Below are positions 1 through 64,000 of a stretch of 64,000 nucleotides of DNA, piece after piece (position 1 is the first letter of the stretch; the number at the start of each line of letters is the position of its first letter). Below the pieces are notes generated by a model, which did not search any database, was not told where the DNA came from, and saw only the letters and a program-made list of their open reading frames with translations. This DNA comes from Micromonospora coxensis (GTDB lineage Bacteria > Actinomycetota > Actinomycetes > Mycobacteriales > Micromonosporaceae): contig NZ_LT607753.1 in assembly GCF_900090295.1 (NCBI RefSeq), positions 4,960,001-5,024,000 on the forward strand. Reading direction: 5' to 3'. The position numbers and the translations under genes are program-made.

Positions 1-1
1 G

Positions 2-148
2 CCGACCAACCCGCTCTGCCGGGAGGACTGCCCAGGCTTGTGCCCCGAGTGTGGGGTGCACTGGGACGATCTGCCGGCCGACCACAGCCACCAGCAGATC
101 GACCCGCGTTGGGCGGGCCTGTCGCAACTGAACCGTACAGAGGAGTAG
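2..148 (+). CDS. YceD/DUF177 family protein, C-terminal end (5' truncated by window)
   Basis: The first 48 codons read in frame to a TAG stop and carry the cysteine-rich tail typical of this family (LCREDCPGLCPECG, then a DPRWAGL-like end). The rest of the gene lies before the window. DUF177/YceD genes usually sit directly before rpmF, as here with a 5-base gap, and the family has been linked to 23S rRNA accumulation and ribosome biogenesis. The four closely spaced Cys residues suggest a metal or redox centre, which is inference. This stretch is too short to appear as a full ORF and is called from motif and position. Confidence 0.85.
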   Translation, partial: PTNPLCREDCPGLCPECGVHWDDLPADHSHQQIDPRWAGLSQLNRTEE

Positions 149-153
149 GAACC

Positions 154-327
154 GTGGCCGTCCCCAAGCGCAAGATGTCGCGCAGCAACACCCGGTCCCG
201 CCGGGCGAACTGGAAGGCGGCCGTGGTCGCAACCGTGGCCTGCCCGCAGTGCAAGTCCGCCAAGCTGCCGCACGCCGCGTGCTCCGTCTGCGGCACGTAC
301 AACGGCCGCCAGGTCCTCGAGGTCTGA
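154..327 (+). CDS. rpmF: 50S ribosomal protein L32
   Basis: 57-residue protein starting at GTG 154 behind GAGGAG-like bases at 141-145. It opens AVPKRKMSRSNTRSRRANWK, the L32 signature, and has a zinc ribbon with Cys30, Cys33, Cys43 and Cys46 (CPQC and CSVC). Length is normal for L32. L32 is a component of the large ribosomal subunit. It lies between the DUF177 gene and plsX, the usual bacterial arrangement that ties ribosome assembly to phospholipid synthesis genes. This is the zinc-binding paralogue type. Confidence 0.97.
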   Translation: MAVPKRKMSRSNTRSRRANWKAAVVATVACPQCKSAKLPHAACSVCGTYNGRQVLEV

Positions 328-341
328 GACCTGGACGCCGA

Positions 342-1421
342 GTGACGCCCCCGACCACGGGTCGGGTGGCGCGCGCACCCTGGCGATCGCCCGGTGCCCC
401 GGCTCCCTCCGACATCGACCGGCCCGCTCCGGCCGGTGTCACGGTGGAGCCGGGCACCGCGCGGATCGCCGTTGACCTCCTCGGCGGGGACGACGCCCCC
501 GCCGTCGTGGTTGACGGCGCTCTGCGGGCTGTCCGCGCCGATCCGGACCTGCACCTGCTGCTCGTCGGCCCGACCGAGGTCGCGGCCGCGGTGACCGACG
601 CCCTCACCCCGGTGCAGCGCGCCCGGATCACCGTCCGCCCGGTGCACGCCGCCGCCGGTCCGGCCCACCACGCGCCGCGCGCCGACAGCACCGTCCGGGC
701 GGCCGTCGCCGCCGTCCGCGACGGCACCGCCGACGCCCTCGTCTCCGCCGGCTCGACCGGCGCCACCGTCTCCGCCGCCGCCCTCGGCTTCGGCCGGTGG
801 GACGACGTGCGCCACCCGGCCCTGGTGGCCACCCTCCCGGCCGTCTCCGGCCCGGTGGTCCTGCTCGACGTCGGCGGCTCCCTGGAACCCCGTCCCGCCA
901 CGCTGGCCCGGCACGCCCTGCTCGGCGCCGCCTACGCCGCCGTGGCGCACGCCGTCGCCGCCCCCCGGGTGGGGCTGCTCTCCGTCGGCACCGAGGCGGG
1001 CAAGGGCGACCGCCCCCGCAAGGCCGCCGACCCCCTGCTCGCCGCCGCGACGCTGCCGTGCGGCGCGCGCTACGTCGGCCTGGTCGAGGGGTACGACCTC
1101 TCGATCGGCGCGCGCGCCGATGTGGTGGTCACCGACGGCTTCACCGGTAACGTGCTGCTCAAGGCCATCGAGGGCGCGTACGCGATGGCCGGCGGCCCGC
1201 CCGAGATCGGCGGCGCGCCCCGCGCGGCGGCCCTGCTCGGTGTCGCCGGGACGGTGGTGGTCTGCCACGGCGCCGCCGAACCCGCCGACGTCGCCTCCGG
1301 CATCGCCCTCGCCGCGCACCTGTGGCGACGCCGCGCCACCGACCGGGTCCGCGCGCTGCTCGCCGGCGCCCCCGCGCACTCCTCGCCCAGTGACAGCATC
1401 GACACCGAGGTAAGCCCATGA
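342..1421 (+). CDS. plsX: Phosphate acyltransferase PlsX
   Basis: Converts acyl-ACP to acyl-phosphate for phosphatidic acid synthesis at the membrane. Family motifs are visible: [11 protein letters not shown] near the start, [24 protein letters not shown] and [14 protein letters not shown] 342 follows the rpmF stop by 14 bases and gives 359 residues. GTG 444 would give 325 residues, closer to the usual family length, so the N-terminal 34 Pro/Ala-rich residues are uncertain. The 3' end overlaps rnc by ATGA, suggesting coupled translation in an rpmF-plsX-rnc-mutM operon. Confidence 0.93.
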
Positions 1422-2200
1422 CGAACGACAAGCGCCGACGTGCCCACGTCGGTCACCTGGAGGCGGCGTTCGGCGTGACGCTCGATCCCGAGCTGCTGGA
1501 GCGGGCCCTGACCCACCGCTCCTACGCGTACGAGAACGGCGGCCTGCCCACCAACGAGCGGCTGGAGTTCCTCGGCGACTCGGTGCTCGGCGTGGTGATC
1601 ACCACCGCGCTCTTCCGCAACCACCCGGACCTGCCCGAGGGGCAGCTCGCCAAGCTGCGGGCCAGCGTGGTCAACATGCGTGCCCTGGCCGACGTGGCCC
1701 GCGGCCTGGGGCCGGACGGGCTCGGCGCGTACCTGCTGCTCGGCAAGGGCGAGGAGGCCACCGGCGGCCGGGACAAGGCCAGCATCCTCGCCGACACGCT
1801 GGAGGCGCTGCTCGGCGCGATCTACCTCCAGTACGGCCTCGACACCGCCGCCCTGGTCATCCACCGCCTCTTCGACCCGGTGATGGCCGAGTCCGCCGGC
1901 CGCGGGGCCGCCCTGGACTGGAAGACCAGCCTCCAGGAGCTGACCGCCGCGCTGGGGCTGGGCGTGCCCGAGTACCGGATCGAGGGCACCGGGCCGGACC
2001 ACCTGAAGACCTTCACCGCCTGGGTGGTGGTGGCCGGCAACCGCTACGGCGGGGCCGAGGGGCGCAGCAAGAAGGAGGCGGAGCAGCGGGCCGCCGAGGC
2101 GGCCTGGCGGGAGCTGACCGCCCAGGCCGAGCGGGAACAGGCCGCCCTGGCCGCCGAGGAGTCCGCGCCCACCGCCGAGGCGGGTCTGGGCCGTGCCTGA
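1418..2200 (+). CDS. rnc: Ribonuclease III
   Basis: Double-strand-specific endoribonuclease for rRNA and mRNA processing, 260 residues. The signature [13 protein letters not shown] (residues 46-58) supplies the metal-binding Glu47, Glu50 and Asp54 equivalents, and [13 protein letters not shown] supplies the second acidic pair. A double-stranded RNA-binding domain follows at about 165-235, then a short Ala/Glu-rich tail. The ATG overlaps the plsX stop by 4 bases; the 3' end overlaps mutM by 8 bases. Confidence 0.97.
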
Positions 2201-3050
2201 ACTGCCCGAGGTCGAGACGGTCCGGCAGGGCCTGGCCCAGTGGGTCACCGGCCGGCGGATCGCCTCGGTCCAGGTGCGCCACCCCCGCGCCGTACGCCGG
2301 CACGTCCCCGGCGCGGCGCACTTCGCCGCCGTGCTGGCCGACCGTACGGTCACCGACGTGCGGCGCCGCGGCAAGTACCTCTGGCTGCCGCTGGACAGCG
2401 GCGACGCGATGATCGGCCACCTGGGCATGTCCGGCCAGTTGCTGCTGCAGCCGGTGGAGGCCGCCGACGAGCTGCACCTGCGGGTCCGGTTCCGGTTCGC
2501 CGACGACGGTCCCGAGCTGCGCTTCGTCGACCAGCGCACGTTCGGCGGGCTGTCGGTCAGCGAGGGCGGCGCCGAACTGCCGGCGGAGATCGCGCACATC
2601 GCCCGCGACCCGATGGACGGCGAGTTCTCCGACGTCGGCTTCGTGGCCGCCCTGCGCCGCCGGCGCACCGAGGTGAAGCGGGCGCTGCTCGACCAGACGC
2701 TGATCTCCGGAGTGGGCAACATCTACGCCGACGAGGCGCTGTGGCGGGCGAAGCTGCACGGCGCGCGGCCGACCGACGCGCTGACCGCCCCGGCCGCCAC
2801 CCGGCTGCTCGGACACGTCCGTGACGTGCTCGGCGAGGCGATCGCACAGGGCGGCACCAGCTTCGACGACCTGTACGTCAACGTCAACGGCGAGAGCGGC
2901 TACTTCGACCGGTCGCTCAACGTGTACGGCCGGGAGGGCGAGCCCTGCCGGCGGTGCGGCGCGCCGATCCGGCGGGAGGCGTTCATGAACCGGTCGTCGT
3001 ACAGCTGCCCGCGCTGCCAGCCGCGTCCCCGGGGTGCCCTGAGGGGGTGA
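2193..3050 (+). CDS. mutM: Formamidopyrimidine-DNA glycosylase (Fpg/MutM)
   Basis: Base-excision repair glycosylase and AP lyase for 8-oxoguanine and FapyG, 285 residues. It begins [13 protein letters not shown], where Pro2 becomes the catalytic N-terminal proline and Glu3 the acid. GMSGQL and the helix-two-turn-helix region [18 protein letters not shown] are present, and a C-terminal zinc finger uses CRRC and CPRC. The GTG start at 2193 lies inside the end of rnc, giving tight translational coupling. It is the last gene before a palindromic terminator. Confidence 0.97.
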
Positions 3051-3068
3051 CCCCGAGCCGGCTCGGGG
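3051..3068 (+). terminator. Palindromic hairpin after mutM
   Basis: CCCCGAGCCGGCTCGGGG is a perfect 18-base palindrome starting immediately after the mutM stop codon. There is no U tract, which is common for high-GC actinobacterial terminators. Confidence 0.55.
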
Positions 3069-3212
3069 TTGCGCCGGTGTGCCGTTCCCGGCGCGTCCCC
3101 GACACCGGTCCCATTTGCCCGTCCGGTCCGTCCGGGCGTCCCGCAGCGCGTGCCGGGTGACGTCCGGGACGAGCCGGGGCCGATCCCCGATGTCGGCGGG
3201 TCCCCGTTTCCC

Positions 3213-3242
3213 TAGCGTCAGCACGGTCGGCAGACCGCCGAC
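3213..3242 (+). promoter_or_regulatory. Candidate -10 box and operator before the MMPL gene
   Basis: TAGCGT at 3213-3218 fits an actinobacterial -10 box. Just downstream, GTCGGC (3226-3231) and GCCGAC (3237-3242) form a 6+6 inverted repeat with a 5-base spacer, where a repressor could sit over the transcription start. Purely positional evidence. Confidence 0.3.
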
Positions 3243-3267
3243 GTGTGCGACAGGGGGAACGCGACAG

Positions 3268-5487
3268 ATGGGCAGAAGACCGGTGACGGTGCGGCTGGCG
3301 CGGTGGAGCGCCGAGCACCCGTGGCGTGCGATCGCGCTCTGGGTGGTGTTCGTGGCGGTGTGCTTCGTCGGGGGCAGCGCCGCCGGGCTGAAGGAGGCCA
3401 CCGACGCCGACATGGCGATCGGGGAGTCCGGCCGGGCGGACATCATCGTCACCGAGGGGAACTTCGACGACCCCGCGGTCGAGAACATCCTCATCACGCC
3501 CCGCGCCGGGACGCTGGACCAGGCGGCGGCGAAGGAGGCGGCGGCCGAGGCGACCGAGCGGATGCGCCAGGTGACCGGAGTGGCATCGGTGGGGGCGCCG
3601 GTGTCGTCCCGCGACGGCAACGCGCTGCTGGTGCCGGTGACCATGGCCGGCGACCCGGACGACGCCTCCGACCGGGTGCAGCCGCTGCGCGACGCGACGG
3701 CGGGCATCCAGGGCTCGTACCCGCAGCTGCGGGTCGAGCAGGTCGGTGGGCCGTCGATCGGCAAGGCCCTGGACGACACCCTCGGCAAGGACTTCAAGCG
3801 GGCCGAGCTGCTGAGCCTGCCGGTCACCCTGGCCATCCTGATCGTCGCCTTCGGCGCGCTGATCGCCGCCGGGGTGCCGGTGCTGCTGGCGCTCTCCTCG
3901 GTGGCCGCCGCGATGGGGCTCTCCACGCTCGCCTCGCACCTGGTGCCGGCGACCGACACCACGTCCAGCGTGATCCTGCTGATCGGCATGGCCGTCGGCG
4001 TCGACTACTCGCTGTTCTACGTCCGCCGGGAGCGGGAGGAACGCGCCAAGGGCCGGTCCGGGCTGGACGCCGTCGAGATCGCCGCGGAGACCTCCGGGCA
4101 CGCGGTGGTGGTCTCCGGCTTCGCGGTGATCATCTCGATGGCCGGGCTGCTGCTCGCCAACGACGCGGTCTTCTCCTCGCTGGCGGTCGGCTCGATCCTG
4201 GTGGTCGCGGTCGCGGTCACCGGCTCGCTGACCGTGCTGCCGGCGCTGTTGGCGAAGCTGGGCCGCTGGGTCGACCGGCCCCGGGTGCCGCTGCTCTGGC
4301 GGCTCACCGCGGCGCGTACCGGGCGGCACGGGCAGCCGGCGAAGCCGCGGTTCTGGCCGGCCGTGCTGCGCCCCGCGCTGCGCGCGCCGCTGGCCACCCT
4401 GGTCGTCTCGGTCGGGCTGCTGCTCGCCCTGGCCGCGCCGGCGCTGGGCATGAAGCTGAAGTTCCCCGGCATGGAGGACCTGCCCCGGACCACGCCGGCC
4501 ATGCAGGCGTACGACCGGCTGACCGCCGCCTTCCCGAGCACCGGCACCAGTCACCTGGTGGCCGTGCAGGCGCCCGCCGCGCAGGCCGACCGGGTACGGG
4601 CGGCGCTGACCGACCTGGCCGGGCGCGCCGCCGCCGACCCGCTCTTCGCGCCGGCCGAGGGGGACGGCCCGAAGATCGAGGTGTCGGCCGACCGGCGGGT
4701 GTCGACGCTGGAGGTCGCCACCCCGTACGCCAGCCGGGACGACGAGGCGGCACGTTCGCTGCACACGTTGCGCGACGACCTGCTGCCGGCGACGATGCGC
4801 GGCATCCCCGGGGTGGAGTACGCCGTCGGCGGCGGGGTCGCCGCGAGCGAGGACTACGCGCAGCACATCCAGGAGAAGCTGCCGCTGGTGATGGCCTTCG
4901 TGCTGGCGCTGACCTTCCTGGTGATGACCTGGACGTTCCGCTCGGTGGTGGTGGCGCTCACCTCGATCGTGCTCAACCTGCTCTCCGCCGGCGCCGCGTA
5001 CGGCCTGCTGGTGCTGGTCTTCCAGGGTGAGTGGGCCGAGGGGCTGCTCGGCTTCACCTCGATGGGGGCGATCGTCTCCTGGCTGCCGCTCTTCCTCTTC
5101 GTGGTGCTCTTCGGCCTCTCCATGGACTACCACGTCTTCGTGGTCAGCCGGATCCGGGAGGGGATCCGGGCCGGCATGTCCAACCGGGACGCGGTGGCGT
5201 ACGGGATCACCTCGTCGGCGGGCGTGGTGACCAGCGCCGCGGTGGTGATGGTCGGGGTCTTCGCCATCTTCGCCACGCTGAGCACGATCGACATGAAGCA
5301 GCTCGGCATCGGGCTGGCGGCGGCGATCCTGCTGGACGCGACGATCATCCGGGCGGTGGTGCTGCCGTCGCTGATGACGCTGCTCGGCGACGCCAACTGG
5401 TGGGCCCCGCGCTTCCTGCGGACCCGGGAGGCCGCCCCGCCGGCCGACCCGCCCACCCCCACCCCGGAGCTGGTCGGCGCCCGCTGA
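3268..5487 (+). CDS. MMPL/RND family membrane transporter
   Basis: 739-residue membrane protein of the MMPL (mycobacterial large protein) class, which exports lipids or hydrophobic compounds using the proton gradient. There is one N-terminal membrane helix (IALWVVFVAVCFVGG), then an external domain, then a helix bundle with GVDYSLFYVRREREE; the pattern repeats in the second half with LSMDYHVFVVSRIREG. ATG 3268 is preceded by AGGGGGAA and begins MGRRPVTVRLARWSAEHPWR, the usual family start; the open frame upstream to 3079 is non-coding. The substrate cannot be read from sequence. Confidence 0.9.
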   Translation: MGRRPVTVRLARWSAEHPWRAIALWVVFVAVCFVGGSAAGLKEATDADMAIGESGRADIIVTEGNFDDPAVENILITPRAGTLDQAAAKEAAAEATERMRQVTGVASVGAPVSSRDGNALLVPVTMAGDPDDASDRVQPLRDATAGIQGSYPQLRVEQVGGPSIGKALDDTLGKDFKRAELLSLPVTLAILIVAFGALIAAGVPVLLALSSVAAAMGLSTLASHLVPATDTTSSVILLIGMAVGVDYSLFYVRREREERAKGRSGLDAVEIAAETSGHAVVVSGFAVIISMAGLLLANDAVFSSLAVGSILVVAVAVTGSLTVLPALLAKLGRWVDRPRVPLLWRLTAARTGRHGQPAKPRFWPAVLRPALRAPLATLVVSVGLLLALAAPALGMKLKFPGMEDLPRTTPAMQAYDRLTAAFPSTGTSHLVAVQAPAAQADRVRAALTDLAGRAAADPLFAPAEGDGPKIEVSADRRVSTLEVATPYASRDDEAARSLHTLRDDLLPATMRGIPGVEYAVGGGVAASEDYAQHIQEKLPLVMAFVLALTFLVMTWTFRSVVVALTSIVLNLLSAGAAYGLLVLVFQGEWAEGLLGFTSMGAIVSWLPLFLFVVLFGLSMDYHVFVVSRIREGIRAGMSNRDAVAYGITSSAGVVTSAAVVMVGVFAIFATLSTIDMKQLGIGLAAAILLDATIIRAVVLPSLMTLLGDANWWAPRFLRTREAAPPADPPTPTPELVGAR

Positions 5488-5499
5488 CCCGGATGCCTG

Positions 5500-5538
5500 G
5501 GCCTCAGGGGCGGGACTATGTGTTCCAACCCTGAGGCC
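5500..5538. terminator. Inverted repeat between the MMPL gene and the caspase-kinase gene
   Basis: GGCCTCAGGG (5500-5509) and CCCTGAGGCC (5529-5538) form a perfect 10-bp stem with a 19-base loop, followed by AATTTCCG. It lies 13 bases after the MMPL stop and right at the switch to A/T-richer DNA. It could be the MMPL terminator or mark the edge of an insertion. Confidence 0.45.
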
Positions 5539-5679
5539 AATTTCCGATTTAGATCGTTCCGGGATGAGTGTCCCCGGTGCGTTGTACAAGATCTGACAGC
5601 GTTTGCATGCTGGCTCGGTTTTCATTGTCTTCCTGCGGTAGTAAGGTTCCACCCTGCGTATAGGGGACCGGGGGATGCC

Positions 5680-7926
5680 TTGCCTGACAAAGTTGCCATA
5701 CTGGCGGGAATAGATGGATATGTGGGGCGGTGGGACCCACTGGATTGCAGCGTCCATGATGTGGAGGAGCTTGCGGCGATCCTTGAGATGCCCGAGTATG
5801 GTTTCCAGGTGTGCACCCTGAAGAATGAGCAGGTCACAAAGGCGGCGATCGTCCGCCAACTGATCGAGGCCCGGAATTCTGGTGCCACGACTGCTCTCTT
5901 CTATTTCTCTGGGCATGGTGCCGCCACAGAAATCGGCACCTTCCTCGTCACCCATGACAATAGTGACTTTGACGAGGGTGTCGAGCTGCGTAAGTTGGCG
6001 GAGATGCTGGGGTCGGCAGATGCGCAAACCCTGATCGTGTTGGACTGTTGCCACTCTGGAGCGGCCGGCCAGTTCGGCGACCTGCCCTACCAGGCCCGTC
6101 TGTTGGCTGGTGCAGACGTGCAGGCGGCCTTTAGGCTCAGTGCCAACTCTGTGGCGGTAATCGCAGCATGCACCAGTGAGCAACTGGCCTGGGAGGAGCG
6201 CAACCTGGGTCACGGCATCTTCACATATCACCTCCTGCAGGCCCTGCTGGGTGAGGCCGTCGACCATGAGGGCAACCTGACCGCGAACAGCCTGTACGAC
6301 GTTGTGTCCAGGAACATGGCGGCGAATGGACAGATCAGCGACCGGCAAAAACCGATCTTCGCTGGGCATCTCGCCGGCCGCCTAGTTCTGGCGTCGAACC
6401 TGGATCCCGCGCTCCCGCCGCCTCCCCAAGAGGAGGAGCTGCGGCAGATTGAACTGGAAGCCGCTGCCCTGATCGAGGACTACAACGGCTACAAGTCCCG
6501 GTTCGACACGCGATCGTGGCGAACTGAAGGGCACGAGGCGTGCAGTCGCCGACTCGAGTTGATCGACAAGTGGTTCACCAAGCGCCGCACGGTGCCCGGG
6601 CTGCTCACTCGGCCGGACTTCAAGAAGTCGGCGGAGACGCTGCTGCGGTACCGGACCGAACTCGGCTACGTCGAGAAGGGGACGGTAATCGCCGAAGGTG
6701 AGTTGGAGGAGCGCATTGGCGAGGGGGGGTTCGGGGCCGTCTGGAAGGTGGTCAACCGGGAGACGGGTAAGCGCGTCGCGCTCAAGCTCTACCATCCGCA
6801 CGAGATGTATGACAGCGAGAAGACGCGGCGCTTTGAGAACGGCTACGACGCAATGAAAATGCTTCGTCACCCCCAAGTAGTGGCCGTGCAGCGCTACAGC
6901 CGGTGTCCCACCGGATTCGTCATGGATTTCATCGACGGCCCGAATCTCCGGTCTCTCGAACCGCATGCCTTCATGGAGCCTTATGCGCTGATCCGGCTAT
7001 TGATCGGCATAGGCGAAACTATTCAGCATGCGCATCAGAATGATGTGATCCATCGTGACATAAAGCCCGAGAATATTGTTTGTGAATACCAGGAGGACGG
7101 CTCTGTATTGCCGTATCTGACTGATTTTGACCTGGCCTGGTTCAACACGCATACGCAACGCGCGACCAAGACCGCTATGGGTGTCGTCTATTACGCGGCC
7201 CCGGAACAATTCTTTGCCTTTGACCCGAAGGCTGCGTTGACGAAGACACCCGCTTTGGACGTCTTCTCCTTCGGTCAGTTGATGTACTACTGCTTTACCG
7301 GCCGCGATCCGGATCCTGTTCGACTGGACGTCAACCGGCAGACGCTAGAAGAAACGGCTATGCGCAAAGGGCTCGACAACGAGAGCGTGCTTGCCTTGTG
7401 TAGCCTCTATCGAGAGGCGACCGAGTGGGATCAACCGGTCCGCCTGCAGAACTTCATTACCGTGCTCAGCCGCCTGCGTGCCATCGAGGCTTCGCTGCTG
7501 CACACCTCGCCAACGAAAATGTTCGATCAGGATGGCTTCGTGGCTGAGTTGATTGCGATGCTGACCGGGCGTTCCGTGGTGCCGGGTTCCACTTCCTCGT
7601 ACATCACTGCCGCCGGTACCTGGCAGGTGACGCTTGAGTGGCAGGAGAGGCACAGAAAGAGGCAGTACCGGCAGCATCTGAACGCTCACTTCCTGCCGCA
7701 GGGCAGAATTGGGCTGGAAGGAGTGCCAAACGAGCAGATGCGGAGAACGCTCAACAAGCGACTAGACGAGGCGTTGAAGCGGTACTCGTCGTTGGCGACG
7801 CGCCACCCCGGCCGGCACGGCACTTACGAGGTCTTCGTCGAAATCGTGCCTCGGCAGCTTGATGTGGAGGGAGTTCGGGCCGCTGCGGACATTATCAGCG
7901 AGTCGGTTGCTGCGCTCAGCATCTGA
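5680..7926 (+). CDS. Caspase-like peptidase fused to a Ser/Thr protein kinase
   Basis: 748 residues from TTG 5680, chosen because GGGGGA precedes it and the peptidase strand (PDKVAILAGIDGY) starts there; the frame is open upstream to 5518. Residues 1-235: caspase (C14) fold with the His79 dyad residue in FYFSGHG and Cys124 in LIVLDCCHSG. Residues 240-335: linker with charged helices. Residues 340-605: kinase domain with glycine loop GEGGFGAVW, Lys369 in VALKL, HRDIKPEN (Asp460), DFD in place of DFG (482-484), and APEQ. Residues 620-748: C-terminal region I do not recognise. No membrane segment, so cytoplasmic. A/T-ending codons are far commoner than in neighbours, suggesting transfer. Role is inferred: a signal-gated protease in cell fate or defence. 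No partner gene adjoins it. Confidence 0.88.
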   Translation: MPDKVAILAGIDGYVGRWDPLDCSVHDVEELAAILEMPEYGFQVCTLKNEQVTKAAIVRQLIEARNSGATTALFYFSGHGAATEIGTFLVTHDNSDFDEGVELRKLAEMLGSADAQTLIVLDCCHSGAAGQFGDLPYQARLLAGADVQAAFRLSANSVAVIAACTSEQLAWEERNLGHGIFTYHLLQALLGEAVDHEGNLTANSLYDVVSRNMAANGQISDRQKPIFAGHLAGRLVLASNLDPALPPPPQEEELRQIELEAAALIEDYNGYKSRFDTRSWRTEGHEACSRRLELIDKWFTKRRTVPGLLTRPDFKKSAETLLRYRTELGYVEKGTVIAEGELEERIGEGGFGAVWKVVNRETGKRVALKLYHPHEMYDSEKTRRFENGYDAMKMLRHPQVVAVQRYSRCPTGFVMDFIDGPNLRSLEPHAFMEPYALIRLLIGIGETIQHAHQNDVIHRDIKPENIVCEYQEDGSVLPYLTDFDLAWFNTHTQRATKTAMGVVYYAAPEQFFAFDPKAALTKTPALDVFSFGQLMYYCFTGRDPDPVRLDVNRQTLEETAMRKGLDNESVLALCSLYREATEWDQPVRLQNFITVLSRLRAIEASLLHTSPTKMFDQDGFVAELIAMLTGRSVVPGSTSSYITAAGTWQVTLEWQERHRKRQYRQHLNAHFLPQGRIGLEGVPNEQMRRTLNKRLDEALKRYSSLATRHPGRHGTYEVFVEIVPRQLDVEGVRAAADIISESVAALSI

Positions 7927-8105
7927 CTACTGCTGTATATGAAGGGTCATGCGGGGAGGCATGGAAGGGCGGCTGAAGCTGGGCAGGTGCGGACACACCA
8001 GTACGAAGCCGGCTCTCTCGCCCTGGTCACGACCACCATCGTCTGATCGGCGTACCTCTCTCCGCCTTGCACGTGCGGAGTTGCTGTGGGGGATGTAACG
8101 GAAGG

Positions 8106-8969
8106 TCAGGGGAGGGGGCAGGGGTCGCGCCAGGGGCCCAGGTCGCGTTGCTTGCGGATGGAGGCGAAGCCGTAGCCGACCGTGGTGACGCAGAACGTGG
8201 CGGTGCTCCCGGTGTACTCCACGTGGAAGACCGGCTTGCCCGCCTCGGCGAAGGGCAGCAGCTTGGCGCACCGGCGCAGCCGTACGCACTCCTCGTTCAC
8301 CGCGAAGTCGAAGTCGGGCGCCAGCGCGGCGACCTGGTCCAGGTCGTCGACCAGCCCGGGGGAGAGCTCCAGGGACCGGGCCAGCGCCGCGACGCGCCGG
8401 TTGAACCGGAGCTGGTCGTCGAAGTGCAGCCGGAACCCGGAGCGGTGGGCGTACCCGTCGGCGTCGGTCAGCGCGACCGCGCCGAACCCCTTGCCCCGGC
8501 AGAGCCGGAGCCGGTCGGCCAGCACCGGACGCAGCACGTCCCAGCGGCGCACGTCCAGCCAACGGCGGCGTGGCCGGTCGGTCGGGGCGCCGCGGACCGC
8601 CGCCGGGAAGCGGGTGGCGTCCGGGTCGTCCTCGGCGTACGACCCCACGTGCACCTGGCACACCAGCCGCCGGTCCCGTCGGCGCAGCTCGGCCGTCTCG
8701 GCGGAGGTGGTCCGGACCGGGTCGAGCAGGAAGACGTCGGCCTGCACCGTGGTGTCGACCGGGCCGGTGAGCTGCCACTGCCACTGCCACCGGTGGGCGT
8801 ACCCGGCCGGCCACTGCGTCGGCGCGCCCGGCGGTGTGGGCACGGCGCGGCAGGCGTACACCGGGGTGAGCAGGACCAGCGCCACGGCGGCCGACAGTGC
8901 CCGGCGGGCGGTGCGCCGCCACGACCGCCGGGCGGGTGTGCCGCGCCGCGCTGGCCGTCGGATCCGCAT
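8106..8969 (-). CDS. Exported GH114-type endo-alpha-1,4-polygalactosaminidase-like protein
   Basis: 287 residues with a basic N-terminus and a hydrophobic export segment (LSAAVALVLLTPVYAC), possibly a lipoprotein with a non-standard lipobox. The mature part matches the TM1410/GH114 barrel pattern: QADVFLLDP, VCQVHVGSYAED, WLDVRRWDVLRPVLADR, GFGAVALTDADGY, LVDDLDQ, DFAVNEECVR and KPVFHVEY. Known members cleave galactosamine-containing exopolysaccharide; many actinobacterial members are uncharacterised. It is transcribed towards the caspase-kinase gene and stands alone. Confidence 0.8.
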   Translation of the reverse strand: MRIRRPARRGTPARRSWRRTARRALSAAVALVLLTPVYACRAVPTPPGAPTQWPAGYAHRWQWQWQLTGPVDTTVQADVFLLDPVRTTSAETAELRRRDRRLVCQVHVGSYAEDDPDATRFPAAVRGAPTDRPRRRWLDVRRWDVLRPVLADRLRLCRGKGFGAVALTDADGYAHRSGFRLHFDDQLRFNRRVAALARSLELSPGLVDDLDQVAALAPDFDFAVNEECVRLRRCAKLLPFAEAGKPVFHVEYTGSTATFCVTTVGYGFASIRKQRDLGPWRDPCPLP

Positions 8970-9058
8970 GCGCCGCTCCCGGGTCCTCGGGCGGGCCGCG
9001 CCGCCCCGCGCCGGTACGCCGGGCCACCTCGCGCGGCGTGCCGCACCCGGTCAAACGA

Positions 9059-9104
9059 CGCGCCCCCGGCCGACGACGCGGTGGGCGTCGCGGACGGGGG
9101 CGCG
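9059..9104 (-). terminator. Terminator hairpin after the CAP-domain gene
   Basis: CGCGCCCCCG (9059-9068) pairs perfectly with CGGGGGCGCG (9095-9104), with further pairing inside the loop. It begins 13 bases beyond the stop codon of the minus-strand CAP gene. Confidence 0.6.
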
Positions 9105-9116
9105 TCGGTGGACGGC

Positions 9117-10283
9117 TCAGCGGGGCGCGGCGAAGACCTGGGTCCAGTACGGGCCGTTGCTGCTCGCCACACCGACACCGATCTCGGTGAAGGCGCAGTT
9201 GAGGATGTTCGCCCGGTGCCCGGGGCTGTTCATCCAGGCGTCCATGACCGCGGCCGGGGTCTTCTGGTTCCAGGCGACGTTCTCGCCGTAGGTGCGCCAG
9301 GCGTAGCCGACCCGGTCGAGCCGGTCGCCGGCGTCGCTGCCGTCGCTGCCGGTGTGCGACATGTTCTGGTGGTCGGCCTGGTCCTGGCTGTGCCGCTGGG
9401 CGGCGGTCATCAGCTTGTCGTCGATGCCCAGCTTCCCGCAGCCGGCCTTGGCCCGCTCGGCGTTGACCAGGTCGACGACCTGCTGCGCCTGGCTGCCGAC
9501 GCCGGGGCTCAGCGAGTTCGTGCCGCCGCCGGTCGAGGCGCTGCCGTTGCGCGCGGTGCCCTGCCGGGACGCCGCCGTGGTCCGCGTCGGCGCGGGCGTC
9601 GGCCGGACCGTCTTCGTCGGCGACGGCTTCGGGCCGGCGGTGGTCGGCGTGGCGCTGGGGGAGGGGCTGCCGGTGGCGGCCGGCGCGTCGGCGGGCGCGC
9701 CGGTGACGTCGGGGACCACCGGGGCGGCGGCCACCGAGTCGTCGAAGGACGCCCGCTCGGTCTCCTCGCCGGGCAGGACCAGCGCGCCCACGCCGAGGCT
9801 CACCACCAGCGTGGCCGCCGCGGCGGCGCCGCCGATCAGCAGCGGGCGGGGGAGGCGGCCGCGCTGCCGGTGCCGCCCCTGTCCCTCGGCCGACGGCTCG
9901 CCCGCCGGGCTCCCGGCGGGGGCGGTGTGCGGACTGCGGGCGGCGGCCCGCTCGAACGGGGCCACCACGGGGCCGGGGAGGTCCCGGGGATACCGGTCGG
10001 CGGTCCGCTCGAAGGGGGCCACGACCGGTCCGGTCGGCGCGTCGACCGGCGGGAGGGCGGCGGTGGGCTCGTCGTACGGCCGGTCGGCGTGCCAGACCCC
10101 GGTGGGGGCCTGCGCCCAGTCGTCACCGGGCTCGTCCGGGGCGTCCCCGAAGAGGTACGCCGAGCGTGGCTCCGGGCGGTCGGTCAGCCAGCTCGGCTGC
10201 TCGTCGGCGGGCGGCGCCGGTCGCCGGGGAGCGCCGTCCGCTTCGTTGGGGTCGGTCCAGCCGTACACGCCTGTCGCCTCCAC
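9117..10283 (-). CDS. Membrane-anchored CAP (SCP/PR-1) domain protein
   Basis: 388 residues. Residues 1-160 are Pro/Asp-rich and probably cytoplasmic. One membrane helix (LLIGGAAAAATLVVSLGVGALVL) follows, then a Thr/Pro/Ala-rich extracellular linker, then a CAP domain at about 265-388 with VVDLVNAERAKAGCG, AAQRHSQDQA, HTGSDGSDAGDRL, GENVAWN and MNSPGHRANILN. The His and Glu residues of the CAP cavity are present. Function of bacterial CAP proteins is mostly unknown. The start is GTG 10283, without a clear ribosome binding site, so it may differ. A terminator hairpin follows. Confidence 0.85.
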   Translation of the reverse strand: MEATGVYGWTDPNEADGAPRRPAPPADEQPSWLTDRPEPRSAYLFGDAPDEPGDDWAQAPTGVWHADRPYDEPTAALPPVDAPTGPVVAPFERTADRYPRDLPGPVVAPFERAAARSPHTAPAGSPAGEPSAEGQGRHRQRGRLPRPLLIGGAAAAATLVVSLGVGALVLPGEETERASFDDSVAAAPVVPDVTGAPADAPAATGSPSPSATPTTAGPKPSPTKTVRPTPAPTRTTAASRQGTARNGSASTGGGTNSLSPGVGSQAQQVVDLVNAERAKAGCGKLGIDDKLMTAAQRHSQDQADHQNMSHTGSDGSDAGDRLDRVGYAWRTYGENVAWNQKTPAAVMDAWMNSPGHRANILNCAFTEIGVGVASSNGPYWTQVFAAPR

Positions 10284-10642
10284 GGGGTCGGTTGCGGGCC
10301 GGGGTGACGCTACGGACGCGCCGCGAACTGCGGCAACCTGGCTAAGGAAGAGTTAAGGGAGAGTGGCTCACGTAGTGACCGTACGCACATTTCCGGGCGT
10401 ACAGTCAAGGAGTCCGGACAGAGCGTGTCCGAGCCTTGGCGGCCCCCCGACGAGTGGACAGGGTAGACGTGGAGATGATCTACGGCCTGCGGGAACTTGA
10501 CGAAGGAGGGGTTGTCGGCTCAATATATAGGTGTCGCCAGTCGCGCCCAGCCATGCCCGGATTTCGCCGGGATAGCAGTCGCGGACAGTTCATGGGCGCG
10601 CGTTGGCCGGCCTTTCCGGCAGCGCATATCAAGGAGTTCAGC
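10284..10642. other. Divergent intergenic region with several dyads
   Basis: No convincing gene. It holds direct repeats CTAAGG and TTAAGG 11 bases apart (about 10340-10357), an inverted repeat GTACGC-N10-GCGTAC (10381-10402) and CGGACA-N5-TGTCCG (10415-10431), all plausible regulator sites between the CAP gene and the coiled-coil gene. TTGACG at 10497-10502 and the A/T-rich CAATATATAG at 10521-10530 look like promoter elements for the small gene, but the spacing is not standard. Confidence 0.5.
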
Positions 10643-10837
10643 ATGGCGAAGGCCCTCTTCGGCCACGTAGGTGCAGCGCCCGACCGGCGCCTGCTCGACG
10701 AGGTCACCCGACTGCGTGCCACGGTTCAGGCACTGGAGTTCGAGATCACGCGTCTGCGCGCCGAGAACGATCGGCTCGCCGCGGCCGCCGCGGAGGCTGA
10801 CGACCTCCTCCGGCTCGCCGAGCCCGCGCTGACCTGA
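10643..10837 (+). CDS. Small coiled-coil protein
   Basis: 64 residues starting at ATG 10643 behind AAGGAG (10631-10636) with ideal spacing; the frame is open far upstream but lacks another good start. After MAKALFGHV the protein is one long heptad helix (LLDEVTRLRATVQALEFEITRLRAEN and on) with Leu/Ile/Val at a/d positions, then an Ala/Glu tail. It probably forms a dimeric coiled coil. I do not recognise a named family. It has its own hairpin terminator and lies just before smc. Confidence 0.75.
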   Translation: MAKALFGHVGAAPDRRLLDEVTRLRATVQALEFEITRLRAENDRLAAAAAEADDLLRLAEPALT

Positions 10838-10881
10838 CCGCATCGGGATCCCGCACAACTGAATAGCACCACCGAAACAAC

Positions 10882-10910
10882 GCGCGCCGACACGCAAAGT
10901 GCCGGCGCGC
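10882..10910 (+). terminator. Terminator hairpin after the coiled-coil gene
   Basis: GCGCGCCG (10882-10889) pairs with CGGCGCGC (10903-10910), and the inner CAC/GTG pairs around a GCAAA loop. It starts 44 bases after the stop codon. Confidence 0.65.
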
Positions 10911-11105
10911 AGCTCTGTCCCCCACAATTTCGCCACCGCATTCCTGCGATCTTGTCGGATGCGTCACGTCGCCATTCACCGACGCCCGCCGTGCCCCGGG
11001 GCGGGTCGCGTGCCGACCGGCCGTCACCGAGGGGTTAGTCTGCGGGTTCACCAGGTCCGCGCAGCCCGCGACGCCTGCGGCGGCCACCGGACGAGGATCG
11101 AGAAG

Positions 11106-14100
11106 GTGCATCTCAAGAGCCTGACGGTGAAGGGGTTCAAGTCCTTCGCCTCCGCGACGACCCTCAAGCTGGAGCCGGGGATCACCTGCGTGGTGGGCCC
11201 GAACGGCTCCGGCAAGTCCAACGTCGTCGACGCCATCGCCTGGGTGCTGGGCGAGCAGGGCGCCAAGGCGCTGCGCGGCGGCAAGATGGAGGACGTCATC
11301 TTCGCCGGCACCGCCGGCCGCGCGCCGTTGGGCCGCGCGGAGGTCACCCTCACCATCGACAACACCGACGGCGCGCTGCCGATCGAGTACACCGAGGTCT
11401 CCATCACCCGCCGGATGTTCCGCTCCGGCGAGAGCGAGTACGAGATCAACGGCGACTCCTGCCGGCTGCTCGACATCCAGGAGCTGCTGTCGGACTCCGG
11501 CATCGGCCGGGAGATGCACATCATCGTCGGCCAGGGCCGCCTGGACGGCATGCTGCACGCCAAGCCGGAGGACCGGCGGGCGTTCATCGAGGAGGCGGCC
11601 GGCGTCCTCAAGCACCGCAAGCGCAAGGAGAAGGCGCTGCGGAAGCTCGACGCGATGCAGACCAACCTCAACCGGCTCACCGACCTCACCGCCGAGCTAC
11701 GCCGCCAGCTCAAGCCGCTGGGCCGGCAGGCCGAGGTGGCCCGGCGCGCCGCCGCCATCCAGGCCAACCTGCGCGACGCCCGGCTGCGGCTGCTCGCCGA
11801 CGACCTGCACACCCTGCGCACCACCCTGGACAAGGAGATCGCCGACGAGACCGCGCTGCGGGAGCGCCGCGAGCAGGTCGAGGCGGAACACACCGAGGTG
11901 CAGGGCCGGCTGGCCGAGCTGGAGGCGGCCCTCGCCGAGGACGCGCCGTTGCTGGCCGCCGCCCAGGACACCTGGTACAAGCTCTCCGCCCTGCAGGAGC
12001 GGTTCCGCTCCATCGAGCAGCTCGCCCGGGAGCGGCTGCGCCACCTCAGCGCCACCGGCGACGACGAGCGCACCGGCCGCGACCCGGACCAGCTGGAGGC
12101 CGAGTCGCAGCGGGTCCGCGAGCAGGAGGAGGAGCTGCGCGCCGCGCTCACCGAGGACCAGGTCCGCCTCGCCGAGGCGGTCGAGCAGCGGCAGGAGCTG
12201 GAACGGCAGCTCGCCGCCGCCGAGCGGGAGCTGGTCGCCGCCGCCAAGGCCATCGCCGACCGGCGCGAGGGGCTGGCCCGGCTCACCGGGCAGGTCAACT
12301 CGGCGCGGGCCCGCACCACCAGCGCGGGCGAGGAGATCGACCGGCTCGCCGCCGCGCACACCGACGCGCTGGCCCGGGCCGAGAAGGCGCAGGCCGACCT
12401 GGACGCGGTGGCCGCCCAGTCCACCGAGGCGGACCGGGACAACGCCGAACTCGACGAGCGGCACGCCGAGGCGGTCGCCGTCCACGAGAAGGCGCAGGCG
12501 GCCGTCCGGTCCCTCAGCGACGCCGAGCGGGCCGCCGAGAAGGACGCCGCCACCTGGAAGGCCCGCGAGGAGGCGCTCGCCCTCGGCCTGCGCCGCAAGG
12601 ACGGCGCGGGTGCGCTGCTCGCCCGCGCCGGCGAGGTGCCCGGCCTGCTCGGCAGCCTCGCCGGGCTGCTCACCGTCGCCCCCGGCCACGAGGCGGCGCT
12701 CGCCGCCGCGCTCGGCGGGCTCGCCGACGCGGTCGCGGTCAGCGGGGTGGACGAGGCCGTCGAGGCGATGCGGCTGCTGAAGATCTCCGACGCCGGCCGG
12801 GCCGGGCTGTTGGTCGGCAGCCCCGCCGGCCCCGGCATGGACGGCAGCGCGGACGCGCTGCGCCCGAAGCTGCCCGAGCACGCCCGCTGGGCCCCGGATC
12901 TGGTCGAGTGCGCCGCCGAGATCCGCCCGGCGGTGCACCGCGCGCTGCGTGACGTGGCGCTCGTCGACGACCTCGCCGCCGCGGCCGAGCTGGTCGCCGC
13001 CAACCCGGAGCTGCGCGCGGTCACCCCCGACGGCGACGTGGTCGGGGCGTACGCGGCGGCCGGCGGGTCGGCGAAGGCGCCCAGCTACATCGAGGTGCAG
13101 GCCGCCGTCGAGGAGGCCCGCGCCAACCGGCTCGCCGCCGAGCGGACCAGCGCCGAGCTGCGCGACCAGCTCGTCGACGCGCGGGCCGAGGTGGCCACGG
13201 CCAAGGAGGCGGTGCAGCACGCCGCCGCCGCCAAGCGGGAGGCGGAGAGCCACCGCAACGCCGCCGCCCGCCGGCTGGCCGAGCTGGGCGCCGCCGCCCG
13301 CTCGGCGAAGGCGGAGACCGACCGGCTCGGCGAGTCCCGGGCCCGCGCCGAGGCGGCCCGGGAACGGGACCTGACCGCCCTGGCGGAGCTGGAGGAGCGG
13401 CTGCGGCTGGCCGAGGCCACCCCGATCGACGCCGAGCCCTCCACCGAGGAACGCGACCAACTCGCCGCGATGGTGCCCCGGGCCCGGCAGAACGAGATGG
13501 AGGTCCGGCTCGCGGTGCGTACCGCCGAGGAGCGGGTGGCCTCCATCGCCGGCCGGGCCGACTCGCTGGCGCGGCAGGCGACCGCCGAGCGCGCCGCCCG
13601 GGAGCGGGCCGCCGCCCGGCGGGCCGCGCGGGCCCGGGGCGCGACGATCGCCCGGGCGGTGGTCGGCGGGGCCCGCGAGGCGCTCACCCGGCTCACCGGG
13701 TCCATCGCCGCGGCCGAGGAGCACCGCGACGCCGTGGCGCGTGAACGCGCCGCCCGCGAGGCCGAGCTGTCCGAGGTACGCGGCGCGGCGAAGCGACTCG
13801 GCGCGGAGCTGGAGCGGCTCACCAGCCAGGTGCACCGGGACGAGGTGGCCCGCGCCGAACAGCGGCTGCGCATCGAGCAGTTGGAGGCCAAGGCCGCCGA
13901 GGACTTCGGACTGGACGTGGAGACCCTGGTCGCCGAGTACGGCCCGAACCAGCCCGTCCCGCCCACCCAGGCGGACGTCGCGGCGGCCGAACGCGACGGC
14001 CTGCCGGTGCCCGAGCCGGTCCGCTACGAGCGCCCGGTGCAGGAGAAGCGCGCCGCCAAGGCGGAACGGGAGCTGGCCCTGCTCGGCAAGGTCAACCCGC

Positions 14101-14705
14101 TCGCGCTGGAGGAGTTCGCCGCGCTGGAGGAGCGCTTCAAGTTCCTCTCCGAGCAGCTGGAGGACCTCAAGGCCACCCGCCGTGACCTGCTCACCGTGGT
14201 CAAGGACGTCGACGACCGGATCCTGGAGGTGTTCGCCAGCGCGTTCGAAGACACCGCCCGGGAGTTCGAGCAGGTCTTCACCGTGCTCTTCCCCGGCGGC
14301 GAGGGCCGGCTGATCCTCACCGACCCGGAGGACCTGCTCACCACCGGGGTCGAGGTCGAGGCGCGGCCCCCGGGCAAGAAGATCAAGCGGCTGTCGCTGC
14401 TCTCCGGCGGGGAGCGCTCGCTGACCGCGGTGGCGATGCTGGTGGCGATCTTCCGCGCCCGGCCCAGCCCGTTCTACATCATGGACGAGGTCGAGGCGGC
14501 GCTGGACGACGTCAACCTGGGCCGGTTGATCACGCTGCTGGCACAGTTGCGGGAGAAGAGTCAGCTGATCGTCATCACGCACCAGAAGCGGACGATGGAG
14601 ATCGCCGACGCGCTGTACGGGGTGACCATGCGCAGCGGGGTCACCCAGGTGATCAGTCAACGGCTCAACCGGGCCGACGAGGACGAACGGCAGGAGAACG
14701 ACTAG
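11106..14705 (+). CDS. smc: Chromosome segregation protein SMC
   Basis: 1199-residue SMC ATPase, core of the condensin-like complex that organises and segregates the chromosome. Walker A GPNGSGKSN is at residues 31-39; two long coiled-coil arms flank a hinge around 510-660 (AGEVPGLLGSLAGLL onward); signature motif LLSGGERSLTAVA is near 1098, and Walker B FYIMDEVEAALDD near 1122. GTG 11106 gives the canonical start VHLKSLTVKGFKSF; the open frame back to 10899 is not coding. A possible -10 box, TAGTCT, is at 11036-11041. The stop overlaps the next GTG by one base. Confidence 0.97.
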   Translation: MHLKSLTVKGFKSFASATTLKLEPGITCVVGPNGSGKSNVVDAIAWVLGEQGAKALRGGKMEDVIFAGTAGRAPLGRAEVTLTIDNTDGALPIEYTEVSITRRMFRSGESEYEINGDSCRLLDIQELLSDSGIGREMHIIVGQGRLDGMLHAKPEDRRAFIEEAAGVLKHRKRKEKALRKLDAMQTNLNRLTDLTAELRRQLKPLGRQAEVARRAAAIQANLRDARLRLLADDLHTLRTTLDKEIADETALRERREQVEAEHTEVQGRLAELEAALAEDAPLLAAAQDTWYKLSALQERFRSIEQLARERLRHLSATGDDERTGRDPDQLEAESQRVREQEEELRAALTEDQVRLAEAVEQRQELERQLAAAERELVAAAKAIADRREGLARLTGQVNSARARTTSAGEEIDRLAAAHTDALARAEKAQADLDAVAAQSTEADRDNAELDERHAEAVAVHEKAQAAVRSLSDAERAAEKDAATWKAREEALALGLRRKDGAGALLARAGEVPGLLGSLAGLLTVAPGHEAALAAALGGLADAVAVSGVDEAVEAMRLLKISDAGRAGLLVGSPAGPGMDGSADALRPKLPEHARWAPDLVECAAEIRPAVHRALRDVALVDDLAAAAELVAANPELRAVTPDGDVVGAYAAAGGSAKAPSYIEVQAAVEEARANRLAAERTSAELRDQLVDARAEVATAKEAVQHAAAAKREAESHRNAAARRLAELGAAARSAKAETDRLGESRARAEAARERDLTALAELEERLRLAEATPIDAEPSTEERDQLAAMVPRARQNEMEVRLAVRTAEERVASIAGRADSLARQATAERAARERAAARRAARARGATIARAVVGGAREALTRLTGSIAAAEEHRDAVARERAAREAELSEVRGAAKRLGAELERLTSQVHRDEVARAEQRLRIEQLEAKAAEDFGLDVETLVAEYGPNQPVPPTQADVAAAERDGLPVPEPVRYERPVQEKRAAKAERELALLGKVNPLALEEFAALEERFKFLSEQLEDLKATRRDLLTVVKDVDDRILEVFASAFEDTAREFEQVFTVLFPGGEGRLILTDPEDLLTTGVEVEARPPGKKIKRLSLLSGGERSLTAVAMLVAIFRARPSPFYIMDEVEAALDDVNLGRLITLLAQLREKSQLIVITHQKRTMEIADALYGVTMRSGVTQVISQRLNRADEDERQEND

Positions 14706-15325
14706 TGGCTCGGGAACGCGCGACGGCGCTCCTGGTGGACTTCGACGGCGTGCTGCGCCGCTGGGACCCGGCGGTCGCCGCCGGCGTCGAGCGGGAGTAC
14801 GGGCTCTCCGAGGGCGTCCTCGGCGAGATCGCCATGCAGTGGGGGCGGCTCCAGCCGGTGTTGACCGGCCGGGTCAGCCACGCCGAGTGGATGTCCAGCG
14901 TCGCGGACGCGCTGACCGAGTCGGTGGGCAGCCCGGAGCGGGCCCGTGCCGCGGTCGAGCAGTGGCAGCGCTACCGGGGCGAGGTCGACCCGGACGTGCT
15001 CGGCTTCGTCCGTGAGGTGCGGGCGGCCGGCGTACGGGTCGGGCTGGGCACCAACGGCACCGACCTGCTCGACGCCGACCTGGCCGCGCTGGGGCTGGTC
15101 GGCGAGTTGGACGTGGTGGTCAACTCCTCGGTCGTCGGGGTGAACAAGCCGGCCAAGGAGTACTTCCAGGCGGCCTGTGCGGCGCTGGAGACCCCGGCGT
15201 CACGGGTGCTCTTCGTCGACGACGAGGACTGGGCGATCCGGGGCGCGCGGGTGGCCGGCCTGTCGGCGCTGCGCTGGTCCGGCCCGGACGACCTGCGCTA
15301 CCTGCGCAAGGCCCTGGCGTACTGA
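14705..15325 (+). CDS. HAD-superfamily hydrolase
   Basis: 206 residues of the HAD subfamily IA. Motif I is LLVDFDGVL (nucleophile and acid Asp), motif II is GLGTNGT, the motif III lysine is in NKPAKEYF, and motif IV is FVDDEDWAI. A helical cap lies between motifs I and II. It is a phosphatase or dehalogenase-like enzyme with substrate unknown. Its GTG shares one base with the smc stop, so it is co-transcribed with smc, but a functional link is not evident. A strong terminator follows directly. Confidence 0.88.
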   Translation: MARERATALLVDFDGVLRRWDPAVAAGVEREYGLSEGVLGEIAMQWGRLQPVLTGRVSHAEWMSSVADALTESVGSPERARAAVEQWQRYRGEVDPDVLGFVREVRAAGVRVGLGTNGTDLLDADLAALGLVGELDVVVNSSVVGVNKPAKEYFQAACAALETPASRVLFVDDEDWAIRGARVAGLSALRWSGPDDLRYLRKALAY

Positions 15326-15372
15326 GGCCGGTGCGGCCCTGCCCGGACGCCCGGACAGGGCCGCAACCGGCC
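15326..15372. terminator. Strong terminator between convergent HAD and beta-propeller genes
   Basis: A 16-base arm at 15326-15341 pairs with 15356-15372 with one bulged A. It starts within two bases of the HAD stop and can serve both strands. Confidence 0.75.
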
Positions 15373-15450
15373 GGTGCGGCGGAGTGACGGCTGACCGGCC
15401 CGCCACGGTCCTCGGCCGCCGACCACCGTCGACAGGGCCGCTGCCTACCG

Positions 15451-16395
15451 TCAGCGCAGGCCGGTGACCCGGGTGACGGTGAAGGGCGGGGCCGGGGCGG
15501 CGGCGTTGAGCTGGCTGTTGACCCAGAGGAGCCGGTCGCCGTCACGGGCCAGTGTGGTCGGTGACTCGGCGAGCCCGGCCGGGTCGGACCGGCCGATCAC
15601 CCGGGCGCTCCGCCGGTCGGCGGCGAGCAGCGCCAGGTCCACGGTGAACCGCCAGCCGCCCCGACCGTCCGGGGCGTTCACCACCCCGTAGAGCCGGTCC
15701 TCCTCCAGCAGCAGGCCGTCGGCGCCCAGCTGCCCGCCGGTCACCGCGACCTCGGTGACGGTCCGGGCGGCCAGGTCCACCCGCCAGAGGCGTTCGGTGC
15801 CCGGCTCCCCGGTGCCCTGGTCGGCCACGAGCGCGAGCCGGCCGCAGGCGGTCACGACGATCCCGTTGAGGAATCCCGGGGCGGTCGGGAAGTCGGTGGC
15901 CGCCAGCCACGGCACGAGTCCGCCCACCGCCACGCCGTCCAGCGGGGCGCGCCACAGGGTGCCGGTGGCCGAGTCGGTGACGTAGACGGCGTCCCGGGTG
16001 AGGGCCAGGTCGTTCAGGGCGGCGCCGGGCGCCGTCCGCCGGGCCAGCAACCGGCCGTCGGGGGCGTGCACGAAGAGCGTCCCGGTGTCCCAGCCGGCCA
16101 CGAAGAGCCGACCCCGGTGGTCGGCGTGCACCCCGGCGGCGCTGCTGCGGCCGTCCCCGCCGGGCGGCAGGAACGGCCGCAGCTCGGGCTGCCCGGTGCG
16201 GCCCCGGTAGACCGCTCCGGTGGTGACGCTGGTGACGTAGACGGTGCCGTCGGGGGTGACGGCGATCCCCTCGGGCCGTACGACGGGGTCCCGGGAGACC
16301 AGGTAGGTGTCGGGACGCGCGTCGGCGGCGAGCACCGGCCCGGGTACGGCCAGCAACGCGAGTGCCGTGGTGGTCGCGGCGAGTGTTCTCCTCAT
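15451..16395 (-). CDS. Exported SMP-30/gluconolactonase-like beta-propeller protein
   Basis: 314 residues from ATG 16395 (MRRTLAATTTALALLAVPG), which gives a clean signal peptide ending LAADA; the open frame upstream adds 12 residues of doubtful value. Repeated blades are visible: PEGIAVTPDGTVYVTSV, GRLFVAGWDTGTLF, NDLALTRDAVYVTDSATGTLW, LNGIVVTACGRLALV. The pattern is that of SMP-30/strictosidine synthase-like propellers, which bind metal and hydrolyse lactones or only bind ligands. No substrate is evident. It is divergent from the next regulator gene. Confidence 0.8.
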   Translation of the reverse strand: MRRTLAATTTALALLAVPGPVLAADARPDTYLVSRDPVVRPEGIAVTPDGTVYVTSVTTGAVYRGRTGQPELRPFLPPGGDGRSSAAGVHADHRGRLFVAGWDTGTLFVHAPDGRLLARRTAPGAALNDLALTRDAVYVTDSATGTLWRAPLDGVAVGGLVPWLAATDFPTAPGFLNGIVVTACGRLALVADQGTGEPGTERLWRVDLAARTVTEVAVTGGQLGADGLLLEEDRLYGVVNAPDGRGGWRFTVDLALLAADRRSARVIGRSDPAGLAESPTTLARDGDRLLWVNSQLNAAAPAPPFTVTRVTGLR

Positions 16396-16472
16396 GAGCC
16401 GAGGGTCGGCCGCCGGGCCGGCCGGGCCCACCCCCTTTCAGGCGTACCCGAATGGTGGCTACCGTCGGTGCG

Positions 16473-17447
16473 GTGGTGACCCTGCGCCTGACCGCGACGG
16501 ACCTCGGCCGCATCGTGCTGCGCTCCGCGCCGGCGGTGCTGCTGGAGTTGGGCGCGGCGGGCCAACGCCTCCTGCGGCCCACCGTGCCCGAGCACCTGGC
16601 CGCCTGGCGGGCCCGCTGCCGGGCCGCGCTGCGTCCGGTGATGCGCCCCTACCTGGACCTGTGCCGCCGGCCGGACTGGTTCCCCGACTTCCTCACCCCG
16701 CCGCGCCTCGGCAGTGACCTGGAGGGCGCGTTGGCGGAGGTGGACGCCACCCCGGCGGAGGTCCTCGCCGCCGAGCTGCGCCCGGCGGTCGAGGCCGGTC
16801 ATCTGCCGCCGCGCGTTGCTCCGCTCGCCGCCGCAGACCCGGCGGCGCGACGGCGGCTGCGGGACGCGATGGTGGCCTTCCACGCGGTCGCGGTGGCCCC
16901 GTACTGGACCGAGATCGTCGCGGCGGTGCACGCCGACCGGGCGGTGCGCGGTCGGGCCATGGTGGACGCCGGGATCGACCGGGTGCTGCGGGAACTCAGC
17001 CCGCACCTGCACTTCGCCTCGGCGGGCCAGCGGTACGAGCTGTCGTACGAGTGCGCCTTCGGCGCGGACGTCGTGCTGTCGCCGGCCGGGCGGGGCGTCA
17101 CGCTGGTGCCGTCGTACCTCGTGCCGCAGCCCGCCGTGCGGGACGACCCGGCCGGCCCGATGGTGCTGGCCTATCCGATCCGCCCCACCCGGCGGGAGCT
17201 GACCACCGGCCAGCCGCTGGCCGACCTGCTCGGACGGACCAGGGCCGCGGTGCTGGGCGCGGTCGCCGACGGGCCGAGCACCTCCGAGCTCGCCCGCCGG
17301 CTCGGCATCTCGGTCGCCTCGGCGAGCCAGCACGCCGCGACGCTGCGGCACGCCGGGCTGATCGACACCCACCGGGCCGGCCCGTCGGTGCTGCACACCC
17401 TGACCCCGCTCGGCGGAGACCTGCTGCGGGCCGGGAGTGGGCGGTGA
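16473..17447 (+). CDS. ArsR-like winged-helix transcriptional regulator (DUF5937 type)
   Basis: About 324 residues. A long helical N-terminal domain, typical of the DUF5937 group, precedes a C-terminal winged helix (ELARRLGISVASASQHAATL, then LIDTHRAGPSVLHTLTPLG). GTG 16473 is preferred: TACCGT at 16460-16465 is a good -10 box exactly 7 bases upstream, so the mRNA would be leaderless, and the family begins near TLRLTATDLGRI. ATG 16452 would add seven residues. It is divergent from the beta-propeller gene by about 80 bases and may control it. Confidence 0.82.
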   Translation: MVTLRLTATDLGRIVLRSAPAVLLELGAAGQRLLRPTVPEHLAAWRARCRAALRPVMRPYLDLCRRPDWFPDFLTPPRLGSDLEGALAEVDATPAEVLAAELRPAVEAGHLPPRVAPLAAADPAARRRLRDAMVAFHAVAVAPYWTEIVAAVHADRAVRGRAMVDAGIDRVLRELSPHLHFASAGQRYELSYECAFGADVVLSPAGRGVTLVPSYLVPQPAVRDDPAGPMVLAYPIRPTRRELTTGQPLADLLGRTRAAVLGAVADGPSTSELARRLGISVASASQHAATLRHAGLIDTHRAGPSVLHTLTPLGGDLLRAGSGR

Positions 17448-17466
17448 CGGGCCGCCCGGAGCGCGC

Positions 17467-17997
17467 CTACTCGCCGGTGACGCCGTCGATGCGCTCCCGG
17501 ATGAGGTCGGCGTGGCCGTTGTGCCGGGCGTACTCCTCGATCATGTGCACGTACACCCAGCGGACGCTGATGTCGTCGGTGCCGCCGTCGCGCCGCCGGC
17601 GCGGGAAGGTGTGCTCCAGCGAGACGCCGGCGACGGCCTTGCGGGCCGCCTCGACCTCGGCGGCGAAGGTGGCGAAGTCGGCCTCCGCGTCGGCGTCGGC
17701 GACGTCGTCGAACTCGCCGTCCGGGTTGTCCTCGCTCCAGTAGATGCCGCCGAGGTCCTGCCCCGCCGCCCGGACCCGGAACCAGCTGCGCTCCACGTCC
17801 GCCATGTGCCGGACCAGGCCGAGCAGGGTCAGCCCGGACGGCTTGACGCTGGGTGTCCTCAACTGTTCGGCGGTCAGCCCCGCGCACTTGGTCAGCAGGG
17901 TGTCGCGGTGGTAGTCGAGCCAGCCCTCCAGCATGGTGCGCTCGTCGGCGACGTACGGTTCGGTGGTCCGGGTGATCTCCGGTGCTCTCCAGGTCAT
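17467..17997 (-). CDS. DinB/DUF664 family protein
   Basis: 176 residues of the DinB four-helix fold, with LLGLVRHMADVERSWF and HMIEEYARHNGHADLIRE, whose His residues form the usual metal site (H...HxxxH). Many family members are thiol (mycothiol)-dependent transferases. ATG 17997 is chosen over ATG 18006 because GGGGAGG lies nine bases upstream of 17997 but abuts 18006. It is convergent with the DUF5937 regulator (19-base gap). Confidence 0.85.
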   Translation of the reverse strand: MTWRAPEITRTTEPYVADERTMLEGWLDYHRDTLLTKCAGLTAEQLRTPSVKPSGLTLLGLVRHMADVERSWFRVRAAGQDLGGIYWSEDNPDGEFDDVADADAEADFATFAAEVEAARKAVAGVSLEHTFPRRRRDGGTDDISVRWVYVHMIEEYARHNGHADLIRERIDGVTGE

Positions 17998-18038
17998 GCC
18001 GCCCATCCTCCCCGGCTATCCCGACAGCCCGCGACGGG

Positions 18039-18180
18039 TTAATCGGCGACCGCGCCGCCGAGGCTGCGGAAGGAGGCTGCGGAAGAAGGCGACCACCGAG
18101 CCGGCCGCGCCCGGCTCGTGCGCGCCGACGCTGTTCCGCACGGCGAGCACGAGGTTCTGCATGATCGTGCCCAACCCGAT
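18039..18180 (-). pseudogene. Remnant of a DHA2-type MFS drug exporter
   Basis: Reading the minus strand from 18180 gives IGLGTIMQNLVLAVRNSV, then GAHEPGAAGSVVAFFRSL, matching a conserved stretch late in EmrB/QacA-type transporters. A perfect 13-base tandem duplication (18060-18072 and 18073-18085) then breaks the frame; removing one copy restores FFRSLGGAVAD and a TAA at 18039-18041. The rest of the transporter is missing. It lies directly downstream of marR on the same strand, as intact marR-MFS pairs do. Confidence 0.75.
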
Positions 18181-18236
18181 GCTTCGGGCCCCTGTACCGG
18201 GCAGCGGCGTCGGGCGGGGCCGGGGCCGGGGCCGGG

Positions 18237-18677
18237 TCAGAAGGTGTCGTTGAAGCGGTGCAGGAGTCGGGCGAACTCCTCCACGTCCCGCCGCGGCCAG
18301 CTCTGCATGGTGCGGCGGATCTGCCCCAGGCGGGCGGCCCGGGCCGCGTCGAAGCGGCGGGTGCCCTCCTCGGTGAGGCTGAGCTGGGCGGCGCGGCGGT
18401 CGTCCGGGTCCGGGTCGCGGCGGACCAGCCCCAGCCCTTCCAGGCCGTGGATCTGCCGGCTCAACGTGCCCTTGCCGATGCCGAGCCGGGTGGCCAGCTC
18501 GGTGAGCCGGATCGAGCCGGAGCGGCGCAACCAGAGCAGCAGCCCGTACGCGTTGGGCTCCAGGTTCGGGTGGACCTCCCGGGCGATCTCCCAGGAGAGG
18601 GCGCGCCCGCGCCGCAGCAGCGCGGCAAGCTCGTCCTCGACCGCGCGCAGGGCCTCCGGCAGGTGCTCCTCGTCCAC
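18237..18677 (-). CDS. MarR-family transcriptional regulator
   Basis: 146 residues with the MarR winged helix: IRLTELATRLGIGKGTLSRQ is the recognition region and RDPDPDDRRAAQLSLTEEG the wing. The GTG start is preceded by minus-strand TACGCT (18690-18685) with a 7-base gap, so it is probably leaderless. Such regulators often repress a neighbouring exporter and respond to aromatic ligands. Here the downstream exporter is only a fragment, so the regulator may be an orphan. Confidence 0.9.
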   Translation of the reverse strand: MDEEHLPEALRAVEDELAALLRRGRALSWEIAREVHPNLEPNAYGLLLWLRRSGSIRLTELATRLGIGKGTLSRQIHGLEGLGLVRRDPDPDDRRAAQLSLTEEGTRRFDAARAARLGQIRRTMQSWPRRDVEEFARLLHRFNDTF

Positions 18678-18701
18678 GTCACCGAGCGTACGGGGCGGGG
18701 A

Positions 18702-20414
18702 TCAGCCCGCCGGAGTCAACCGCTGCCGCGCCACCTCGCGCAGGTGGCCGTCACTGGTCGTGCCCTCGATCAGCACCTCGGACTCCCGCCCGGTGTGCGT
18801 CAGCGTCGCCACCGCGTTGCCGAAGTACGGGCCGGCCAGCTTCTTCCACCGCACGCTCGGACGGCGTACCCCGGCGGAGCGGGCCAGGGCCCGGGCGGCG
18901 GCGGCCGGCCCCGGGTTCCAGCCCAGCCGCATCAGCGGGCGCATCCCCGCCGGCACCTGGTTGTGGATGGGGGAGCAGGTGAGCTGGTGCACGGGGGTAC
19001 GCACCGCCGGGTCCTCGAACCGGGCCCGGGCCACGTACGAGTGGTGCACGTCGCCGGAGAGCACGCTGATCGACGCCGGGGCCGGGTACGCCGCACCCGC
19101 CCCGATCCGGTCGCCGGAGGTCGAGGCCGTGCCGCTGCCCAGCCGGGCGAAGAGCGCGCCGAGCCCGTCGAAGGAGCGGCGGAACGCCGCCCAGTGCTCC
19201 AGGTCCAGCCCCCGGCGCAGCTGCTCGGAGACCTTCGCCACCCAGGGCCGGCGCGAGTCGGCCAGGCGCTCGTTCCAGGCCTCCACGTGGTGGATGCCCG
19301 GCGGCAGCAGCCAGGGCAGCGACGCACCGACCACCAGGTGGTCGTAGACGCCGTGCGCCCGGTCGAGGAACCAGGACCACTCGCCCGGCGGCAGCATCGC
19401 CCGGTTGCCCGGCTGGAGCACCCGGCTGCACCGGTTGTCGAGCATCACCAGGCGGGTCCGCCCCAGGTCCAGGGCGTAGCTCCACTGGTACTGCACGGCC
19501 CGCCAGCGCTCGGTGTCGTGCGCCTCGTCGGCCTCCCGGTCGACCCGCTCGCCGAACTCGCGCAGCACGTCGGTGGCGTCCTCGGCGGCCATCACCTTGG
19601 CGTAGACCGGGTCCTCGGCGATCTCCTCCGGGGACAGGTTGCCCAGGTGCTGGTACACCCAGTAGGAGGCCAGCCCGCTGCGGATCCGCTCGGCCCACCA
19701 GGGCTGGGCGCGCATGTCGTCGCGCCAGGGCGCCGAGGTGTTCCAGTCGTCGATGACCTCGTGGTCGTCGAAGATCATCACGCTCGGCACGGTGGAGAGC
19801 AGCCAGCGGATCTCCGGGTCCCGCCAGGACTCCAGGTAGAGCTTGGTGTACTCGTCGAAGCTGACCACCTGGGTCGCCGGGGCGTCCTTCGGCCGCCGTC
19901 GACGCCGCTTGAGCAGCCGGCGCACCGTGGGGGAGGTCTCGTCCGCGTAGACCTGGTCGCCGAGGAGCACCAGCAGGTCCGGCAGGCCGGCCGGGTCCTC
20001 CTCGGCCATCGCCCGGCGGGCGTACGCGTCGAGTGCGTCCGGCGGCAGCCGCCGGGCGGTGGCGTGCTGGGTGGTCTCCCGGCACGAGCCGAAGATCAGT
20101 CGTACCGGCTGGTCCCGGTCGTCGGTCGCCCTGGTCCGGATCACGCTGGGCGGGAAGCCGCTCGTCGGCACCGGCCAGGCGACCTCGTCGTCCACCAGCA
20201 CCTCGTACCGGTCGACGCTGTCCGGGGCGAGCCCCTGCACCACCACGAGGGCGTAGTGGTGGTCGTACGCGGAGAAGGTCGGCGCGGTGCCGTGGGCCCC
20301 GCCGGCCGTGCGGACGGTGACCACGGCGGGCGCGCTGGTCTCCACCCAGACGGTGGCCCGGGTGCCGACGACCCGCCTCAGCAGAGGTCCAACGAGCAGG
20401 CGTGCGGCGGGCAT
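18702..20414 (-). CDS. PhoD-like metallophosphatase (alkaline phosphatase D family)
   Basis: 570 residues from ATG 20414, which has GGAGG upstream (…CGGAGGTCCGCC). Residues 1-110: fibronectin-like N-terminal domain (GTRATVWVETSAPAVVTV). The metallophosphoesterase core carries IFGSCRE, LLVLLGDQVYADE, VMIFDDHEVIDDWN and SVLSGDVHHSY, the metal-binding motifs of PhoD-like enzymes. No signal or Tat peptide is visible, so it may be cytoplasmic, unlike classic PhoD. The substrate is unknown. It is divergent from ftsY. Confidence 0.87.
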   Translation of the reverse strand: MPAARLLVGPLLRRVVGTRATVWVETSAPAVVTVRTAGGAHGTAPTFSAYDHHYALVVVQGLAPDSVDRYEVLVDDEVAWPVPTSGFPPSVIRTRATDDRDQPVRLIFGSCRETTQHATARRLPPDALDAYARRAMAEEDPAGLPDLLVLLGDQVYADETSPTVRRLLKRRRRRPKDAPATQVVSFDEYTKLYLESWRDPEIRWLLSTVPSVMIFDDHEVIDDWNTSAPWRDDMRAQPWWAERIRSGLASYWVYQHLGNLSPEEIAEDPVYAKVMAAEDATDVLREFGERVDREADEAHDTERWRAVQYQWSYALDLGRTRLVMLDNRCSRVLQPGNRAMLPPGEWSWFLDRAHGVYDHLVVGASLPWLLPPGIHHVEAWNERLADSRRPWVAKVSEQLRRGLDLEHWAAFRRSFDGLGALFARLGSGTASTSGDRIGAGAAYPAPASISVLSGDVHHSYVARARFEDPAVRTPVHQLTCSPIHNQVPAGMRPLMRLGWNPGPAAAARALARSAGVRRPSVRWKKLAGPYFGNAVATLTHTGRESEVLIEGTTSDGHLREVARQRLTPAG

Positions 20415-20554
20415 GGCGGACCTCCGAGGTGAGCGGACTTCATCATTACTACCCCGCCGGCGGTCCCACCACTGCTGGCTGTGGCCGAGCCTACCGTCGG
20501 GCCTTCCGGGCGGCACGGGGGTGCGGTCGATGAGACGCCGTCGTCGGCATCTGA

Positions 20555-20560
20555 CAGGAT
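20555..20560 (+). promoter_or_regulatory. -10 box for leaderless ftsY
   Basis: CAGGAT ends six bases before the ftsY ATG at 20567, placing the transcription start on or next to the start codon. No ribosome binding site is visible. Confidence 0.5.
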
Positions 20561-20566
20561 TTCGGC

Positions 20567-21748
20567 ATGACGGAATACCTCCTCGTCGCACTCGCCCTGC
20601 TCGGTGTGCTGATCCTCGGCGGCCTCAGCCTGGTGGTGCCCCGGCTGCGCCGGCGCCCCGAGCCGCCGCTGCCGGAGACCGAGGTCGACACCCGGGCCGA
20701 GGAGGACCTGGCCGGTCCGCCGGTCGAGGCGGCGGAGTCCGACTTCTCCACCGGAGTCCTGGTCGAGCCACCGGTGGTCGAGGCGCCCCCGCTGGAGGTT
20801 CCGGAACCCACCGCCGGCCGCCTGGTGCGGCTGCGCTCCCGGCTGTCCCGCTCGCAGAACGCCCTCGGCAAGGGCCTGCTCGGCCTGCTCAGCCGCGACC
20901 ACCTCGACGAGGACACCTGGGAGGAGATCGAGGACGCCCTGATCACCGCCGACGTCGGCGTCGACTCCACCCGGGAGATCGTCGACCGGCTGCGCGAGCG
21001 GACCCGCGTCCTCGGCACCCGCTCGGCCACCGAGCTGCGGGCCCTGCTCGCCGCCGAGCTGGTCAACGCCCTCGACCCGAGCCTGGACCGGTCGCTGAAG
21101 ACCACCCCCAAGGAGGGGAAGCCGGCGGTGCTGCTGGTGGTGGGCGTCAACGGCGCCGGCAAGACCACCACCTGCGGCAAGATCGCCCGGGTGCTGATCG
21201 CCGACGGCCACAGCGTCACCCTGGGCGCGGCGGACACCTTCCGGGCCGCTGCCGCCGACCAGCTGCAGACCTGGGGCGGCCGGGTGGGCGCCGAGACGAT
21301 CCGCGGCCCCGAGGGCGCCGACCCGGCCAGCGTCGCCTTCGACGCCGTCCGCCGCGGCATCGAGGCCGGCACCGACACGGTGCTCATCGACACCGCCGGC
21401 CGGTTGCAGAACAAGATCGGCCTGATGGACGAGCTGGGCAAGGTCAAGCGGGTGGTGGAGAAGCACGGTCCGATCGACGAGACGCTGCTGATCCTCGACG
21501 CCACCACCGGCCAGAACGGCCTGGAGCAGGCCCGGGTCTTCACCGAGGTGGTGAACGTGACCGGGGTGGTGCTCTCCAAGCTCGACGGCACCGCCAAGGG
21601 CGGCATCGTGATCGCCGTGCAGCGCAAGCTCGGCATCCCGGTCAAGCTGGTCGGCCTCGGCGAGGGCGCGGACGACCTGGCCCCGTTCGACCCGGCGCAG
21701 TTCGTCGACGCGCTGCTCGGGACCGAGCCGCTCGCCCGGGACGCGTAA
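20567..21748 (+). CDS. ftsY: Signal recognition particle receptor FtsY
   Basis: 393-residue SRP GTPase that docks SRP-ribosome complexes at the membrane. It has an N-terminal membrane-associated helix (YLLVALALLGVLILGGLSLVV) and an acidic A-domain, then the NG domain with GVNGAGKTTTCGKIA (G1), ADTFRAAAADQL (G2), DTAGRLQ (G3), SKLDGTAKGG (G4) and a C-terminal GLGEGADDLAPF. Length is normal for actinobacteria. Ffh, its partner, is encoded at 27405. Confidence 0.97.
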   Translation: MTEYLLVALALLGVLILGGLSLVVPRLRRRPEPPLPETEVDTRAEEDLAGPPVEAAESDFSTGVLVEPPVVEAPPLEVPEPTAGRLVRLRSRLSRSQNALGKGLLGLLSRDHLDEDTWEEIEDALITADVGVDSTREIVDRLRERTRVLGTRSATELRALLAAELVNALDPSLDRSLKTTPKEGKPAVLLVVGVNGAGKTTTCGKIARVLIADGHSVTLGAADTFRAAAADQLQTWGGRVGAETIRGPEGADPASVAFDAVRRGIEAGTDTVLIDTAGRLQNKIGLMDELGKVKRVVEKHGPIDETLLILDATTGQNGLEQARVFTEVVNVTGVVLSKLDGTAKGGIVIAVQRKLGIPVKLVGLGEGADDLAPFDPAQFVDALLGTEPLARDA

Positions 21749-21755
21749 CCTCGCA

Positions 21756-22619
21756 GTGACGAACGACGATCGCGCGTACGCCGGGTGGCGTGACCCCCGC
21801 CACCCCGGTCAGGGCCTGGGGAGACCGTACGTGACCTCGCAGGAGATCCCGCTGCACGGCGGGAACGTGAGCACCGTGGTCCGGGTCGGCGACACCGTCC
21901 GGCGCAACGCCGGCCCGTGGACCCCCTCGGTGCACGCCCTGCTGCGTCACCTGGAGTACGTGGGGTTCACCGGCGCGCCCCGTGCCCTCGGCATGGACGA
22001 GCGCAACCGGGAGGTCCTGTCGTACCTGGAGGGGGAGTGCGGGGAGTACCCGCTGGCCCCGCACTGGGTGACCGACGAGGCGCTGGTCACCGTGGCCACC
22101 ATGCTGCGGATGTTCCACGACGCCCAGTACGGTTTCGCCCCGCCGCCCGGGGCGGTGTGGCGCTCGTTCGGCCCGCCCCCGCCGGACACCGAGGTGATCT
22201 GCCACCACGACGCCGCCCCGCACAACGTGATCTGGCGGCCGGACGGCACCCTCGGGCTGATCGACTTCGACCTGGCCTCGCCCGGCGCCCGGATCTACGA
22301 CGTGGCGTACGCGGCCTGGACCTGGGTGCCGATCTTCTCCGACCGGGACTCGATCACCCTCGGCTGGAAGCGCCCCGACCGGCCGCGCCGGCTGCGGCTC
22401 TTCGCCGACGCGTACGGGCTGATCCCGCGCGACCGGCACCGGCTGATCCGGACCATCCGCAAGCGGATCGTGGACCACGTCGAGGGCATCCGCCGGATGG
22501 CGGCGGCCGGCGAGCCGGCGTTCGTCCGGATCGTGCACAAGGGTCACCTCCGTCGCCCGATGCGTGACCTGCGCCTGCTCGACTACGAGCGGCACGCCCT
22601 GGAGCGCGCCCTGCACTAG
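21756..22619 (+). CDS. Aminoglycoside phosphotransferase-like (APH) family protein
   Basis: 287 residues of the protein-kinase-like APH fold. The catalytic loop reads ICHHDAAPHNVIW (H-x-D-x-x-x-x-N) and the metal-binding segment LIDFDLASPG. The N-lobe is short. Substrates of such enzymes range from sugars to antibiotics, and resistance cannot be assumed. The GTG start at 21756 is 7 bases after the ftsY stop; another in-frame GTG is at 21831. A textbook terminator follows. Confidence 0.82.
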   Translation: MTNDDRAYAGWRDPRHPGQGLGRPYVTSQEIPLHGGNVSTVVRVGDTVRRNAGPWTPSVHALLRHLEYVGFTGAPRALGMDERNREVLSYLEGECGEYPLAPHWVTDEALVTVATMLRMFHDAQYGFAPPPGAVWRSFGPPPPDTEVICHHDAAPHNVIWRPDGTLGLIDFDLASPGARIYDVAYAAWTWVPIFSDRDSITLGWKRPDRPRRLRLFADAYGLIPRDRHRLIRTIRKRIVDHVEGIRRMAAAGEPAFVRIVHKGHLRRPMRDLRLLDYERHALERALH

Positions 22620-22635
22620 GCGCTGCCGACCTGCG

Positions 22636-22669
22636 AAGAGTGGCCGTTCCGCGAGGAACGGCCACTCTT
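22636..22669 (+). terminator. Intrinsic terminator after the APH gene
   Basis: A perfect 15-bp stem (22636-22650 with 22655-22669) closed by a GCGA tetraloop and ending in a run of T. It is one of the few terminators in this window with a U tract. It separates the APH gene from the nitrogen operon. Confidence 0.9.
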
Positions 22670-22699
22670 TTCCGATCCTCCGACGGCGGTGAGGAGTTC

Positions 22700-22736
22700 T
22701 TCACACGCCGGAAACAACCCGTCACACCTCGGAAAT
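22700..22736 (+). promoter_or_regulatory. GlnR box upstream of amtB
   Basis: TTCAC-N6-GAAAC-N5-GTCAC-N6-GAAAT matches the two-unit actinobacterial GlnR operator (GTNAC-N6-GAAAC, repeated) with only end deviations. It lies about 113 bases before the amtB start, as in other actinomycetes where GlnR activates amtB under nitrogen limitation. Confidence 0.75.
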
Positions 22737-22849
22737 CGAGCGGTGTCGGTGAAGGAAACAGGCGGCGACCAAGCTTCCGCGCAACCGGCGTACGGGCGAC
22801 GCTGCCCCGGAAGCCGCGAAGGAGGGAACTTCACCTTTAGGAGGCCAGC

Positions 22850-24623
<1,774 letters not shown>

Positions 24624-24633
24624 GGCCCTGCTC

Positions 24634-26940
24634 ATGACCCCGTCGACCAGCGCCACCGCGTCGGACACCCCCGGCTCCACCGACGCGGCTGCCCCGGTCG
24701 ACGGGGTCGGCGGCATCGGGGAAGCGGCCCGGGCCAGGCGCGCGGAAGGGTACGACGCCTGGCTCGGGTCGCTGCTGCCCGCCCGGGACGGCATCGCGCT
24801 GGTCGCCGTCGGCGGGCTGGGCCGGCGGCAGTGCGCCCCGTACGGCGACCTCGACCTGGTGCTGCTGCACGCCGGGGTGGCCGGCGTGGACGAGCTGGCC
24901 GCCTCGCTGTGGTACCCGGTCTGGGACGCCGGGGTGCGGCTGGACCACTCGGTGCGCACCCTGGCCGAGGCGCTGTCGGTGGCCCAGGACGACGTCAAGG
25001 TGGCCCTGGCCCTGCTCGACGCCCGGTACGTCGCGGGGGACCGGGCCCTCGCCGACGCGCTGGTCCGCACCGCCGTCGACCACTGGCGGCGGACCGCCGT
25101 ACGCCGGCTGCCCGAGCTGCGGGAGATCACCGAGGCCCGCTGGCGTACCCACGGGGAGCTGGCCTTCCTGCTCGAAGGCGACCTCAAGGAGGCGGCCGGC
25201 GGCCTGCGGGACGTGGGCATCCTGCGGGCCATCGCCACCGCCGGGGTGACCGACGCGCTGCGGCCCGCCGTCCGCGCCGCCCACCTGCGGCTGCTGGACG
25301 TCCGCGACGCCCTGCACCAGCAGGTCGGCCGGCGCGTCGACCGGCTGGTCGCGCAGGAGCGGGACGGGGTGGCCGCGCTGCTCGGCCTCCGGCCGTCGCC
25401 GGTCGAGGGCGGGCCGGACGGCGTCGCCGCGCACGACGGTGACGCCCTGCTGCGCCGGGTCGCCGGGGACGCCCGCACGGTCAGCCACGCCCTCGACGAC
25501 GCCTGGCGGGCCGCCGACCGGCTGCGCGCCGGTCGCCGCCGGGGCGCCGACGGCCGCCCGGTGCGCCGACCGGTCGCCCGGGACGTCGTCGAGCACGACG
25601 GGGAGCTGGTGCTCGCCCGGACCGCCATCGGCGCCCGCCCCGACCCGAGCCTGTCGCTGCGGATCGCCGCCGCCGCGGCCACCACCCGGCTGCCCATCGC
25701 CCGGGCCACCTGCGAGTGGCTCGCCGCGTACTGCCCGCCGCTGCCGTCGCCCTGGCCGCCGGAGGCGCGCGCCGCGCTGATCACCCTGCTCGGGGCCGGT
25801 CCCGGCCTGGTGCCCGCCTGGGAGACCTGCGACCGGTACGGCCTGATCGACGGCTGGCTGCCGGAGTGGACCCGGCTGCGCAGCCTGCCCCAGCACAACC
25901 CGGTGCACCGGTTCACCCTGGACCGGCACCTGGTGCAGACCGCGTACGAGGCGAGCCGGCACACCCGCGAGGTGGACCGCCCCGACCTGCTGCTGCTCGG
26001 CGCGTTCCTGCACGACATCGGCAAGGGGATGGCAGGGGACCACAGCACGGTGGGCGCGCCGGTCGCCGAGGCGGTGGCCGCCCGGATCGGCCTGCCGGAG
26101 CCGGAGGCGGCGCTGATCGGCACGCTGGTGCGGCTGCACCTGCTGCTGCCCGACGTGGCCACCCGGCGGGACCTGTCCGACCCGAAGACCGTCGCCGGGG
26201 TGGCCGCGAAGGTCGGCGACACCACCACCCTGGACCTGCTGCACGCCCTGGTGCGCGCCGACGCGGCGGCCACCGGACCGGCCGCCTGGTCGGACTGGAA
26301 GGGCCGGCTGGTCGCCGAACTCGTCGCCCGGGTGCGTACCGCGCTCGACACCGGGGTGGTGCCCCCGCCGCCGGCCCCGGACCCGACGCTGGTGGCGGGC
26401 CCGCTGCCGGTCGTACACCTGAGCGGGGACCGGGTGTCGGTGGCCGCGGCGGACCGGCGGGGCCTGCTCGCGACGGTGGCCGGTTGCCTGGCCCTGCACC
26501 GGCTGGAGGTGCTGGCCGCGGACGCCTCCACGGTCGACGGCCGGGCGCTGGTCGAGTGCCGGGTGCAGCCGCGTTACGGCCTCGCGCCCGACCCGATCGC
26601 GCTCGCCGCCGACCTGCGTCGCGCCGTCGGCGGGGACGTCTCGGTCACCCAGCGGCTGCGCGGCCGGGCCCTCGCGGCGCGGGGCGAGGGGGCCGCGCCG
26701 CGGGTGGTCTGGCACCGGGAGGCCGCCACCGACGCCGTGCTGCTGGAGCTGCGCGCCGCCGACGCGGCCGGGCTGCTCTACCGGGTGACCTGTGCCCTGG
26801 ACGAGGCCGGCGCGCACGTGCGGGCGGCCCGCATCTCCACCCTCGGCGGCGACGTGGTGGACGTGTTCTACCTGGTCGGCGGTTGGCCGGACGACGCGGA
26901 GCGGGCTCGGCTGGAAGCCGCCGTGCTGGCCGCCGTCTGA
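24634..26940 (+). CDS. glnD: PII nucleotidylyltransferase GlnD
   Basis: 768-residue bifunctional PII-modifying enzyme. The N-terminal nucleotidyltransferase domain shows GGLGRRQCAPYGDLDLVLLH; the helical region has LLEGDLKEAAGGLRDVG; the HD hydrolase domain has LHDIGKGMAGDHS (about 460-480); and two ACT domains lie at the C-terminus (ADRRGLLATVAGCLALHRLEV and DAAGLLYRVTCALDEAG). In Streptomyces and Corynebacterium the homologue adenylylates rather than uridylylates PII; which applies here is not visible. The start is 10 bases after the glnK stop. Confidence 0.94.
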   Translation: MTPSTSATASDTPGSTDAAAPVDGVGGIGEAARARRAEGYDAWLGSLLPARDGIALVAVGGLGRRQCAPYGDLDLVLLHAGVAGVDELAASLWYPVWDAGVRLDHSVRTLAEALSVAQDDVKVALALLDARYVAGDRALADALVRTAVDHWRRTAVRRLPELREITEARWRTHGELAFLLEGDLKEAAGGLRDVGILRAIATAGVTDALRPAVRAAHLRLLDVRDALHQQVGRRVDRLVAQERDGVAALLGLRPSPVEGGPDGVAAHDGDALLRRVAGDARTVSHALDDAWRAADRLRAGRRRGADGRPVRRPVARDVVEHDGELVLARTAIGARPDPSLSLRIAAAAATTRLPIARATCEWLAAYCPPLPSPWPPEARAALITLLGAGPGLVPAWETCDRYGLIDGWLPEWTRLRSLPQHNPVHRFTLDRHLVQTAYEASRHTREVDRPDLLLLGAFLHDIGKGMAGDHSTVGAPVAEAVAARIGLPEPEAALIGTLVRLHLLLPDVATRRDLSDPKTVAGVAAKVGDTTTLDLLHALVRADAAATGPAAWSDWKGRLVAELVARVRTALDTGVVPPPPAPDPTLVAGPLPVVHLSGDRVSVAAADRRGLLATVAGCLALHRLEVLAADASTVDGRALVECRVQPRYGLAPDPIALAADLRRAVGGDVSVTQRLRGRALAARGEGAAPRVVWHREAATDAVLLELRAADAAGLLYRVTCALDEAGAHVRAARISTLGGDVVDVFYLVGGWPDDAERARLEAAVLAAV

Positions 26941-27404
26941 CCGGCGCGTACCGTCCGGGCGGACGCACCGTCCGGCGTGGCGTCCGGGGCTGTCCGGCGC
27001 TGTTCGGGGTGGGCGCGGGGGTACGTCGCCGGGCGCTACGGACTTGAGTACGGAGGTGAATCGCCGGACCGCCTGCTTCCGGACGCCGGGATGCTCGGTG
27101 CGGTCGTCCGGTGACTCACACCTGTCAGCCCGTCCGGTGACTCACATGTGTCATCAGGTCCGTAGCGTGCGGCAGGTACCCCGCCCCGCCCTTCACCGGC
27201 TGCGGCTCACCCCGCGCGGGAGGCTGTCGGGCCCGGTTCCCGCAGCCGCCGGCTCCGGCCGCGTCGGTGGCCCGGCAGGGTGTCGGGAGCGGTGGGGGTG
27301 GCTGGGCCGGAGCGGGGGCGCGGGTGGCGGGCTACCCTAGCGGTGGCTGGACACCTGCCCGGCCGCGTTGTGCCCGCCGGAAAAACGACAAACGGGATGT
27401 TCGC
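26941..27404. other. Intergenic region between glnD and ffh
   Basis: No gene I can support in 464 bases. It holds a small palindrome after glnD (GTCCGGGCGGAC, 26953-26964), the paired dyads at 27105-27152, and a possible -10 box TAGCGT near 27164-27169. The remainder is ordinary high-GC leader leading to the ffh start. Confidence 0.6.
27105..27152 (+). repeat. Two tandem copies of a 26-bp unit carrying TGAC-N8-GTCA
   Basis: GTCCGGTGACTCACA occurs at 27105-27119 and again at 27131-27145, a 26-base offset. Each copy includes the dyad TGAC-N8-GTCA (27111-27126 and 27137-27152). Spacing of about 2.5 helical turns and position before a -10-like box suggest a paired operator. Confidence 0.5.
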
Positions 27405-28955
27405 GTGTTTGACACCTTGAGTGACCGCCTCTCCGGGATCTTCACCAAGCTCCGCGGCAAGGGTCGGCTCACCGACGCCGACATCGACGCCACCGCGCGC
27501 GAGATCCGCATGGCGCTGCTGGAGGCGGACGTCGCGCTGCCGGTGGTCAAGGGCTTCATCGCGAACGTCAAGGAGCGGGCGCGCGGGGCCGAGGTCTCCC
27601 AGGCGCTGAACCCGGCCCAGCAGATCATCAAGATCGTCAACGAGGAGCTGATCACGGTCCTCGGTGGCGAGGGGCGGCGGCTCCAGTTCGCCAAGCAGCC
27701 GCCGACGGTGATCATGCTCGCCGGCCTCCAGGGTTCCGGCAAGACCACCCTCGCCGGCAAGCTGGCCCGCTGGCTCAAGGCCCAGGGCCACCAGCCGCTG
27801 CTGGTCGCCGCCGACCTCCAGCGTCCCAACGCCGTCGGGCAGCTCCAGGTGCTCGGCGGTCGCGCCGGCGTCGAGGTGTACGCCCCGGAGCCGGGCAACG
27901 GCACCGGCGACCCGGTGCAGGTCGCGCGCGCCTCGATCGAGCACGCCCGGCGGGCCGCCCGGGACATCGTCATCGTCGACACCGCCGGCCGCCTCGGCAT
28001 CGACGCCGAGATGATGCAGCAGGCCGCCGACATCCGCGACGCCGTCCAGCCCGACGAGGTCATCTTCGTCATCGACGCGATGGTCGGTCAGGACGCCGTG
28101 CGCACCGCCGAGGCGTTCCGCGACGGCGTCGGCATCACCGGCGTGGTGCTGTCCAAGCTCGACGGCGACGCCCGGGGTGGCGCCGCGCTGTCGGTGCGGG
28201 AGGTCACCGGCCAGCCGATCCTCTTCGCCTCCACCGGCGAGAAGCTGGAGGACTTCGACGTCTTCCACCCCGACCGGATGGCCAGCCGGATCCTCGGCAT
28301 GGGCGACGTCCTCACTCTGATCGAGCAGGCCGAGCAGGCCTTCGACACCGATCAGAAGGAGAAGATGACCGCCAAGCTGATGGGCGGTGAGCAGTTCACC
28401 CTGGAGGACTTCCTCGACCAGCTCATCGCGGTCCGGCGGATGGGCCCGATCGCCAACGTGCTGGCCATGATGCCCGGCATGGGGCAGATGAAGGACCAGC
28501 TCGCCGAGCTGGACGACAAGCACTTCGACCGGGTCACCGCGATCATCCGGTCGATGACCCCGGCCGAGCGGACCAACCCGAAGATCATCAACGGCTCCCG
28601 CCGGGCCCGCATCGCCAACGGCTCCGGCGTCACCGTGATGGACGTCAACCAGCTGCTCAACCGCTTCGCCGACGCGCAGAAGATGATGAAGCAGATGGGC
28701 GGCATGATGGGCCTGCCCGGTGGCGGCCGGCGCAAGGCCACCAAGTCGCCGAAGAACAAGCGCAAGGGCACCAAGGGCGGCAACCGGCCGCGTACCGGCG
28801 CGGGGATGCCGGGCGGCTTCCCGGGCGGCATGCCGCAGCTCCCGCCGGGCATGGACCCGGGCGACCTGGCCGGTGGGCAGGGCCTGCCGCCGGGCTTCAA
28901 GCTCCCGAAGATCGACTTCAACAAGCTCGGCAAGGGCGACAACCGCCCCCGCTGA
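27405..28955 (+). CDS. ffh: Signal recognition particle protein Ffh
   Basis: 516-residue SRP54 GTPase that binds 4.5S RNA and signal sequences. NG domain: GLQGSGKTTLAGKLA (G1), DLQRPNAVGQL, DTAGRLGIDAEMM, SKLDGDARGGAALS. The M domain has the RNA-binding helix-turn-helix (SRRARIANGSGVTVMDVNQLL) and a Met/Gly-rich tail (MMKQMGGMMGLPGGGRR) ending in Gly/Pro/Met repeats. Start is GTG 27405 (VFDTLSDRLSGIF); ATG 27397 is out of frame. A strong terminator follows. The SRP RNA gene is not in this window. Confidence 0.97.
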   Translation: MFDTLSDRLSGIFTKLRGKGRLTDADIDATAREIRMALLEADVALPVVKGFIANVKERARGAEVSQALNPAQQIIKIVNEELITVLGGEGRRLQFAKQPPTVIMLAGLQGSGKTTLAGKLARWLKAQGHQPLLVAADLQRPNAVGQLQVLGGRAGVEVYAPEPGNGTGDPVQVARASIEHARRAARDIVIVDTAGRLGIDAEMMQQAADIRDAVQPDEVIFVIDAMVGQDAVRTAEAFRDGVGITGVVLSKLDGDARGGAALSVREVTGQPILFASTGEKLEDFDVFHPDRMASRILGMGDVLTLIEQAEQAFDTDQKEKMTAKLMGGEQFTLEDFLDQLIAVRRMGPIANVLAMMPGMGQMKDQLAELDDKHFDRVTAIIRSMTPAERTNPKIINGSRRARIANGSGVTVMDVNQLLNRFADAQKMMKQMGGMMGLPGGGRRKATKSPKNKRKGTKGGNRPRTGAGMPGGFPGGMPQLPPGMDPGDLAGGQGLPPGFKLPKIDFNKLGKGDNRPR

Positions 28956-28969
28956 CGCGCGTACGCGAC

Positions 28970-28999
28970 GGGGCCCGGCCGGTGTACCGGCCGGGCCCC
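28970..28999. terminator. Bidirectional terminator between ffh and the S8 protease
   Basis: GGGGCCCGGCCGGT (28970-28983) pairs perfectly with ACCGGCCGGGCCCC (28986-28999). It lies between the stop codons of two convergent genes. Confidence 0.8.
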
Positions 29000-29016
29000 G
29001 CCCGTTCGTCAGCCGG

Positions 29017-32000
29017 TCACGGGGTCAGGTCGGGCCGGTCGGTCACCCGCAGCGCGTTGACGATCGGCTTGCCGTACCCGGTGTGGGTCACGAACCGCAC
29101 GTTGAGCTGGCCGTCGCTCACCCGGACGGTGTACGACCGGCTCACCGCGGCGAAGCTGCCCGCCTCGCCGGCCACGTCCAGCGACGGCAGCACCTCCTGG
29201 CCCTCGATCAGCACGTCGAAGACCCGCTTGTCCGGGGCCTGCCGGCGTACCTCGGCGAAGTCCAGCTCCACCGTGTAGAAGCCGTCGGCCAACCCGTCGG
29301 CCCGGTACTCGTACATCCCCTCGCGCAGGGTGGCGAAGCGGGCCGGGTCGTTGGTGCCGGTGATCGTCGTGTTGGTCGACTGCCGGCTGGAGTTGCCCAG
29401 CCAGCCGGCCCCGCCGGCGGTCCACGCCCCGTCCGCCGACCAGGTCTGACCCTCGACGTCGGTCCGCGCGCCGGTGCCGCCCGCGTCGACCGCCAGCACC
29501 TGGCTCGGCACCACCACGGTGACCGGGACGACGATCGTCGGCCGGCGCCCACTGGCCGAGGCGATCTGCACCTTCGCCCGGTGCCAGCTGCCCGGCGCCA
29601 GTCCGCTGGTGTCGACGGCGACGCCGACGGTGTGCCGCCCGCCAGCGGCGGCCAGCGTGCCGGTTGCGCCGGTCAGGGTGAGCCACCCCAGGTCGGCGGG
29701 GGAGCCGTCGGCCGCCAGTTCGGTGACCGTGACGTCGCTGGCGAGCGAGCCGGTGTTGGTCAGCCCGAGCTGCCGGTCCCGGGTCTGCCCGGCCGGGGCG
29801 ACCACGGTCAGGTCCGCGACGGACGCGCCGACCCGGGCGGTGCGCAACGCGAGCGAGCGGGTCGCGACCGTCCCCGGGGCGAGCGTCGCGCTCGCCGACC
29901 CCGTCTCGTAGTGCGCCGCCGCGACACCCAGCGCGACCGCACCGGCGGGCGCCTGGATCAGGTACCCGCCGTCGGCGTCCGTCACGTCGGAGACGTCGGC
30001 GTCCCCGACCCGCGCGGTGACCGCCGCGCCGGCCACCGGCAGGCCGTCGTTGGCGTCGGTGACCACGCCGGAGACCACCGCGCTGCGGGTGGGCCGGAAC
30101 GCGATCGCCGCGCCGTCGGTGATCGCCGAGCTGTTGTACGAGTACGCGAAGCCGACGGTGCCGTCCGCGTTCTCCAGCCCGATGGTGGCCCCGGTGCCGG
30201 TCTCCACACCGGTGCCGTCCACGTCGGCGTACCGGTAGGTGACGGTGCCGTCCTCGCTGATCGCGGCGCTGAACGTCACCCGCGAGGAGCGGCTGGCGAA
30301 GAACGACACGTTGCGCCACTCCACCACGAACGTGCGGTTCGGCTTCGCGCCCACGACGGCCGTGTACACGCCCGAGTCGGCCTCCACGTACAGGTCGTCC
30401 CAGAGCGGGAAGAGGGCCAGGTCCGGGTCGGCGGTGTTCGGCAGGTCGGTGTTCGCCCGGCTGCTGGAGGCGGTGCCGAAGCCGAGCGCCCCGTTGGTGC
30501 TCACCCACGCCTGCCGGTACGACCTGCCGTACAGCGGCACCCGGAAGGGAAGGGTCACCGGGACGGCCTTGTCGTCCCCGGTCAGCGGCATCAGCTCCGT
30601 GCCGCTGACGAAGGAGCCACCGGCCGCGCCGCAGGCGTAGCCGAACCCGTCCACCCGGTCCGGCAGGGCGACGTCGAGGGTGACGTCCCCACCGATGTCC
30701 GCCGTGCGGGTGACCGGGTCCGCGCAGCGGTAGCTGTGCGCGAAGCGCACCTCGTACGACCCGTGCGGCACCACCAGGCGGTAGCGTCCGGCGTCGTCGG
30801 CGGTCGCGGTCAGCGGGGTGCCCGCCACGGTCACCGTCGCGCCCGCGGCCGGGCCGGCGGCGGTGGTCACCGTGCCGCTGAGGGTGCCCGACGGCGCCTG
30901 GGTGACCGCCACGTCCCGGGTCACGGTCTGGTTCTCGGTGACGGTCACCGTGCCGGTCGCGGTGAGGTAGCCGAACTTGCTGACGGTCAGCGTGTAGTCG
31001 CCGACCATCAGCCGGTCGAACGCGTACCCGCCGTCGGCGCCGGAGACGCCGGTGCGGGTCATCGGGCCGGTCACCGTCACGCTCGCCCCGGCGAGGCCGG
31101 CGCCGGCCGAGACGACCCGGCCGCCGAGCGCGCCGAGCGCGCCGCGCGGGCTGGCGGTCACCGCCGCGTACGCGTCGAGCCGGCCCTCGCCGAAGACGTT
31201 GTTGTCGTCGGCGGTGCCGCCGCAGGTGGTGGCGTCCACGTCGATCGCCGTGTCGTCGAGGATGCTCCGGGTGGCGTCGACGTCGCCCTGGACGGCCGGC
31301 GAGGCGGACCACATCAGCGCCACGGTGGCGGCGGTGTGCGGGGAGGCCATCGAGGTGCCGCTGAACGCGCCGTAGCCGGTGCGGGTCGCGGAGCGGACGT
31401 TCACCCCGGGGGCGGCGATGTTCGGCTTGATCTGGCCGTTCTCCCCGGCGCCCCGGCTGGAGAACCCGGCGATGGCGTTGTTGACGTCGAACGCGCCGGA
31501 GGCGTAGCTGACCGCGTACGACCCGGGGCTGCCGGCGGTGGCGCAGCCCGGCCCGTTGTTGCCGTTGGAGAACGCCGGGAAGATGCCGGCGGCCACCCAG
31601 GACGACACGGTCTCGGTGTACCAGGGGTCGTACGCGTTGGAGCCCCAGGAGTTGTTCACCACGTCCGGGGCGAGGTCCGGTCGGGGGTTCGCCCCGGTGA
31701 GGTCGGTGGGGGCGACGATCCACTGGCCGGCGGCGAGCAGCGAGGCCCGGGAGCAGGAGCTGCTCTCGCAGCCCTTCGCGGCGATCCACCGCGCGCCGGG
31801 GGCGACGCCGACGACGTTCGCGCCGTCCAGGCCGACCATGGTGCCCATGGTGTGGGTGCCGTGGTCGTTGTTGTCGCAGGGCGCGGCGGTGCCGCAGACC
31901 CCGGCCGGGTCGTACCAGTGGTAGTTGTGGTCGTAGCTGCCGTCGGCCTGGCGGCCCCGGTAGCTCGCGGCGACCGCCGGGTGGGTGTAGTTGACCCCGC

Positions 32001-32592
32001 TGTCGATGTTGGCGACGACGATGCCCTCGCCCCGGACGCCCAGCTCGTTCCAGACCCGGGGGGCGTTGATCCGGTCGATGTTCCACTCGACCCCGTCGAG
32101 GTCCGGGACGGCCTGGCCGGGCAGCGGCTCGGGGATGTCCACCGGGTCGTCGGCGAGGATCTCGGCGACCTCGGGGCGTACCGCGATGTCGGCCAGCAGC
32201 GCCGCGTCCCCGGTGACCTGGACGGTGTTGGCGAGCCAGAACGGGGTGAAGTCGGCCTTCTTGCCGGCGAGCAGGGCGCGCAGCCCGGCCTGGCTGCGCT
32301 CGGCGTGGGCGGTCTTGGCCCTGAGCACGTAGGCGGCCTTGTCCGCCTTGCCGCGCAGCTTCGCCGCCCCGGCCAGGTCGGCCCGGCTGTCCAGGAAGAC
32401 CCAGAAGGTGGTCTTGCCGTCCTTGCCGATCCGCTCGCGGACCTTCGGTTCGGCCTTGGCGGCGACCGCCGTGGCCCGGGCCGCCGCCGCGGTGTCGTCG
32501 GGGGCGGCGGAGGCTGGCCCGGCGGCGCCGAGCGGGAGGGCGAGGCCGACCGCGAGGCCGATCGTCGCCGTACGCCATCGTCGTGATGTCAC
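29017..32592 (-). CDS. Large secreted subtilisin-family (S8) serine protease
   Basis: 1191 residues. Signal peptide at 1-30 (LPLGAAGPASAA); an inhibitor-like propeptide at about 55-150; catalytic domain with Asp197 (ANIDSGV), His244 (NDHGTHTMG) and Ser414 (GTSMASPHTAA). Two carboxypeptidase-regulatory-like beta domains follow (GLAGASVTVTGPMTRTGVSG and GTVTTAAGPAAGATVTVAG), then further beta domains and a malectin-like C-terminal domain (TDVEGQTWSADGAW onward) that may bind carbohydrate. GTG 32592 has AAGGAG eight bases upstream. It is probably an extracellular degradative enzyme. No LPXTG anchor is seen. Confidence 0.92.
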   Translation of the reverse strand: MTSRRWRTATIGLAVGLALPLGAAGPASAAPDDTAAAARATAVAAKAEPKVRERIGKDGKTTFWVFLDSRADLAGAAKLRGKADKAAYVLRAKTAHAERSQAGLRALLAGKKADFTPFWLANTVQVTGDAALLADIAVRPEVAEILADDPVDIPEPLPGQAVPDLDGVEWNIDRINAPRVWNELGVRGEGIVVANIDSGVNYTHPAVAASYRGRQADGSYDHNYHWYDPAGVCGTAAPCDNNDHGTHTMGTMVGLDGANVVGVAPGARWIAAKGCESSSCSRASLLAAGQWIVAPTDLTGANPRPDLAPDVVNNSWGSNAYDPWYTETVSSWVAAGIFPAFSNGNNGPGCATAGSPGSYAVSYASGAFDVNNAIAGFSSRGAGENGQIKPNIAAPGVNVRSATRTGYGAFSGTSMASPHTAATVALMWSASPAVQGDVDATRSILDDTAIDVDATTCGGTADDNNVFGEGRLDAYAAVTASPRGALGALGGRVVSAGAGLAGASVTVTGPMTRTGVSGADGGYAFDRLMVGDYTLTVSKFGYLTATGTVTVTENQTVTRDVAVTQAPSGTLSGTVTTAAGPAAGATVTVAGTPLTATADDAGRYRLVVPHGSYEVRFAHSYRCADPVTRTADIGGDVTLDVALPDRVDGFGYACGAAGGSFVSGTELMPLTGDDKAVPVTLPFRVPLYGRSYRQAWVSTNGALGFGTASSSRANTDLPNTADPDLALFPLWDDLYVEADSGVYTAVVGAKPNRTFVVEWRNVSFFASRSSRVTFSAAISEDGTVTYRYADVDGTGVETGTGATIGLENADGTVGFAYSYNSSAITDGAAIAFRPTRSAVVSGVVTDANDGLPVAGAAVTARVGDADVSDVTDADGGYLIQAPAGAVALGVAAAHYETGSASATLAPGTVATRSLALRTARVGASVADLTVVAPAGQTRDRQLGLTNTGSLASDVTVTELAADGSPADLGWLTLTGATGTLAAAGGRHTVGVAVDTSGLAPGSWHRAKVQIASASGRRPTIVVPVTVVVPSQVLAVDAGGTGARTDVEGQTWSADGAWTAGGAGWLGNSSRQSTNTTITGTNDPARFATLREGMYEYRADGLADGFYTVELDFAEVRRQAPDKRVFDVLIEGQEVLPSLDVAGEAGSFAAVSRSYTVRVSDGQLNVRFVTHTGYGKPIVNALRVTDRPDLTP

Positions 32593-32703
32593 TCTGGACG
32601 CTCCTTCGGTGAGGCGAGGGTGCGAAGAAGCCGGGATGAGCGGCTTCCCCGCATCCTGCGACCGAAGGATCCCTTCATCAAGACGTGCTTAAATAAATAA
32701 ATC

Positions 32704-32709
32704 TGTCAA
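32704..32709 (-). promoter_or_regulatory. Candidate -35 box for the S8 protease in an A/T-rich patch
   Basis: The minus strand carries TTGACA (32709-32704), followed by an unusual A/T run (TTAAATAAATAAAT on the plus strand, 32689-32702), the most A/T-rich spot in this region. No canonical -10 at 17 bases, so only part of a promoter is supported. Confidence 0.35.
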
Positions 32710-32805
32710 TCAGGCGTTCCGGTGATCCGTGACGACTCGACCACGCAGCGTCGTTTCCGGTAGTGGGCCACGCGCGCCACCCGCCCATCCGGTAGGACTG
32801 TGCAC

Positions 32806-33885
32806 ATGGCTCTGCATGTGCGCGGTGTGCTCCTGCCGGACGACGAGGTCCGGGATCTCTGGCTGGTCGGCGACCGGGTCACCTTCGAACCGGTGCCCGG
32901 CGCGGAGACGGTCGTCGACGGCGGCTTCGTGCTGCCCGGCCTGATCGACGCGCACTGCCACATCGGCATCGCCCGCGGTGGCGCGCCGGTGACCTCGCAC
33001 GACCAGGCCCGCGAACTGGCCCGCACCGACGTCGGCGCGGGCGTGCTCGCCATCCGCGACGCCGGCTCGCCGTACCCGTACCCCGAACTCGACGACGAAC
33101 CGGACCTGCCGCGACTGGCCCGCGCCGGCCGCCACATCGCCCCGCCCAAGCGCTACCTGCGCGACATCGGCGTGGAGGTCGGCGCGGCCGAGGTGGCCGC
33201 GACGGTCGCCGCGCAGGCCGCGGCCGGCAACGGCTGGGTCAAGCTGGTCGGCGACTGGATCGACCGGGGCGTCGGCGACCTGGCCCCCGCCTGGGACGCC
33301 GACACCATGACCGCGGCCGTCGCCGCCGCGCACGCCGCCGGGGCGCGCGCCGCGGTGCACACCTTCAGCGAGTCGGCGGTGGAGATCATGGTGCGCGCCG
33401 GGGTGGACTCGGTCGAGCACGGCACCGGCCTGAGCCTCGACCTGATCGACCTGATGGCCCGGCAGGGCACCGCGCTGGTCCCTACGATGATCAACATCCG
33501 GACCTTCGGCGGCATCGCCGACCAGGCCCGCGCCAAGTTCCCCGGGTACGCCGACCACATGATCGCCCTGCGTGACCGCTTCCCCGAGGTGGTCCGGGCC
33601 GCGCACGAGGCGGGAGTGCCGATCTACGTGGGCACCGACGCCGGCGGCGGCATCGACCACGGCCTCGCCGCCGAGGAGATGCTGCTCCTGCACGAGCAGG
33701 CCGGCATGCCCGCGGTGGACGTGCTGGCCGCCGCGTCGTGGCGGGGACGCGAGTGGCTCGGCTTCCCCGGCCTGGTCGAGGGCGGCCTCGCCGACCTCAC
33801 CGTCTACCCCGAGGACCCGCGCGCCGACCTGCGCGTCGTCCGCACCCCCTCGCGCATCGTCCTCCGCGGCCGCGTCCTGCGCTGA
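32806..33885 (+). CDS. Amidohydrolase (imidazolonepropionase/prolidase-like)
   Basis: 359 residues of the metal-dependent amidohydrolase superfamily. VLPGLIDAHCHIG is the HxH metal site, VKLVGDW carries the probable carboxylated Lys, AAVHTFSESAVEIMV and SVEHGTGL contribute His ligands, and GTDAGGGIDHG the catalytic Asp. A small beta-sandwich is formed by the N- and C-terminal strands. The start is taken as ATG 32806: TAGGAC at 32793-32798 sits 7 bases upstream, fitting a leaderless message; GTG 32800 is the alternative. Substrate unknown. Confidence 0.88.
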   Translation: MALHVRGVLLPDDEVRDLWLVGDRVTFEPVPGAETVVDGGFVLPGLIDAHCHIGIARGGAPVTSHDQARELARTDVGAGVLAIRDAGSPYPYPELDDEPDLPRLARAGRHIAPPKRYLRDIGVEVGAAEVAATVAAQAAAGNGWVKLVGDWIDRGVGDLAPAWDADTMTAAVAAAHAAGARAAVHTFSESAVEIMVRAGVDSVEHGTGLSLDLIDLMARQGTALVPTMINIRTFGGIADQARAKFPGYADHMIALRDRFPEVVRAAHEAGVPIYVGTDAGGGIDHGLAAEEMLLLHEQAGMPAVDVLAAASWRGREWLGFPGLVEGGLADLTVYPEDPRADLRVVRTPSRIVLRGRVLR

Positions 33886-34113
33886 CCCCCCACCACCACC
33901 CGCGTCCCTCGCGCCCGCGCCCCCGCGCCCGCGCCCCCCCGCGCCCGCGCCCCCCGCGCCCGCGCCCCCCGCGCTCGCGCCCGCCGCGCCGGGGTCCCTC
34001 GCGCTCGCGTTCCTCGCGCCGGGGTCCCTCGCGTCGGCGTTCCTCGCGCCCGCCCCCGCTGGGTCCCCGTGCCCGCGTTCCTCGCTCGCGTCCCCGCGTC
34101 CGCGTTCCTCGCG
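33886..34113. repeat. C-rich low-complexity intergenic tract
   Basis: About 230 bases built from degenerate CGCGCCC, CCCTCGCG and GTTCCTCGCG units with strong strand asymmetry (C far exceeds G on the plus strand early in the tract). Open frames across it encode only Pro/Ala/Arg or Gly/Arg repeats. I see no gene. Confidence 0.7.
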
Positions 34114-34177
34114 CGCGCACTTTCAGAATGAGTGGCTATTCCGCGTCGAATAGGCACTCATTCTCTGAAAGTGCGCG
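34114..34177. repeat. Long imperfect inverted repeat, possible dispersed hairpin element
   Basis: Arm 34114-34141 pairs with 34148-34177 except for one two-base bulge and one mismatch, around a CGCGTC loop. The arms contain A/T-rich words such as ACTTTCAGAATGAGTG, unlike the surroundings. It lies between the convergent amidohydrolase and tetR genes, so it can also act as a terminator. Confidence 0.8.
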
Positions 34178-34213
34178 GATCCCGGGCGTGGGCGGGGGCG
34201 GGCGGGGCGCGGG

Positions 34214-34816
34214 TCAGGGGGTGGGGTGGGTGGCGGAGAGGAAGAGGTGCACGGCCAGGTCGGCGAGGGCCTCGGCGGTGTCGTCGACCGGGGCCTGCGG
34301 CAGCACGATGTGGCTGACCACCAGCCGGACGACCGTGTCGGCGGCGAACGTCAGCGCTGCCGGGTCGGCGTCGGGCAGGTGCCGGCCCGCCCAGTCCAGC
34401 AGCGCGCGGGTCGACTCGGTGAGCACCAGCTCGGCGCGGGTGGTCAGGTAGGGCAGCAACTCGTCCGAGCCACCCCGGGCGCTGGTGAGGATCGCCTTGA
34501 CCAGCGGGTTGTCCGCCGCCGAGGCGAGCGTGTGCCGGATCGCGGCGTACGCGGCGGCGCGCACGTCGTCGCCGTGCGCGTCGAGCGCCCGGCGCACCTC
34601 GGCGACGAACCGGTCCACCTCGCGCCGGGCCAGCGCCTCGGCCAGCCCGGCCTTGCTGCCGAACTCGTTGTAGACGGTCTGCCGGCTCACCCCGGCCGCG
34701 GCGGCCACGCCGCCCATCCGTACCGCGTCCCAGCCGGCGGCCACGGTCCGGGCACGGGCCGCGTCCACGATCGCGTCGCGCGACCGCTGCCGCGCGGAGT
34801 CCCTCGGCTCACCCAT
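34214..34816 (-). CDS. TetR-family transcriptional regulator
   Basis: 200 residues. The N-terminal helix-turn-helix reads VRMGGVAAAAGVSRQTVYNEFGSKAGLAEAL, typical of TetR; the C-terminal ligand domain is all helical. The ATG follows a minus-strand -10 box (TAGACT) by nine bases, so the mRNA is close to leaderless. The heptamer array at 34834-34966 starts immediately upstream of that box. It is divergent from proS; its target is unknown. Confidence 0.9.
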   Translation of the reverse strand: MGEPRDSARQRSRDAIVDAARARTVAAGWDAVRMGGVAAAAGVSRQTVYNEFGSKAGLAEALARREVDRFVAEVRRALDAHGDDVRAAAYAAIRHTLASAADNPLVKAILTSARGGSDELLPYLTTRAELVLTESTRALLDWAGRHLPDADPAALTFAADTVVRLVVSHIVLPQAPVDDTAEALADLAVHLFLSATHPTP

Positions 34817-34825
34817 GGTGGTCGA

Positions 34826-34831
34826 AGTCTA
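34826..34831 (-). promoter_or_regulatory. -10 box of the tetR gene
   Basis: Minus-strand TAGACT ends nine bases before ATG 34816. The matching -35 region falls inside the heptamer array. Confidence 0.5.
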
Positions 34832-34833
34832 CG

Positions 34834-34966
34834 GTCGCCCGTCGCCCGTCGCCCGTCGCCCGTCGCCCGTCGCCCTGCGCCCGTCGCCCGTCGCCCTGCG
34901 CCCTGCGCCCGTCGCCCTGCGCCCGTCGCCCGTCGCCCCGCGCCCGTCACCCGTCGCCCGACGCCC
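34834..34966. repeat. Heptanucleotide tandem array, 19 units
   Basis: Nineteen consecutive 7-base units, mostly GTCGCCC, with TGCGCCC and single-base variants. It fills the tetR side of the tetR-proS intergenic region. The unit length is not a multiple of three and all frames encode low-complexity peptide, so it is non-coding. Confidence 0.95.
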
Positions 34967-35070
34967 CGGTGCAGGTCCCACCGGGGCGACGGACCGGCGG
35001 CGGGTGGAATCCGTCGGTGACCGGACACGGCGGCGGGCCGCCCGGGCGCGGCGACGGCCGAAGCGCCGCA

Positions 35071-35076
35071 TAGGAT
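35071..35076 (+). promoter_or_regulatory. -10 box for leaderless proS
   Basis: TAGGAT lies eight bases before ATG 35085, with no ribosome binding site in between. Confidence 0.55.
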
Positions 35077-35084
35077 GTGCGGTC

Positions 35085-36491
35085 ATGGCACGCGTGCTCA
35101 CTCCCCGTGCGGAGGACTTCCCCCGCTGGTACCAGGACCTGATCGCCAAGGCGAAGCTGGCCGACAACGGCCCGGTCCGCGGGACCATGGTCATCCGACC
35201 GGCCGGCTACGCCATCTGGGAGCGGATGCAGGCCGAGATGGACGCCCGGATCAAGGCGGCCGGCGCGGAGAACGCGTACTTCCCGCTCTTCATCCCGGAG
35301 AGCTACCTCAAGCGGGAGGCCGAGCACGTCGAGGGCTTCTCGCCGGAGCTGGCCGTGGTCACCCACGGTGGCGGCAAGCAGCTCGCCGAGCCGGTGGTGG
35401 TGCGCCCCACCAGCGAGACCGTCATCGGCGAGTTCATGGCCAAGTGGATCGACTCGTACCGGGACCTGCCGCTGCTGCTCAACCAGTGGGCCAACGTGGT
35501 CCGCTGGGAGCTGCGCCCGCGGATCTTCCTGCGCACCAGCGAGTTCCTCTGGCAGGAGGGGCACACCGCGCACGCCACCCGGGAGGACGCCCGCGCCTAC
35601 GCGCGGCGGATCCTGCACGAGGCGTACGAGGACCTGATGGTCAACGTGCTCGGCATCCCGGTGGTGGTCGGCCTGAAGACCGCCCGCGAGCGCTTCGCCG
35701 GCGCGACCGCCACCTACACCTGCGAAGGCATGATGGGCGACGGCAAGGCGCTGCAGCTCGGCACCAGCCACGAGCTGGGGCAGAACTTCGCCAAGGCGTT
35801 CGACATCAGCTACTCCTCCGCCGAGGGCGGCCGGGAGCACGCCTGGACCACCTCCTGGGGCACCTCGACCCGGATGCTCGGCGGCCTGATCATGTGCCAC
35901 GGTGACGACAACGGCCTGCGGGTGCCGCCGAAGCTGGCGCCGATCCAGGCGTACGTGATGGTCGTCAAGGACGGCGAGGGCGTCGGCGAGGCGGCGGCCA
36001 AGCTGCGCGACGCGCTGCGCGACGCCGGCGTCCGGGTCGCGCTCGACGACCGCACCGACACCCCGTTCGGCCGCCGGGCCGTCGACGCCGAGCTGCGCGG
36101 CTATCCGGTACGCGTCGAGGTCGGCCCCCGCGACCTGGCCGCCGGCAACGCGGTCGTGGTCCGGCGTACGGACGGCTCGAAGTCCCCGACCCCGGTGGCG
36201 GACGTGGTCGGCGCGGTGCTCGCGGCGCTGGAGGCCGACCAGCGGGCGCTGCACGACCAGGCCCTGGCCCACCGCGAGTCGCGCACCGTCGAGGTCGCCA
36301 CGCTGGCCGAGGCGATCGAGGCGGCGGCCACCGGCTGGGCGCGGGTGCCGTGGTCGGCGGTCGGCGTGGCCGGCGAGGCCGAGGCGAACGGGCAGGGCGT
36401 GACCGTGCGCTGCCTGCTGCGCGCCGACGGTTCGGTGCCGGACTCCGAGGACGAGCCGGACCTGGTCGCCATCCTGGCCCGCGCCTACTGA
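35085..36491 (+). CDS. proS: Prolyl-tRNA synthetase, archaeal/eukaryotic-like short form
   Basis: 468 residues. Class II motif 1 region GTMVIRPAGYAIWERMQ, motif 2 WELRPRIFLRTSEFLWQEGH, motif 3 TSWGTSTRMLGGLIMCHGDD, and an anticodon-binding domain from about 285. There is no ~180-residue editing insertion between motifs 2 and 3, and the protein ends with Tyr, both features of the archaeal-like ProRS type rather than the ~570-residue bacterial type. The open frame upstream through the heptamer array is rejected because the -10 box fits ATG 35085. Confidence 0.95.
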   Translation: MARVLTPRAEDFPRWYQDLIAKAKLADNGPVRGTMVIRPAGYAIWERMQAEMDARIKAAGAENAYFPLFIPESYLKREAEHVEGFSPELAVVTHGGGKQLAEPVVVRPTSETVIGEFMAKWIDSYRDLPLLLNQWANVVRWELRPRIFLRTSEFLWQEGHTAHATREDARAYARRILHEAYEDLMVNVLGIPVVVGLKTARERFAGATATYTCEGMMGDGKALQLGTSHELGQNFAKAFDISYSSAEGGREHAWTTSWGTSTRMLGGLIMCHGDDNGLRVPPKLAPIQAYVMVVKDGEGVGEAAAKLRDALRDAGVRVALDDRTDTPFGRRAVDAELRGYPVRVEVGPRDLAAGNAVVVRRTDGSKSPTPVADVVGAVLAALEADQRALHDQALAHRESRTVEVATLAEAIEAAATGWARVPWSAVGVAGEAEANGQGVTVRCLLRADGSVPDSEDEPDLVAILARAY

Positions 36492-36492
36492 G

Positions 36493-37161
36493 GTGCGCCC
36501 GGACACCGCCGCCGACCGGTTCGCGCCGGGCCGGCTGATCATGCACCGGAACGTGCGGCGCGGCCGGATCGGCTGGGTCCGGCCGGGCCGGGTGGTCAGC
36601 GACGACGAGCGTGGCCTGCTGCTCTGGGTGGCCCGGGACAGCCCGGTGGCGCACGAGGTCACCGAGGCGGGCCTCGGCATGCGGGCGATGCCCTTCGCCG
36701 AGTGGATCACCTCGTCCTACCGCCTGGCGCAGGGCCGGTGGAGCGGCCCGCCGCTGCTGAAGTTCCTCCCCGCCGGGGCCGCCCACTCGGTCTGGTGGTT
36801 CCGCGACGCCGAGGGCCGGTTCGTCAACTGGTACGTCAACCTGGAGGAGCCCAGCGTCCGGTGGGACGACGGCCCGGTCGCCGGGGTGGACATGGTCGAC
36901 CAGGACCTCGACGTGGTGGTCCACCCCGACCTGAGCTGGGAGTGGAAGGACGAGGACGAGTTCGCCGAGCGGATCGCCTTCCCCGAGCACTACTGGGTGA
37001 CCGACGAGGCGGCGGTACGCGCCGAGGGGGAGCGGGTGATCGCGCTGGCCGAGAAGGGCGCCTTCCCGTTCGACGGCACCTGGTGCGACTTCACCCCGCC
37101 GGCGGACTGGGACGTGCCGGACGGGCTGCCGCCCGGCTGGGACCGGCCGCCGGTGCGCTGA
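36493..37161 (+). CDS. DUF402 domain protein
   Basis: 222 residues. The core has FVNWYVNLEEPSVRWDD and GVDMVDQDLDVVVHPDL, the conserved DUF402 barrel motifs with clustered acidic residues that bind divalent metal. Characterised relatives (FomD, and Ntdp in Gram-positives) hydrolyse nucleotide phosphates or nucleotidylated esters. The GTG start is one base after the proS stop, so the pair is co-transcribed. The actual substrate cannot be inferred. Confidence 0.85.
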   Translation: MRPDTAADRFAPGRLIMHRNVRRGRIGWVRPGRVVSDDERGLLLWVARDSPVAHEVTEAGLGMRAMPFAEWITSSYRLAQGRWSGPPLLKFLPAGAAHSVWWFRDAEGRFVNWYVNLEEPSVRWDDGPVAGVDMVDQDLDVVVHPDLSWEWKDEDEFAERIAFPEHYWVTDEAAVRAEGERVIALAEKGAFPFDGTWCDFTPPADWDVPDGLPPGWDRPPVR

Positions 37162-37403
37162 GGGGTGTTCCCCGTCACGGCGGCGCCGGTCCCGGGCGTG
37201 GTGTCCGGGTCCGGTGTGAGCGACCGGCGACGGATCTGGCAGAATGGGGCGCTGGTATCCGGCGCGCGTCCGGCGCCCTCTAACCCGGGCGCGTCGCCAG
37301 TCCACCGAGCAGTCTCCGGCCCAAACCCCACTGTGCCGGTCGGCGCTCACCCGTGCACACCGCCCGTCCGGGCCGGTGAGATCGCAACAGGAGCGAAACA
37401 ACT

Positions 37404-37859
37404 GTGGCCGTAAAGATCCGGCTCCTGCGGATGGGTAAGATCCGCAACCCGCAGTACCGCATCGTCATCGCCGACTCGCGTACCAAGCGTGACGGTCGTG
37501 CGATCGAGTTCGTCGGCGTGTACCAGCCGAAGGAAGACCCTTCGGTGATCGAGGTCAAGTCGGACCGGGTCCAGTACTGGCTCTCCGTCGGCGCGCAGCC
37601 GAGCGAGGCCGTGCAGCGTCTGCTGGAGCTGACCGGTGACTGGCAGAAGTTCAAGGGCCTGCCGGCCCCGCCGCCGCTGAAGGTCGCCCCGGAGCGGGCC
37701 GACCGCAAGGCGGCGTACGAGGCCGAGGCGAAGGCCGCCGCCGGCCTGGCCGAGGCTCCGGCCGCCAAGCCGGCCAAGAAGGCCGCCAAGGCCGAGGCCC
37801 CCGCCGAGGCTCCGGCCGAGGCTCCGGCCGCTACTGCCGACGCCGGTGAGCAGGCCTGA
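37404..37859 (+). CDS. rpsP: 30S ribosomal protein S16
   Basis: 151 residues: the S16 core ([20 protein letters not shown], then [20 protein letters not shown]) occupies 1-85, followed by a 60-residue Ala/Lys/Glu/Pro-rich extension common in actinobacteria. AGGAG at about 37390 precedes GTG 37404. It heads the rpsP-khpA-rimM-trmD operon. The 242-base leader holds GGATCTGGCAGAATGG near 37231, a plausible promoter region. Confidence 0.97.
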
Positions 37860-37860
37860 C

Positions 37861-38094
37861 GTGGCACTGCGTCCCGCGCTGGAGCACCTGGTCAAGGGCA
37901 TCGTCGACCACCCGGACGACGTGCGCGTCCGCATGGTCGACTCCCGTCGGGGCAAGCGGCTGGAAGTCCGCGTGCACCCCGAGGACCTCGGCACCGTGAT
38001 CGGGCGGTCCGGCCGGACCGCCAAGGCGCTGCGCCAGGTGATCGGCTCCATCGGTGGACGCGGGGTACGCGTCGACATCGTCGACTCGTACTGA
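37861..38094 (+). CDS. khpA: KH-domain RNA-binding protein KhpA
   Basis: 77 residues, essentially a single KH domain with the GxxG loop in GTVIGRSGRTAKALRQVIG. It usually pairs with KhpB/Jag to bind RNAs and affect cell division and ribosome function. GTG 37861 starts one base after the rpsP stop; the longer in-frame start at 37846 lies inside rpsP. Its TGA shares a base with the rimM ATG. Confidence 0.93.
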   Translation: MALRPALEHLVKGIVDHPDDVRVRMVDSRRGKRLEVRVHPEDLGTVIGRSGRTAKALRQVIGSIGGRGVRVDIVDSY

Positions 38095-38648
38095 TGCTGC
38101 TCATCGTCGGCAGGGTCGGCAAACCGCACGGCATCCGCGGTGAGGTCACCGTGGAGGTGCGGACCGACGAGCCCGAAGCGCGGTTCGCCCCGGGCATGGT
38201 GCTGCGCACCGTGCCCGGGGCCACCCCCGCCGCCCCGGCGTCCGGTCCGGGTGAACAGTTCCAGGTCCCGGCCGAGCTGGTGATCGAGTTCGCCCGCTTC
38301 CACCAGGGTCGGATGCTGGTCGCCTTCGAGGGCGTGTACGACCGTGACGTCGCCGAGGCGCTGCGCGGCACCCTGCTCGGGGTGGACAGCGCCGACGTCG
38401 CCCCGCCGGAGGACCCGGAGGAGTGGAACGACCACCAGCTGGTCGGTCTCGCCGTGGTCACCCGGGACGGCGAGCGGCTCGGCGAGGTGGCCCGGATCGA
38501 CCACGCCCCCGCCTCGGATCTGCTCGTCCTGCGTCGTCCCGAGGGGCGCGACGCGCTCATCCCGTTCGTCAAGGCGATCGTCCCCGAGGTCGACGTCGCC
38601 GGCGGTCGCGTCGTGGTCGACCTGCCGGCCGGTCTGCTCGACCTCTAG
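38094..38648 (+). CDS. rimM: Ribosome maturation factor RimM
   Basis: 184 residues. N-terminal RimM barrel (VGRVGKPHGIRGEVTVEVRTD), then a PRC-barrel (DHQLVGLAVVTRDGERLGEV), ending PFVKAIVPEVDV and DLPAGLLDL. It assists 30S head assembly by binding S19. There is a short Pro/Ala insertion (TPAAPASGPGEQ) in the first barrel. ATG overlaps the khpA stop by one base. Confidence 0.96.
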   Translation: MLLIVGRVGKPHGIRGEVTVEVRTDEPEARFAPGMVLRTVPGATPAAPASGPGEQFQVPAELVIEFARFHQGRMLVAFEGVYDRDVAEALRGTLLGVDSADVAPPEDPEEWNDHQLVGLAVVTRDGERLGEVARIDHAPASDLLVLRRPEGRDALIPFVKAIVPEVDVAGGRVVVDLPAGLLDL

Positions 38649-38663
38649 ACCGAAAGCCACCGC

Positions 38664-39452
38664 ATGCGCGTCGACGTCGTGTCGATCTTCCCGGAGTACT
38701 TCGCCCCGCTGGACCTGTCGCTGATCGGCAAGGCCCGGGCGAACGGGACGCTCCGGCTGGCCGTACACGATCTGCGGACCTGGACCCACGACGTGCACCG
38801 CACGGTCGACGACACGCCCTACGGCGGCGGGCCGGGCATGGTGATGCGTCCGGAGCCCTGGGGTGAGGCCCTGGACGCCCTGGCCCCGGACGAACTCAGC
38901 CCGGACGGGCACACCCTGCCCCGGCTGCTGGTGCCCTCCCCGGCCGGCGTCCCGTTCACCCAGGCGATGGCGCACGAGCTGGCCGCCGAGTCGCACCTGC
39001 TCTTCGCCTGCGGCCGGTACGAGGGCATCGACCAGCGGGTGCTCGACCACGCCGCGCAGCGGATGCGGGTGACCGAGGTCTCCCTCGGCGACTACGTGCT
39101 CTTCGGCGGTGAGGTGGCGGTGCTGGTGATCCTGGAGGCGGTCACCCGGCTGCTGCCCGGGGTGCTCGGCAACGCCGGCTCGCTGGACGAGGAGTCGCAC
39201 GCCCACGGGCTGCTGGAAGCGCCGATGTACACCAAGCCGGCGACCTGGCGCGGGCTGGAGGTGCCGGAGGTGCTCCGCTCCGGCGACCACGGCCGGATCG
39301 CCCGGTGGCGGCGGGACGAGGCGCTGACCCGCACGGCGGACCGGCGGCCCGACATGATCGCCGCGCTGCCCCAGGAGGGCCTGGACAAACGGGACGTCGC
39401 GACGTTGGACCGGGCCGGATTTCAACTGCCGCCGGGGGATGTGGCAAAGTAG
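38664..39452 (+). CDS. trmD: tRNA (guanine-N1)-methyltransferase TrmD
   Basis: 262-residue SPOUT enzyme that makes m1G37 in tRNAs and prevents frameshifting. Starts [20 protein letters not shown]; has [28 protein letters not shown], and the knot motif [21 protein letters not shown], with the catalytic Asp region in [23 protein letters not shown]. The C-terminal helical domain is normal. It is last in the rpsP operon, 15 bases after rimM. Confidence 0.97.
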
Positions 39453-39595
39453 GGGGGTTGCCGCATCCGCCCGCGCCGTGGGCGGCTGCGAGGACCCTCG
39501 ACCGGGGTCGGCGTCGCCGGCTGCCGTCCGGGGGTCAGAATCACCCATCCGCGCATCGAGTGACGGTGCGCCGTGAGCCTCACGAGGACACAGCG

Positions 39596-39955
39596 ATGAA
39601 CATCCTGGACGCTCTTGACGCCCAGTCGAAGCGGGTCGACCTCCCCGACTTCCGTGCCGGTGACACCGTGAAGGTGCACGCGCGGGTCGTCGAGGGCAAC
39701 CGGTCCCGTGTCCAGATCTTCCAGGGCGTCGTCATCCGCCGCCAGGGTGACGGTCTACGCGAGACCTTCTCGGTCCGCAAGGTCAGCTTCGGCGTGGGTG
39801 TGGAGCGGACCTACCCGCTCAACAGCCCGGCCATCGACCGGATCGAGATCGTGACCCGCGGTGACGTCCGTCGCGCCAAGCTCTACTACCTGCGTGAGCT
39901 GCGCGGCAAGAAGGCCAAGATCAAGGAGCTGCGCGAGAAGCAGCCGGCCAGCTGA
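39596..39955 (+). CDS. rplS: 50S ribosomal protein L19
   Basis: 119 residues beginning [20 protein letters not shown] and containing [20 protein letters not shown] and [19 protein letters not shown], standard L19. It lies at the 30S-50S interface. ATG 39596 follows GAGGACACAG. The 143-base leader after trmD is G/C-rich with a CCGCCC/GGGCGG hairpin; I could not match it to a known L19 leader. A strong terminator follows. Confidence 0.97.
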
Positions 39956-40075
39956 CTCCCGCTCGCCGCGCCGCCTGAACTGCGCACATGTCGTATCGAC
40001 CGGATCGCATTACCCTGGTCGTACGGGCGCAGGAGGGCAACGACGCCGCGACGGTGGTCACGGCATGCGAATGTC

Positions 40076-40119
40076 CACTACCGCCCGTGGGGCCTCGACG
40101 AGGCCCCCGGGCGGTAGTG
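40076..40119 (+). terminator. Strong terminator downstream of rplS
   Basis: CACTACCGCCCG and GGGGCCTCG on the left pair with CGAGGCCCC and CGGGCGGTAGTG on the right: 21 base pairs with one bulged T and almost no loop. A short T run follows at 40123-40125. Confidence 0.85.
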
Positions 40120-40144
40120 TCGTTTCTGCGGACCGGGGAGTGGC

Positions 40145-41029
40145 GTGGTGCAGGTGCTTGACTCGGACGGCACGGTCGATCCCTGGCGTCGGCGCACCCG
40201 GCGCACCCGCCGGCAGATGCCGCTCTGGCAGGAACTGCCGCTGCTGCTGGTCGTGGCGTTCTGCCTGGCCGTGCTGATCCGCACCTTCCTGCTCCAGGCC
40301 TTCTTCATCCCGTCGGGCTCCATGGAGGACACCCTCCTCATCGGCGACCGGGTGCTGGTCAACAAGGTCGTCTACGACGTCCGTGACCCGGTGCGCGGCG
40401 AGGTGGTCGTGTTCCGCGGCACCGACCGGTGGGTGGCGCAGGAGACGCCCGGCCCGCCACCGGGCTTCGCCGGCAAGCTCGGCCGTACCCTGGGCGACCT
40501 GGTCGGGGTCAGCCGCCCCGGCGAGAAGGACTTCATCAAGCGGGTCATCGGCGTCCCGGGCGACCGGGTGAAGTGCTGCGACGACCAGGGGCGGGTGCTG
40601 GTCAACGGCATCCCGCTCGACGAGCCGTACGTGATCCGCAACTCGCCGCTGGACGTGCCGCCCAACCCGCGCGAGTGCCGGTCGCGGCGCTTCGAGGAGG
40701 TCGTGGTCCCACCCGGCCAGATCTTCGTGATGGGCGACCACCGGCTGGTCTCCCAGGACGCCCGCTGCCAGGGCCCGGTGCCCATCGACAACGTGGTGGG
40801 TCGGGCGTTCATGGTGGTCTGGCCGTCGCAACGGTGGACGTCGCTGCCGGTGCCGTCGACCTTCGACACGATCTCCCGCCCGGCGGCGGCGCCGGCCGAC
40901 CCGCCGGCGCCGGTCGAGCCGACCCCGGTGGGCGGTGTCGCCCTCGTCCTCCCGATGACGGGGCTGATGTCTGTTCTCGCGCGTTCCGGACGATCCCTCG
41001 GTGCCCGGCGACGTAGGCTCCACCCGTGA
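40145..41029 (+). CDS. lepB: Signal peptidase I (first of two)
   Basis: 294 residues. Basic N-terminus, one membrane helix (LPLLLVVAFCLAVLIRTFLL), then the catalytic domain with Ser59 in FIPSGSMEDTL and Lys132 in DFIKRVIGVPGD, and GDHR in VMGDHRLVSQDARC. A second hydrophobic stretch near the C-terminus (ALVLPMTGLMSVL) may be another membrane segment. It cleaves Sec/Tat signal peptides outside the membrane. An insertion of about 25 residues before the Lys distinguishes it from the next gene. GTG 40148 is an alternative start. Confidence 0.93.
   Translation: MVQVLDSDGTVDPWRRRTRRTRRQMPLWQELPLLLVVAFCLAVLIRTFLLQAFFIPSGSMEDTLLIGDRVLVNKVVYDVRDPVRGEVVVFRGTDRWVAQETPGPPPGFAGKLGRTLGDLVGVSRPGEKDFIKRVIGVPGDRVKCCDDQGRVLVNGIPLDEPYVIRNSPLDVPPNPRECRSRRFEEVVVPPGQIFVMGDHRLVSQDARCQGPVPIDNVVGRAFMVVWPSQRWTSLPVPSTFDTISRPAAAPADPPAPVEPTPVGGVALVLPMTGLMSVLARSGRSLGARRRRLHP
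41014..41019 (+). promoter_or_regulatory. Internal -10 box for the second signal peptidase gene
   Basis: TAGGCT lies in the last codons of the first lepB, six bases before GTG 41026, so the second gene can be transcribed separately as a leaderless mRNA. Confidence 0.5.
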
Positions 41030-41658
41030 TTGACGAGCAGACCGACAAGCCCCGCAGCTCCTTCTGGAAGGAGCTGCCCATCCTGCTGGGTGTCGCGATC
41101 CTGGTGGCGGTGCTGGTCCGCGCCTTCGTGCTGCAGACCTTCTTCATCCCCTCACCGTCGATGGAGAACACCCTCCAGATCGACGATCGGGTGCTGGTCA
41201 ACAAGCTGGTCTACGACTTCCGCTCGCCCGAGCGCGGCGAGGTGGTGGTCTTCAAGGCGCCGACCACGTGGAGCGGCAACGCCGACGGTGAGGACTTCAT
41301 CAAGCGGGTCATCGGCGTCGGCGGCGACCACGTGGTCTGCTGCGACGCCGGCAAGCTCGTGATCAACGGCAAGCAGCTCGACGAGCCGTACATCTACTCC
41401 GTCGACGGGGAGCAGGACAAGCCCGCCGACCAGGAGTTCGACATCCGGGTCCCGCAGGGGCGGCTCTGGGTGATGGGCGACCACCGCTCCGCCTCCGGCG
41501 ACTCGCTGGAGCACTGGCAGCAGTCCGGCCAGGACATCACCGAGGCGACCATCCCCGAGGAGCAGGTGGTCGGCCGTGCGTTCACGGTGTTCTGGCCGGT
41601 GAGCCGGGCCACCTGGCTGAGCGTGCCGAAGCCGTTCGAGGCGATCCCGAACCCGTAG
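41026..41658 (+). CDS. lepB: Signal peptidase I (second of two)
   Basis: 210 residues. A single N-terminal membrane helix (LPILLGVAILVAVLVRAFVL), catalytic Ser45 in FIPSPSMENTL, Lys93 in DFIKRVIGVGGD, and VMGDHRSASGDS. It is shorter than its neighbour and lacks the C-terminal hydrophobic stretch. The start overlaps the first lepB by four bases. The pair looks like an old tandem duplication, with possible specialisation by substrate. Confidence 0.94.
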   Translation: MIDEQTDKPRSSFWKELPILLGVAILVAVLVRAFVLQTFFIPSPSMENTLQIDDRVLVNKLVYDFRSPERGEVVVFKAPTTWSGNADGEDFIKRVIGVGGDHVVCCDAGKLVINGKQLDEPYIYSVDGEQDKPADQEFDIRVPQGRLWVMGDHRSASGDSLEHWQQSGQDITEATIPEEQVVGRAFTVFWPVSRATWLSVPKPFEAIPNP

Positions 41659-41717
41659 CGGTCACGAGCCCACCCCGGGCGTGGCCGACGGTCCCCGGTG
41701 TCTGGCAGGCTGGGCCC

Positions 41718-42212
41718 GTGACCGTCTACACCCCTCGTCGCGCGGCCCGGGTGCTGCTCGTCGACGCGGGCGGCCGGACGCTGCTCTTCAGCGGCCGGGA
41801 CCCGGCCCGCCCCGACCACCGGTACTGGTTCACCCCCGGCGGCGGGCTCGAGGAGGGGGAGAGCCCGGCCGAGGGGGCGGCCCGCGAGCTGGCCGAGGAG
41901 ACCGGGCTGCGGCTCGACCCGGCCGAACTGGGCGACCCGGTCGGGTCGGAGACGGTCGAGTTCCCCTTCGACGGGGTCTGGTTCCGCCAGGAGCAGGAGT
42001 TCTTCCTGGTCCGGGTGGCGTCCTGGGAGGTGGACACGGCGGGCTTCGACGCGATCGAGCGGGCCAGCGTCTTCGACCACCGGTGGTGGACGGCCGACGA
42101 GCTGCTCGCCACCGACGAGCGGTACTACCCGGCCGACCTGCCCGCGCTGCTGACCCGGGCCCTCGCCGCGGCGCCGTCCGCCGACGCCCTGCGCGGAGGT
42201 GCGCCGTGCTGA
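41718..42212 (+). CDS. NUDIX hydrolase
   Basis: 164 residues. The NUDIX box is complete: GGGLEEGESPAEGAARELAEETGL at about 35-58, with REL and EE metal ligands. It hydrolyses a nucleoside diphosphate-linked substrate; which one is unknown. CAGGCT at 41706-41711 is six bases before GTG 41718, fitting a leaderless start. Its end overlaps rnhB by seven bases. Confidence 0.9.
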   Translation: MTVYTPRRAARVLLVDAGGRTLLFSGRDPARPDHRYWFTPGGGLEEGESPAEGAARELAEETGLRLDPAELGDPVGSETVEFPFDGVWFRQEQEFFLVRVASWEVDTAGFDAIERASVFDHRWWTADELLATDERYYPADLPALLTRALAAAPSADALRGGAPC

Positions 42213-43018
42213 CGCCCCCGCGCACCGTGGTACGCCGCGACGGCGGGCTCTACGCGCTGGAGCGGGCCCTGCAACGGCGCGGCTTCCGGCACGTCGCCGG
42301 GGCCGACGAGGCCGGCCGGGGCGCGTGCGCCGGTCCGCTGGTCGCCGCCGCCGCGATCCTGCCCGAGGGGCGGCGGGGCGAGATCGAGGGGCTGGCCGAC
42401 TCCAAGCTGCTCACCGCGGCGAGCAGGGAGCGGGTCTACGACGAGGTCGTCGCCCGGGCGCTGGCGTACGCGGTGGTGGTCATCCCGGCCGAGGAGGTCG
42501 ACGCGCGGGGCCTGCACGTGTGCAACCTGGCCGCCATGCGCCGGGCGCTCGCCTCGCTGGCCACCCGCCCGGAGTACGTGCTGACCGACGGCTTCGGGGT
42601 GGACGGCCTGGACGTCCCGGGCCTCGCGGTGTGGAAGGGCGACCGGGTGGCGGCGTGCGTGGCGGCGGCCAGCGTGCTCGCCAAGGTCACCCGGGACCGG
42701 ATCATGGTGGAGCTGGACGGGCGGTACCCGGGCTACGGCTTCGCCGAGCACAAGGGGTACATCACGGCGGAGCACACCGAGGCGCTGCGCGGGCTCGGTC
42801 CGTGCGTCGAGCACCGCTTCTCGTACGTCAACGTGGCCGCCGTCTCCGGCCGGGACGGGGCCCCGCCCCGCGCCCGGCGGCCGGTCGGCCGGCCCGCACC
42901 CGAGCCGATGGAGCGCTCGGGGGCGTCAGGGGGTACCGTCGGCGTGGCGTTGGGCGAGCAGCCTCGGCCTCTCGCGCCGGTGGGGGAAGATGTGGTCATG
43001 GAAGGCGGAGTGCGATGA
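42206..43018 (+). CDS. rnhB: Ribonuclease HII
   Basis: 270 residues. Catalytic DEAGRGACAGPLVAAA (DEDD acidic residues), DSKLLTAASRE, LTDGF, and ASVLAKVTRDRIM are the RNase HII motifs. It removes ribonucleotides from DNA and RNA in hybrids. GTG 42206 has GGAGG six bases upstream. The last ~60 residues (Arg/Pro/Ala-rich) extend beyond the usual core. It overlaps the DUF2469 gene by four bases. Confidence 0.95.
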   Translation: MLTPPRTVVRRDGGLYALERALQRRGFRHVAGADEAGRGACAGPLVAAAAILPEGRRGEIEGLADSKLLTAASRERVYDEVVARALAYAVVVIPAEEVDARGLHVCNLAAMRRALASLATRPEYVLTDGFGVDGLDVPGLAVWKGDRVAACVAAASVLAKVTRDRIMVELDGRYPGYGFAEHKGYITAEHTEALRGLGPCVEHRFSYVNVAAVSGRDGAPPRARRPVGRPAPEPMERSGASGGTVGVALGEQPRPLAPVGEDVVMEGGVR

Positions 43019-43338
43019 GCGCGGAAGATCTCGAGAAGTACGAGACCGAGATGGAGCTGCAGCTCTACCGGGAGTACCGCGACATTGTCCGCCAGTTCTC
43101 CTACGTGGTGGAGACGGAGCGCCGTTTCTACCTCGCCAACCAGGTGGACCTGCACGTGCGCAACTCCGACGGCGAGGTCTACTTCGAGGTCGAGATGCAC
43201 GACGCCTGGGTGTGGGACATGTACCGCCCTGCCCGATTCGTCAAGAATGTCCGGGTAATGACGTTCAAGGACGTCAACGTCGAGGAGCTGGAGAAGCCCG
43301 ACATCTCCCTCCCCGCCGACTCCGGCTTCGGCGGCTGA
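43015..43338 (+). CDS. DUF2469 family protein
   Basis: 107 residues, very acidic, starting MSAEDLEKYETEMELQLYRE and containing FSYVVETERRFYLANQVDL and VWDMYRPARFVKNVRVMTFKDVNVEEL. This small protein is highly conserved across actinobacteria directly after rnhB; no function is established. ATG overlaps the rnhB stop (ATGA), implying translational coupling. Confidence 0.93.
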   Translation: MSAEDLEKYETEMELQLYREYRDIVRQFSYVVETERRFYLANQVDLHVRNSDGEVYFEVEMHDAWVWDMYRPARFVKNVRVMTFKDVNVEELEKPDISLPADSGFGG

Positions 43339-43356
43339 CCCTCGCCCCACCCGCGC

Positions 43357-43381
43357 CACCGGCGTCCCCCACCCGCCGGTG
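43357..43381. terminator. Hairpin between DUF2469 and sulfite-oxidase family genes
   Basis: CACCGGCG (43357-43364) pairs with CGCCGGTG (43374-43381) around a 9-base loop, between two convergent stop codons. Confidence 0.55.
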
Positions 43382-43391
43382 ACCGGCCCGG

Positions 43392-44498
43392 TCACTCCGC
43401 GACGACCGCGACCTCCACCCGCTGCACCAGGTTGTTGGCGAAGCCACCCCGGTTCCACGGCTGCTCGACCGGCTGGACCCGCCCCGACGCGTCGGCGGCC
43501 CGCGCCCCCAGGACGTACCGGCCCGGCTCGGGCGACCAGTCGAACCGCCAGCGCCGCCACGACCAGTCGCCGCCGGAGGCAGGGTCCAGGATGGCCGGTG
43601 CCCAGTTCGCCCCGCCGTCGGTGGTCACCTCCACCGAGGTGACCGGCGCGTGCCCGGACCAGGCCCGACCGTCCACGGTGCACGGTCCGGGGCGCAGCAC
43701 CCGGGTACGCGACATGAAGTCCGGGAAACCCGGCGGGCGGACCAGCGCCCGGGGCTCGATCCGGGTCACCGGCTCGCCCGGGTCGTCGGCGTCGCGGCGC
43801 AGCCGGTAGGCCACCGCGTTCTGGTAACCGGTGAACTCCTCGGTCGACACGGTGATGCCGCGCAGCCACTTCACGTGCGCCATGCCGTACCAGCCGGGCA
43901 CGATCAGCCGCAGTGGCGCGCCGTGCTGCGGCAGCAGCGGAGCGCCGTTCATCTCGTACGCCAGCAGCACCTCCTCGCGCAGCGCGTCGGCGACCGGCAG
44001 GGCGCGCTGGTAGTCCTGCTCGACACCGCGCTCGACGCCGTGGTCCGCGCCGGTGAAGACCACGTCCACCGCCTCCTTGGCGATGCCGGCCTCGCGCAGC
44101 AGCGGCGCCAGTGGGGTGCCCGTCCACTCCGCGTTGCCGACCGCCTCCACCAGCCAGGGCTGGCTCACCGGACGCGGGTGCAGCAGCGCCCGCCCGTTGC
44201 CCGCGCACTCCAACGTCACCCGGTGGGTCACCCTCGGCCGCTCCCGCAGCGCCGCCAGGTCGAGGGTGAGCGGACGCGCGACGGCGCCGTCCACGGTCAG
44301 CGTGTGCGCCACCGGGTCGACGTCCGGGATGTCGTAGTGGATGAGCAGGTAGTGCAGGCCGGCCGGGGTCACGTCGTAGCGCAGCGCCTCCAGCGGGATG
44401 CCGTGGTTGCGCGCCGCGAGCTGGAGTTCCTCGGCGCTGATCGCCTCGTCCGGGTCGGCCACCCGGGAGGGGTGGCTCACCTCGCCCACCGTGGTCAT
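43392..44498 (-). CDS. Sulfite-oxidase family molybdopterin enzyme
   Basis: 368 residues. The Moco domain includes VTLECAGNGR with the Mo-ligating Cys, GADHGVERGVEQDYQRALP, and PLRLIVPGWYGMAHVKWL; a C-terminal dimerisation-type beta domain follows (TSVEVTTDGGANWAPAIL, WRRWRFDWSPEPGRYVL). There is no haem domain and no Tat signal, so this is a cytoplasmic type. The substrate may be sulfite or another oxo-acceptor. GGGAGG lies five bases before ATG 44498. It is convergent with DUF2469. Confidence 0.87.
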   Translation of the reverse strand: MTTVGEVSHPSRVADPDEAISAEELQLAARNHGIPLEALRYDVTPAGLHYLLIHYDIPDVDPVAHTLTVDGAVARPLTLDLAALRERPRVTHRVTLECAGNGRALLHPRPVSQPWLVEAVGNAEWTGTPLAPLLREAGIAKEAVDVVFTGADHGVERGVEQDYQRALPVADALREEVLLAYEMNGAPLLPQHGAPLRLIVPGWYGMAHVKWLRGITVSTEEFTGYQNAVAYRLRRDADDPGEPVTRIEPRALVRPPGFPDFMSRTRVLRPGPCTVDGRAWSGHAPVTSVEVTTDGGANWAPAILDPASGGDWSWRRWRFDWSPEPGRYVLGARAADASGRVQPVEQPWNRGGFANNLVQRVEVAVVAE

Positions 44499-44699
44499 GA
44501 CGGCCTCCCGGTCCTGCCCTCGACACCCGCGTCCAGCAGCCTAGTCCGTCACCGGCGCCCCGACCCGCCTCCGGTGACCGTCATCCGGTGCCCATAGCAG
44601 GTCGACGGCCGCCCTGGGGGTCGTCCACAGGCGCTGTCGTCGTCCACAGCGGACGGCTTGTCCGTGTCGGGGACGCGCGCTCGCCGGCATGCTGACGGC

Positions 44700-45617
44700 A
44701 TGCGACGACAGCTGTGGCGGACGACGGTGTGGTGGGCGTCCCTGCTGGTCCTCGGGACGATCGGCACCCCGGCCCTGGCCGGCGGCGAAGCGCCCGTGGC
44801 GACGACCCAGACGGCGGCCCGGGCCGCCGGGGCAGCGACACCCGGGGTCGCGTCGGCCGTCAGCCTGCCCGGGGTCACGGCCACGACCGGGTCACCGGCC
44901 GGCGCGGGGCTCCCGCAGTTCCGGTGGCCGCTCGACGGCACACCCCGCCCGGTGCGGCGCTTCGACCCGCCGCCGCAGCCGTGGCTGCCCGGCCACCGCG
45001 GGGTGGACCTGGCCGCCGCTCCCGGGGCCACCGTGCGCGCCGCCGGTCCCGGCACGGTGCTCTTCGCCGGGATGGTCGCCGGCCGGCCGGTGGTCACCGT
45101 GGGCCACGCGGCCGGCCTGCGCACCACCTACGAGCCGGTCCGTCCCGACGTACGCCCCGGCGACCGGGTCCCGGCTGGCGCGCCGCTGGGCGTGCTGCTG
45201 AGCGGGCATCCGGCCTGCCCGGCGGCGGGCTGCCTGCACTGGGGGCTGCGGCGCGGCCCGGAGTACCTCGACCCACTGGCGCTGCTGGGGCTCGGCCGGG
45301 TCCGGCTGCTGCCGGTCGCCCACGGCTCCGCCACGCCCTCGCCGGCCGGTCCCGGCACCGGTGGCCTCGTCGCGCCGGTGCCCATCCTCACCCCGTCGTC
45401 CGGTGGCCCCGGCGTCGGTGGGCCCGCCGCGCCCGCCCCACCCACGGTCAGCCCGGACCCGTGGGCCGGCGTCGCCCAGCGACGCGTGGGGTCGGCCTGC
45501 CGGTGCGGGCACCGAGGTGAGCGCGCCGGATCAGCCCCGGTCGAGCAGCCCCGGCAGTCGGACCGCCAGCCGCTCGTACTCGTCGGGGGAGTTGTAGACC
45601 TGTCCGCAGAGCCGTAG
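44700..45617 (+). CDS. Secreted M23-like peptidase (LysM-free)
   Basis: 305 residues from ATG 44700, with a signal peptide (LLVLGTIGTPALAGG). The M23 fold is seen in FRWPLDGTPRPVRRFDPP, HRGVDLAAAPGATVRAAGPGTV, VVTVGHAAGLRTTYEPV and GCLHWGLRRG. The metal site keeps HxxxD and the later HWG; the middle His is in GHAAGL. It probably cuts peptidoglycan cross-bridges, or is a non-catalytic relative. The Pro/Ser/Gly-rich tail runs 87 bases into the convergent aminotransferase gene. Confidence 0.83.
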   Translation: MRRQLWRTTVWWASLLVLGTIGTPALAGGEAPVATTQTAARAAGAATPGVASAVSLPGVTATTGSPAGAGLPQFRWPLDGTPRPVRRFDPPPQPWLPGHRGVDLAAAPGATVRAAGPGTVLFAGMVAGRPVVTVGHAAGLRTTYEPVRPDVRPGDRVPAGAPLGVLLSGHPACPAAGCLHWGLRRGPEYLDPLALLGLGRVRLLPVAHGSATPSPAGPGTGGLVAPVPILTPSSGGPGVGGPAAPAPPTVSPDPWAGVAQRRVGSACRCGHRGERAGSAPVEQPRQSDRQPLVLVGGVVDLSAEP

Positions 45618-46712
45618 CCAGCCCCGACCGTTCCAGCCGGCCACCGACACCTCGGCGGCGAGCCGTTCGGCGATGCGGGCCCGCAGGTCGCGGGCGGCGT
45701 CGAGGGTGGTGGCGACCCCCGGCGGCAGCGGGACGAGCCGCATGGCGACCGCCGGCCCGCCCGGGTCCGGCAGATCGGCCGGCGCGACCCCGAGCGCCTC
45801 CCCGAGCACCCGCTGCCCGTACGCGGCCAGCTCGGCGTTGTGCGCGCGGACCCGGTCGAGCCCGAGACTGCGCAGGGTGAACAGCCCGGCCGGCGCGCTC
45901 AGCCAACTCGTGTAGTCGAGGGTGCCCTGCCACTCCACGTTGCCCGGGAAGCCGGCGCCCTGCTCCCAGGAGACCACCAGCGGCTCGATCCGCTCCCGCC
46001 ACGGCGGCGCGACCACCAGCACGGCGGTGCCCCGGGGGGCGTACCCCCACTTGTGCAGGTTGCCCACCCAGAAGTCGGCGCCGACGGCGGTCACGTCGAC
46101 CGGCAGCATGCCGGGCGCGTGGGCCCCGTCCACCAGCACCGGCACGCCCCGCTCCCGGGCCACGCCGACGATGGCCGCGACCGGGAAGAGCCGCGCGGTG
46201 GGCGAGGTGAGCTGGTCGACCACGAGCAGCCGGGTCCGGCCGGGCCGCAGGCCGTCCCGCACGATCTGCACGATCTCCTCGTCGGTCGCGGCCAGCGGTA
46301 CCCGCAACGCCCGGGTGACCGCCCCGGTGCGGTGGCACTCGCGGGCGATGGAGAAGTCGACCGCGCCGTACCCGTGGTCGGTGGTGAGCACCTCGTCGCC
46401 GGGGCGCAGACCGATCGACTGGAGCACCACCGCCGCGCCGGTGGTGGCGTTGCCGATCAGCGCGGTGCCGTCCGGGTCGGCGCCGAGGAAGGCGGCCAGG
46501 TGTCGCCGGGTGTGCGTGATCCGGTCGACCAGCCCCTGGGTGAAGAAGCGCAGCGGGTTGGCCTCCATCTCGTCGCGGAGCCGCTGCTGGGTGCGCTGCA
46601 CGTTCACCGGCACCGCGCCGAACGCGCCGTGGTTGAGGTAGCTGACCGCCGGGTCGAGCGAGAAGAGCAGTCGGGCCCCGGGGATCGGCTCGGGCGGCCG
46701 GGCGACGGTCAC
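45531..46712 (-). CDS. Class V aminotransferase (isopenicillin N epimerase-like)
   Basis: 393-residue PLP enzyme. YLNHGAFGAVP at the start, IGNATTGAAVVLQSIGL, LLVVDQLTSPTARLFPV, VLVDGAHAPGMLPVDV and GNLHKWGYAPRG (Schiff-base Lys) match the epimerase/cysteine desulfurase-like subgroup. The minus-strand -10 box TACGAT (46724-46719) sits six bases before the GTG, so the gene is probably leaderless and independently transcribed although it follows xerC. No pathway neighbours clarify the substrate. Confidence 0.88.
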   Translation of the reverse strand: MTVARPPEPIPGARLLFSLDPAVSYLNHGAFGAVPVNVQRTQQRLRDEMEANPLRFFTQGLVDRITHTRRHLAAFLGADPDGTALIGNATTGAAVVLQSIGLRPGDEVLTTDHGYGAVDFSIARECHRTGAVTRALRVPLAATDEEIVQIVRDGLRPGRTRLLVVDQLTSPTARLFPVAAIVGVARERGVPVLVDGAHAPGMLPVDVTAVGADFWVGNLHKWGYAPRGTAVLVVAPPWRERIEPLVVSWEQGAGFPGNVEWQGTLDYTSWLSAPAGLFTLRSLGLDRVRAHNAELAAYGQRVLGEALGVAPADLPDPGGPAVAMRLVPLPPGVATTLDAARDLRARIAERLAAEVSVAGWNGRGWLRLCGQVYNSPDEYERLAVRLPGLLDRG

Positions 46713-46766
46713 CCCGTGATCGTATCCGCCGACGGATCAACCCTCATCGGTTCACGGGGCTCGGTG

Positions 46767-48014
46767 TCAGGCGCGGGGGTGGGCCTGGCGGTACGCCGCC
46801 CGCAGCCGTTCCACCGAGACATGGGTGTAGATCTGGGTGCTGCCCAGCGACGAGTGCCCCAGCAGCTCCTGTACGGCCCGCAGGTCCGCCCCGCCCTCCA
46901 GCAGATGCGTCGCCGCCGAGTGGCGCAGCCCGTGCGGGCTGACCCGGGGCAGCCCGAGGTCGTCGACGTAGCCCCGGACGATACGGCGCGCGGTGGTCGG
47001 GTTCAGCCGCCCGCCCTTCGCGCCGAGCAGCAGCGCGCCGCCGGAGTCCGATCCCGCCAGGGCGGGCCGGCCATGGCGCAGCCAGTCGTCGATCGCCCGC
47101 TGCGCCGGCACCCCGTACGGCACGGACCGCTCCCGGCCGCCCTTGCCGAGGACGCGCACCACCCGCCGGCCGTGGTCGACGTCGGCGACGTCCAACCCGC
47201 ACGCCTCGCCGACCCGTACCCCGGTGCCGTAGAGCAGTTCGAGCAGGACCCGGTCGCGCAGCCGTACCGCCTCGTCGGTGCCGTCCACAGGCGACGGACC
47301 GGGCTCGTCGCCCGGTGCCGGGCTGTTGGGCGGCACCGACGGCGGGACGGCTGTGGTGGACGACGTCGGTGTCCCCTCGGCCGCTGCGGCTCGGGTCTCG
47401 GCCGTGGTGGCTCGGGCGCCGGCCGTGGCGGCTCGGGCGCCCGCAGCTCGGCCTGGGGCGTCCGTCGCTGCGGCCTGGGCGCCCGCAGCTCGGCCTGGGG
47501 CCTCCGCCGCTGGAGCCTGGGCCTCCGCTGCCGGGGCCAGGGACTCGACCGCAGGGGCCGAGGCCCCCGCCGCGGGTCTCACCGCTCGGGTCGGAGCCTC
47601 GACCAGGGCGGCGGCCTGGTCGGCGCGGAGCACGGTGGGCAGCTCCCGGTGCGCCCGGGGACTGGCCAGCGCGGCGGCCACGTCCGTGGCGAACAGGCCG
47701 TTGCGGTGCGCCCAGGCGCTGAAGGTGCGGGCCGCCGCCGCTCGGCGGGCCAGCGACGTCCGGGCCGCCCCCATGGTGCGCTGCTTCGCCAGCCAGCTCC
47801 GGACGACCGACAGGTCGACCTCGGCCGGCCCGGCGCACCCCGACCGTACGGCGTGGTCGAGGAGCGAGACGACGTCGGCGACGTACGCCCGGACGGTGTG
47901 CGCGGAACGACTGCGTACCCGGGCCAGGTGGTCGGCGAAGTCGTCCACCGCCTCCCGCATCGCCGGTGGCAGTGCCGCGTGCCGGGCACGGGTGTCCCGT
48001 CCGCCGGCCGTCAT
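46767..48014 (-). CDS. xerC: Tyrosine recombinase XerC with an internal low-complexity insertion
   Basis: 415 residues against a usual ~300. The N-terminal core-binding domain (residues 15-140) is normal. Residues 145-245 are an Ala/Pro/Glu/Thr-rich stretch (e.g. APGRAAGAQAAATDAPGRAA) absent from ordinary XerC. The catalytic domain resumes at RLRDRVLLELLYGTGVRVGE, with Arg267, Lys291, His361, Arg364, His387 and the Tyr396 nucleophile all present. XerC resolves chromosome dimers at dif with XerD. The gene keeps frame across the insertion, so it is probably functional. ATG 48014 overlaps the stop of a small upstream ORF; GTG 48026 is an alternative start. Confidence 0.93.
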   Translation of the reverse strand: MTAGGRDTRARHAALPPAMREAVDDFADHLARVRSRSAHTVRAYVADVVSLLDHAVRSGCAGPAEVDLSVVRSWLAKQRTMGAARTSLARRAAAARTFSAWAHRNGLFATDVAAALASPRAHRELPTVLRADQAAALVEAPTRAVRPAAGASAPAVESLAPAAEAQAPAAEAPGRAAGAQAAATDAPGRAAGARAATAGARATTAETRAAAAEGTPTSSTTAVPPSVPPNSPAPGDEPGPSPVDGTDEAVRLRDRVLLELLYGTGVRVGEACGLDVADVDHGRRVVRVLGKGGRERSVPYGVPAQRAIDDWLRHGRPALAGSDSGGALLLGAKGGRLNPTTARRIVRGYVDDLGLPRVSPHGLRHSAATHLLEGGADLRAVQELLGHSSLGSTQIYTHVSVERLRAAYRQAHPRA

Positions 48015-48082
48015 CGCCCGCCCCACGGCCTCGGTGACCGGACGGTCGGGCCGCGCCCCGGCGTGTGACTCCCGCCTCGCAT
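48011..48082 (-). CDS. Putative leaderless 23-codon ORF coupled to xerC
   Basis: On the minus strand ATG 48082 is six bases after the -10-like TAGGCT (48094-48089) and opens a 23-residue frame (MRGGSHTPGRGPTVRSPRPW…) that ends in a TGA overlapping the xerC ATG as ATGA. The layout suggests that ribosomes loading on a leaderless mRNA translate this peptide and then reinitiate at xerC. The peptide itself resembles nothing I know. The evidence is positional only. Confidence 0.4.
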   Translation of the reverse strand: MRGGSHTPGRGPTVRSPRPWGGR

Positions 48083-48088
48083 CCGCTC

Positions 48089-48094
48089 AGCCTA
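48089..48094 (-). promoter_or_regulatory. -10 box upstream of the xerC leader ORF
   Basis: Minus-strand TAGGCT, six bases before ATG 48082. It matches the -10 boxes of other apparently leaderless genes here, such as lepB at 41026. Confidence 0.5.
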
Positions 48095-48330
48095 GGCGCG
48101 CCGGCCCGCCCCGGCAGGACACCGGGCCCGGGGCGTCGGGGAACCGGGTGGGTGGGGACCCCGCCCGCGTCGGCAGCCGGCGTGGGGGCACCGGCCGCCA
48201 CGGCGTCCTGTCGTACGGGATCGACCCTGGCCTGGGCCGGCGCGGGCGGGGAGACTGGGGGCAGGGACGGTGATCTCGCTCCGGCGTCGCGATGCTGGAG
48301 CGTGCCGTCGACGGGAGGAGGGGGACTCTC

Positions 48331-48666
48331 ATGGGCCTGGACGTCGTCCTCTACCGGTTGGTGCGCGGCCACGGTCGCCGGCCGTCCCCGGTCGCGGCGC
48401 AGGTGGTGGCAGACCCCGACGACCTCCTGCTCGACCTGGTGAAGCGGGGCCGGGGCGGTGGACGCACCCCCACCCTGGACCGGATCGACCCGCTCGGTGA
48501 ACTGGTGGTCGGCGCGGACCGGGCCGCAGACCTGCTCGCCGAGCTGGGCGGCCTGGTCGAGGTGGCCCGCAACCCGGCCGAGGTCGCCCAGCTCAGCCGG
48601 GTGGCGGCGCTGGTGCGGCGGTGCGCACACGAGCGCGACCTGGAGATCCGCTTCGAGGCGGACTGA
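48331..48666 (+). CDS. Hypothetical protein
   Basis: 111 residues from ATG 48331, preceded by GGGAGGAGGGGG, a strong ribosome binding site. It starts MGLDVVLYRLVRGHGRRPSP and is mixed alpha/beta with an acidic C-terminal half (AELGGLVEVARNPAEVAQLS). I do not recognise a family. It is divergent from xerC and convergent with the dprA fragment, ending just before an 8-bp tandem array. Confidence 0.6.
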   Translation: MGLDVVLYRLVRGHGRRPSPVAAQVVADPDDLLLDLVKRGRGGGRTPTLDRIDPLGELVVGADRAADLLAELGGLVEVARNPAEVAQLSRVAALVRRCAHERDLEIRFEAD

Positions 48667-48681
48667 GCCGAAGCTGGCCTG

Positions 48682-48737
48682 GCCGCCTCGCCGCCTCGCC
48701 GCCTCGCCGCCTCGCCGCCTTGCGGCCTAGCCGCCTC
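48682..48737. repeat. 8-bp tandem array (GCCGCCTC), seven units
   Basis: Five near-perfect GCCGCCTC copies, one divergent GCGGCCTA, and one more perfect copy, between the stop codons of the hypothetical gene and the dprA C-terminal fragment. Confidence 0.9.
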
Positions 48738-48829
48738 GCCGCAACCGACCGGGCTACGGTTGCCGTCCCGCAGCCCCGCCGCAACCGACCGGCTTCGGCC
48801 CGCCCGGTGGGCGGCCGTCCGGCCGGGCC

Positions 48830-49375
48830 TCATCCCGGCGCTCCGCCCGGCGGAGCGGCCGGGGCGGCGGCCGGCTTCGCGGGCGGTGTCAGGGCGTACC
48901 CGCCGTCCCGGCGGATCACCATCGCCAACTCCTCCAGCAGGCTGAGCTTGCGCATCGCCGTACGCAGGTCCACCCCGGCGCGGGCGGCGAGCGCGTCGAC
49001 GCCGAGCACTCCACGCCGGGGCAGTGACTCCAGCACCAGCGTGGCCTCGTCGTCGAGCAGGTCGGCCGGGCGGTCGGGGCCGCGTGCCGGTGGCGCCAGG
49101 TCGTAGCCGATCCGGCCCACCTCCTCCAACACGTGCGCCACCCCGGTCACCAACCGTGCCGACGAGTGCTCCCGCAGCAACTCGTGCGCGCCGACCGACA
49201 TCGCCGAGGTCACCGGTCCCGGCACGATCATGGCGGGGCGGCCCATCGCGAGCGCCCGGTTCAGCGTCTGCGTCGCGCCGCTGCGGGCTGCCGCCTCGAC
49301 CAGCACCGTGCCCCGGGTGGCAGCGGCGATGACCCGGTTGCGGATCAGGAACCTTTTCCGAACCACTAAGATCAT
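48830..49375 (-). pseudogene. dprA: DprA C-terminal fragment (3' part of split dprA)
   Basis: 181 codons. From 49352 downward the frame reads FLIRNRVIAAATRGTVLVEA, then ARSGATQTLNRALAMGRP and PGPVTSAMSVGAHELL, the second half of the DprA Rossmann domain, plus the C-terminal winged helix (DALAARAGVDLRTAMRKLSLLEEL). The first seven residues (MILVVRK) are supplied by the inserted element. DprA loads RecA on incoming single-stranded DNA. Without the nucleotide-facing N-terminal half this piece is unlikely to work alone. Confidence 0.92.
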
Positions 49376-49490
49376 CGATTGATGGGACCCGGGATGACGG
49401 AGAGTTATTGCTCGCGGTTCGGGTTCTAGGCTTTGTCAGTGCTGATGTTCCGCTCGCCGGGGGGGTGCCTGGGGACCAGACGCCTGACGC

Positions 49491-49496
49491 TAGAGT
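49491..49496 (+). promoter_or_regulatory. -10 box for the element methyltransferase gene
   Basis: TAGAGT ends six bases before GTG 49503, again predicting a leaderless mRNA; this promoter lies inside the element. Confidence 0.5.
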
Positions 49497-49502
49497 CTCG
49501 CC

Positions 49503-50117
49503 GTGGTGAACCAGTCGGTCCGTGACGCCTACTCATACATGTCTGAGCAATACATCGCCTTGTTCAAGGGTGACTCGCAGGCTGACGTGGACGACGCGGC
49601 CCTCGTCCGGGACCACCTGGTCGGCTTGGACGGTAGGGTGCTCGATCTCGGGTGCGGCCCCGGGCACTGGAGCGCCTACCTGCATTCGTTCGGCGCCGAC
49701 GTGACCGGCGTGGACCTGGTCCCTGAGTTCATCGACCATGCGCAGACGAACTTTCCGGGGCCGGAGTTCAGGCTCGGATCGATGACCGACCTGAACCTTC
49801 CCGACCACTCGGTGGCGGGCATCCTCTCCTGGTATTCGACCATCCACCTGCCGCCGCCAGAGCTGGACGGTGTACTTACCGAGTTCCGCCGGATGTTAGC
49901 TCCCTCCGGGAAGCTGGTGATCGGCTTCTTCGACAGTGCCGACGGCGTAGCCGCGTTCGACCACAAGGTTCACACGGCATACCGCTGGCCCGTAGATACG
50001 TTCTCCGCCCGCCTGGCAAAAGCCGGTTTCACCGAGGTTCAGCGCTTGAGGAAACAGATTCCGGACCGTCCGGACCGCATGTGTGCGGCCATCGCAGCGA
50101 CAGCCGCTGCGTCATAG
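49503..50117 (+). CDS. Class I SAM-dependent methyltransferase (element cargo)
   Basis: 204 residues. Motif I VLDLGCGPGHWSAYL, an acidic residue after the next strand (VTGVDLVPEFI), LPDHSVAGILSWYSTIHL, and SGKLVIGFFDS are the standard Rossmann methyltransferase elements. The acceptor is unknown; the fold is shared by small-molecule and RNA methyltransferases. It runs opposite to the recombinase genes and is the only passenger gene in the element. GTG 49506 is an alternative start. Confidence 0.85.
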   Translation: MVNQSVRDAYSYMSEQYIALFKGDSQADVDDAALVRDHLVGLDGRVLDLGCGPGHWSAYLHSFGADVTGVDLVPEFIDHAQTNFPGPEFRLGSMTDLNLPDHSVAGILSWYSTIHLPPPELDGVLTEFRRMLAPSGKLVIGFFDSADGVAAFDHKVHTAYRWPVDTFSARLAKAGFTEVQRLRKQIPDRPDRMCAAIAATAAAS

Positions 50118-50250
50118 TGATCACCTCACCGCTGGACCAGCCCTTCCGGCAACGTACTGGCCTTGATAGATCGATCAACTGACGGTTCAAGGGAAGCCAC
50201 CTCCGCAGTGAGGCGCCAAACGGTCCGGCGTCCGGCTGAGCAAGGGCGGC

Positions 50251-52641
50251 TCATCGGCCGCGGATTACTGGAAGGCCCAGGTCCACCGTCGTTGCGGGGG
50301 TCGCCCGGCGGTCGAGGTTAGCCAGCTTGCCGCGGGCTGCCTCCAGCGACACCTGCAGGCCTTGGACCTCGCCGAGCCATCCGTTGGCCTGTGCCTCGTC
50401 GAGGCGCTCCTGCAGGTTGGTGGCAATCTCTTCGAGGCGGGGTCGCTGCGCTGGGTCGACGCGCAGCATGGGGCAGCGGATGCAGGCGTGCTCGTGGTTG
50501 CAGGGGGTTCCGTAGGGCCGGCCGCAGGTGCCGAGTTCGAGCTTGCGCAGCAGGAAGTGTTCCTGGAACTCCTCCCACTCGGCGTCGGTGGGCTCGCGGT
50601 ACTCGGTCGTGGGGCGCATGGCCCGCCGCTCGGCGAGGAATGCGCGGTAGGCCTGGACGAGGTCGTCCTGGAAGACCGCGAGGTAGGCCTGCGTGGTGTT
50701 GAGGTTTTCGTGACCAAGTAGACGTGCGGCGATGTGGACGGGCAGGCCGCCGGAGACCGCCTCGGTGGCGAAGATGCGCCGGAAGTCGTGCGGTGTGTAG
50801 CGCAGCGGCTTGCCTGCGGCGTCGGTGAGGCCGGCCAGCTTGAGAATGTCAGCGAGATGGTTCTGGACCAACTTCTGGCTGATCACCTCGCGGCGCCAGC
50901 CGAGGATGTGCTGAAACAGGTGCGGCAGCATCGGGCCGGTCGTGCGCTCGTGCGGGTCGTAGCGGGCGACCAGCGGGATCTGGCCTGTCTCCGGGTCGCG
51001 AATCCGCTTGATGATCGTGGCAAGGACACTGGCGAGTTCCGGGCTGACCAGCAGTAGCCGCTCGCTGTTGGACTTCGAGGGGACGATCTGCAGCAGCGGG
51101 ACGATCTCGTTGGTGTCGCGCAGCTTGTAGGACGTCAACGCCAGATGGGTGATCTCCAGCAACTCTTCGAGTCGGACGCCGGTGTGCCGCAGCGTCTCAA
51201 CGATCGACCAGCCCCAGAACGCGGAGTTCTCGATGATCGTGAGGTTGAGCAGGTCGCCGGTCTCGAGGTGGACGGCCCAGATGTGTTCCGGGCCGCGCTG
51301 CCGGTGGCTGCGATGCGTGGCGGTCTTGGGTGCGCTGCGCTGATAGCTCACACCGTCGTGAATGAACGTCTCACCGAGCGCGGTGCCCTTCGCCGCCTCC
51401 AGAATCGCCTGGTGGTGGGCGCGGTTGCGTTCGGCTGCATGGATCAGCAGCGGCAACTGTGGAAGGCGCTCCCGGACGCGCTGGTGCATAGCCGCTGTGG
51501 CCTTTTTGCGCGCCTTGCCTTGCCCGTCGGTGTCAGCCTTGCGGACCGGGCTGGGTGCGGCGAACGGCGCCCAAGACGGGTCCTCCAGAGCCCACTCCTG
51601 GATGTCGAGGTAGAACGCCCGAACTCGAACCAGCAACCCCAGCCTGTCGCGGCGCTCTCGTCCCGGATAGCGAGGGTCGGTGACGAACTTGGTGCGCTCC
51701 TTCCAGGCTGGGGCGATGTCCGGTGGCAGGTTGATCGAGTCGGCATCAGGATGATGCTGTTCGATGTCATGCCAGAAGGCGCCGACCAGGTGCCCGACAA
51801 GCCCTCTGAAGGAGCCGTAGTCCATTGCCGGTCGCCGTTCTTCGCAGTAGCGGACCAGCAGATCACGGACCGGTTTGCATCGCAGCTCGAACGCGTCGAC
51901 CAGCTCGGCGGTCGGTCGCTGCCCGACACGGATAGCAGCGCGCAGCGTCTTGTCTTCCTTGATGATCCCGACGCCGCGCGCCAGCTCCCAGGCGGCGTGC
52001 AGGCCGGGCAGTTGACGGCCGATGGCGCGAACACTCCATGCTCGGGCCACGAAGAAGTCCTCGGGTTCGAGCTGTTCGAGGTCCTTGCCGGTGTGCAAGA
52101 CGATCTTGGTCAGCGCGACAAGCGGCTGGTTCTCCTGTCGTCCGATCATGCCGAGCCTCGTCGCTTCGGCGGCTGCCCGCGCGAACAGGTCCGGGCTGAC
52201 GGTCTGCCGCAGTTGGTCGAACAGGGCGTATGCCTTGTAGCGGTGTAGGAAGGCGTAGCTGGGCCGCAGGACTCTCAGCAGGAGCAGGCCTCGCATTCCG
52301 CACTGCAACTGCTCGTCGGAAGCCGCATCGGTGGCATCCCTGGCCTCGGCGACCTGCTCGCGCCAAGACCGGTCATGGACGTCCGCGGCGAGCCACCGCG
52401 CTTGCCAGCCGTCTCCCGGGAAGGTCTGCAGCCACTCCAGGATCAGGCGAGCACCTCGCAGCCAGGTGAGGCGCTCGTGGCCGCCGGCAGGCCATGACGG
52501 TAGCCGCGGCAGCGCGTCGAGGACCACGTTGATGTCGCGCCGGTCTAGCCGGCCCAGGGGGTGTTCTTGTGGGACCAGGTTGTCGGCAACGGTCAGCTGC
52601 CGCCAACGCGGTGGCCTCTTGGCCAGGGCGGTGAGCGTCAT
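50251..52641 (-). CDS. Large tyrosine recombinase (TnpB-like)
   Basis: 796 residues. A long N-terminal region of about 480 residues precedes the catalytic domain: TLRHTGVRLEELLEITHL (Arg), PHDFRRIFATEAV (His-x-x-Arg), ARLLGHENLNTTQAYL (His and Tyr nucleophile). A C-terminal Cys/His cluster, CGRPYGTPCNHEHACIRCPML, probably binds zinc and is typical of the larger recombinase in these elements. ATG 52641 overlaps the stop of the partner gene by four bases, so the two are translationally coupled. Confidence 0.9.
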   Translation of the reverse strand: MTLTALAKRPPRWRQLTVADNLVPQEHPLGRLDRRDINVVLDALPRLPSWPAGGHERLTWLRGARLILEWLQTFPGDGWQARWLAADVHDRSWREQVAEARDATDAASDEQLQCGMRGLLLLRVLRPSYAFLHRYKAYALFDQLRQTVSPDLFARAAAEATRLGMIGRQENQPLVALTKIVLHTGKDLEQLEPEDFFVARAWSVRAIGRQLPGLHAAWELARGVGIIKEDKTLRAAIRVGQRPTAELVDAFELRCKPVRDLLVRYCEERRPAMDYGSFRGLVGHLVGAFWHDIEQHHPDADSINLPPDIAPAWKERTKFVTDPRYPGRERRDRLGLLVRVRAFYLDIQEWALEDPSWAPFAAPSPVRKADTDGQGKARKKATAAMHQRVRERLPQLPLLIHAAERNRAHHQAILEAAKGTALGETFIHDGVSYQRSAPKTATHRSHRQRGPEHIWAVHLETGDLLNLTIIENSAFWGWSIVETLRHTGVRLEELLEITHLALTSYKLRDTNEIVPLLQIVPSKSNSERLLLVSPELASVLATIIKRIRDPETGQIPLVARYDPHERTTGPMLPHLFQHILGWRREVISQKLVQNHLADILKLAGLTDAAGKPLRYTPHDFRRIFATEAVSGGLPVHIAARLLGHENLNTTQAYLAVFQDDLVQAYRAFLAERRAMRPTTEYREPTDAEWEEFQEHFLLRKLELGTCGRPYGTPCNHEHACIRCPMLRVDPAQRPRLEEIATNLQERLDEAQANGWLGEVQGLQVSLEAARGKLANLDRRATPATTVDLGLPVIRGR

Positions 52642-53888
52642 TGCAGGCCCCCTGCTCCGAACAGAACCGACATGTCGCCGGGGTCGTAGCCGGGCCCGAT
52701 GGCAGGCTGCGGCGGCCCGGCGGCCCGGCGTTCCTGCTCGGCGTGGTGTTGCCTTACGCGCTTGATCACCTCGTCCTGGTCGTCTTCCAGATAGATCTGG
52801 GTGGTGGTCAGGTGGGCATGACCCAGCAGGGTCTGAACGTCGCGCAGCGATAGGTTCTCGTCGCGGGCCATGCGCAGGGCACACGTGTGTCGCAGGTCGT
52901 GCATCGACCAGTTTGCGCCCAGCAGCTTGTTAGCGCGAAGCAGAACGGCTCTCAGTGCGTCGTACTCCAGGGGGACACGTTGCAGTCGGCCCTCGACTCG
53001 TTGGCGCCGCAATGTCCACCACAGCGGCTGCTCAGGGCGCAGCCGGCGTAGTTCCACCAGGTAGAGGCGCAACCAGACGAAGGCCTCAGGACTGGCCGGC
53101 AACCACTGTTCCGCGCCGGAGCCCTTACGTGCCACCCGAATGAGCTGGTCACCCCAGTCGACGTCGCAGACTCGCACACCGAGAAGCTCGTTAGCGCGGG
53201 CCGCGGTGCTGACCGCCAGGGTGAGGATGGCACGGTCGCGGTGCGAGTCCATCGCCTTGAACAGGTCGAGCCAGGCGTCGTCGGGCATGGCCCGGGGCTT
53301 GCGCTTGGGGACCTTGGGGTTGTAGCGCAGCCGCCCCTCCGGCCGGAACGGTTCGAGGGGGTTATGGTGTGCGTTCGGCCTGCTCCCGCGCCGGTCACGA
53401 GGGACCGGATTGCGCAGCGGACCTTGCCCTTCCTCGATCCAATATTCATAGAAGGCGCGCAGCACCGCGTTGGAGTGTCGGACAGTTCGGGGCTTGTACT
53501 GGTCGCTCTGGTACTCCTTGCGAGTGATCGGGTTGACCGTACCGGCCGTGGATGCTGAGGCCTTGCGGCGCTTCGCGACGGGCTTCTCAGTGTGCTGCAG
53601 CCACAGCACGAGGTCCTTGGTCTCGGTCGACGTAGCCCGCTCCCACGGCACGTCAACGGCCCGCAGGAACCGCCACCACCGCAGCAACGTATAGGCGTAG
53701 CTGCGCACCGAGCCGGGACGGTTGCCGCGGGCAACGAAGTCACGCAGGAACCGGTGGATCGGCTCGACGGGCTCGCCGGCGTCGTCATACACGGTGAACG
53801 GCACCGGCGCGACGGCTGGCCCGACCCGCCCCCACTCGGGCAACTTGATGGCCGCGATGTCCCGTTCCGGGCGTTCCGGTAGATCCAC
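52638..53888 (-). CDS. Tyrosine recombinase (TnpA-like)
   Basis: 416 residues, first gene of the recombinase pair. N-terminal SAM-like DNA-binding domain (FLRDFVARGNRPGSVRSYAY), then TAARANELLGVRVCDVD (Arg), NWSMHDLRHTCALRMA (His-x-x-Arg) and LLGHAHLTTTQIYLE (His and Tyr). It begins about 127 bases inside the right end of the element, as expected for a recombinase acting on its own end. The start codon is GTG. Confidence 0.9.
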   Translation of the reverse strand: MDLPERPERDIAAIKLPEWGRVGPAVAPVPFTVYDDAGEPVEPIHRFLRDFVARGNRPGSVRSYAYTLLRWWRFLRAVDVPWERATSTETKDLVLWLQHTEKPVAKRRKASASTAGTVNPITRKEYQSDQYKPRTVRHSNAVLRAFYEYWIEEGQGPLRNPVPRDRRGSRPNAHHNPLEPFRPEGRLRYNPKVPKRKPRAMPDDAWLDLFKAMDSHRDRAILTLAVSTAARANELLGVRVCDVDWGDQLIRVARKGSGAEQWLPASPEAFVWLRLYLVELRRLRPEQPLWWTLRRQRVEGRLQRVPLEYDALRAVLLRANKLLGANWSMHDLRHTCALRMARDENLSLRDVQTLLGHAHLTTTQIYLEDDQDEVIKRVRQHHAEQERRAAGPPQPAIGPGYDPGDMSVLFGAGGLQ

Positions 53889-53987
53889 GCGGGTTGCCTC
53901 CCCAGGCCAAAGATGGGTATCTCTGGGTAAGCAACTTCGGGATCATGTCAATGGATACGCTGCGTATACCGAAAGAGTGGGGCAGAA

Positions 53988-54707
53988 CTACAGCAGGGTA
54001 GTCCGGTCAACACATCGTGGCCGCAGCGGATCGGCCCCGGGCATCCACTCGCTCACCAGCAGACCGGTGTCGGCGATCCGGTCGAACAGCGCCGCGTTGC
54101 CCATCGGATAGGGGCGGTCGACCCCGCAGGCGAGCACGGCGACCGTCACCCCACCGGCGGTCAACGCGCCCCGGTGCGCCGCCGCGTCGATGCCGAACGC
54201 GCCGCCGGAGACCACCGCCCAGTCCCGCTCGGCCAGCCCGTACCCGATCTCGGTGGCGACGTGCACGCCGTACCCGGTGGCGGCTCGCGCGCCGACCACC
54301 GCGACGGAGCGGTCCAGCGTCTCGCCGAGCGGCCAGCCGCCGCGTACCCAGAAGCAGAGCGGCGGGGCGGTCTCCAGGTCGACCCGCCGGCTGGCCCCGG
54401 GAAGGACCAGTCGACTCAGGTCGTCGAGCCGGGCCGGCCACTCGTCGTCCTCCGGGGTCAGCAGCCGGGCGCCCACCCGCTCGGTACGGGCGAGCGCCTC
54501 CACGGCGGCCGACCGCGCGTCGCCCGCCCCGCTGCGGGCGGCCACCACGTCGCGCAGCCGCCGCTCCGGAGCACCGCCGTCGAGCAGCAGGTCCAGCGTG
54601 GCCACCGGGCCGAGCTGCTGCACCAGCCGGTACACCGACCAGGTGCCCGGCTCGGTGAGCCAGGTCAGCGCCACTCGGGCCAGCCGGCGCTCGTCTCGGG
54701 TGCTCAT
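53988..54707 (-). pseudogene. dprA: DprA N-terminal fragment (5' part of split dprA)
   Basis: 239 codons; about 230 are genuine DprA: MSTRDERRLARVALTWLTEP, RSVAVVGARAATGYG, VVSGGAFGIDAAAHRGAL and LACGVDRPYPMGNAALFD, then SEWMPGADPLRPR. The frame then enters element DNA (CVDRTTLL) and stops. The ATG overlaps the comM stop by four bases. Missing are the rest of the Rossmann fold and the winged helix, so natural transformation functions that need DprA are probably lost unless the element excises. Confidence 0.92.
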
Positions 54708-56224
54708 GTCCCTTCCCCCGTCCTGAGTTGGATGGCCTCCAGCACGTCCTCGCGCCCCGGCCGGTCCCGGCCGTCCAGGTCGGCGATCGTCCAGGCCAGG
54801 CGGATGATCCGGTCGAAGCCGCGGGCGGAGATCGCGCCGGAGTCGAGCCGGCCGCGCAGTTCTGCGGTGTCGCGCACCGGCAGCCGCCAGGGCGGCCGGC
54901 GCAGGTGCGGGCCGGGGATCTCGGCGTTGAGCTTGCGGCCGACCGGGGCCCACCGGGCGGCCGCCGCCCGCCGGGCGAGCGAGACCCGGGCCGCGACGCC
55001 GGCCGACGACTCGCCCGCCCGGGCCGCCTCCATCAGCTCCGCCGCCCGCACCGGCAGCAGCTTCACCTGTACGTCGATCCGGTCCAGCAGCGGCCCGGAG
55101 AGCCGCCCGAGGTAGCGCCGCCGGGCCAGCGGGCTGCACTCGCAGTACGCGTCACCGGCGGGCTTGGCGCACGGGCACGGGTTGGCCGCCAGCACCAGCT
55201 GGGTCCGGGCCGGGTACTCCGTCCCGCCCCCGCTGCGGGCGAGTTGGATGCGGCCGTGCTCCAGGGGCTGGCGCAGCGCCTCGAGCGCGCCCTTGCTGAA
55301 CTCGGGGGCCTCGTCGAGGAAGAGCACGCCCCGGTGGGCCAGCGACACCGCGCCCGGTCGGGCCAGCCCCGACCCGCCACCGACCAGCGACGGCACCGTC
55401 GCGGTGTGGTGCGGTGCCTGGAACGGCGGGCGGCGCAGCAGGCGCCCGCCCGGCGGGAGCAGCCCGGCGATCGAGTGCAGCGCGGTGACCTCCAGCGCCG
55501 CGTCGTCGTCCAGCTCGGGCAGGATCGACGGCAGTCGCTCGGCCAGCATGGTCTTGCCCGCGCCGGGCGGCCCCAGCAGCGCCAGGTGGTGCCCGCCGGC
55601 GGCGGCCACCTCCAGCGCCCGCCGGCCCAGCCCCTGCCCGGCCACGTCGGCCAGGTCCGGCCCGTCCGGGTCGGGTGCCGGCGGGTCGGCGGGCGGGTCC
55701 AGCAGCGGGCTGCCGTCTCTGACGTACGCGACCAGGCGGTGCAGTGTGTCCACCGCGCGTACCCGGATGCCCGGGATGACCGCCGCCTCGGCGGCGTTGC
55801 CCACCGGGACGACGATCCGGTCCCGCCCGGCCCGTGCCGCCGCCGCGACCATCGGCAGCACCCCGCGCACCGGCCGGACGGCCCCGTCCAGGCCCAGCTC
55901 GCCGAGGATCACCACGCCGTCGAGCGGGGCGAGGGGAAGCTCTCCGGAGCCGCCGAGCACGGCGGTCGCGATGGCCAGGTCGAACGCGGAGCCGTACTTG
56001 GGCATGGTCGCGGGCAGCAGGTTGAGGGTGATCCGCCGGTTGGGCCAGCGCTGCCCGGAGTTGACGATCGCCGCCCGTACCCGGTCCCGCGCCTCGTGCA
56101 GGGCGGTGTCGGGCAGCCCGGAGATGACCACCGCCGGCAGGCCGGGCGCCAGGTCGGCCTCCACCTCGACGAGGTGGCCGGTGACGCCGACCAGCCCGAC
56201 GCAGAGCACCTTCGCGTAGCTCAC
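54704..56224 (-). CDS. comM: Mg-chelatase-like AAA ATPase (YifB/ComM)
   Basis: 506 residues. N-terminal Lon-protease-like fold (VEVEADLAPGLPAVVISGLPD), Walker A LLGPPGAGKTMLAERLPSIL, Walker B GVLFLDEAPEF, and a C-terminal lid with a Cys cluster (NPCPCAKPAGDAYCECS). ComM drives branch migration during natural transformation. GTG 56224 gives VSYAKVLCVGL, the normal family start; the open frame upstream is repeat DNA. With dprA it forms a competence-type pair. Confidence 0.93.
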   Translation of the reverse strand: MSYAKVLCVGLVGVTGHLVEVEADLAPGLPAVVISGLPDTALHEARDRVRAAIVNSGQRWPNRRITLNLLPATMPKYGSAFDLAIATAVLGGSGELPLAPLDGVVILGELGLDGAVRPVRGVLPMVAAAARAGRDRIVVPVGNAAEAAVIPGIRVRAVDTLHRLVAYVRDGSPLLDPPADPPAPDPDGPDLADVAGQGLGRRALEVAAAGGHHLALLGPPGAGKTMLAERLPSILPELDDDAALEVTALHSIAGLLPPGGRLLRRPPFQAPHHTATVPSLVGGGSGLARPGAVSLAHRGVLFLDEAPEFSKGALEALRQPLEHGRIQLARSGGGTEYPARTQLVLAANPCPCAKPAGDAYCECSPLARRRYLGRLSGPLLDRIDVQVKLLPVRAAELMEAARAGESSAGVAARVSLARRAAAARWAPVGRKLNAEIPGPHLRRPPWRLPVRDTAELRGRLDSGAISARGFDRIIRLAWTIADLDGRDRPGREDVLEAIQLRTGEGT

Positions 56225-56225
56225 C

Positions 56226-56372
56226 GGGCCACCCCGGACCCGCTCCGGCCCTCGCCCAGCCCCACCGCCCCGGACCCGGTCCAGCCCGTGGACCACCCCG
56301 CCATCCCGGACCGGGCCCGGCCCGTTACGCGCGCCGCCACCCCGGACCAGGTTCGGCCCGTGAACCGCCCCG
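56226..56372. repeat. Degenerate ~36-bp tandem repeat, four units
   Basis: Units resembling CCACCCCGGACC, then a variable part, GCCCGTG and ACCGCCCCG recur at about 36-base spacing between comM and yraN. One minus-strand frame shows a 12-residue period (VAGRFTGRTWSG, VAARVTGRARSG, MAGWSTGWTGSG), but no start or stop logic ties it to either gene. Confidence 0.7.
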
Positions 56373-56423
56373 CCACCCCGTCGGCGCGACGGCCCGTCGC
56401 CCGGCGGATCACCGCCCCGCCCA

Positions 56424-56783
56424 TCAGAACGCGCCCTTGAGATGCTCGACCAGCGCGGGGCCCGCCGCGGGCAGCCGAACGGCCAGCACGTCGAAGCGGA
56501 CCTCGTCGGCGTCGACCCCGGATTCGGCCAGCCACCGGGCGGCGAGACCCCGAAGCCGCCGGGCCTTGCGCGGCACGACCGCCTCCGCCGGGGTGCCGTA
56601 GTCGCCGGTGCGCCGGGTCTTCACCTCGCAGAAGGCGAGCACCGCACCGTCCCAGGCGATGATGTCGATCTCGCCGTCCGGGCAGCGCCAGTTGCGGGCG
56701 ACCGGACGCAGCCCCGCCCCGATGAGGTGGCGCAGGGCGCACCGCTCGCCGTACGCGCCGACCGCCTGGTTCCGCTTCGTCAT
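56424..56783 (-). CDS. yraN: UPF0102/YraN family endonuclease-like protein
   Basis: 119 residues from ATG 56783 (MTKRNQAVGAYGERCALRHL). The restriction-endonuclease-like core has NWRCPDGEIDIIAWDGAVLAFCEVKTR, with the D-x-D...E-x-K metal site. Length is normal. It is usually found with comM and dprA, as here, and is thought to take part in DNA processing. The open frame upstream to 56876 is disregarded because it lacks conservation-like sequence. Confidence 0.92.
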   Translation of the reverse strand: MTKRNQAVGAYGERCALRHLIGAGLRPVARNWRCPDGEIDIIAWDGAVLAFCEVKTRRTGDYGTPAEAVVPRKARRLRGLAARWLAESGVDADEVRFDVLAVRLPAAGPALVEHLKGAF

Positions 56784-57039
56784 GGCGTCGAGGGTGCGGT
56801 GGCGGAGACGGACGGCGCCGCGACGATCGTGCCGGCTGTGGACGGCGGGGCGGCCTGTGGACAGCAACCCGATCATGCCCTCGGTGTGCTACGCGTACCG
56901 TCCCCCGGAGGTGCCGGCGTGCGGCCTGCCGCAGGTCGGCCAGGACTGCGGCACGCGGTGGTTGACGTCGAAGCTGACGAGCGCGCCGCGCCCGCCGTGG
57001 GTCGGCCGGGAATCCGGCACGCGCTCTAGCCTGGCCGGC

Positions 57040-57522
57040 ATGACGGGCGACTGGCGGGACGACCGGGTCGGGGCGGCGCTGCGTGGCGAGAACCCGACCG
57101 TGCTGCGGCGCCTCACCGCCGGGTTCGCGGTGCTCGGCGACGTCCAGTTCCTGCCCGGCTACTGCGTCCTGATCAGCGACGATCCGGCCGCCGACCGGCT
57201 GGCCGACCTGCCCCGGGAGCGCCGGCTGGCCTTCCTCGCCGACCTGGATCTGCTGGGCGAGGCGGTCCACCGGGTCTGCGCGCGCCGCGACCCGGCCTTC
57301 CGCCGGGTCAACTACGAGATCCTCGGCAACCTCGACGCCTTCCTGCACGCCCACGTGCGCCCCCGCTACGACTGGGAGCCGGCCGAGCTGCGCCGGGGCC
57401 CGGCCACCGCGTACCCGGTCGAGGTGTGGCGCGACCCGGCGCACGCGCTCGGGCCCCGCCACCGGGAGCTGCGCGCCCTGCTCACCGCCGAGCTGGACGC
57501 GCTGACGGCCGATCACCACTGA
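57040..57522 (+). CDS. HIT-superfamily protein (diadenosine polyphosphate hydrolase-like)
   Basis: 160 residues. [21 protein letters not shown] and [23 protein letters not shown] are typical of HIT-like hydrolases. The active-site region reads HAHVRPR, where classic HIT proteins have HxHxHxx, so one His is replaced by Arg; activity is therefore uncertain. TAGCCT (57027-57032) is seven bases before the ATG, giving a leaderless start. It stands alone, divergent from yraN. Confidence 0.78.
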
Positions 57523-57586
57523 CCGGGCGGACGAGGGCGCAGGGGGCGAATGGCGGCACGGGGGACGGTCGCATACCGTGCCGGAC

Positions 57587-58552
57587 GTGGACGCACGACG
57601 GAGCTACCCCGAAGACCAGGAGTCGCGCTGGTACCCCGCCGGCCGCGAACGCGGGTACGACGAGCAGGACTGGCGTGGCGGCGGCGAGGCACGCCCGCGC
57701 GACGAGCAGTTCCGTACCCCGGACCAGCGCGTCGCCGAGGAGGGTCGCTACGCCGACGCCGGCCGTTACGACGGGACCGGACGCTTCGGCGCCGTCGACC
57801 CGTTCGGTGACGGCCGCCCCGAGTCGGACGGATACCGCCCGACCCGCGCACGGCGGGCCGAACGGGACGACCCGGAGGTCTCCGGCGAGCTGCCCGGGGA
57901 TCGCCCCGGCCGCCGCGCCGCCCGGGAGGCCGGGCCGGACCCGCTCTCCACGAGTGGCGCCGGCCCGCTGACCGCGGACCGGCTCGCCACGACGGGAGCG
58001 GGGCCGCTGACCGGTGGCGCGTCGGAGCACGCCGATCGGCTCGCCACCACCGGGGCCGGCCCGCTCGCCGGTGGCCCCGCCGACCGGCCCGCCCCGCTGG
58101 CCGGGTACCCGATCATCGGGGCGAACCGGCCCGGTGAGCCGGCGAACCCGCTGGAGATGCCGACCGGCCCGATGCCCCCGGTGCTGCCCCGGCCGGACGT
58201 GACGGCGGGCCCGGACGGCGCGTACCGGCCGGCGGGCGCGCCCTCCGACGGCGTCTACCGGACCCGGCGCCCGGCGCTGGCGGCGCTGCTCGGCCTGCTG
58301 GTCCTGGTCTTCGAACTCCCGGCGCTGCGGGTGCTGCTGCACGGCCTGACCGGCGATCCGGTCTCCACGTCGCACGTGGTCGTGGGCACGTTCCTGGTCG
58401 TCGGGCTGCCGATCTTCGCCGGCGGCCTGTACGGGCTGCGCACCGGCGGACTGGCGATGGCCGACGGCGCGCGGGGCTGGCTGCGCCCGCCGACCGCCTA
58501 CCTGACCGTCGGGCTGGCCCTCTTCCTCGCCGCCGCCCTGGCGGCCGGCTGA
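57587..58552 (+). CDS. Membrane protein with long disordered N-terminus
   Basis: 321 residues. Residues 1-225 are charged, Gly/Pro/Arg-rich and repetitive ([20 protein letters not shown]), with no predicted fold. The C-terminal 95 residues have three hydrophobic segments: [39 protein letters not shown] and [21 protein letters not shown] 57587 is preferred because TACCGT (57574-57579) lies seven bases upstream; GTG 57578 overlaps that box. Function unknown. It precedes rpsB on the same strand. Confidence 0.7.
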
Positions 58553-58579
58553 CCCGCCGCGCTGACCCCGCCGGCTGAC

Positions 58580-58607
58580 CCGCCGGGCGGGTTCGCGCAC
58601 CCGGCGG
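58580..58607 (+). terminator. Hairpin after the membrane protein gene
   Basis: CCGCCGGG (58580-58587) pairs with CCCGGCGG (58600-58607) around a 12-base loop, between the membrane protein gene and rpsB. Confidence 0.45.
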
Positions 58608-58702
58608 CCCGGCGGCGGGACAGGGGCGTACACTGGTCGACTGGCGACCGCCTCGCGCGGTCGACCTCGCGCGCCCTCTCCACGGTTCCGTGGGGCGACG
58701 GC

Positions 58703-58798
58703 CTCCCTGGTCCCGATCGTTCGGGCCCACCATGGCCGGCGACCGGGCGCCAGGACGCCCGGCCGCCGGCCGGGCGGGACAACCAGGGACCAAGGGAG
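58703..58798 (+). promoter_or_regulatory. rpsB leader with a possible SD-sequestering stem
   Basis: CTCCCTGGTCCC (58703-58714) can pair with GGGACCAAGGGAG (58786-58798) with one bulged A. The right arm contains the AAGGGAG ribosome binding site of rpsB. A candidate -10 box, TACACT, is at 58629-58634, so the transcript would include this stem. S2 leaders in other bacteria mediate autoregulation; here it is inference. Confidence 0.5.
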
Positions 58799-58807
58799 TA
58801 CCCCACC

Positions 58808-59665
58808 ATGGCCGTCGTGACCATGCGCCAGCTGCTGGAGAGCGGTGTCCACTTCGGGCACCAGACCCGGCGCTGGAACCCGAAGATGAAGCGCTTCATC
58901 TTCACCGAGCGCAACGGTATCTACATCATCGACCTGCGCCAGACCCTCGACTACATCGAGAAGGCGTACGACTTCGTGCGCAACACGGTGGCCGAGGGCG
59001 GCAGCATCCTCTTCGTCGGCACCAAGAAGCAGGCCCAGGAGGCCATCGCCGAGCAGGCGACCCGGGTCGGCCAGCCGTACGTCAACCACCGCTGGCTCGG
59101 CGGCATGCTGACCAACTTCCAGACGGTGTACAAGCGGCTGCAGCGCATGAAGGAGCTGGAGGCCCTGGGTGACCTGAGCGGCACCGCCGCCGGTTACACC
59201 AAGAAGGAGACCCTGCAGCTGTTCCGCGAGAAGACCAAGCTCACCAAGACCCTTGGTGGCCTGCGGGACATGCAGAAGCTCCCGGCCGCGATCTGGGTGG
59301 TCGACACCAAGAAGGAGCACATCGCCGTCGACGAGGCCCGCAAGCTGGGCATCCCGGTGATCGCCGTGCTCGACACCAACTGCGACCCGGACGAGGTCGA
59401 CTTCCCGATCCCGGGCAACGACGACGCGATCCGCTCGGCCGAGCTGCTGACCAAGGTCGTCGCCGCCGCCGTCGCCGATGGTCTGATCGCCCGCTCCGGT
59501 CGCCGCCGTGGCGGCGACGAGAAGCCCGAGGCGGGTCAGGTCGGCGCCGACGAGCCGCTGGCCGAGTGGGAGCGCGAGCTGCTCGAGGAGCCGAAGAAGG
59601 CCGACGAGCAGCCGGCGGCCGAGCAGCAGCCGGCCGAGCAGCCGGCGACCGCCGCCGCGGAGTGA
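58808..59665 (+). CDS. rpsB: 30S ribosomal protein S2
   Basis: 285 residues. Starts [20 protein letters not shown] and contains [70 protein letters not shown]. The last ~50 residues are an acidic Glu/Ala/Pro extension common in actinobacteria. The AAGGGAG site ends nine bases before ATG. It heads the rpsB-tsf-pyrH-frr cluster. A hairpin follows directly. Confidence 0.97.
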
Positions 59666-59680
59666 TCGCACCGTCGCTTC

Positions 59681-59708
59681 CCCGCCGTCCGTTTTCGCGG
59701 ACGGCGGG
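59681..59708 (+). terminator. Hairpin between rpsB and tsf
   Basis: CCCGCCGTCCG (59681-59691) pairs perfectly with CGGACGGCGGG (59698-59708) around TTTTCG. It may attenuate tsf relative to rpsB, or block RNA decay. Confidence 0.6.
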
Positions 59709-59804
59709 GAGCGGCGGGTACGCCGGACACATCCGGCCCGGATCCGGGTAACCGGCACCCAGACCATCCCACCGCAGTTCCGACACGACACCGAAGAGAG
59801 AGTC

Positions 59805-60632
59805 ATGTCCAACTTCACCGCCGCGGACGTCAAGAAGCTCCGCGACCTCACCGGCGCCGGCATGATGGACTGCAAGAAGGCGCTGACCGAGGCCGAGGGC
59901 GACTTCGACAAGGCCGTCGAGATCCTGCGCGTCAAGGGCGCCAAGGACGTCGGCAAGCGGGCCGGCCGCACCGCCGCCAACGGTCTCGTCGCGCACTCCG
60001 GCCAGGCGCTGCTCGAGCTCAACTGCGAGACGGACTTCGTCGCCAAGAACGACGCCTTCATCGCGCTGGCCCAGCAGCTGGTCGAGCACGGCGAGCGCAG
60101 CGGCGTGAGCAACGCCGAGGAGCTGCTCGCCTCCGAGCTGGACGGCCGGACGGTCGCCGACCTGATCCAGGAGCAGTCGGCCAAGATCGGTGAGAAGCTG
60201 GTGCTCAACCGCTTCGCCAAGCTCGAGGGCAGCACCGCCGTCTACCTGCACCGCAAGAGCCAGGACCTGCCCCCGGCGGTCGGCGTGCTGGTGCAGTACA
60301 GCGGCAAGACCGACGAGGCCGGCGACGCCGACGCCCGCGCGGTCGCGATGCAGATCGCCGCGATGCGGCCGAAGTACCTCACCCGGGACGAGGTGCCGGC
60401 CGAGGTCGTCGAGTCCGAGCGGCGCATCGCCGAGCAGACCGCCCGCGAGGAGAACAAGCCCGAGGCGGCGCTGCCGAAGATCGTCGAGGGTCGGGTCAAC
60501 GCCTTCTTCAAGGACTACGTCCTGGTCGAGCAGGCGTCGGTCGCCGACAACAAGAAGACCGTGAAGCAGGTGCTGGCCGAGGCCGGCATCGAGGTGACCC
60601 GCTTCCTGCGGTTCGAGGTCGGCCAGGCCTGA
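59805..60632 (+). CDS. tsf: Elongation factor Ts
   Basis: 275 residues. Begins [20 protein letters not shown] with the TDxVGIMDCKKAL-like segment [14 protein letters not shown]; core has [17 protein letters not shown] and [16 protein letters not shown]. It is the nucleotide exchange factor for EF-Tu. ATG 59805 follows GAGAGAG. Two hairpins after the stop separate it from pyrH, so pyrH likely has its own promoter. Confidence 0.97.
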
Positions 60633-60640
60633 TCCGCCGG

Positions 60641-60663
60641 CACGGGCGCATGCCGCGCCCGTG
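60641..60663 (+). terminator. Hairpin 1 after tsf
   Basis: CACGGGCGC (60641-60649) pairs with GCGCCCGTG (60655-60663) around a five-base loop, nine bases after the tsf stop. Confidence 0.7.
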
Positions 60664-60677
60664 GGCAGGGAAACGTC

Positions 60678-60725
60678 GACGAGGAGGCCGCCGGTGTACG
60701 TGACAGGCACCGCGGCCTCCTCGTC
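60678..60725 (+). terminator. Hairpin 2 after tsf
   Basis: Arm 60678-60696 pairs with 60708-60725 with one bulged C: 18 base pairs. Together with hairpin 1 it forms a tandem terminator. Confidence 0.7.
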
Positions 60726-60796
60726 ACATAGGGTCGGCAACGGCAGTCGAGCGGTACGCGGCGCGCGGGACGTGCGCCCGGGGAAGGGCGGGGCGG

Positions 60797-61564
60797 ATGA
60801 CGCAGGTTGTGAGTGACCGGAGCCTGGAGGCTGACGACCCGACGGCGCCGCCGCCCGGGCGGGCCCGCCGGGTGGTGCTGAAGCTCTCCGGTGAGGTCTT
60901 CGGCGGCGGCGCGATCGGCGTCGACCCGGACGTCGTACAGGCCATCGCCCGGCAGATCGCCACCGTCGTCCGGCGCGGGGTGCAGGTCTCCGTCGTGGTC
61001 GGCGGCGGCAACTTCTTCCGCGGCGCCGAACTGCAGAAGCGCGGCATGGACCGGGCCCGGGCCGACTACATGGGCATGCTCGGCACCGTGATGAACTGCC
61101 TCGCCCTGCAGGACTTCCTGGAGAAGGAGGGCATCGAGACGCGCGTGCAGAGCGCGATCACGATGGCCCAGGTCGCGGAGCCGTACATCCCGCTGCGCGC
61201 CATCCGGCACCTGGAGAAGGGCCGCGTGGTCATCTTCGGGGCGGGCGCCGGCATGCCGTACTTCTCCACCGACACGGTCGCCGCGCAGCGGGCGCTGGAG
61301 ATCCGCGCCGACGTGGTGCTGATGAGCAAGAACGGGGTGGACGGCGTCTACACCGCCGATCCCCGGGTCGACCCGACCGCCAGCAAGTTCGACTCGATCA
61401 CCTTCTCCGAGGTGCTGCGCCGCAACCTCCGGGTGGCCGACGCCGCCGCGTTCAGCCTCTGCATGGAGAACGGGCTGCCGATGCTGGTCTTCGGCGCACA
61501 GGGCGACGACACGATCATCCGCGCGGTCGGCGGCGACAAGATCGGTACGCTGATCACCGCCTGA
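60797..61564 (+). CDS. pyrH: Uridylate (UMP) kinase
   Basis: 255 residues. [10 protein letters not shown] (nucleotide-binding), [47 protein letters not shown] and [15 protein letters not shown] are the PyrH motifs. It phosphorylates UMP with ATP and is essential for pyrimidine nucleotides. An N-terminal extension of about 22 residues precedes the core, as in some actinobacteria. It lies 165 bases after tsf, past two terminators. Confidence 0.97.
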
Positions 61565-61645
61565 ACGGCCCCCGCCACCGCGGCGGTCCTCCGACAGACA
61601 GCAGCATCAGCCCACGACGAGCAACAGAAGGAGGCGAGGAGACCG

Positions 61646-62203
61646 GTGATCGACGACACCCTCCTCGAGGCCGAGGAGAAGATGGAGCGTGCCATCGAGC
61701 ACGCCAAGGAGGAGTTCGGCGCCATCCGCACCGGTCGCGCCAACGCCGCCATGTTCTCCAAGGTCATCATCGACTACTACGGCAGCCCGACCCCGCTGCC
61801 GCAGATGGCGTCCATCGGTGTGCCCGAGCCGCGGATGGTCATCATCAAGCCGTACGACAACTCGCAGATCAACGCCATGGAGAAGGCGATCCGCGACTCC
61901 GACCTCGGCGTGAACCCGAACAACGAGGGCAACCAGCTGCGCATCCTGCTCCCGCAGATGACCGAGGAGCGCCGCCGCGAGATGATCAAGGTGGCCCGGC
62001 ACAAGGGCGAGGAGGCCAAGGTGGCCGTCCGCAACGTCCGCCGCAAGGGCAAGGAGGAGCTGGACCGCCTCGTCAAGGACGGGGAGGTCGGCGAGGACGA
62101 GGGCCGTCGCGCCGAGAAGGAGCTCGACGACCTGACCCAGCGCTACGTCGCCACCGTCGACGAGCTCGTCAAGCACAAGGAAGCCGAGCTGCTCGAGGTC
62201 TGA
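61646..62203 (+). CDS. frr: Ribosome recycling factor
   Basis: 185 residues, standard RRF length. [20 protein letters not shown] forms the first long helix; [26 protein letters not shown] and [15 protein letters not shown] are conserved. Together with EF-G it splits post-termination ribosomes. GTG 61646 follows GGAGGCGAGGAG. A 15-bp perfect terminator starts 13 bases after the stop. Confidence 0.97.
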
Positions 62204-62216
62204 GCGACCGGCTCCG

Positions 62217-62261
62217 CGGCACCGGCGTCCCGCCCCCTCGGGCGGTGGGACGCCGGTGCCG
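62217..62261 (+). terminator. Terminator after frr
   Basis: CGGCACCGGCGTCCC (62217-62231) pairs perfectly with GGGACGCCGGTGCCG (62247-62261), a 15-bp stem. Confidence 0.85.
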
Positions 62262-62350
62262 CTGTCGTCGGGCCCCGGACGTCACCCGTCCGTCCCGCGC
62301 CCGGCGACACCGACGTACGGGATGGCGGCGCGGTGCGGCAGTGCTCGCCG

Positions 62351-62458
62351 CGGCCCGGCTCACCTGCGCGGCCCGGCTCGCCCGCGCGGCCCGGCTCGCC
62401 CGCGCGGCCCGGCTCGCCCGCGCGACCAGGCTCGCCCGCGCGACCAGGCTCGCCTGCG
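62351..62458. repeat. 18-bp tandem array, six units
   Basis: Six units of CGGCCCGGCTCGCCCGCG type, two with ACCA replacing GCCC. In one frame it reads as RPGSPA repeats, but no gene structure supports translation. Confidence 0.95.
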
Positions 62459-62470
62459 CGGCCCGGCCCC

Positions 62471-62593
62471 GGGGCCGGGCGCCCCCGGGGCCGGGCGCCC
62501 CCGGGGCCGGGCGCCCCCGGGGCCGGGCGCCCCCGGGGCCGGGCGCCCCCGGGGCCGGGCGCCCCCGGGGCCGGGCGCCCCCGGGGCCGGGCT
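62471..62593. repeat. 16-bp tandem array, seven perfect units plus a partial
   Basis: GGGGCCGGGCGCCCCC repeated seven times without change (62471-62582), then an 11-base partial unit. Each unit is self-complementary around GGGCGCCC, so single strands can fold. It follows the 18-bp array with only 12 bases between. Confidence 0.97.
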
Positions 62594-62656
62594 CACCCGC
62601 GCGGCCCGGGCGAGGTCCCGGCGGCCCTCGTCCGCCCTGCCGGGGCGGGGAGTGCA

Positions 62657-62706
62657 GTAGGCTCGGCACGATTCCCGGGCCACCACGCGGTGAACGACGG
62701 GAATCG
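62657..62706 (+). promoter_or_regulatory. Candidate promoter and inverted repeat before cdsA
   Basis: TAGGCT at 62657-62662 fits a -10 box. CGATTCCCG (62669-62677) and CGGGAATCG (62698-62706) form a perfect 9+9 inverted repeat with a 20-base spacer just downstream, a possible operator or hairpin in the leader. Confidence 0.4.
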
Positions 62707-62811
62707 ACCGGTCGAAGGGCCGGGCAATCGGACGGAACAGTCGCGCGTGTAGGGGATGGCCTTGGTCTTGCGTCATGTGGTGGAACTCGTACCGTCGCCG
62801 TTCGGTGCGTG

Positions 62812-64000
62812 ATGTCCCACCTCGACCCCTACGGCGGCGCCGAGCCTCGCGGCTGGGACCGGCCGGAGCGCCCCGCCGCGCTGCCCTGGCCCGAGCGTGA
62901 CGTCGAGCCGTGGAACCGACAGGCCGGCCCCGAGCTGCACGCCGGCCCGCAGGCCCCGCCGCGTCCGCACGCGCACCGTCCCGACGAGCCCGTCGGCGAC
63001 CCGTACCCCCTGCCCGGCGAGGGTCCCGGTGGGCCCCGCGGCCCCGGCCGTGCCCCCGGCCGCCCGCCGGTCGACGACGACGCGCCCACCTCGCAGCTCG
63101 CCCCCGTGCGCGACGACGACGCGCCCACCTCGCAGATCCCGGTGGTGCGCGCCGAGGCCGACGACGAGCCGCAGCGGCCGTCCGGCCGGCAACGCGGCCG
63201 GCGTCGGGCCAGCGCGCAGCGGCCGCCGACGCAGCAGCGGGCGCCCGGCCGGGCCGGCCGGAACCTGCCGGCCGCGATCGGGGTCGGCGTCGCGCTCGGC
63301 GCGCTGATCCTCGTACCCCTCTTCTTCTACCTCCAGGCGTTCCTGGTCGTGCTGGCCGCCGCGGTCGCCGTGGGCATCTGGGAGATGGCCCGCGCGGTAC
63401 GGCGCAGCGGCGCCCATCCGCCGGTGGTGCCGCTGATCGCCGGTGGCGTGCTGACGGTCGGGCTGGCCTGGTTCGCCGGGCCGGACGCGCTCAGTCTCGG
63501 CCTGCTGGTCACGGTGCTCGGCACGATGATCTGGCGGCTCGGCGACGGTCCGGCCGGCTTCCAGCGCGACCTCACGGCCGCCACCCTGATCGCGGTCTAC
63601 GTGCCGTTCCTCGCCGGGTTCGCGGCGCTGCTCGCGGCGGCCCCCGACGACGGGCACCTGCGGGTGCTGGTGACCCTGGTCGCGGTGGTGCTCTCCGACA
63701 CCGGCGGGTACGCCGCCGGGGTGTCCTTCGGCAAGCACCCGATGGCCCCGTCGATCAGCCCGAAGAAGTCCTGGGAGGGGTTCGCCGGCTCGGTCGCCGC
63801 GGCGGCGGCCGGCAGCGCCCTGCTGATCTGGCTGCTCCTGGACGTCGCGCCGTGGTGGGGCGCGCTGTTCGGGATCGCGGTCTCCGGCGCGGCGGTCCTC
63901 GGCGACCTGGCCGAGTCCATGATCAAGCGTGACCTGGGCGTGAAGGACATGAGCAATCTCCTGCCCGGGCACGGCGGCCTGATGGACCGGCTGGACTCGA
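62812..64000 (+). CDS. cdsA: Phosphatidate cytidylyltransferase (3' truncated by window)
   Basis: 396 codons run to the window edge without a stop. Residues 1-150 are a Pro/Arg/Asp-rich cytoplasmic extension with a duplicated DDDAPTSQ motif. Then come about seven membrane helices (LPAAIGVGVALGALILVPLF onward) and the CDP-diglyceride synthase signature SMIKRDLGVKDMSNLLPGHG followed by DRLDS. It makes CDP-diacylglycerol from phosphatidate and CTP, the branch point of phospholipid synthesis. The order frr-cdsA is conserved in actinobacteria. No ribosome binding site is obvious. Confidence 0.92.
   Translation, partial: MSHLDPYGGAEPRGWDRPERPAALPWPERDVEPWNRQAGPELHAGPQAPPRPHAHRPDEPVGDPYPLPGEGPGGPRGPGRAPGRPPVDDDAPTSQLAPVRDDDAPTSQIPVVRAEADDEPQRPSGRQRGRRRASAQRPPTQQRAPGRAGRNLPAAIGVGVALGALILVPLFFYLQAFLVVLAAAVAVGIWEMARAVRRSGAHPPVVPLIAGGVLTVGLAWFAGPDALSLGLLVTVLGTMIWRLGDGPAGFQRDLTAATLIAVYVPFLAGFAALLAAAPDDGHLRVLVTLVAVVLSDTGGYAAGVSFGKHPMAPSISPKKSWEGFAGSVAAAAAGSALLIWLLLDVAPWWGALFGIAVSGAAVLGDLAESMIKRDLGVKDMSNLLPGHGGLMDRLDS

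Follow-up and report, generated by a model that had tools for sequence, protein, structure and literature searches.

The dprA gene of Micromonospora coxensis is split in two by a few kilobases of DNA carrying two tyrosine recombinase genes. In other bacteria dprA is linked to DNA uptake; we know of no natural competence in the Micromonosporaceae. The questions are what this intervening DNA is, how it came to lie in dprA, and whether it acts on transformation. The window, by which we mean the whole stretch of DNA analyzed, comprises 64,000 nucleotides (positions 4,960,001 to 5,024,000 of contig NZ_LT607753.1). Its features around dprA are given below in window positions; genomes and loci used for comparison carry G and L numbers.

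46767..48026, minus strand: host recombinase gene, presumably XerC-like, downstream of dprA and outside the element
48830-49375, minus strand: DprA C-terminal open reading frame (PF02481 profile positions 142-207); dprA proper is 48830-49352
49348..49353, minus strand: attR core GGTTCC, the six bases of dprA used as target
49353-54015, minus strand: whole element, 4,663 bp, whose removal rejoins dprA in frame
49354..49366, minus strand: TnpB-side end motif GTGGTTCGGAAAA, an imperfect inverted repeat of the TnpA-side end
49503..50117, plus strand: class I SAM-dependent methyltransferase, cargo, 204 aa
50251..52641, minus strand: long tyrosine recombinase, TnpB, 796 aa
52638..53888, minus strand: short tyrosine recombinase, TnpA, 416 aa
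53988-54707, minus strand: DprA N-terminal open reading frame (PF02481 profile positions 3-148); dprA proper is 54016-54707
53998..54010, minus strand: TnpA-side end motif TTGACCGGACTAC
54011..54016, minus strand: attL core GATGTG, its first G common to core and dprA
54704..56296, minus strand: host gene that we take to be comM-like, intact, directly upstream of dprA and outside the element

A first-pass annotation of the sequence had placed the two DprA parts at these positions, on either side of two tyrosine recombinases and a methyltransferase, and the PF02481 profile matches bear this out. Its element ends, 49353 and 54015, with rejoining in frame, are correct to the base: we placed the boundaries by comparison with intact dprA and with relatives of the element, and excision in silico of 49353-54015 yields a 405-aa DprA frame without internal stop, reading PLRP-RFLIRNRV at the junction. 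Comparison with dprA of other genomes agrees, as the predicted empty-site 25-mer, GGCCACGGTTCCTGATCCGCAACCG, is present verbatim inside the intact dprA of G029, G060, and G132 of the same genus. One correction is needed, namely that the last eight codons of the N-terminal frame and the first eight of the C-terminal frame come wholly or nearly wholly from the element ends. The former frame has a tail of eight element-coded codons followed by a stop, and the latter opens with ATG and seven further codons from the element end, the last codon being shared. We infer that the insertion breaks DprA. In three insertions, those of the window, L014, and G051, the R-end provides an in-frame ATG for the dprA C-terminal part (window 49375, L014 near position 6133, L084 near position 1492); in G026 it does not. 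This ATG could be a matter of chance, or could allow expression of the C-terminal part.

The host genome is a single contig of 6.77 Mb. It contains one TnpA match at E <= 1e-30, so the element is present as a single copy. Duplication of an attachment site was ruled out, since no long direct repeat was found at the two ends of the element. The dprA element thus combines absence of target duplication, a six-base core, and imperfect inverted-repeat ends. In close relatives the TTGACCGGACTAC end is found again upstream of TnpA, either identical or slightly altered; it is unclear in the more distant relatives L006, L007, L009, and L011; the other end in relatives is typically (T)CCGGAWAAG, again an imperfect inverted repeat of the TnpA-side end.

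Both recombinases, which we labeled by gene order, lie adjacent and in the same direction on the dprA strand, the TnpB start overlapping the TnpA stop by 4 nt (ATGA), and the methyltransferase is on the opposite strand. In TnpA, R231, H330, R333, H357, and Y366 are invariant among 28 aligned sequences; in TnpB, R490, H618, R621, H644, and Y653 are invariant among 40, as are the cysteines C706, C714, C720, and C723. These three genes are the entire gene content between the ends, and neither an Xis or other directionality factor nor a TnpC was recognized among them. For each NCBIfam family matched by the methyltransferase, its score lies under the curated cut-off.

From these features the element is very probably one of the Tn554-related, site-specific transposons of actinobacteria, without recognizable TnpC. 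As described in the available text of Van Houdt et al. 2012 (PMC3414803), such transposons pair one long recombinase (611-828 aa) with one short one, and some lack TnpC. The window element shares with them the host group and a long and a short tyrosine recombinase gene that lie side by side and are transcribed together, and resembles their subgroup Famint41/36 in having no TnpC. Its TnpB is 40.5% identical over 96% (E 3e-156) to NC_008270 pRHL2, a plasmid listed in that study, whose table names the long protein TnpA, whereas here the long protein is TnpB. The ends, core, and dprA target found here are not described in that available text. Tn554 itself, from Staphylococcus and Enterococcus, is presented in the accessible part of PMC10214605 as site-specific, with imperfect inverted-repeat ends and a six-base core; the window element is similar in these respects and in its two tyrosine recombinases, and differs in the lack of a recognized TnpC and in an attL core that apparently remains with the element. 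Matches of TnpB to staphylococcal plasmids reach only about 24-25% identity over about one third of its length. The strand-biased circularizing integrative elements (SEs) treated in the same part of PMC10214605 have the gene set intA, tfp, intB, and srap, of which Tfp and Srap are absent here.

Mobile elements are reported to interrupt comM, comYC, comFA, and radC (PMC4774983, PMC11472951, both as available in part). Like those of PMC4774983, the present element breaks a gene site-specifically at an orthologous place across species; unlike them it has dprA as target and a two-recombinase transposon system. The accessible text of PMC4774983 holds two mentions of dprA, apparently in reference titles, and among the best literature matches naming dprA we found no mobile element in dprA of Actinobacteria. 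The element is therefore of a known kind, and dprA as its target was not found described.

That the insertion is site-specific and lies in a conserved codon block, as the first-pass annotation had supposed, is upheld by other species in which the same six bases are hit. Actinoplanes liguriensis (L014) has an element in dprA in the same orientation as in the window, with TnpA 86% and TnpB 68% identical; it is 3.8 kb long, has the two recombinases alone between its ends and only about 46 bp from the end of TnpB to the R-end, and its flanks rejoin as LRH-RFLIRNRV. In G202, apparently A. oblitus, a 7.0 kb element (TnpA 81%, TnpB 74% identical to those of the window) occupies an accessory dprA in the opposite orientation, its flanks rejoining as EPVRHRFLLRNRV, and another, intact dprA is kept beside comM. 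Read on the dprA strand, the cores of the window, A. liguriensis, and G202 elements are GGTTCC, GTTTCC, and GGTTTC at identical codon positions, so both orientations use the same six dprA bases. All three clade elements with both ends resolved thus share one site, which we judge to be beyond chance. The core is the six bases at the Arg-Phe-Leu codons of dprA, and members of the clade use it in both orientations. A strong palindrome in the target, as a basis for both orientations, was considered and found weak: only 7 of 12 positions pair, and 5.9% of centers in dprA pair as well as the target does, with a range of 1.2% to 53% among 16 other dprA loci.

Two further insertions of this type are decayed, with the dprA N-terminal part lost and comM, or most of it, lost as well. 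In G051 only the dprA C-terminal part is left, preceded by an R-end at the same codon, whereas in G026 that part lies behind an R-end one base shorter, and the TnpB remnant is 83% identical to TnpB of the window. Insertions of this type in dprA were thus found in 3 of 160 genomes of the genus (G000, G026, and G051), only some of which were inspected at base level. A pattern search for the junction of R-end and dprA, covering one orientation, matched in 32 of 354 genomes of the family. Three of these (G000, G196, and G051) are junctions by their letters; the other 29 have two to three mismatches and, on the sequence alone and without individual checks, resemble intact dprA. The shorter G026 junction was missed by this pattern.

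In a TnpA tree of 22 rows the three dprA-inserted elements form a clade (support 100/99); G026 was not placed in it because it has no TnpA. The row sister to this clade (L054, G191) differs from it in the left flank. L069 and L077 form another pair of TnpA rows (100/100). Left flanks of L070, L077, and L059 match PF01135, that is, isoaspartate-methyltransferase-like genes (the best NCBIfam match being methyltransferase FxLD for the two tested), and L069, to judge by resemblance alone, is in such a gene too. The right flank of L053 matches NUDIX PF00293 above the cut-off, and L071 lies in an MFS-like permease gene (PF07690, 33.0 bits, just under the 33.4 cut-off). G441 holds two copies that share 1,981 bp at 99.9%; TnpB is shortened in each of them, and each rejoins in frame locally. 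A mechanical R-end search covered 15 loci, seven of which were rerun, and gave no convincing R-end for L054, L057, and L059; a scan for relatives in named genomes gave two loci only. L077 apparently contains, at about 4995-9819, another and more distant element nested inside the conserved Cys-rich motif of the first element's TnpB; the only R-end for the nested element has two mismatches (9819), and the search did not resolve the first element. Since relatives outside the clade lie in other genes, the dprA target is clade-specific and not family-wide; judged by flanking genes, specificity for dprA is a property of one TnpA clade. The first-pass annotation had made its account depend on relatives sharing the target, and this holds for all three clade members, which are in dprA, and fails outside the clade, where the genes hit are unrelated.

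The cores were read by eye in 11 elements with both junctions, or 10 after removal of L070, a same-lineage duplicate. Among these 10, the attL cores resemble one another more than the attR cores do (mean 3.2 versus 1.9 of 6 identical; swap test, p = 0.002). This likeness, together with the in-frame rejoining, suggests that target bases stay at attR and the element's core travels at attL. The two G441 copies have a common attL core, GAACTG, and differing attR cores. Within the dprA clade the attL cores differ (GATGTG, GAACTA, GACCTG) and could be donor-derived, as reported for Tn554 and SEs. In the mechanism we propose, the element would take a circular or copied-out form, whose two end motifs TnpA and TnpB would jointly bind before strand exchange with the core of the target gene; the six target bases would remain on the TnpB side, at attR, and the element's own core would travel on the TnpA side, at attL. 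Most likely the dprA element is a selfish insertion of the ordinary sort rather than a programmed on/off switch. Seen as one copy in one assembly, it showed no movement; the clade members with both ends resolved number three.

The wider fate of dprA and comM in the genus is varied. At E <= 0.001, PF02481 has no match in 7 of 160 genomes, one of which (G145) may only have a contig break, and the matches in the other 153 genomes comprise accessory copies and remnants as well; dprA is thus dispensable over time. Nine dprA-poor genomes of the genus were searched with a comM fragment without about 110 N-terminal residues; eight gave no match at E <= 1e-10, and the remaining one, G145, has its match at a contig end. 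N-terminal comM remnants persist in G051 and G126. The comM-dprA interval is deleted or a remnant in G051, G026, G126, G111, G137, and G141 (loci L102, L103, L104, L135, L139, and L140). Large serine recombinases adjoin a comM broken near residue 107 in G051, G012, G069, G050, G099, and G136 (L141-L145 and L167), both comM parts being present only in G012 and G050, and a comM broken near residue 501 in G158, G005, and G049 (L157, L159, and L169). Recombinase remnants lie beside comM or dprA in G094, G111, and G137 and, by eye, also in G126 (L150, L151, L153, and L104). In L082 (G095) dprA is broken solely by a frameshift near the RFLIRNRV stretch, possibly a draft-assembly error.

One may ask whether the clade took dprA as target because blocking transformation protects an element from recombinational removal. 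Such a selected strategy is established as an idea for comM and comYC elsewhere (PMC4774983, PMC11472951, PMC12637031, all as available in part), and it would fit the fact that one clade has inserted at least three times at a single dprA site, the two decayed insertions, and the serine-recombinase elements in neighboring comM of the same genus. However, relatives with the same ends use many unrelated genes, and dprA may therefore be no more than one conserved site among them; the G202 insertion is in an accessory copy while its other dprA is intact; and natural competence of this genus is not in evidence. We regard this explanation as possible but doubtful.

Much less probable is a reversible switch on transformation competence, as the first-pass annotation proposed, in which precise excision in some cells or conditions would restore dprA and so control transformation. 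Both dprA halves are intact and rejoin in frame, the catalytic residues are kept in both recombinases, and comEC is present in the host genome. However, in-frame restoration is expected of any clean insertion and is therefore no evidence for regulation, and circle formation by SEs, which are mechanistic relatives, leaves no empty site according to the accessible part of PMC10214605. The lack of a recognized Xis or TnpC and the decay of the two older-looking insertions, in G026 and G051, also speak against a switch. The insertion is common to A. liguriensis and the window, yet these are two genera with diverged elements, and the methyltransferase has no match in L014, so there is no conserved regulatory cargo. 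In sum, nothing was found to support this part of the annotation, and an ordinary selfish insertion remains the preferred reading.

The annotation had itself named a second intact dprA, with these halves as old decay products, as the finding that would undo its account; PF02481 gives only two half-matches in the whole host genome, both flanking the element, so that dprA is single. It is hardly credible that the halves stem from old decay or from an assembly artifact: dprA is indeed lost or reduced to remnants in several genomes of the genus, but here the halves are full length, stop-free, and have dN/dS like intact genes, the genome is one contig, and the same junction occurs in independent genomes. 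Compared with 13 intact relatives, the split gene gave dN of 0.076-0.172 and dS of 0.37-0.73, values much like those of L041, the intact homolog closest to it. Of 12 comparisons common to the two genes, 9 gave a higher dN for the split gene, with a difference of 0.018 or less, and the split dprA may therefore be mildly relaxed. Unique changes at otherwise invariant sites number two in the split gene and 0-7 in the others; together with dN/dS, these counts do not support old decay. As the halves show little or no decay, the comparison points to a recent insertion in this genome.

With this element, dprA joins those conserved genes to which a site-specific mobile element is dedicated, and ends, core, and target can now be given for a class of actinobacterial transposons that has been described mainly through its recombinases. 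Natural insertion in both orientations provides material for studying how paired tyrosine recombinases choose a site. Taken with the comM insertions, it also makes testable the question of whether mobile elements fight transformation in the Micromonosporaceae. We hold only tentatively that the dprA clade and the serine recombinases in comM may reflect selection on elements to disable transformation in this family. If that were true, DNA uptake would be, or would recently have been, real in the Micromonosporaceae.
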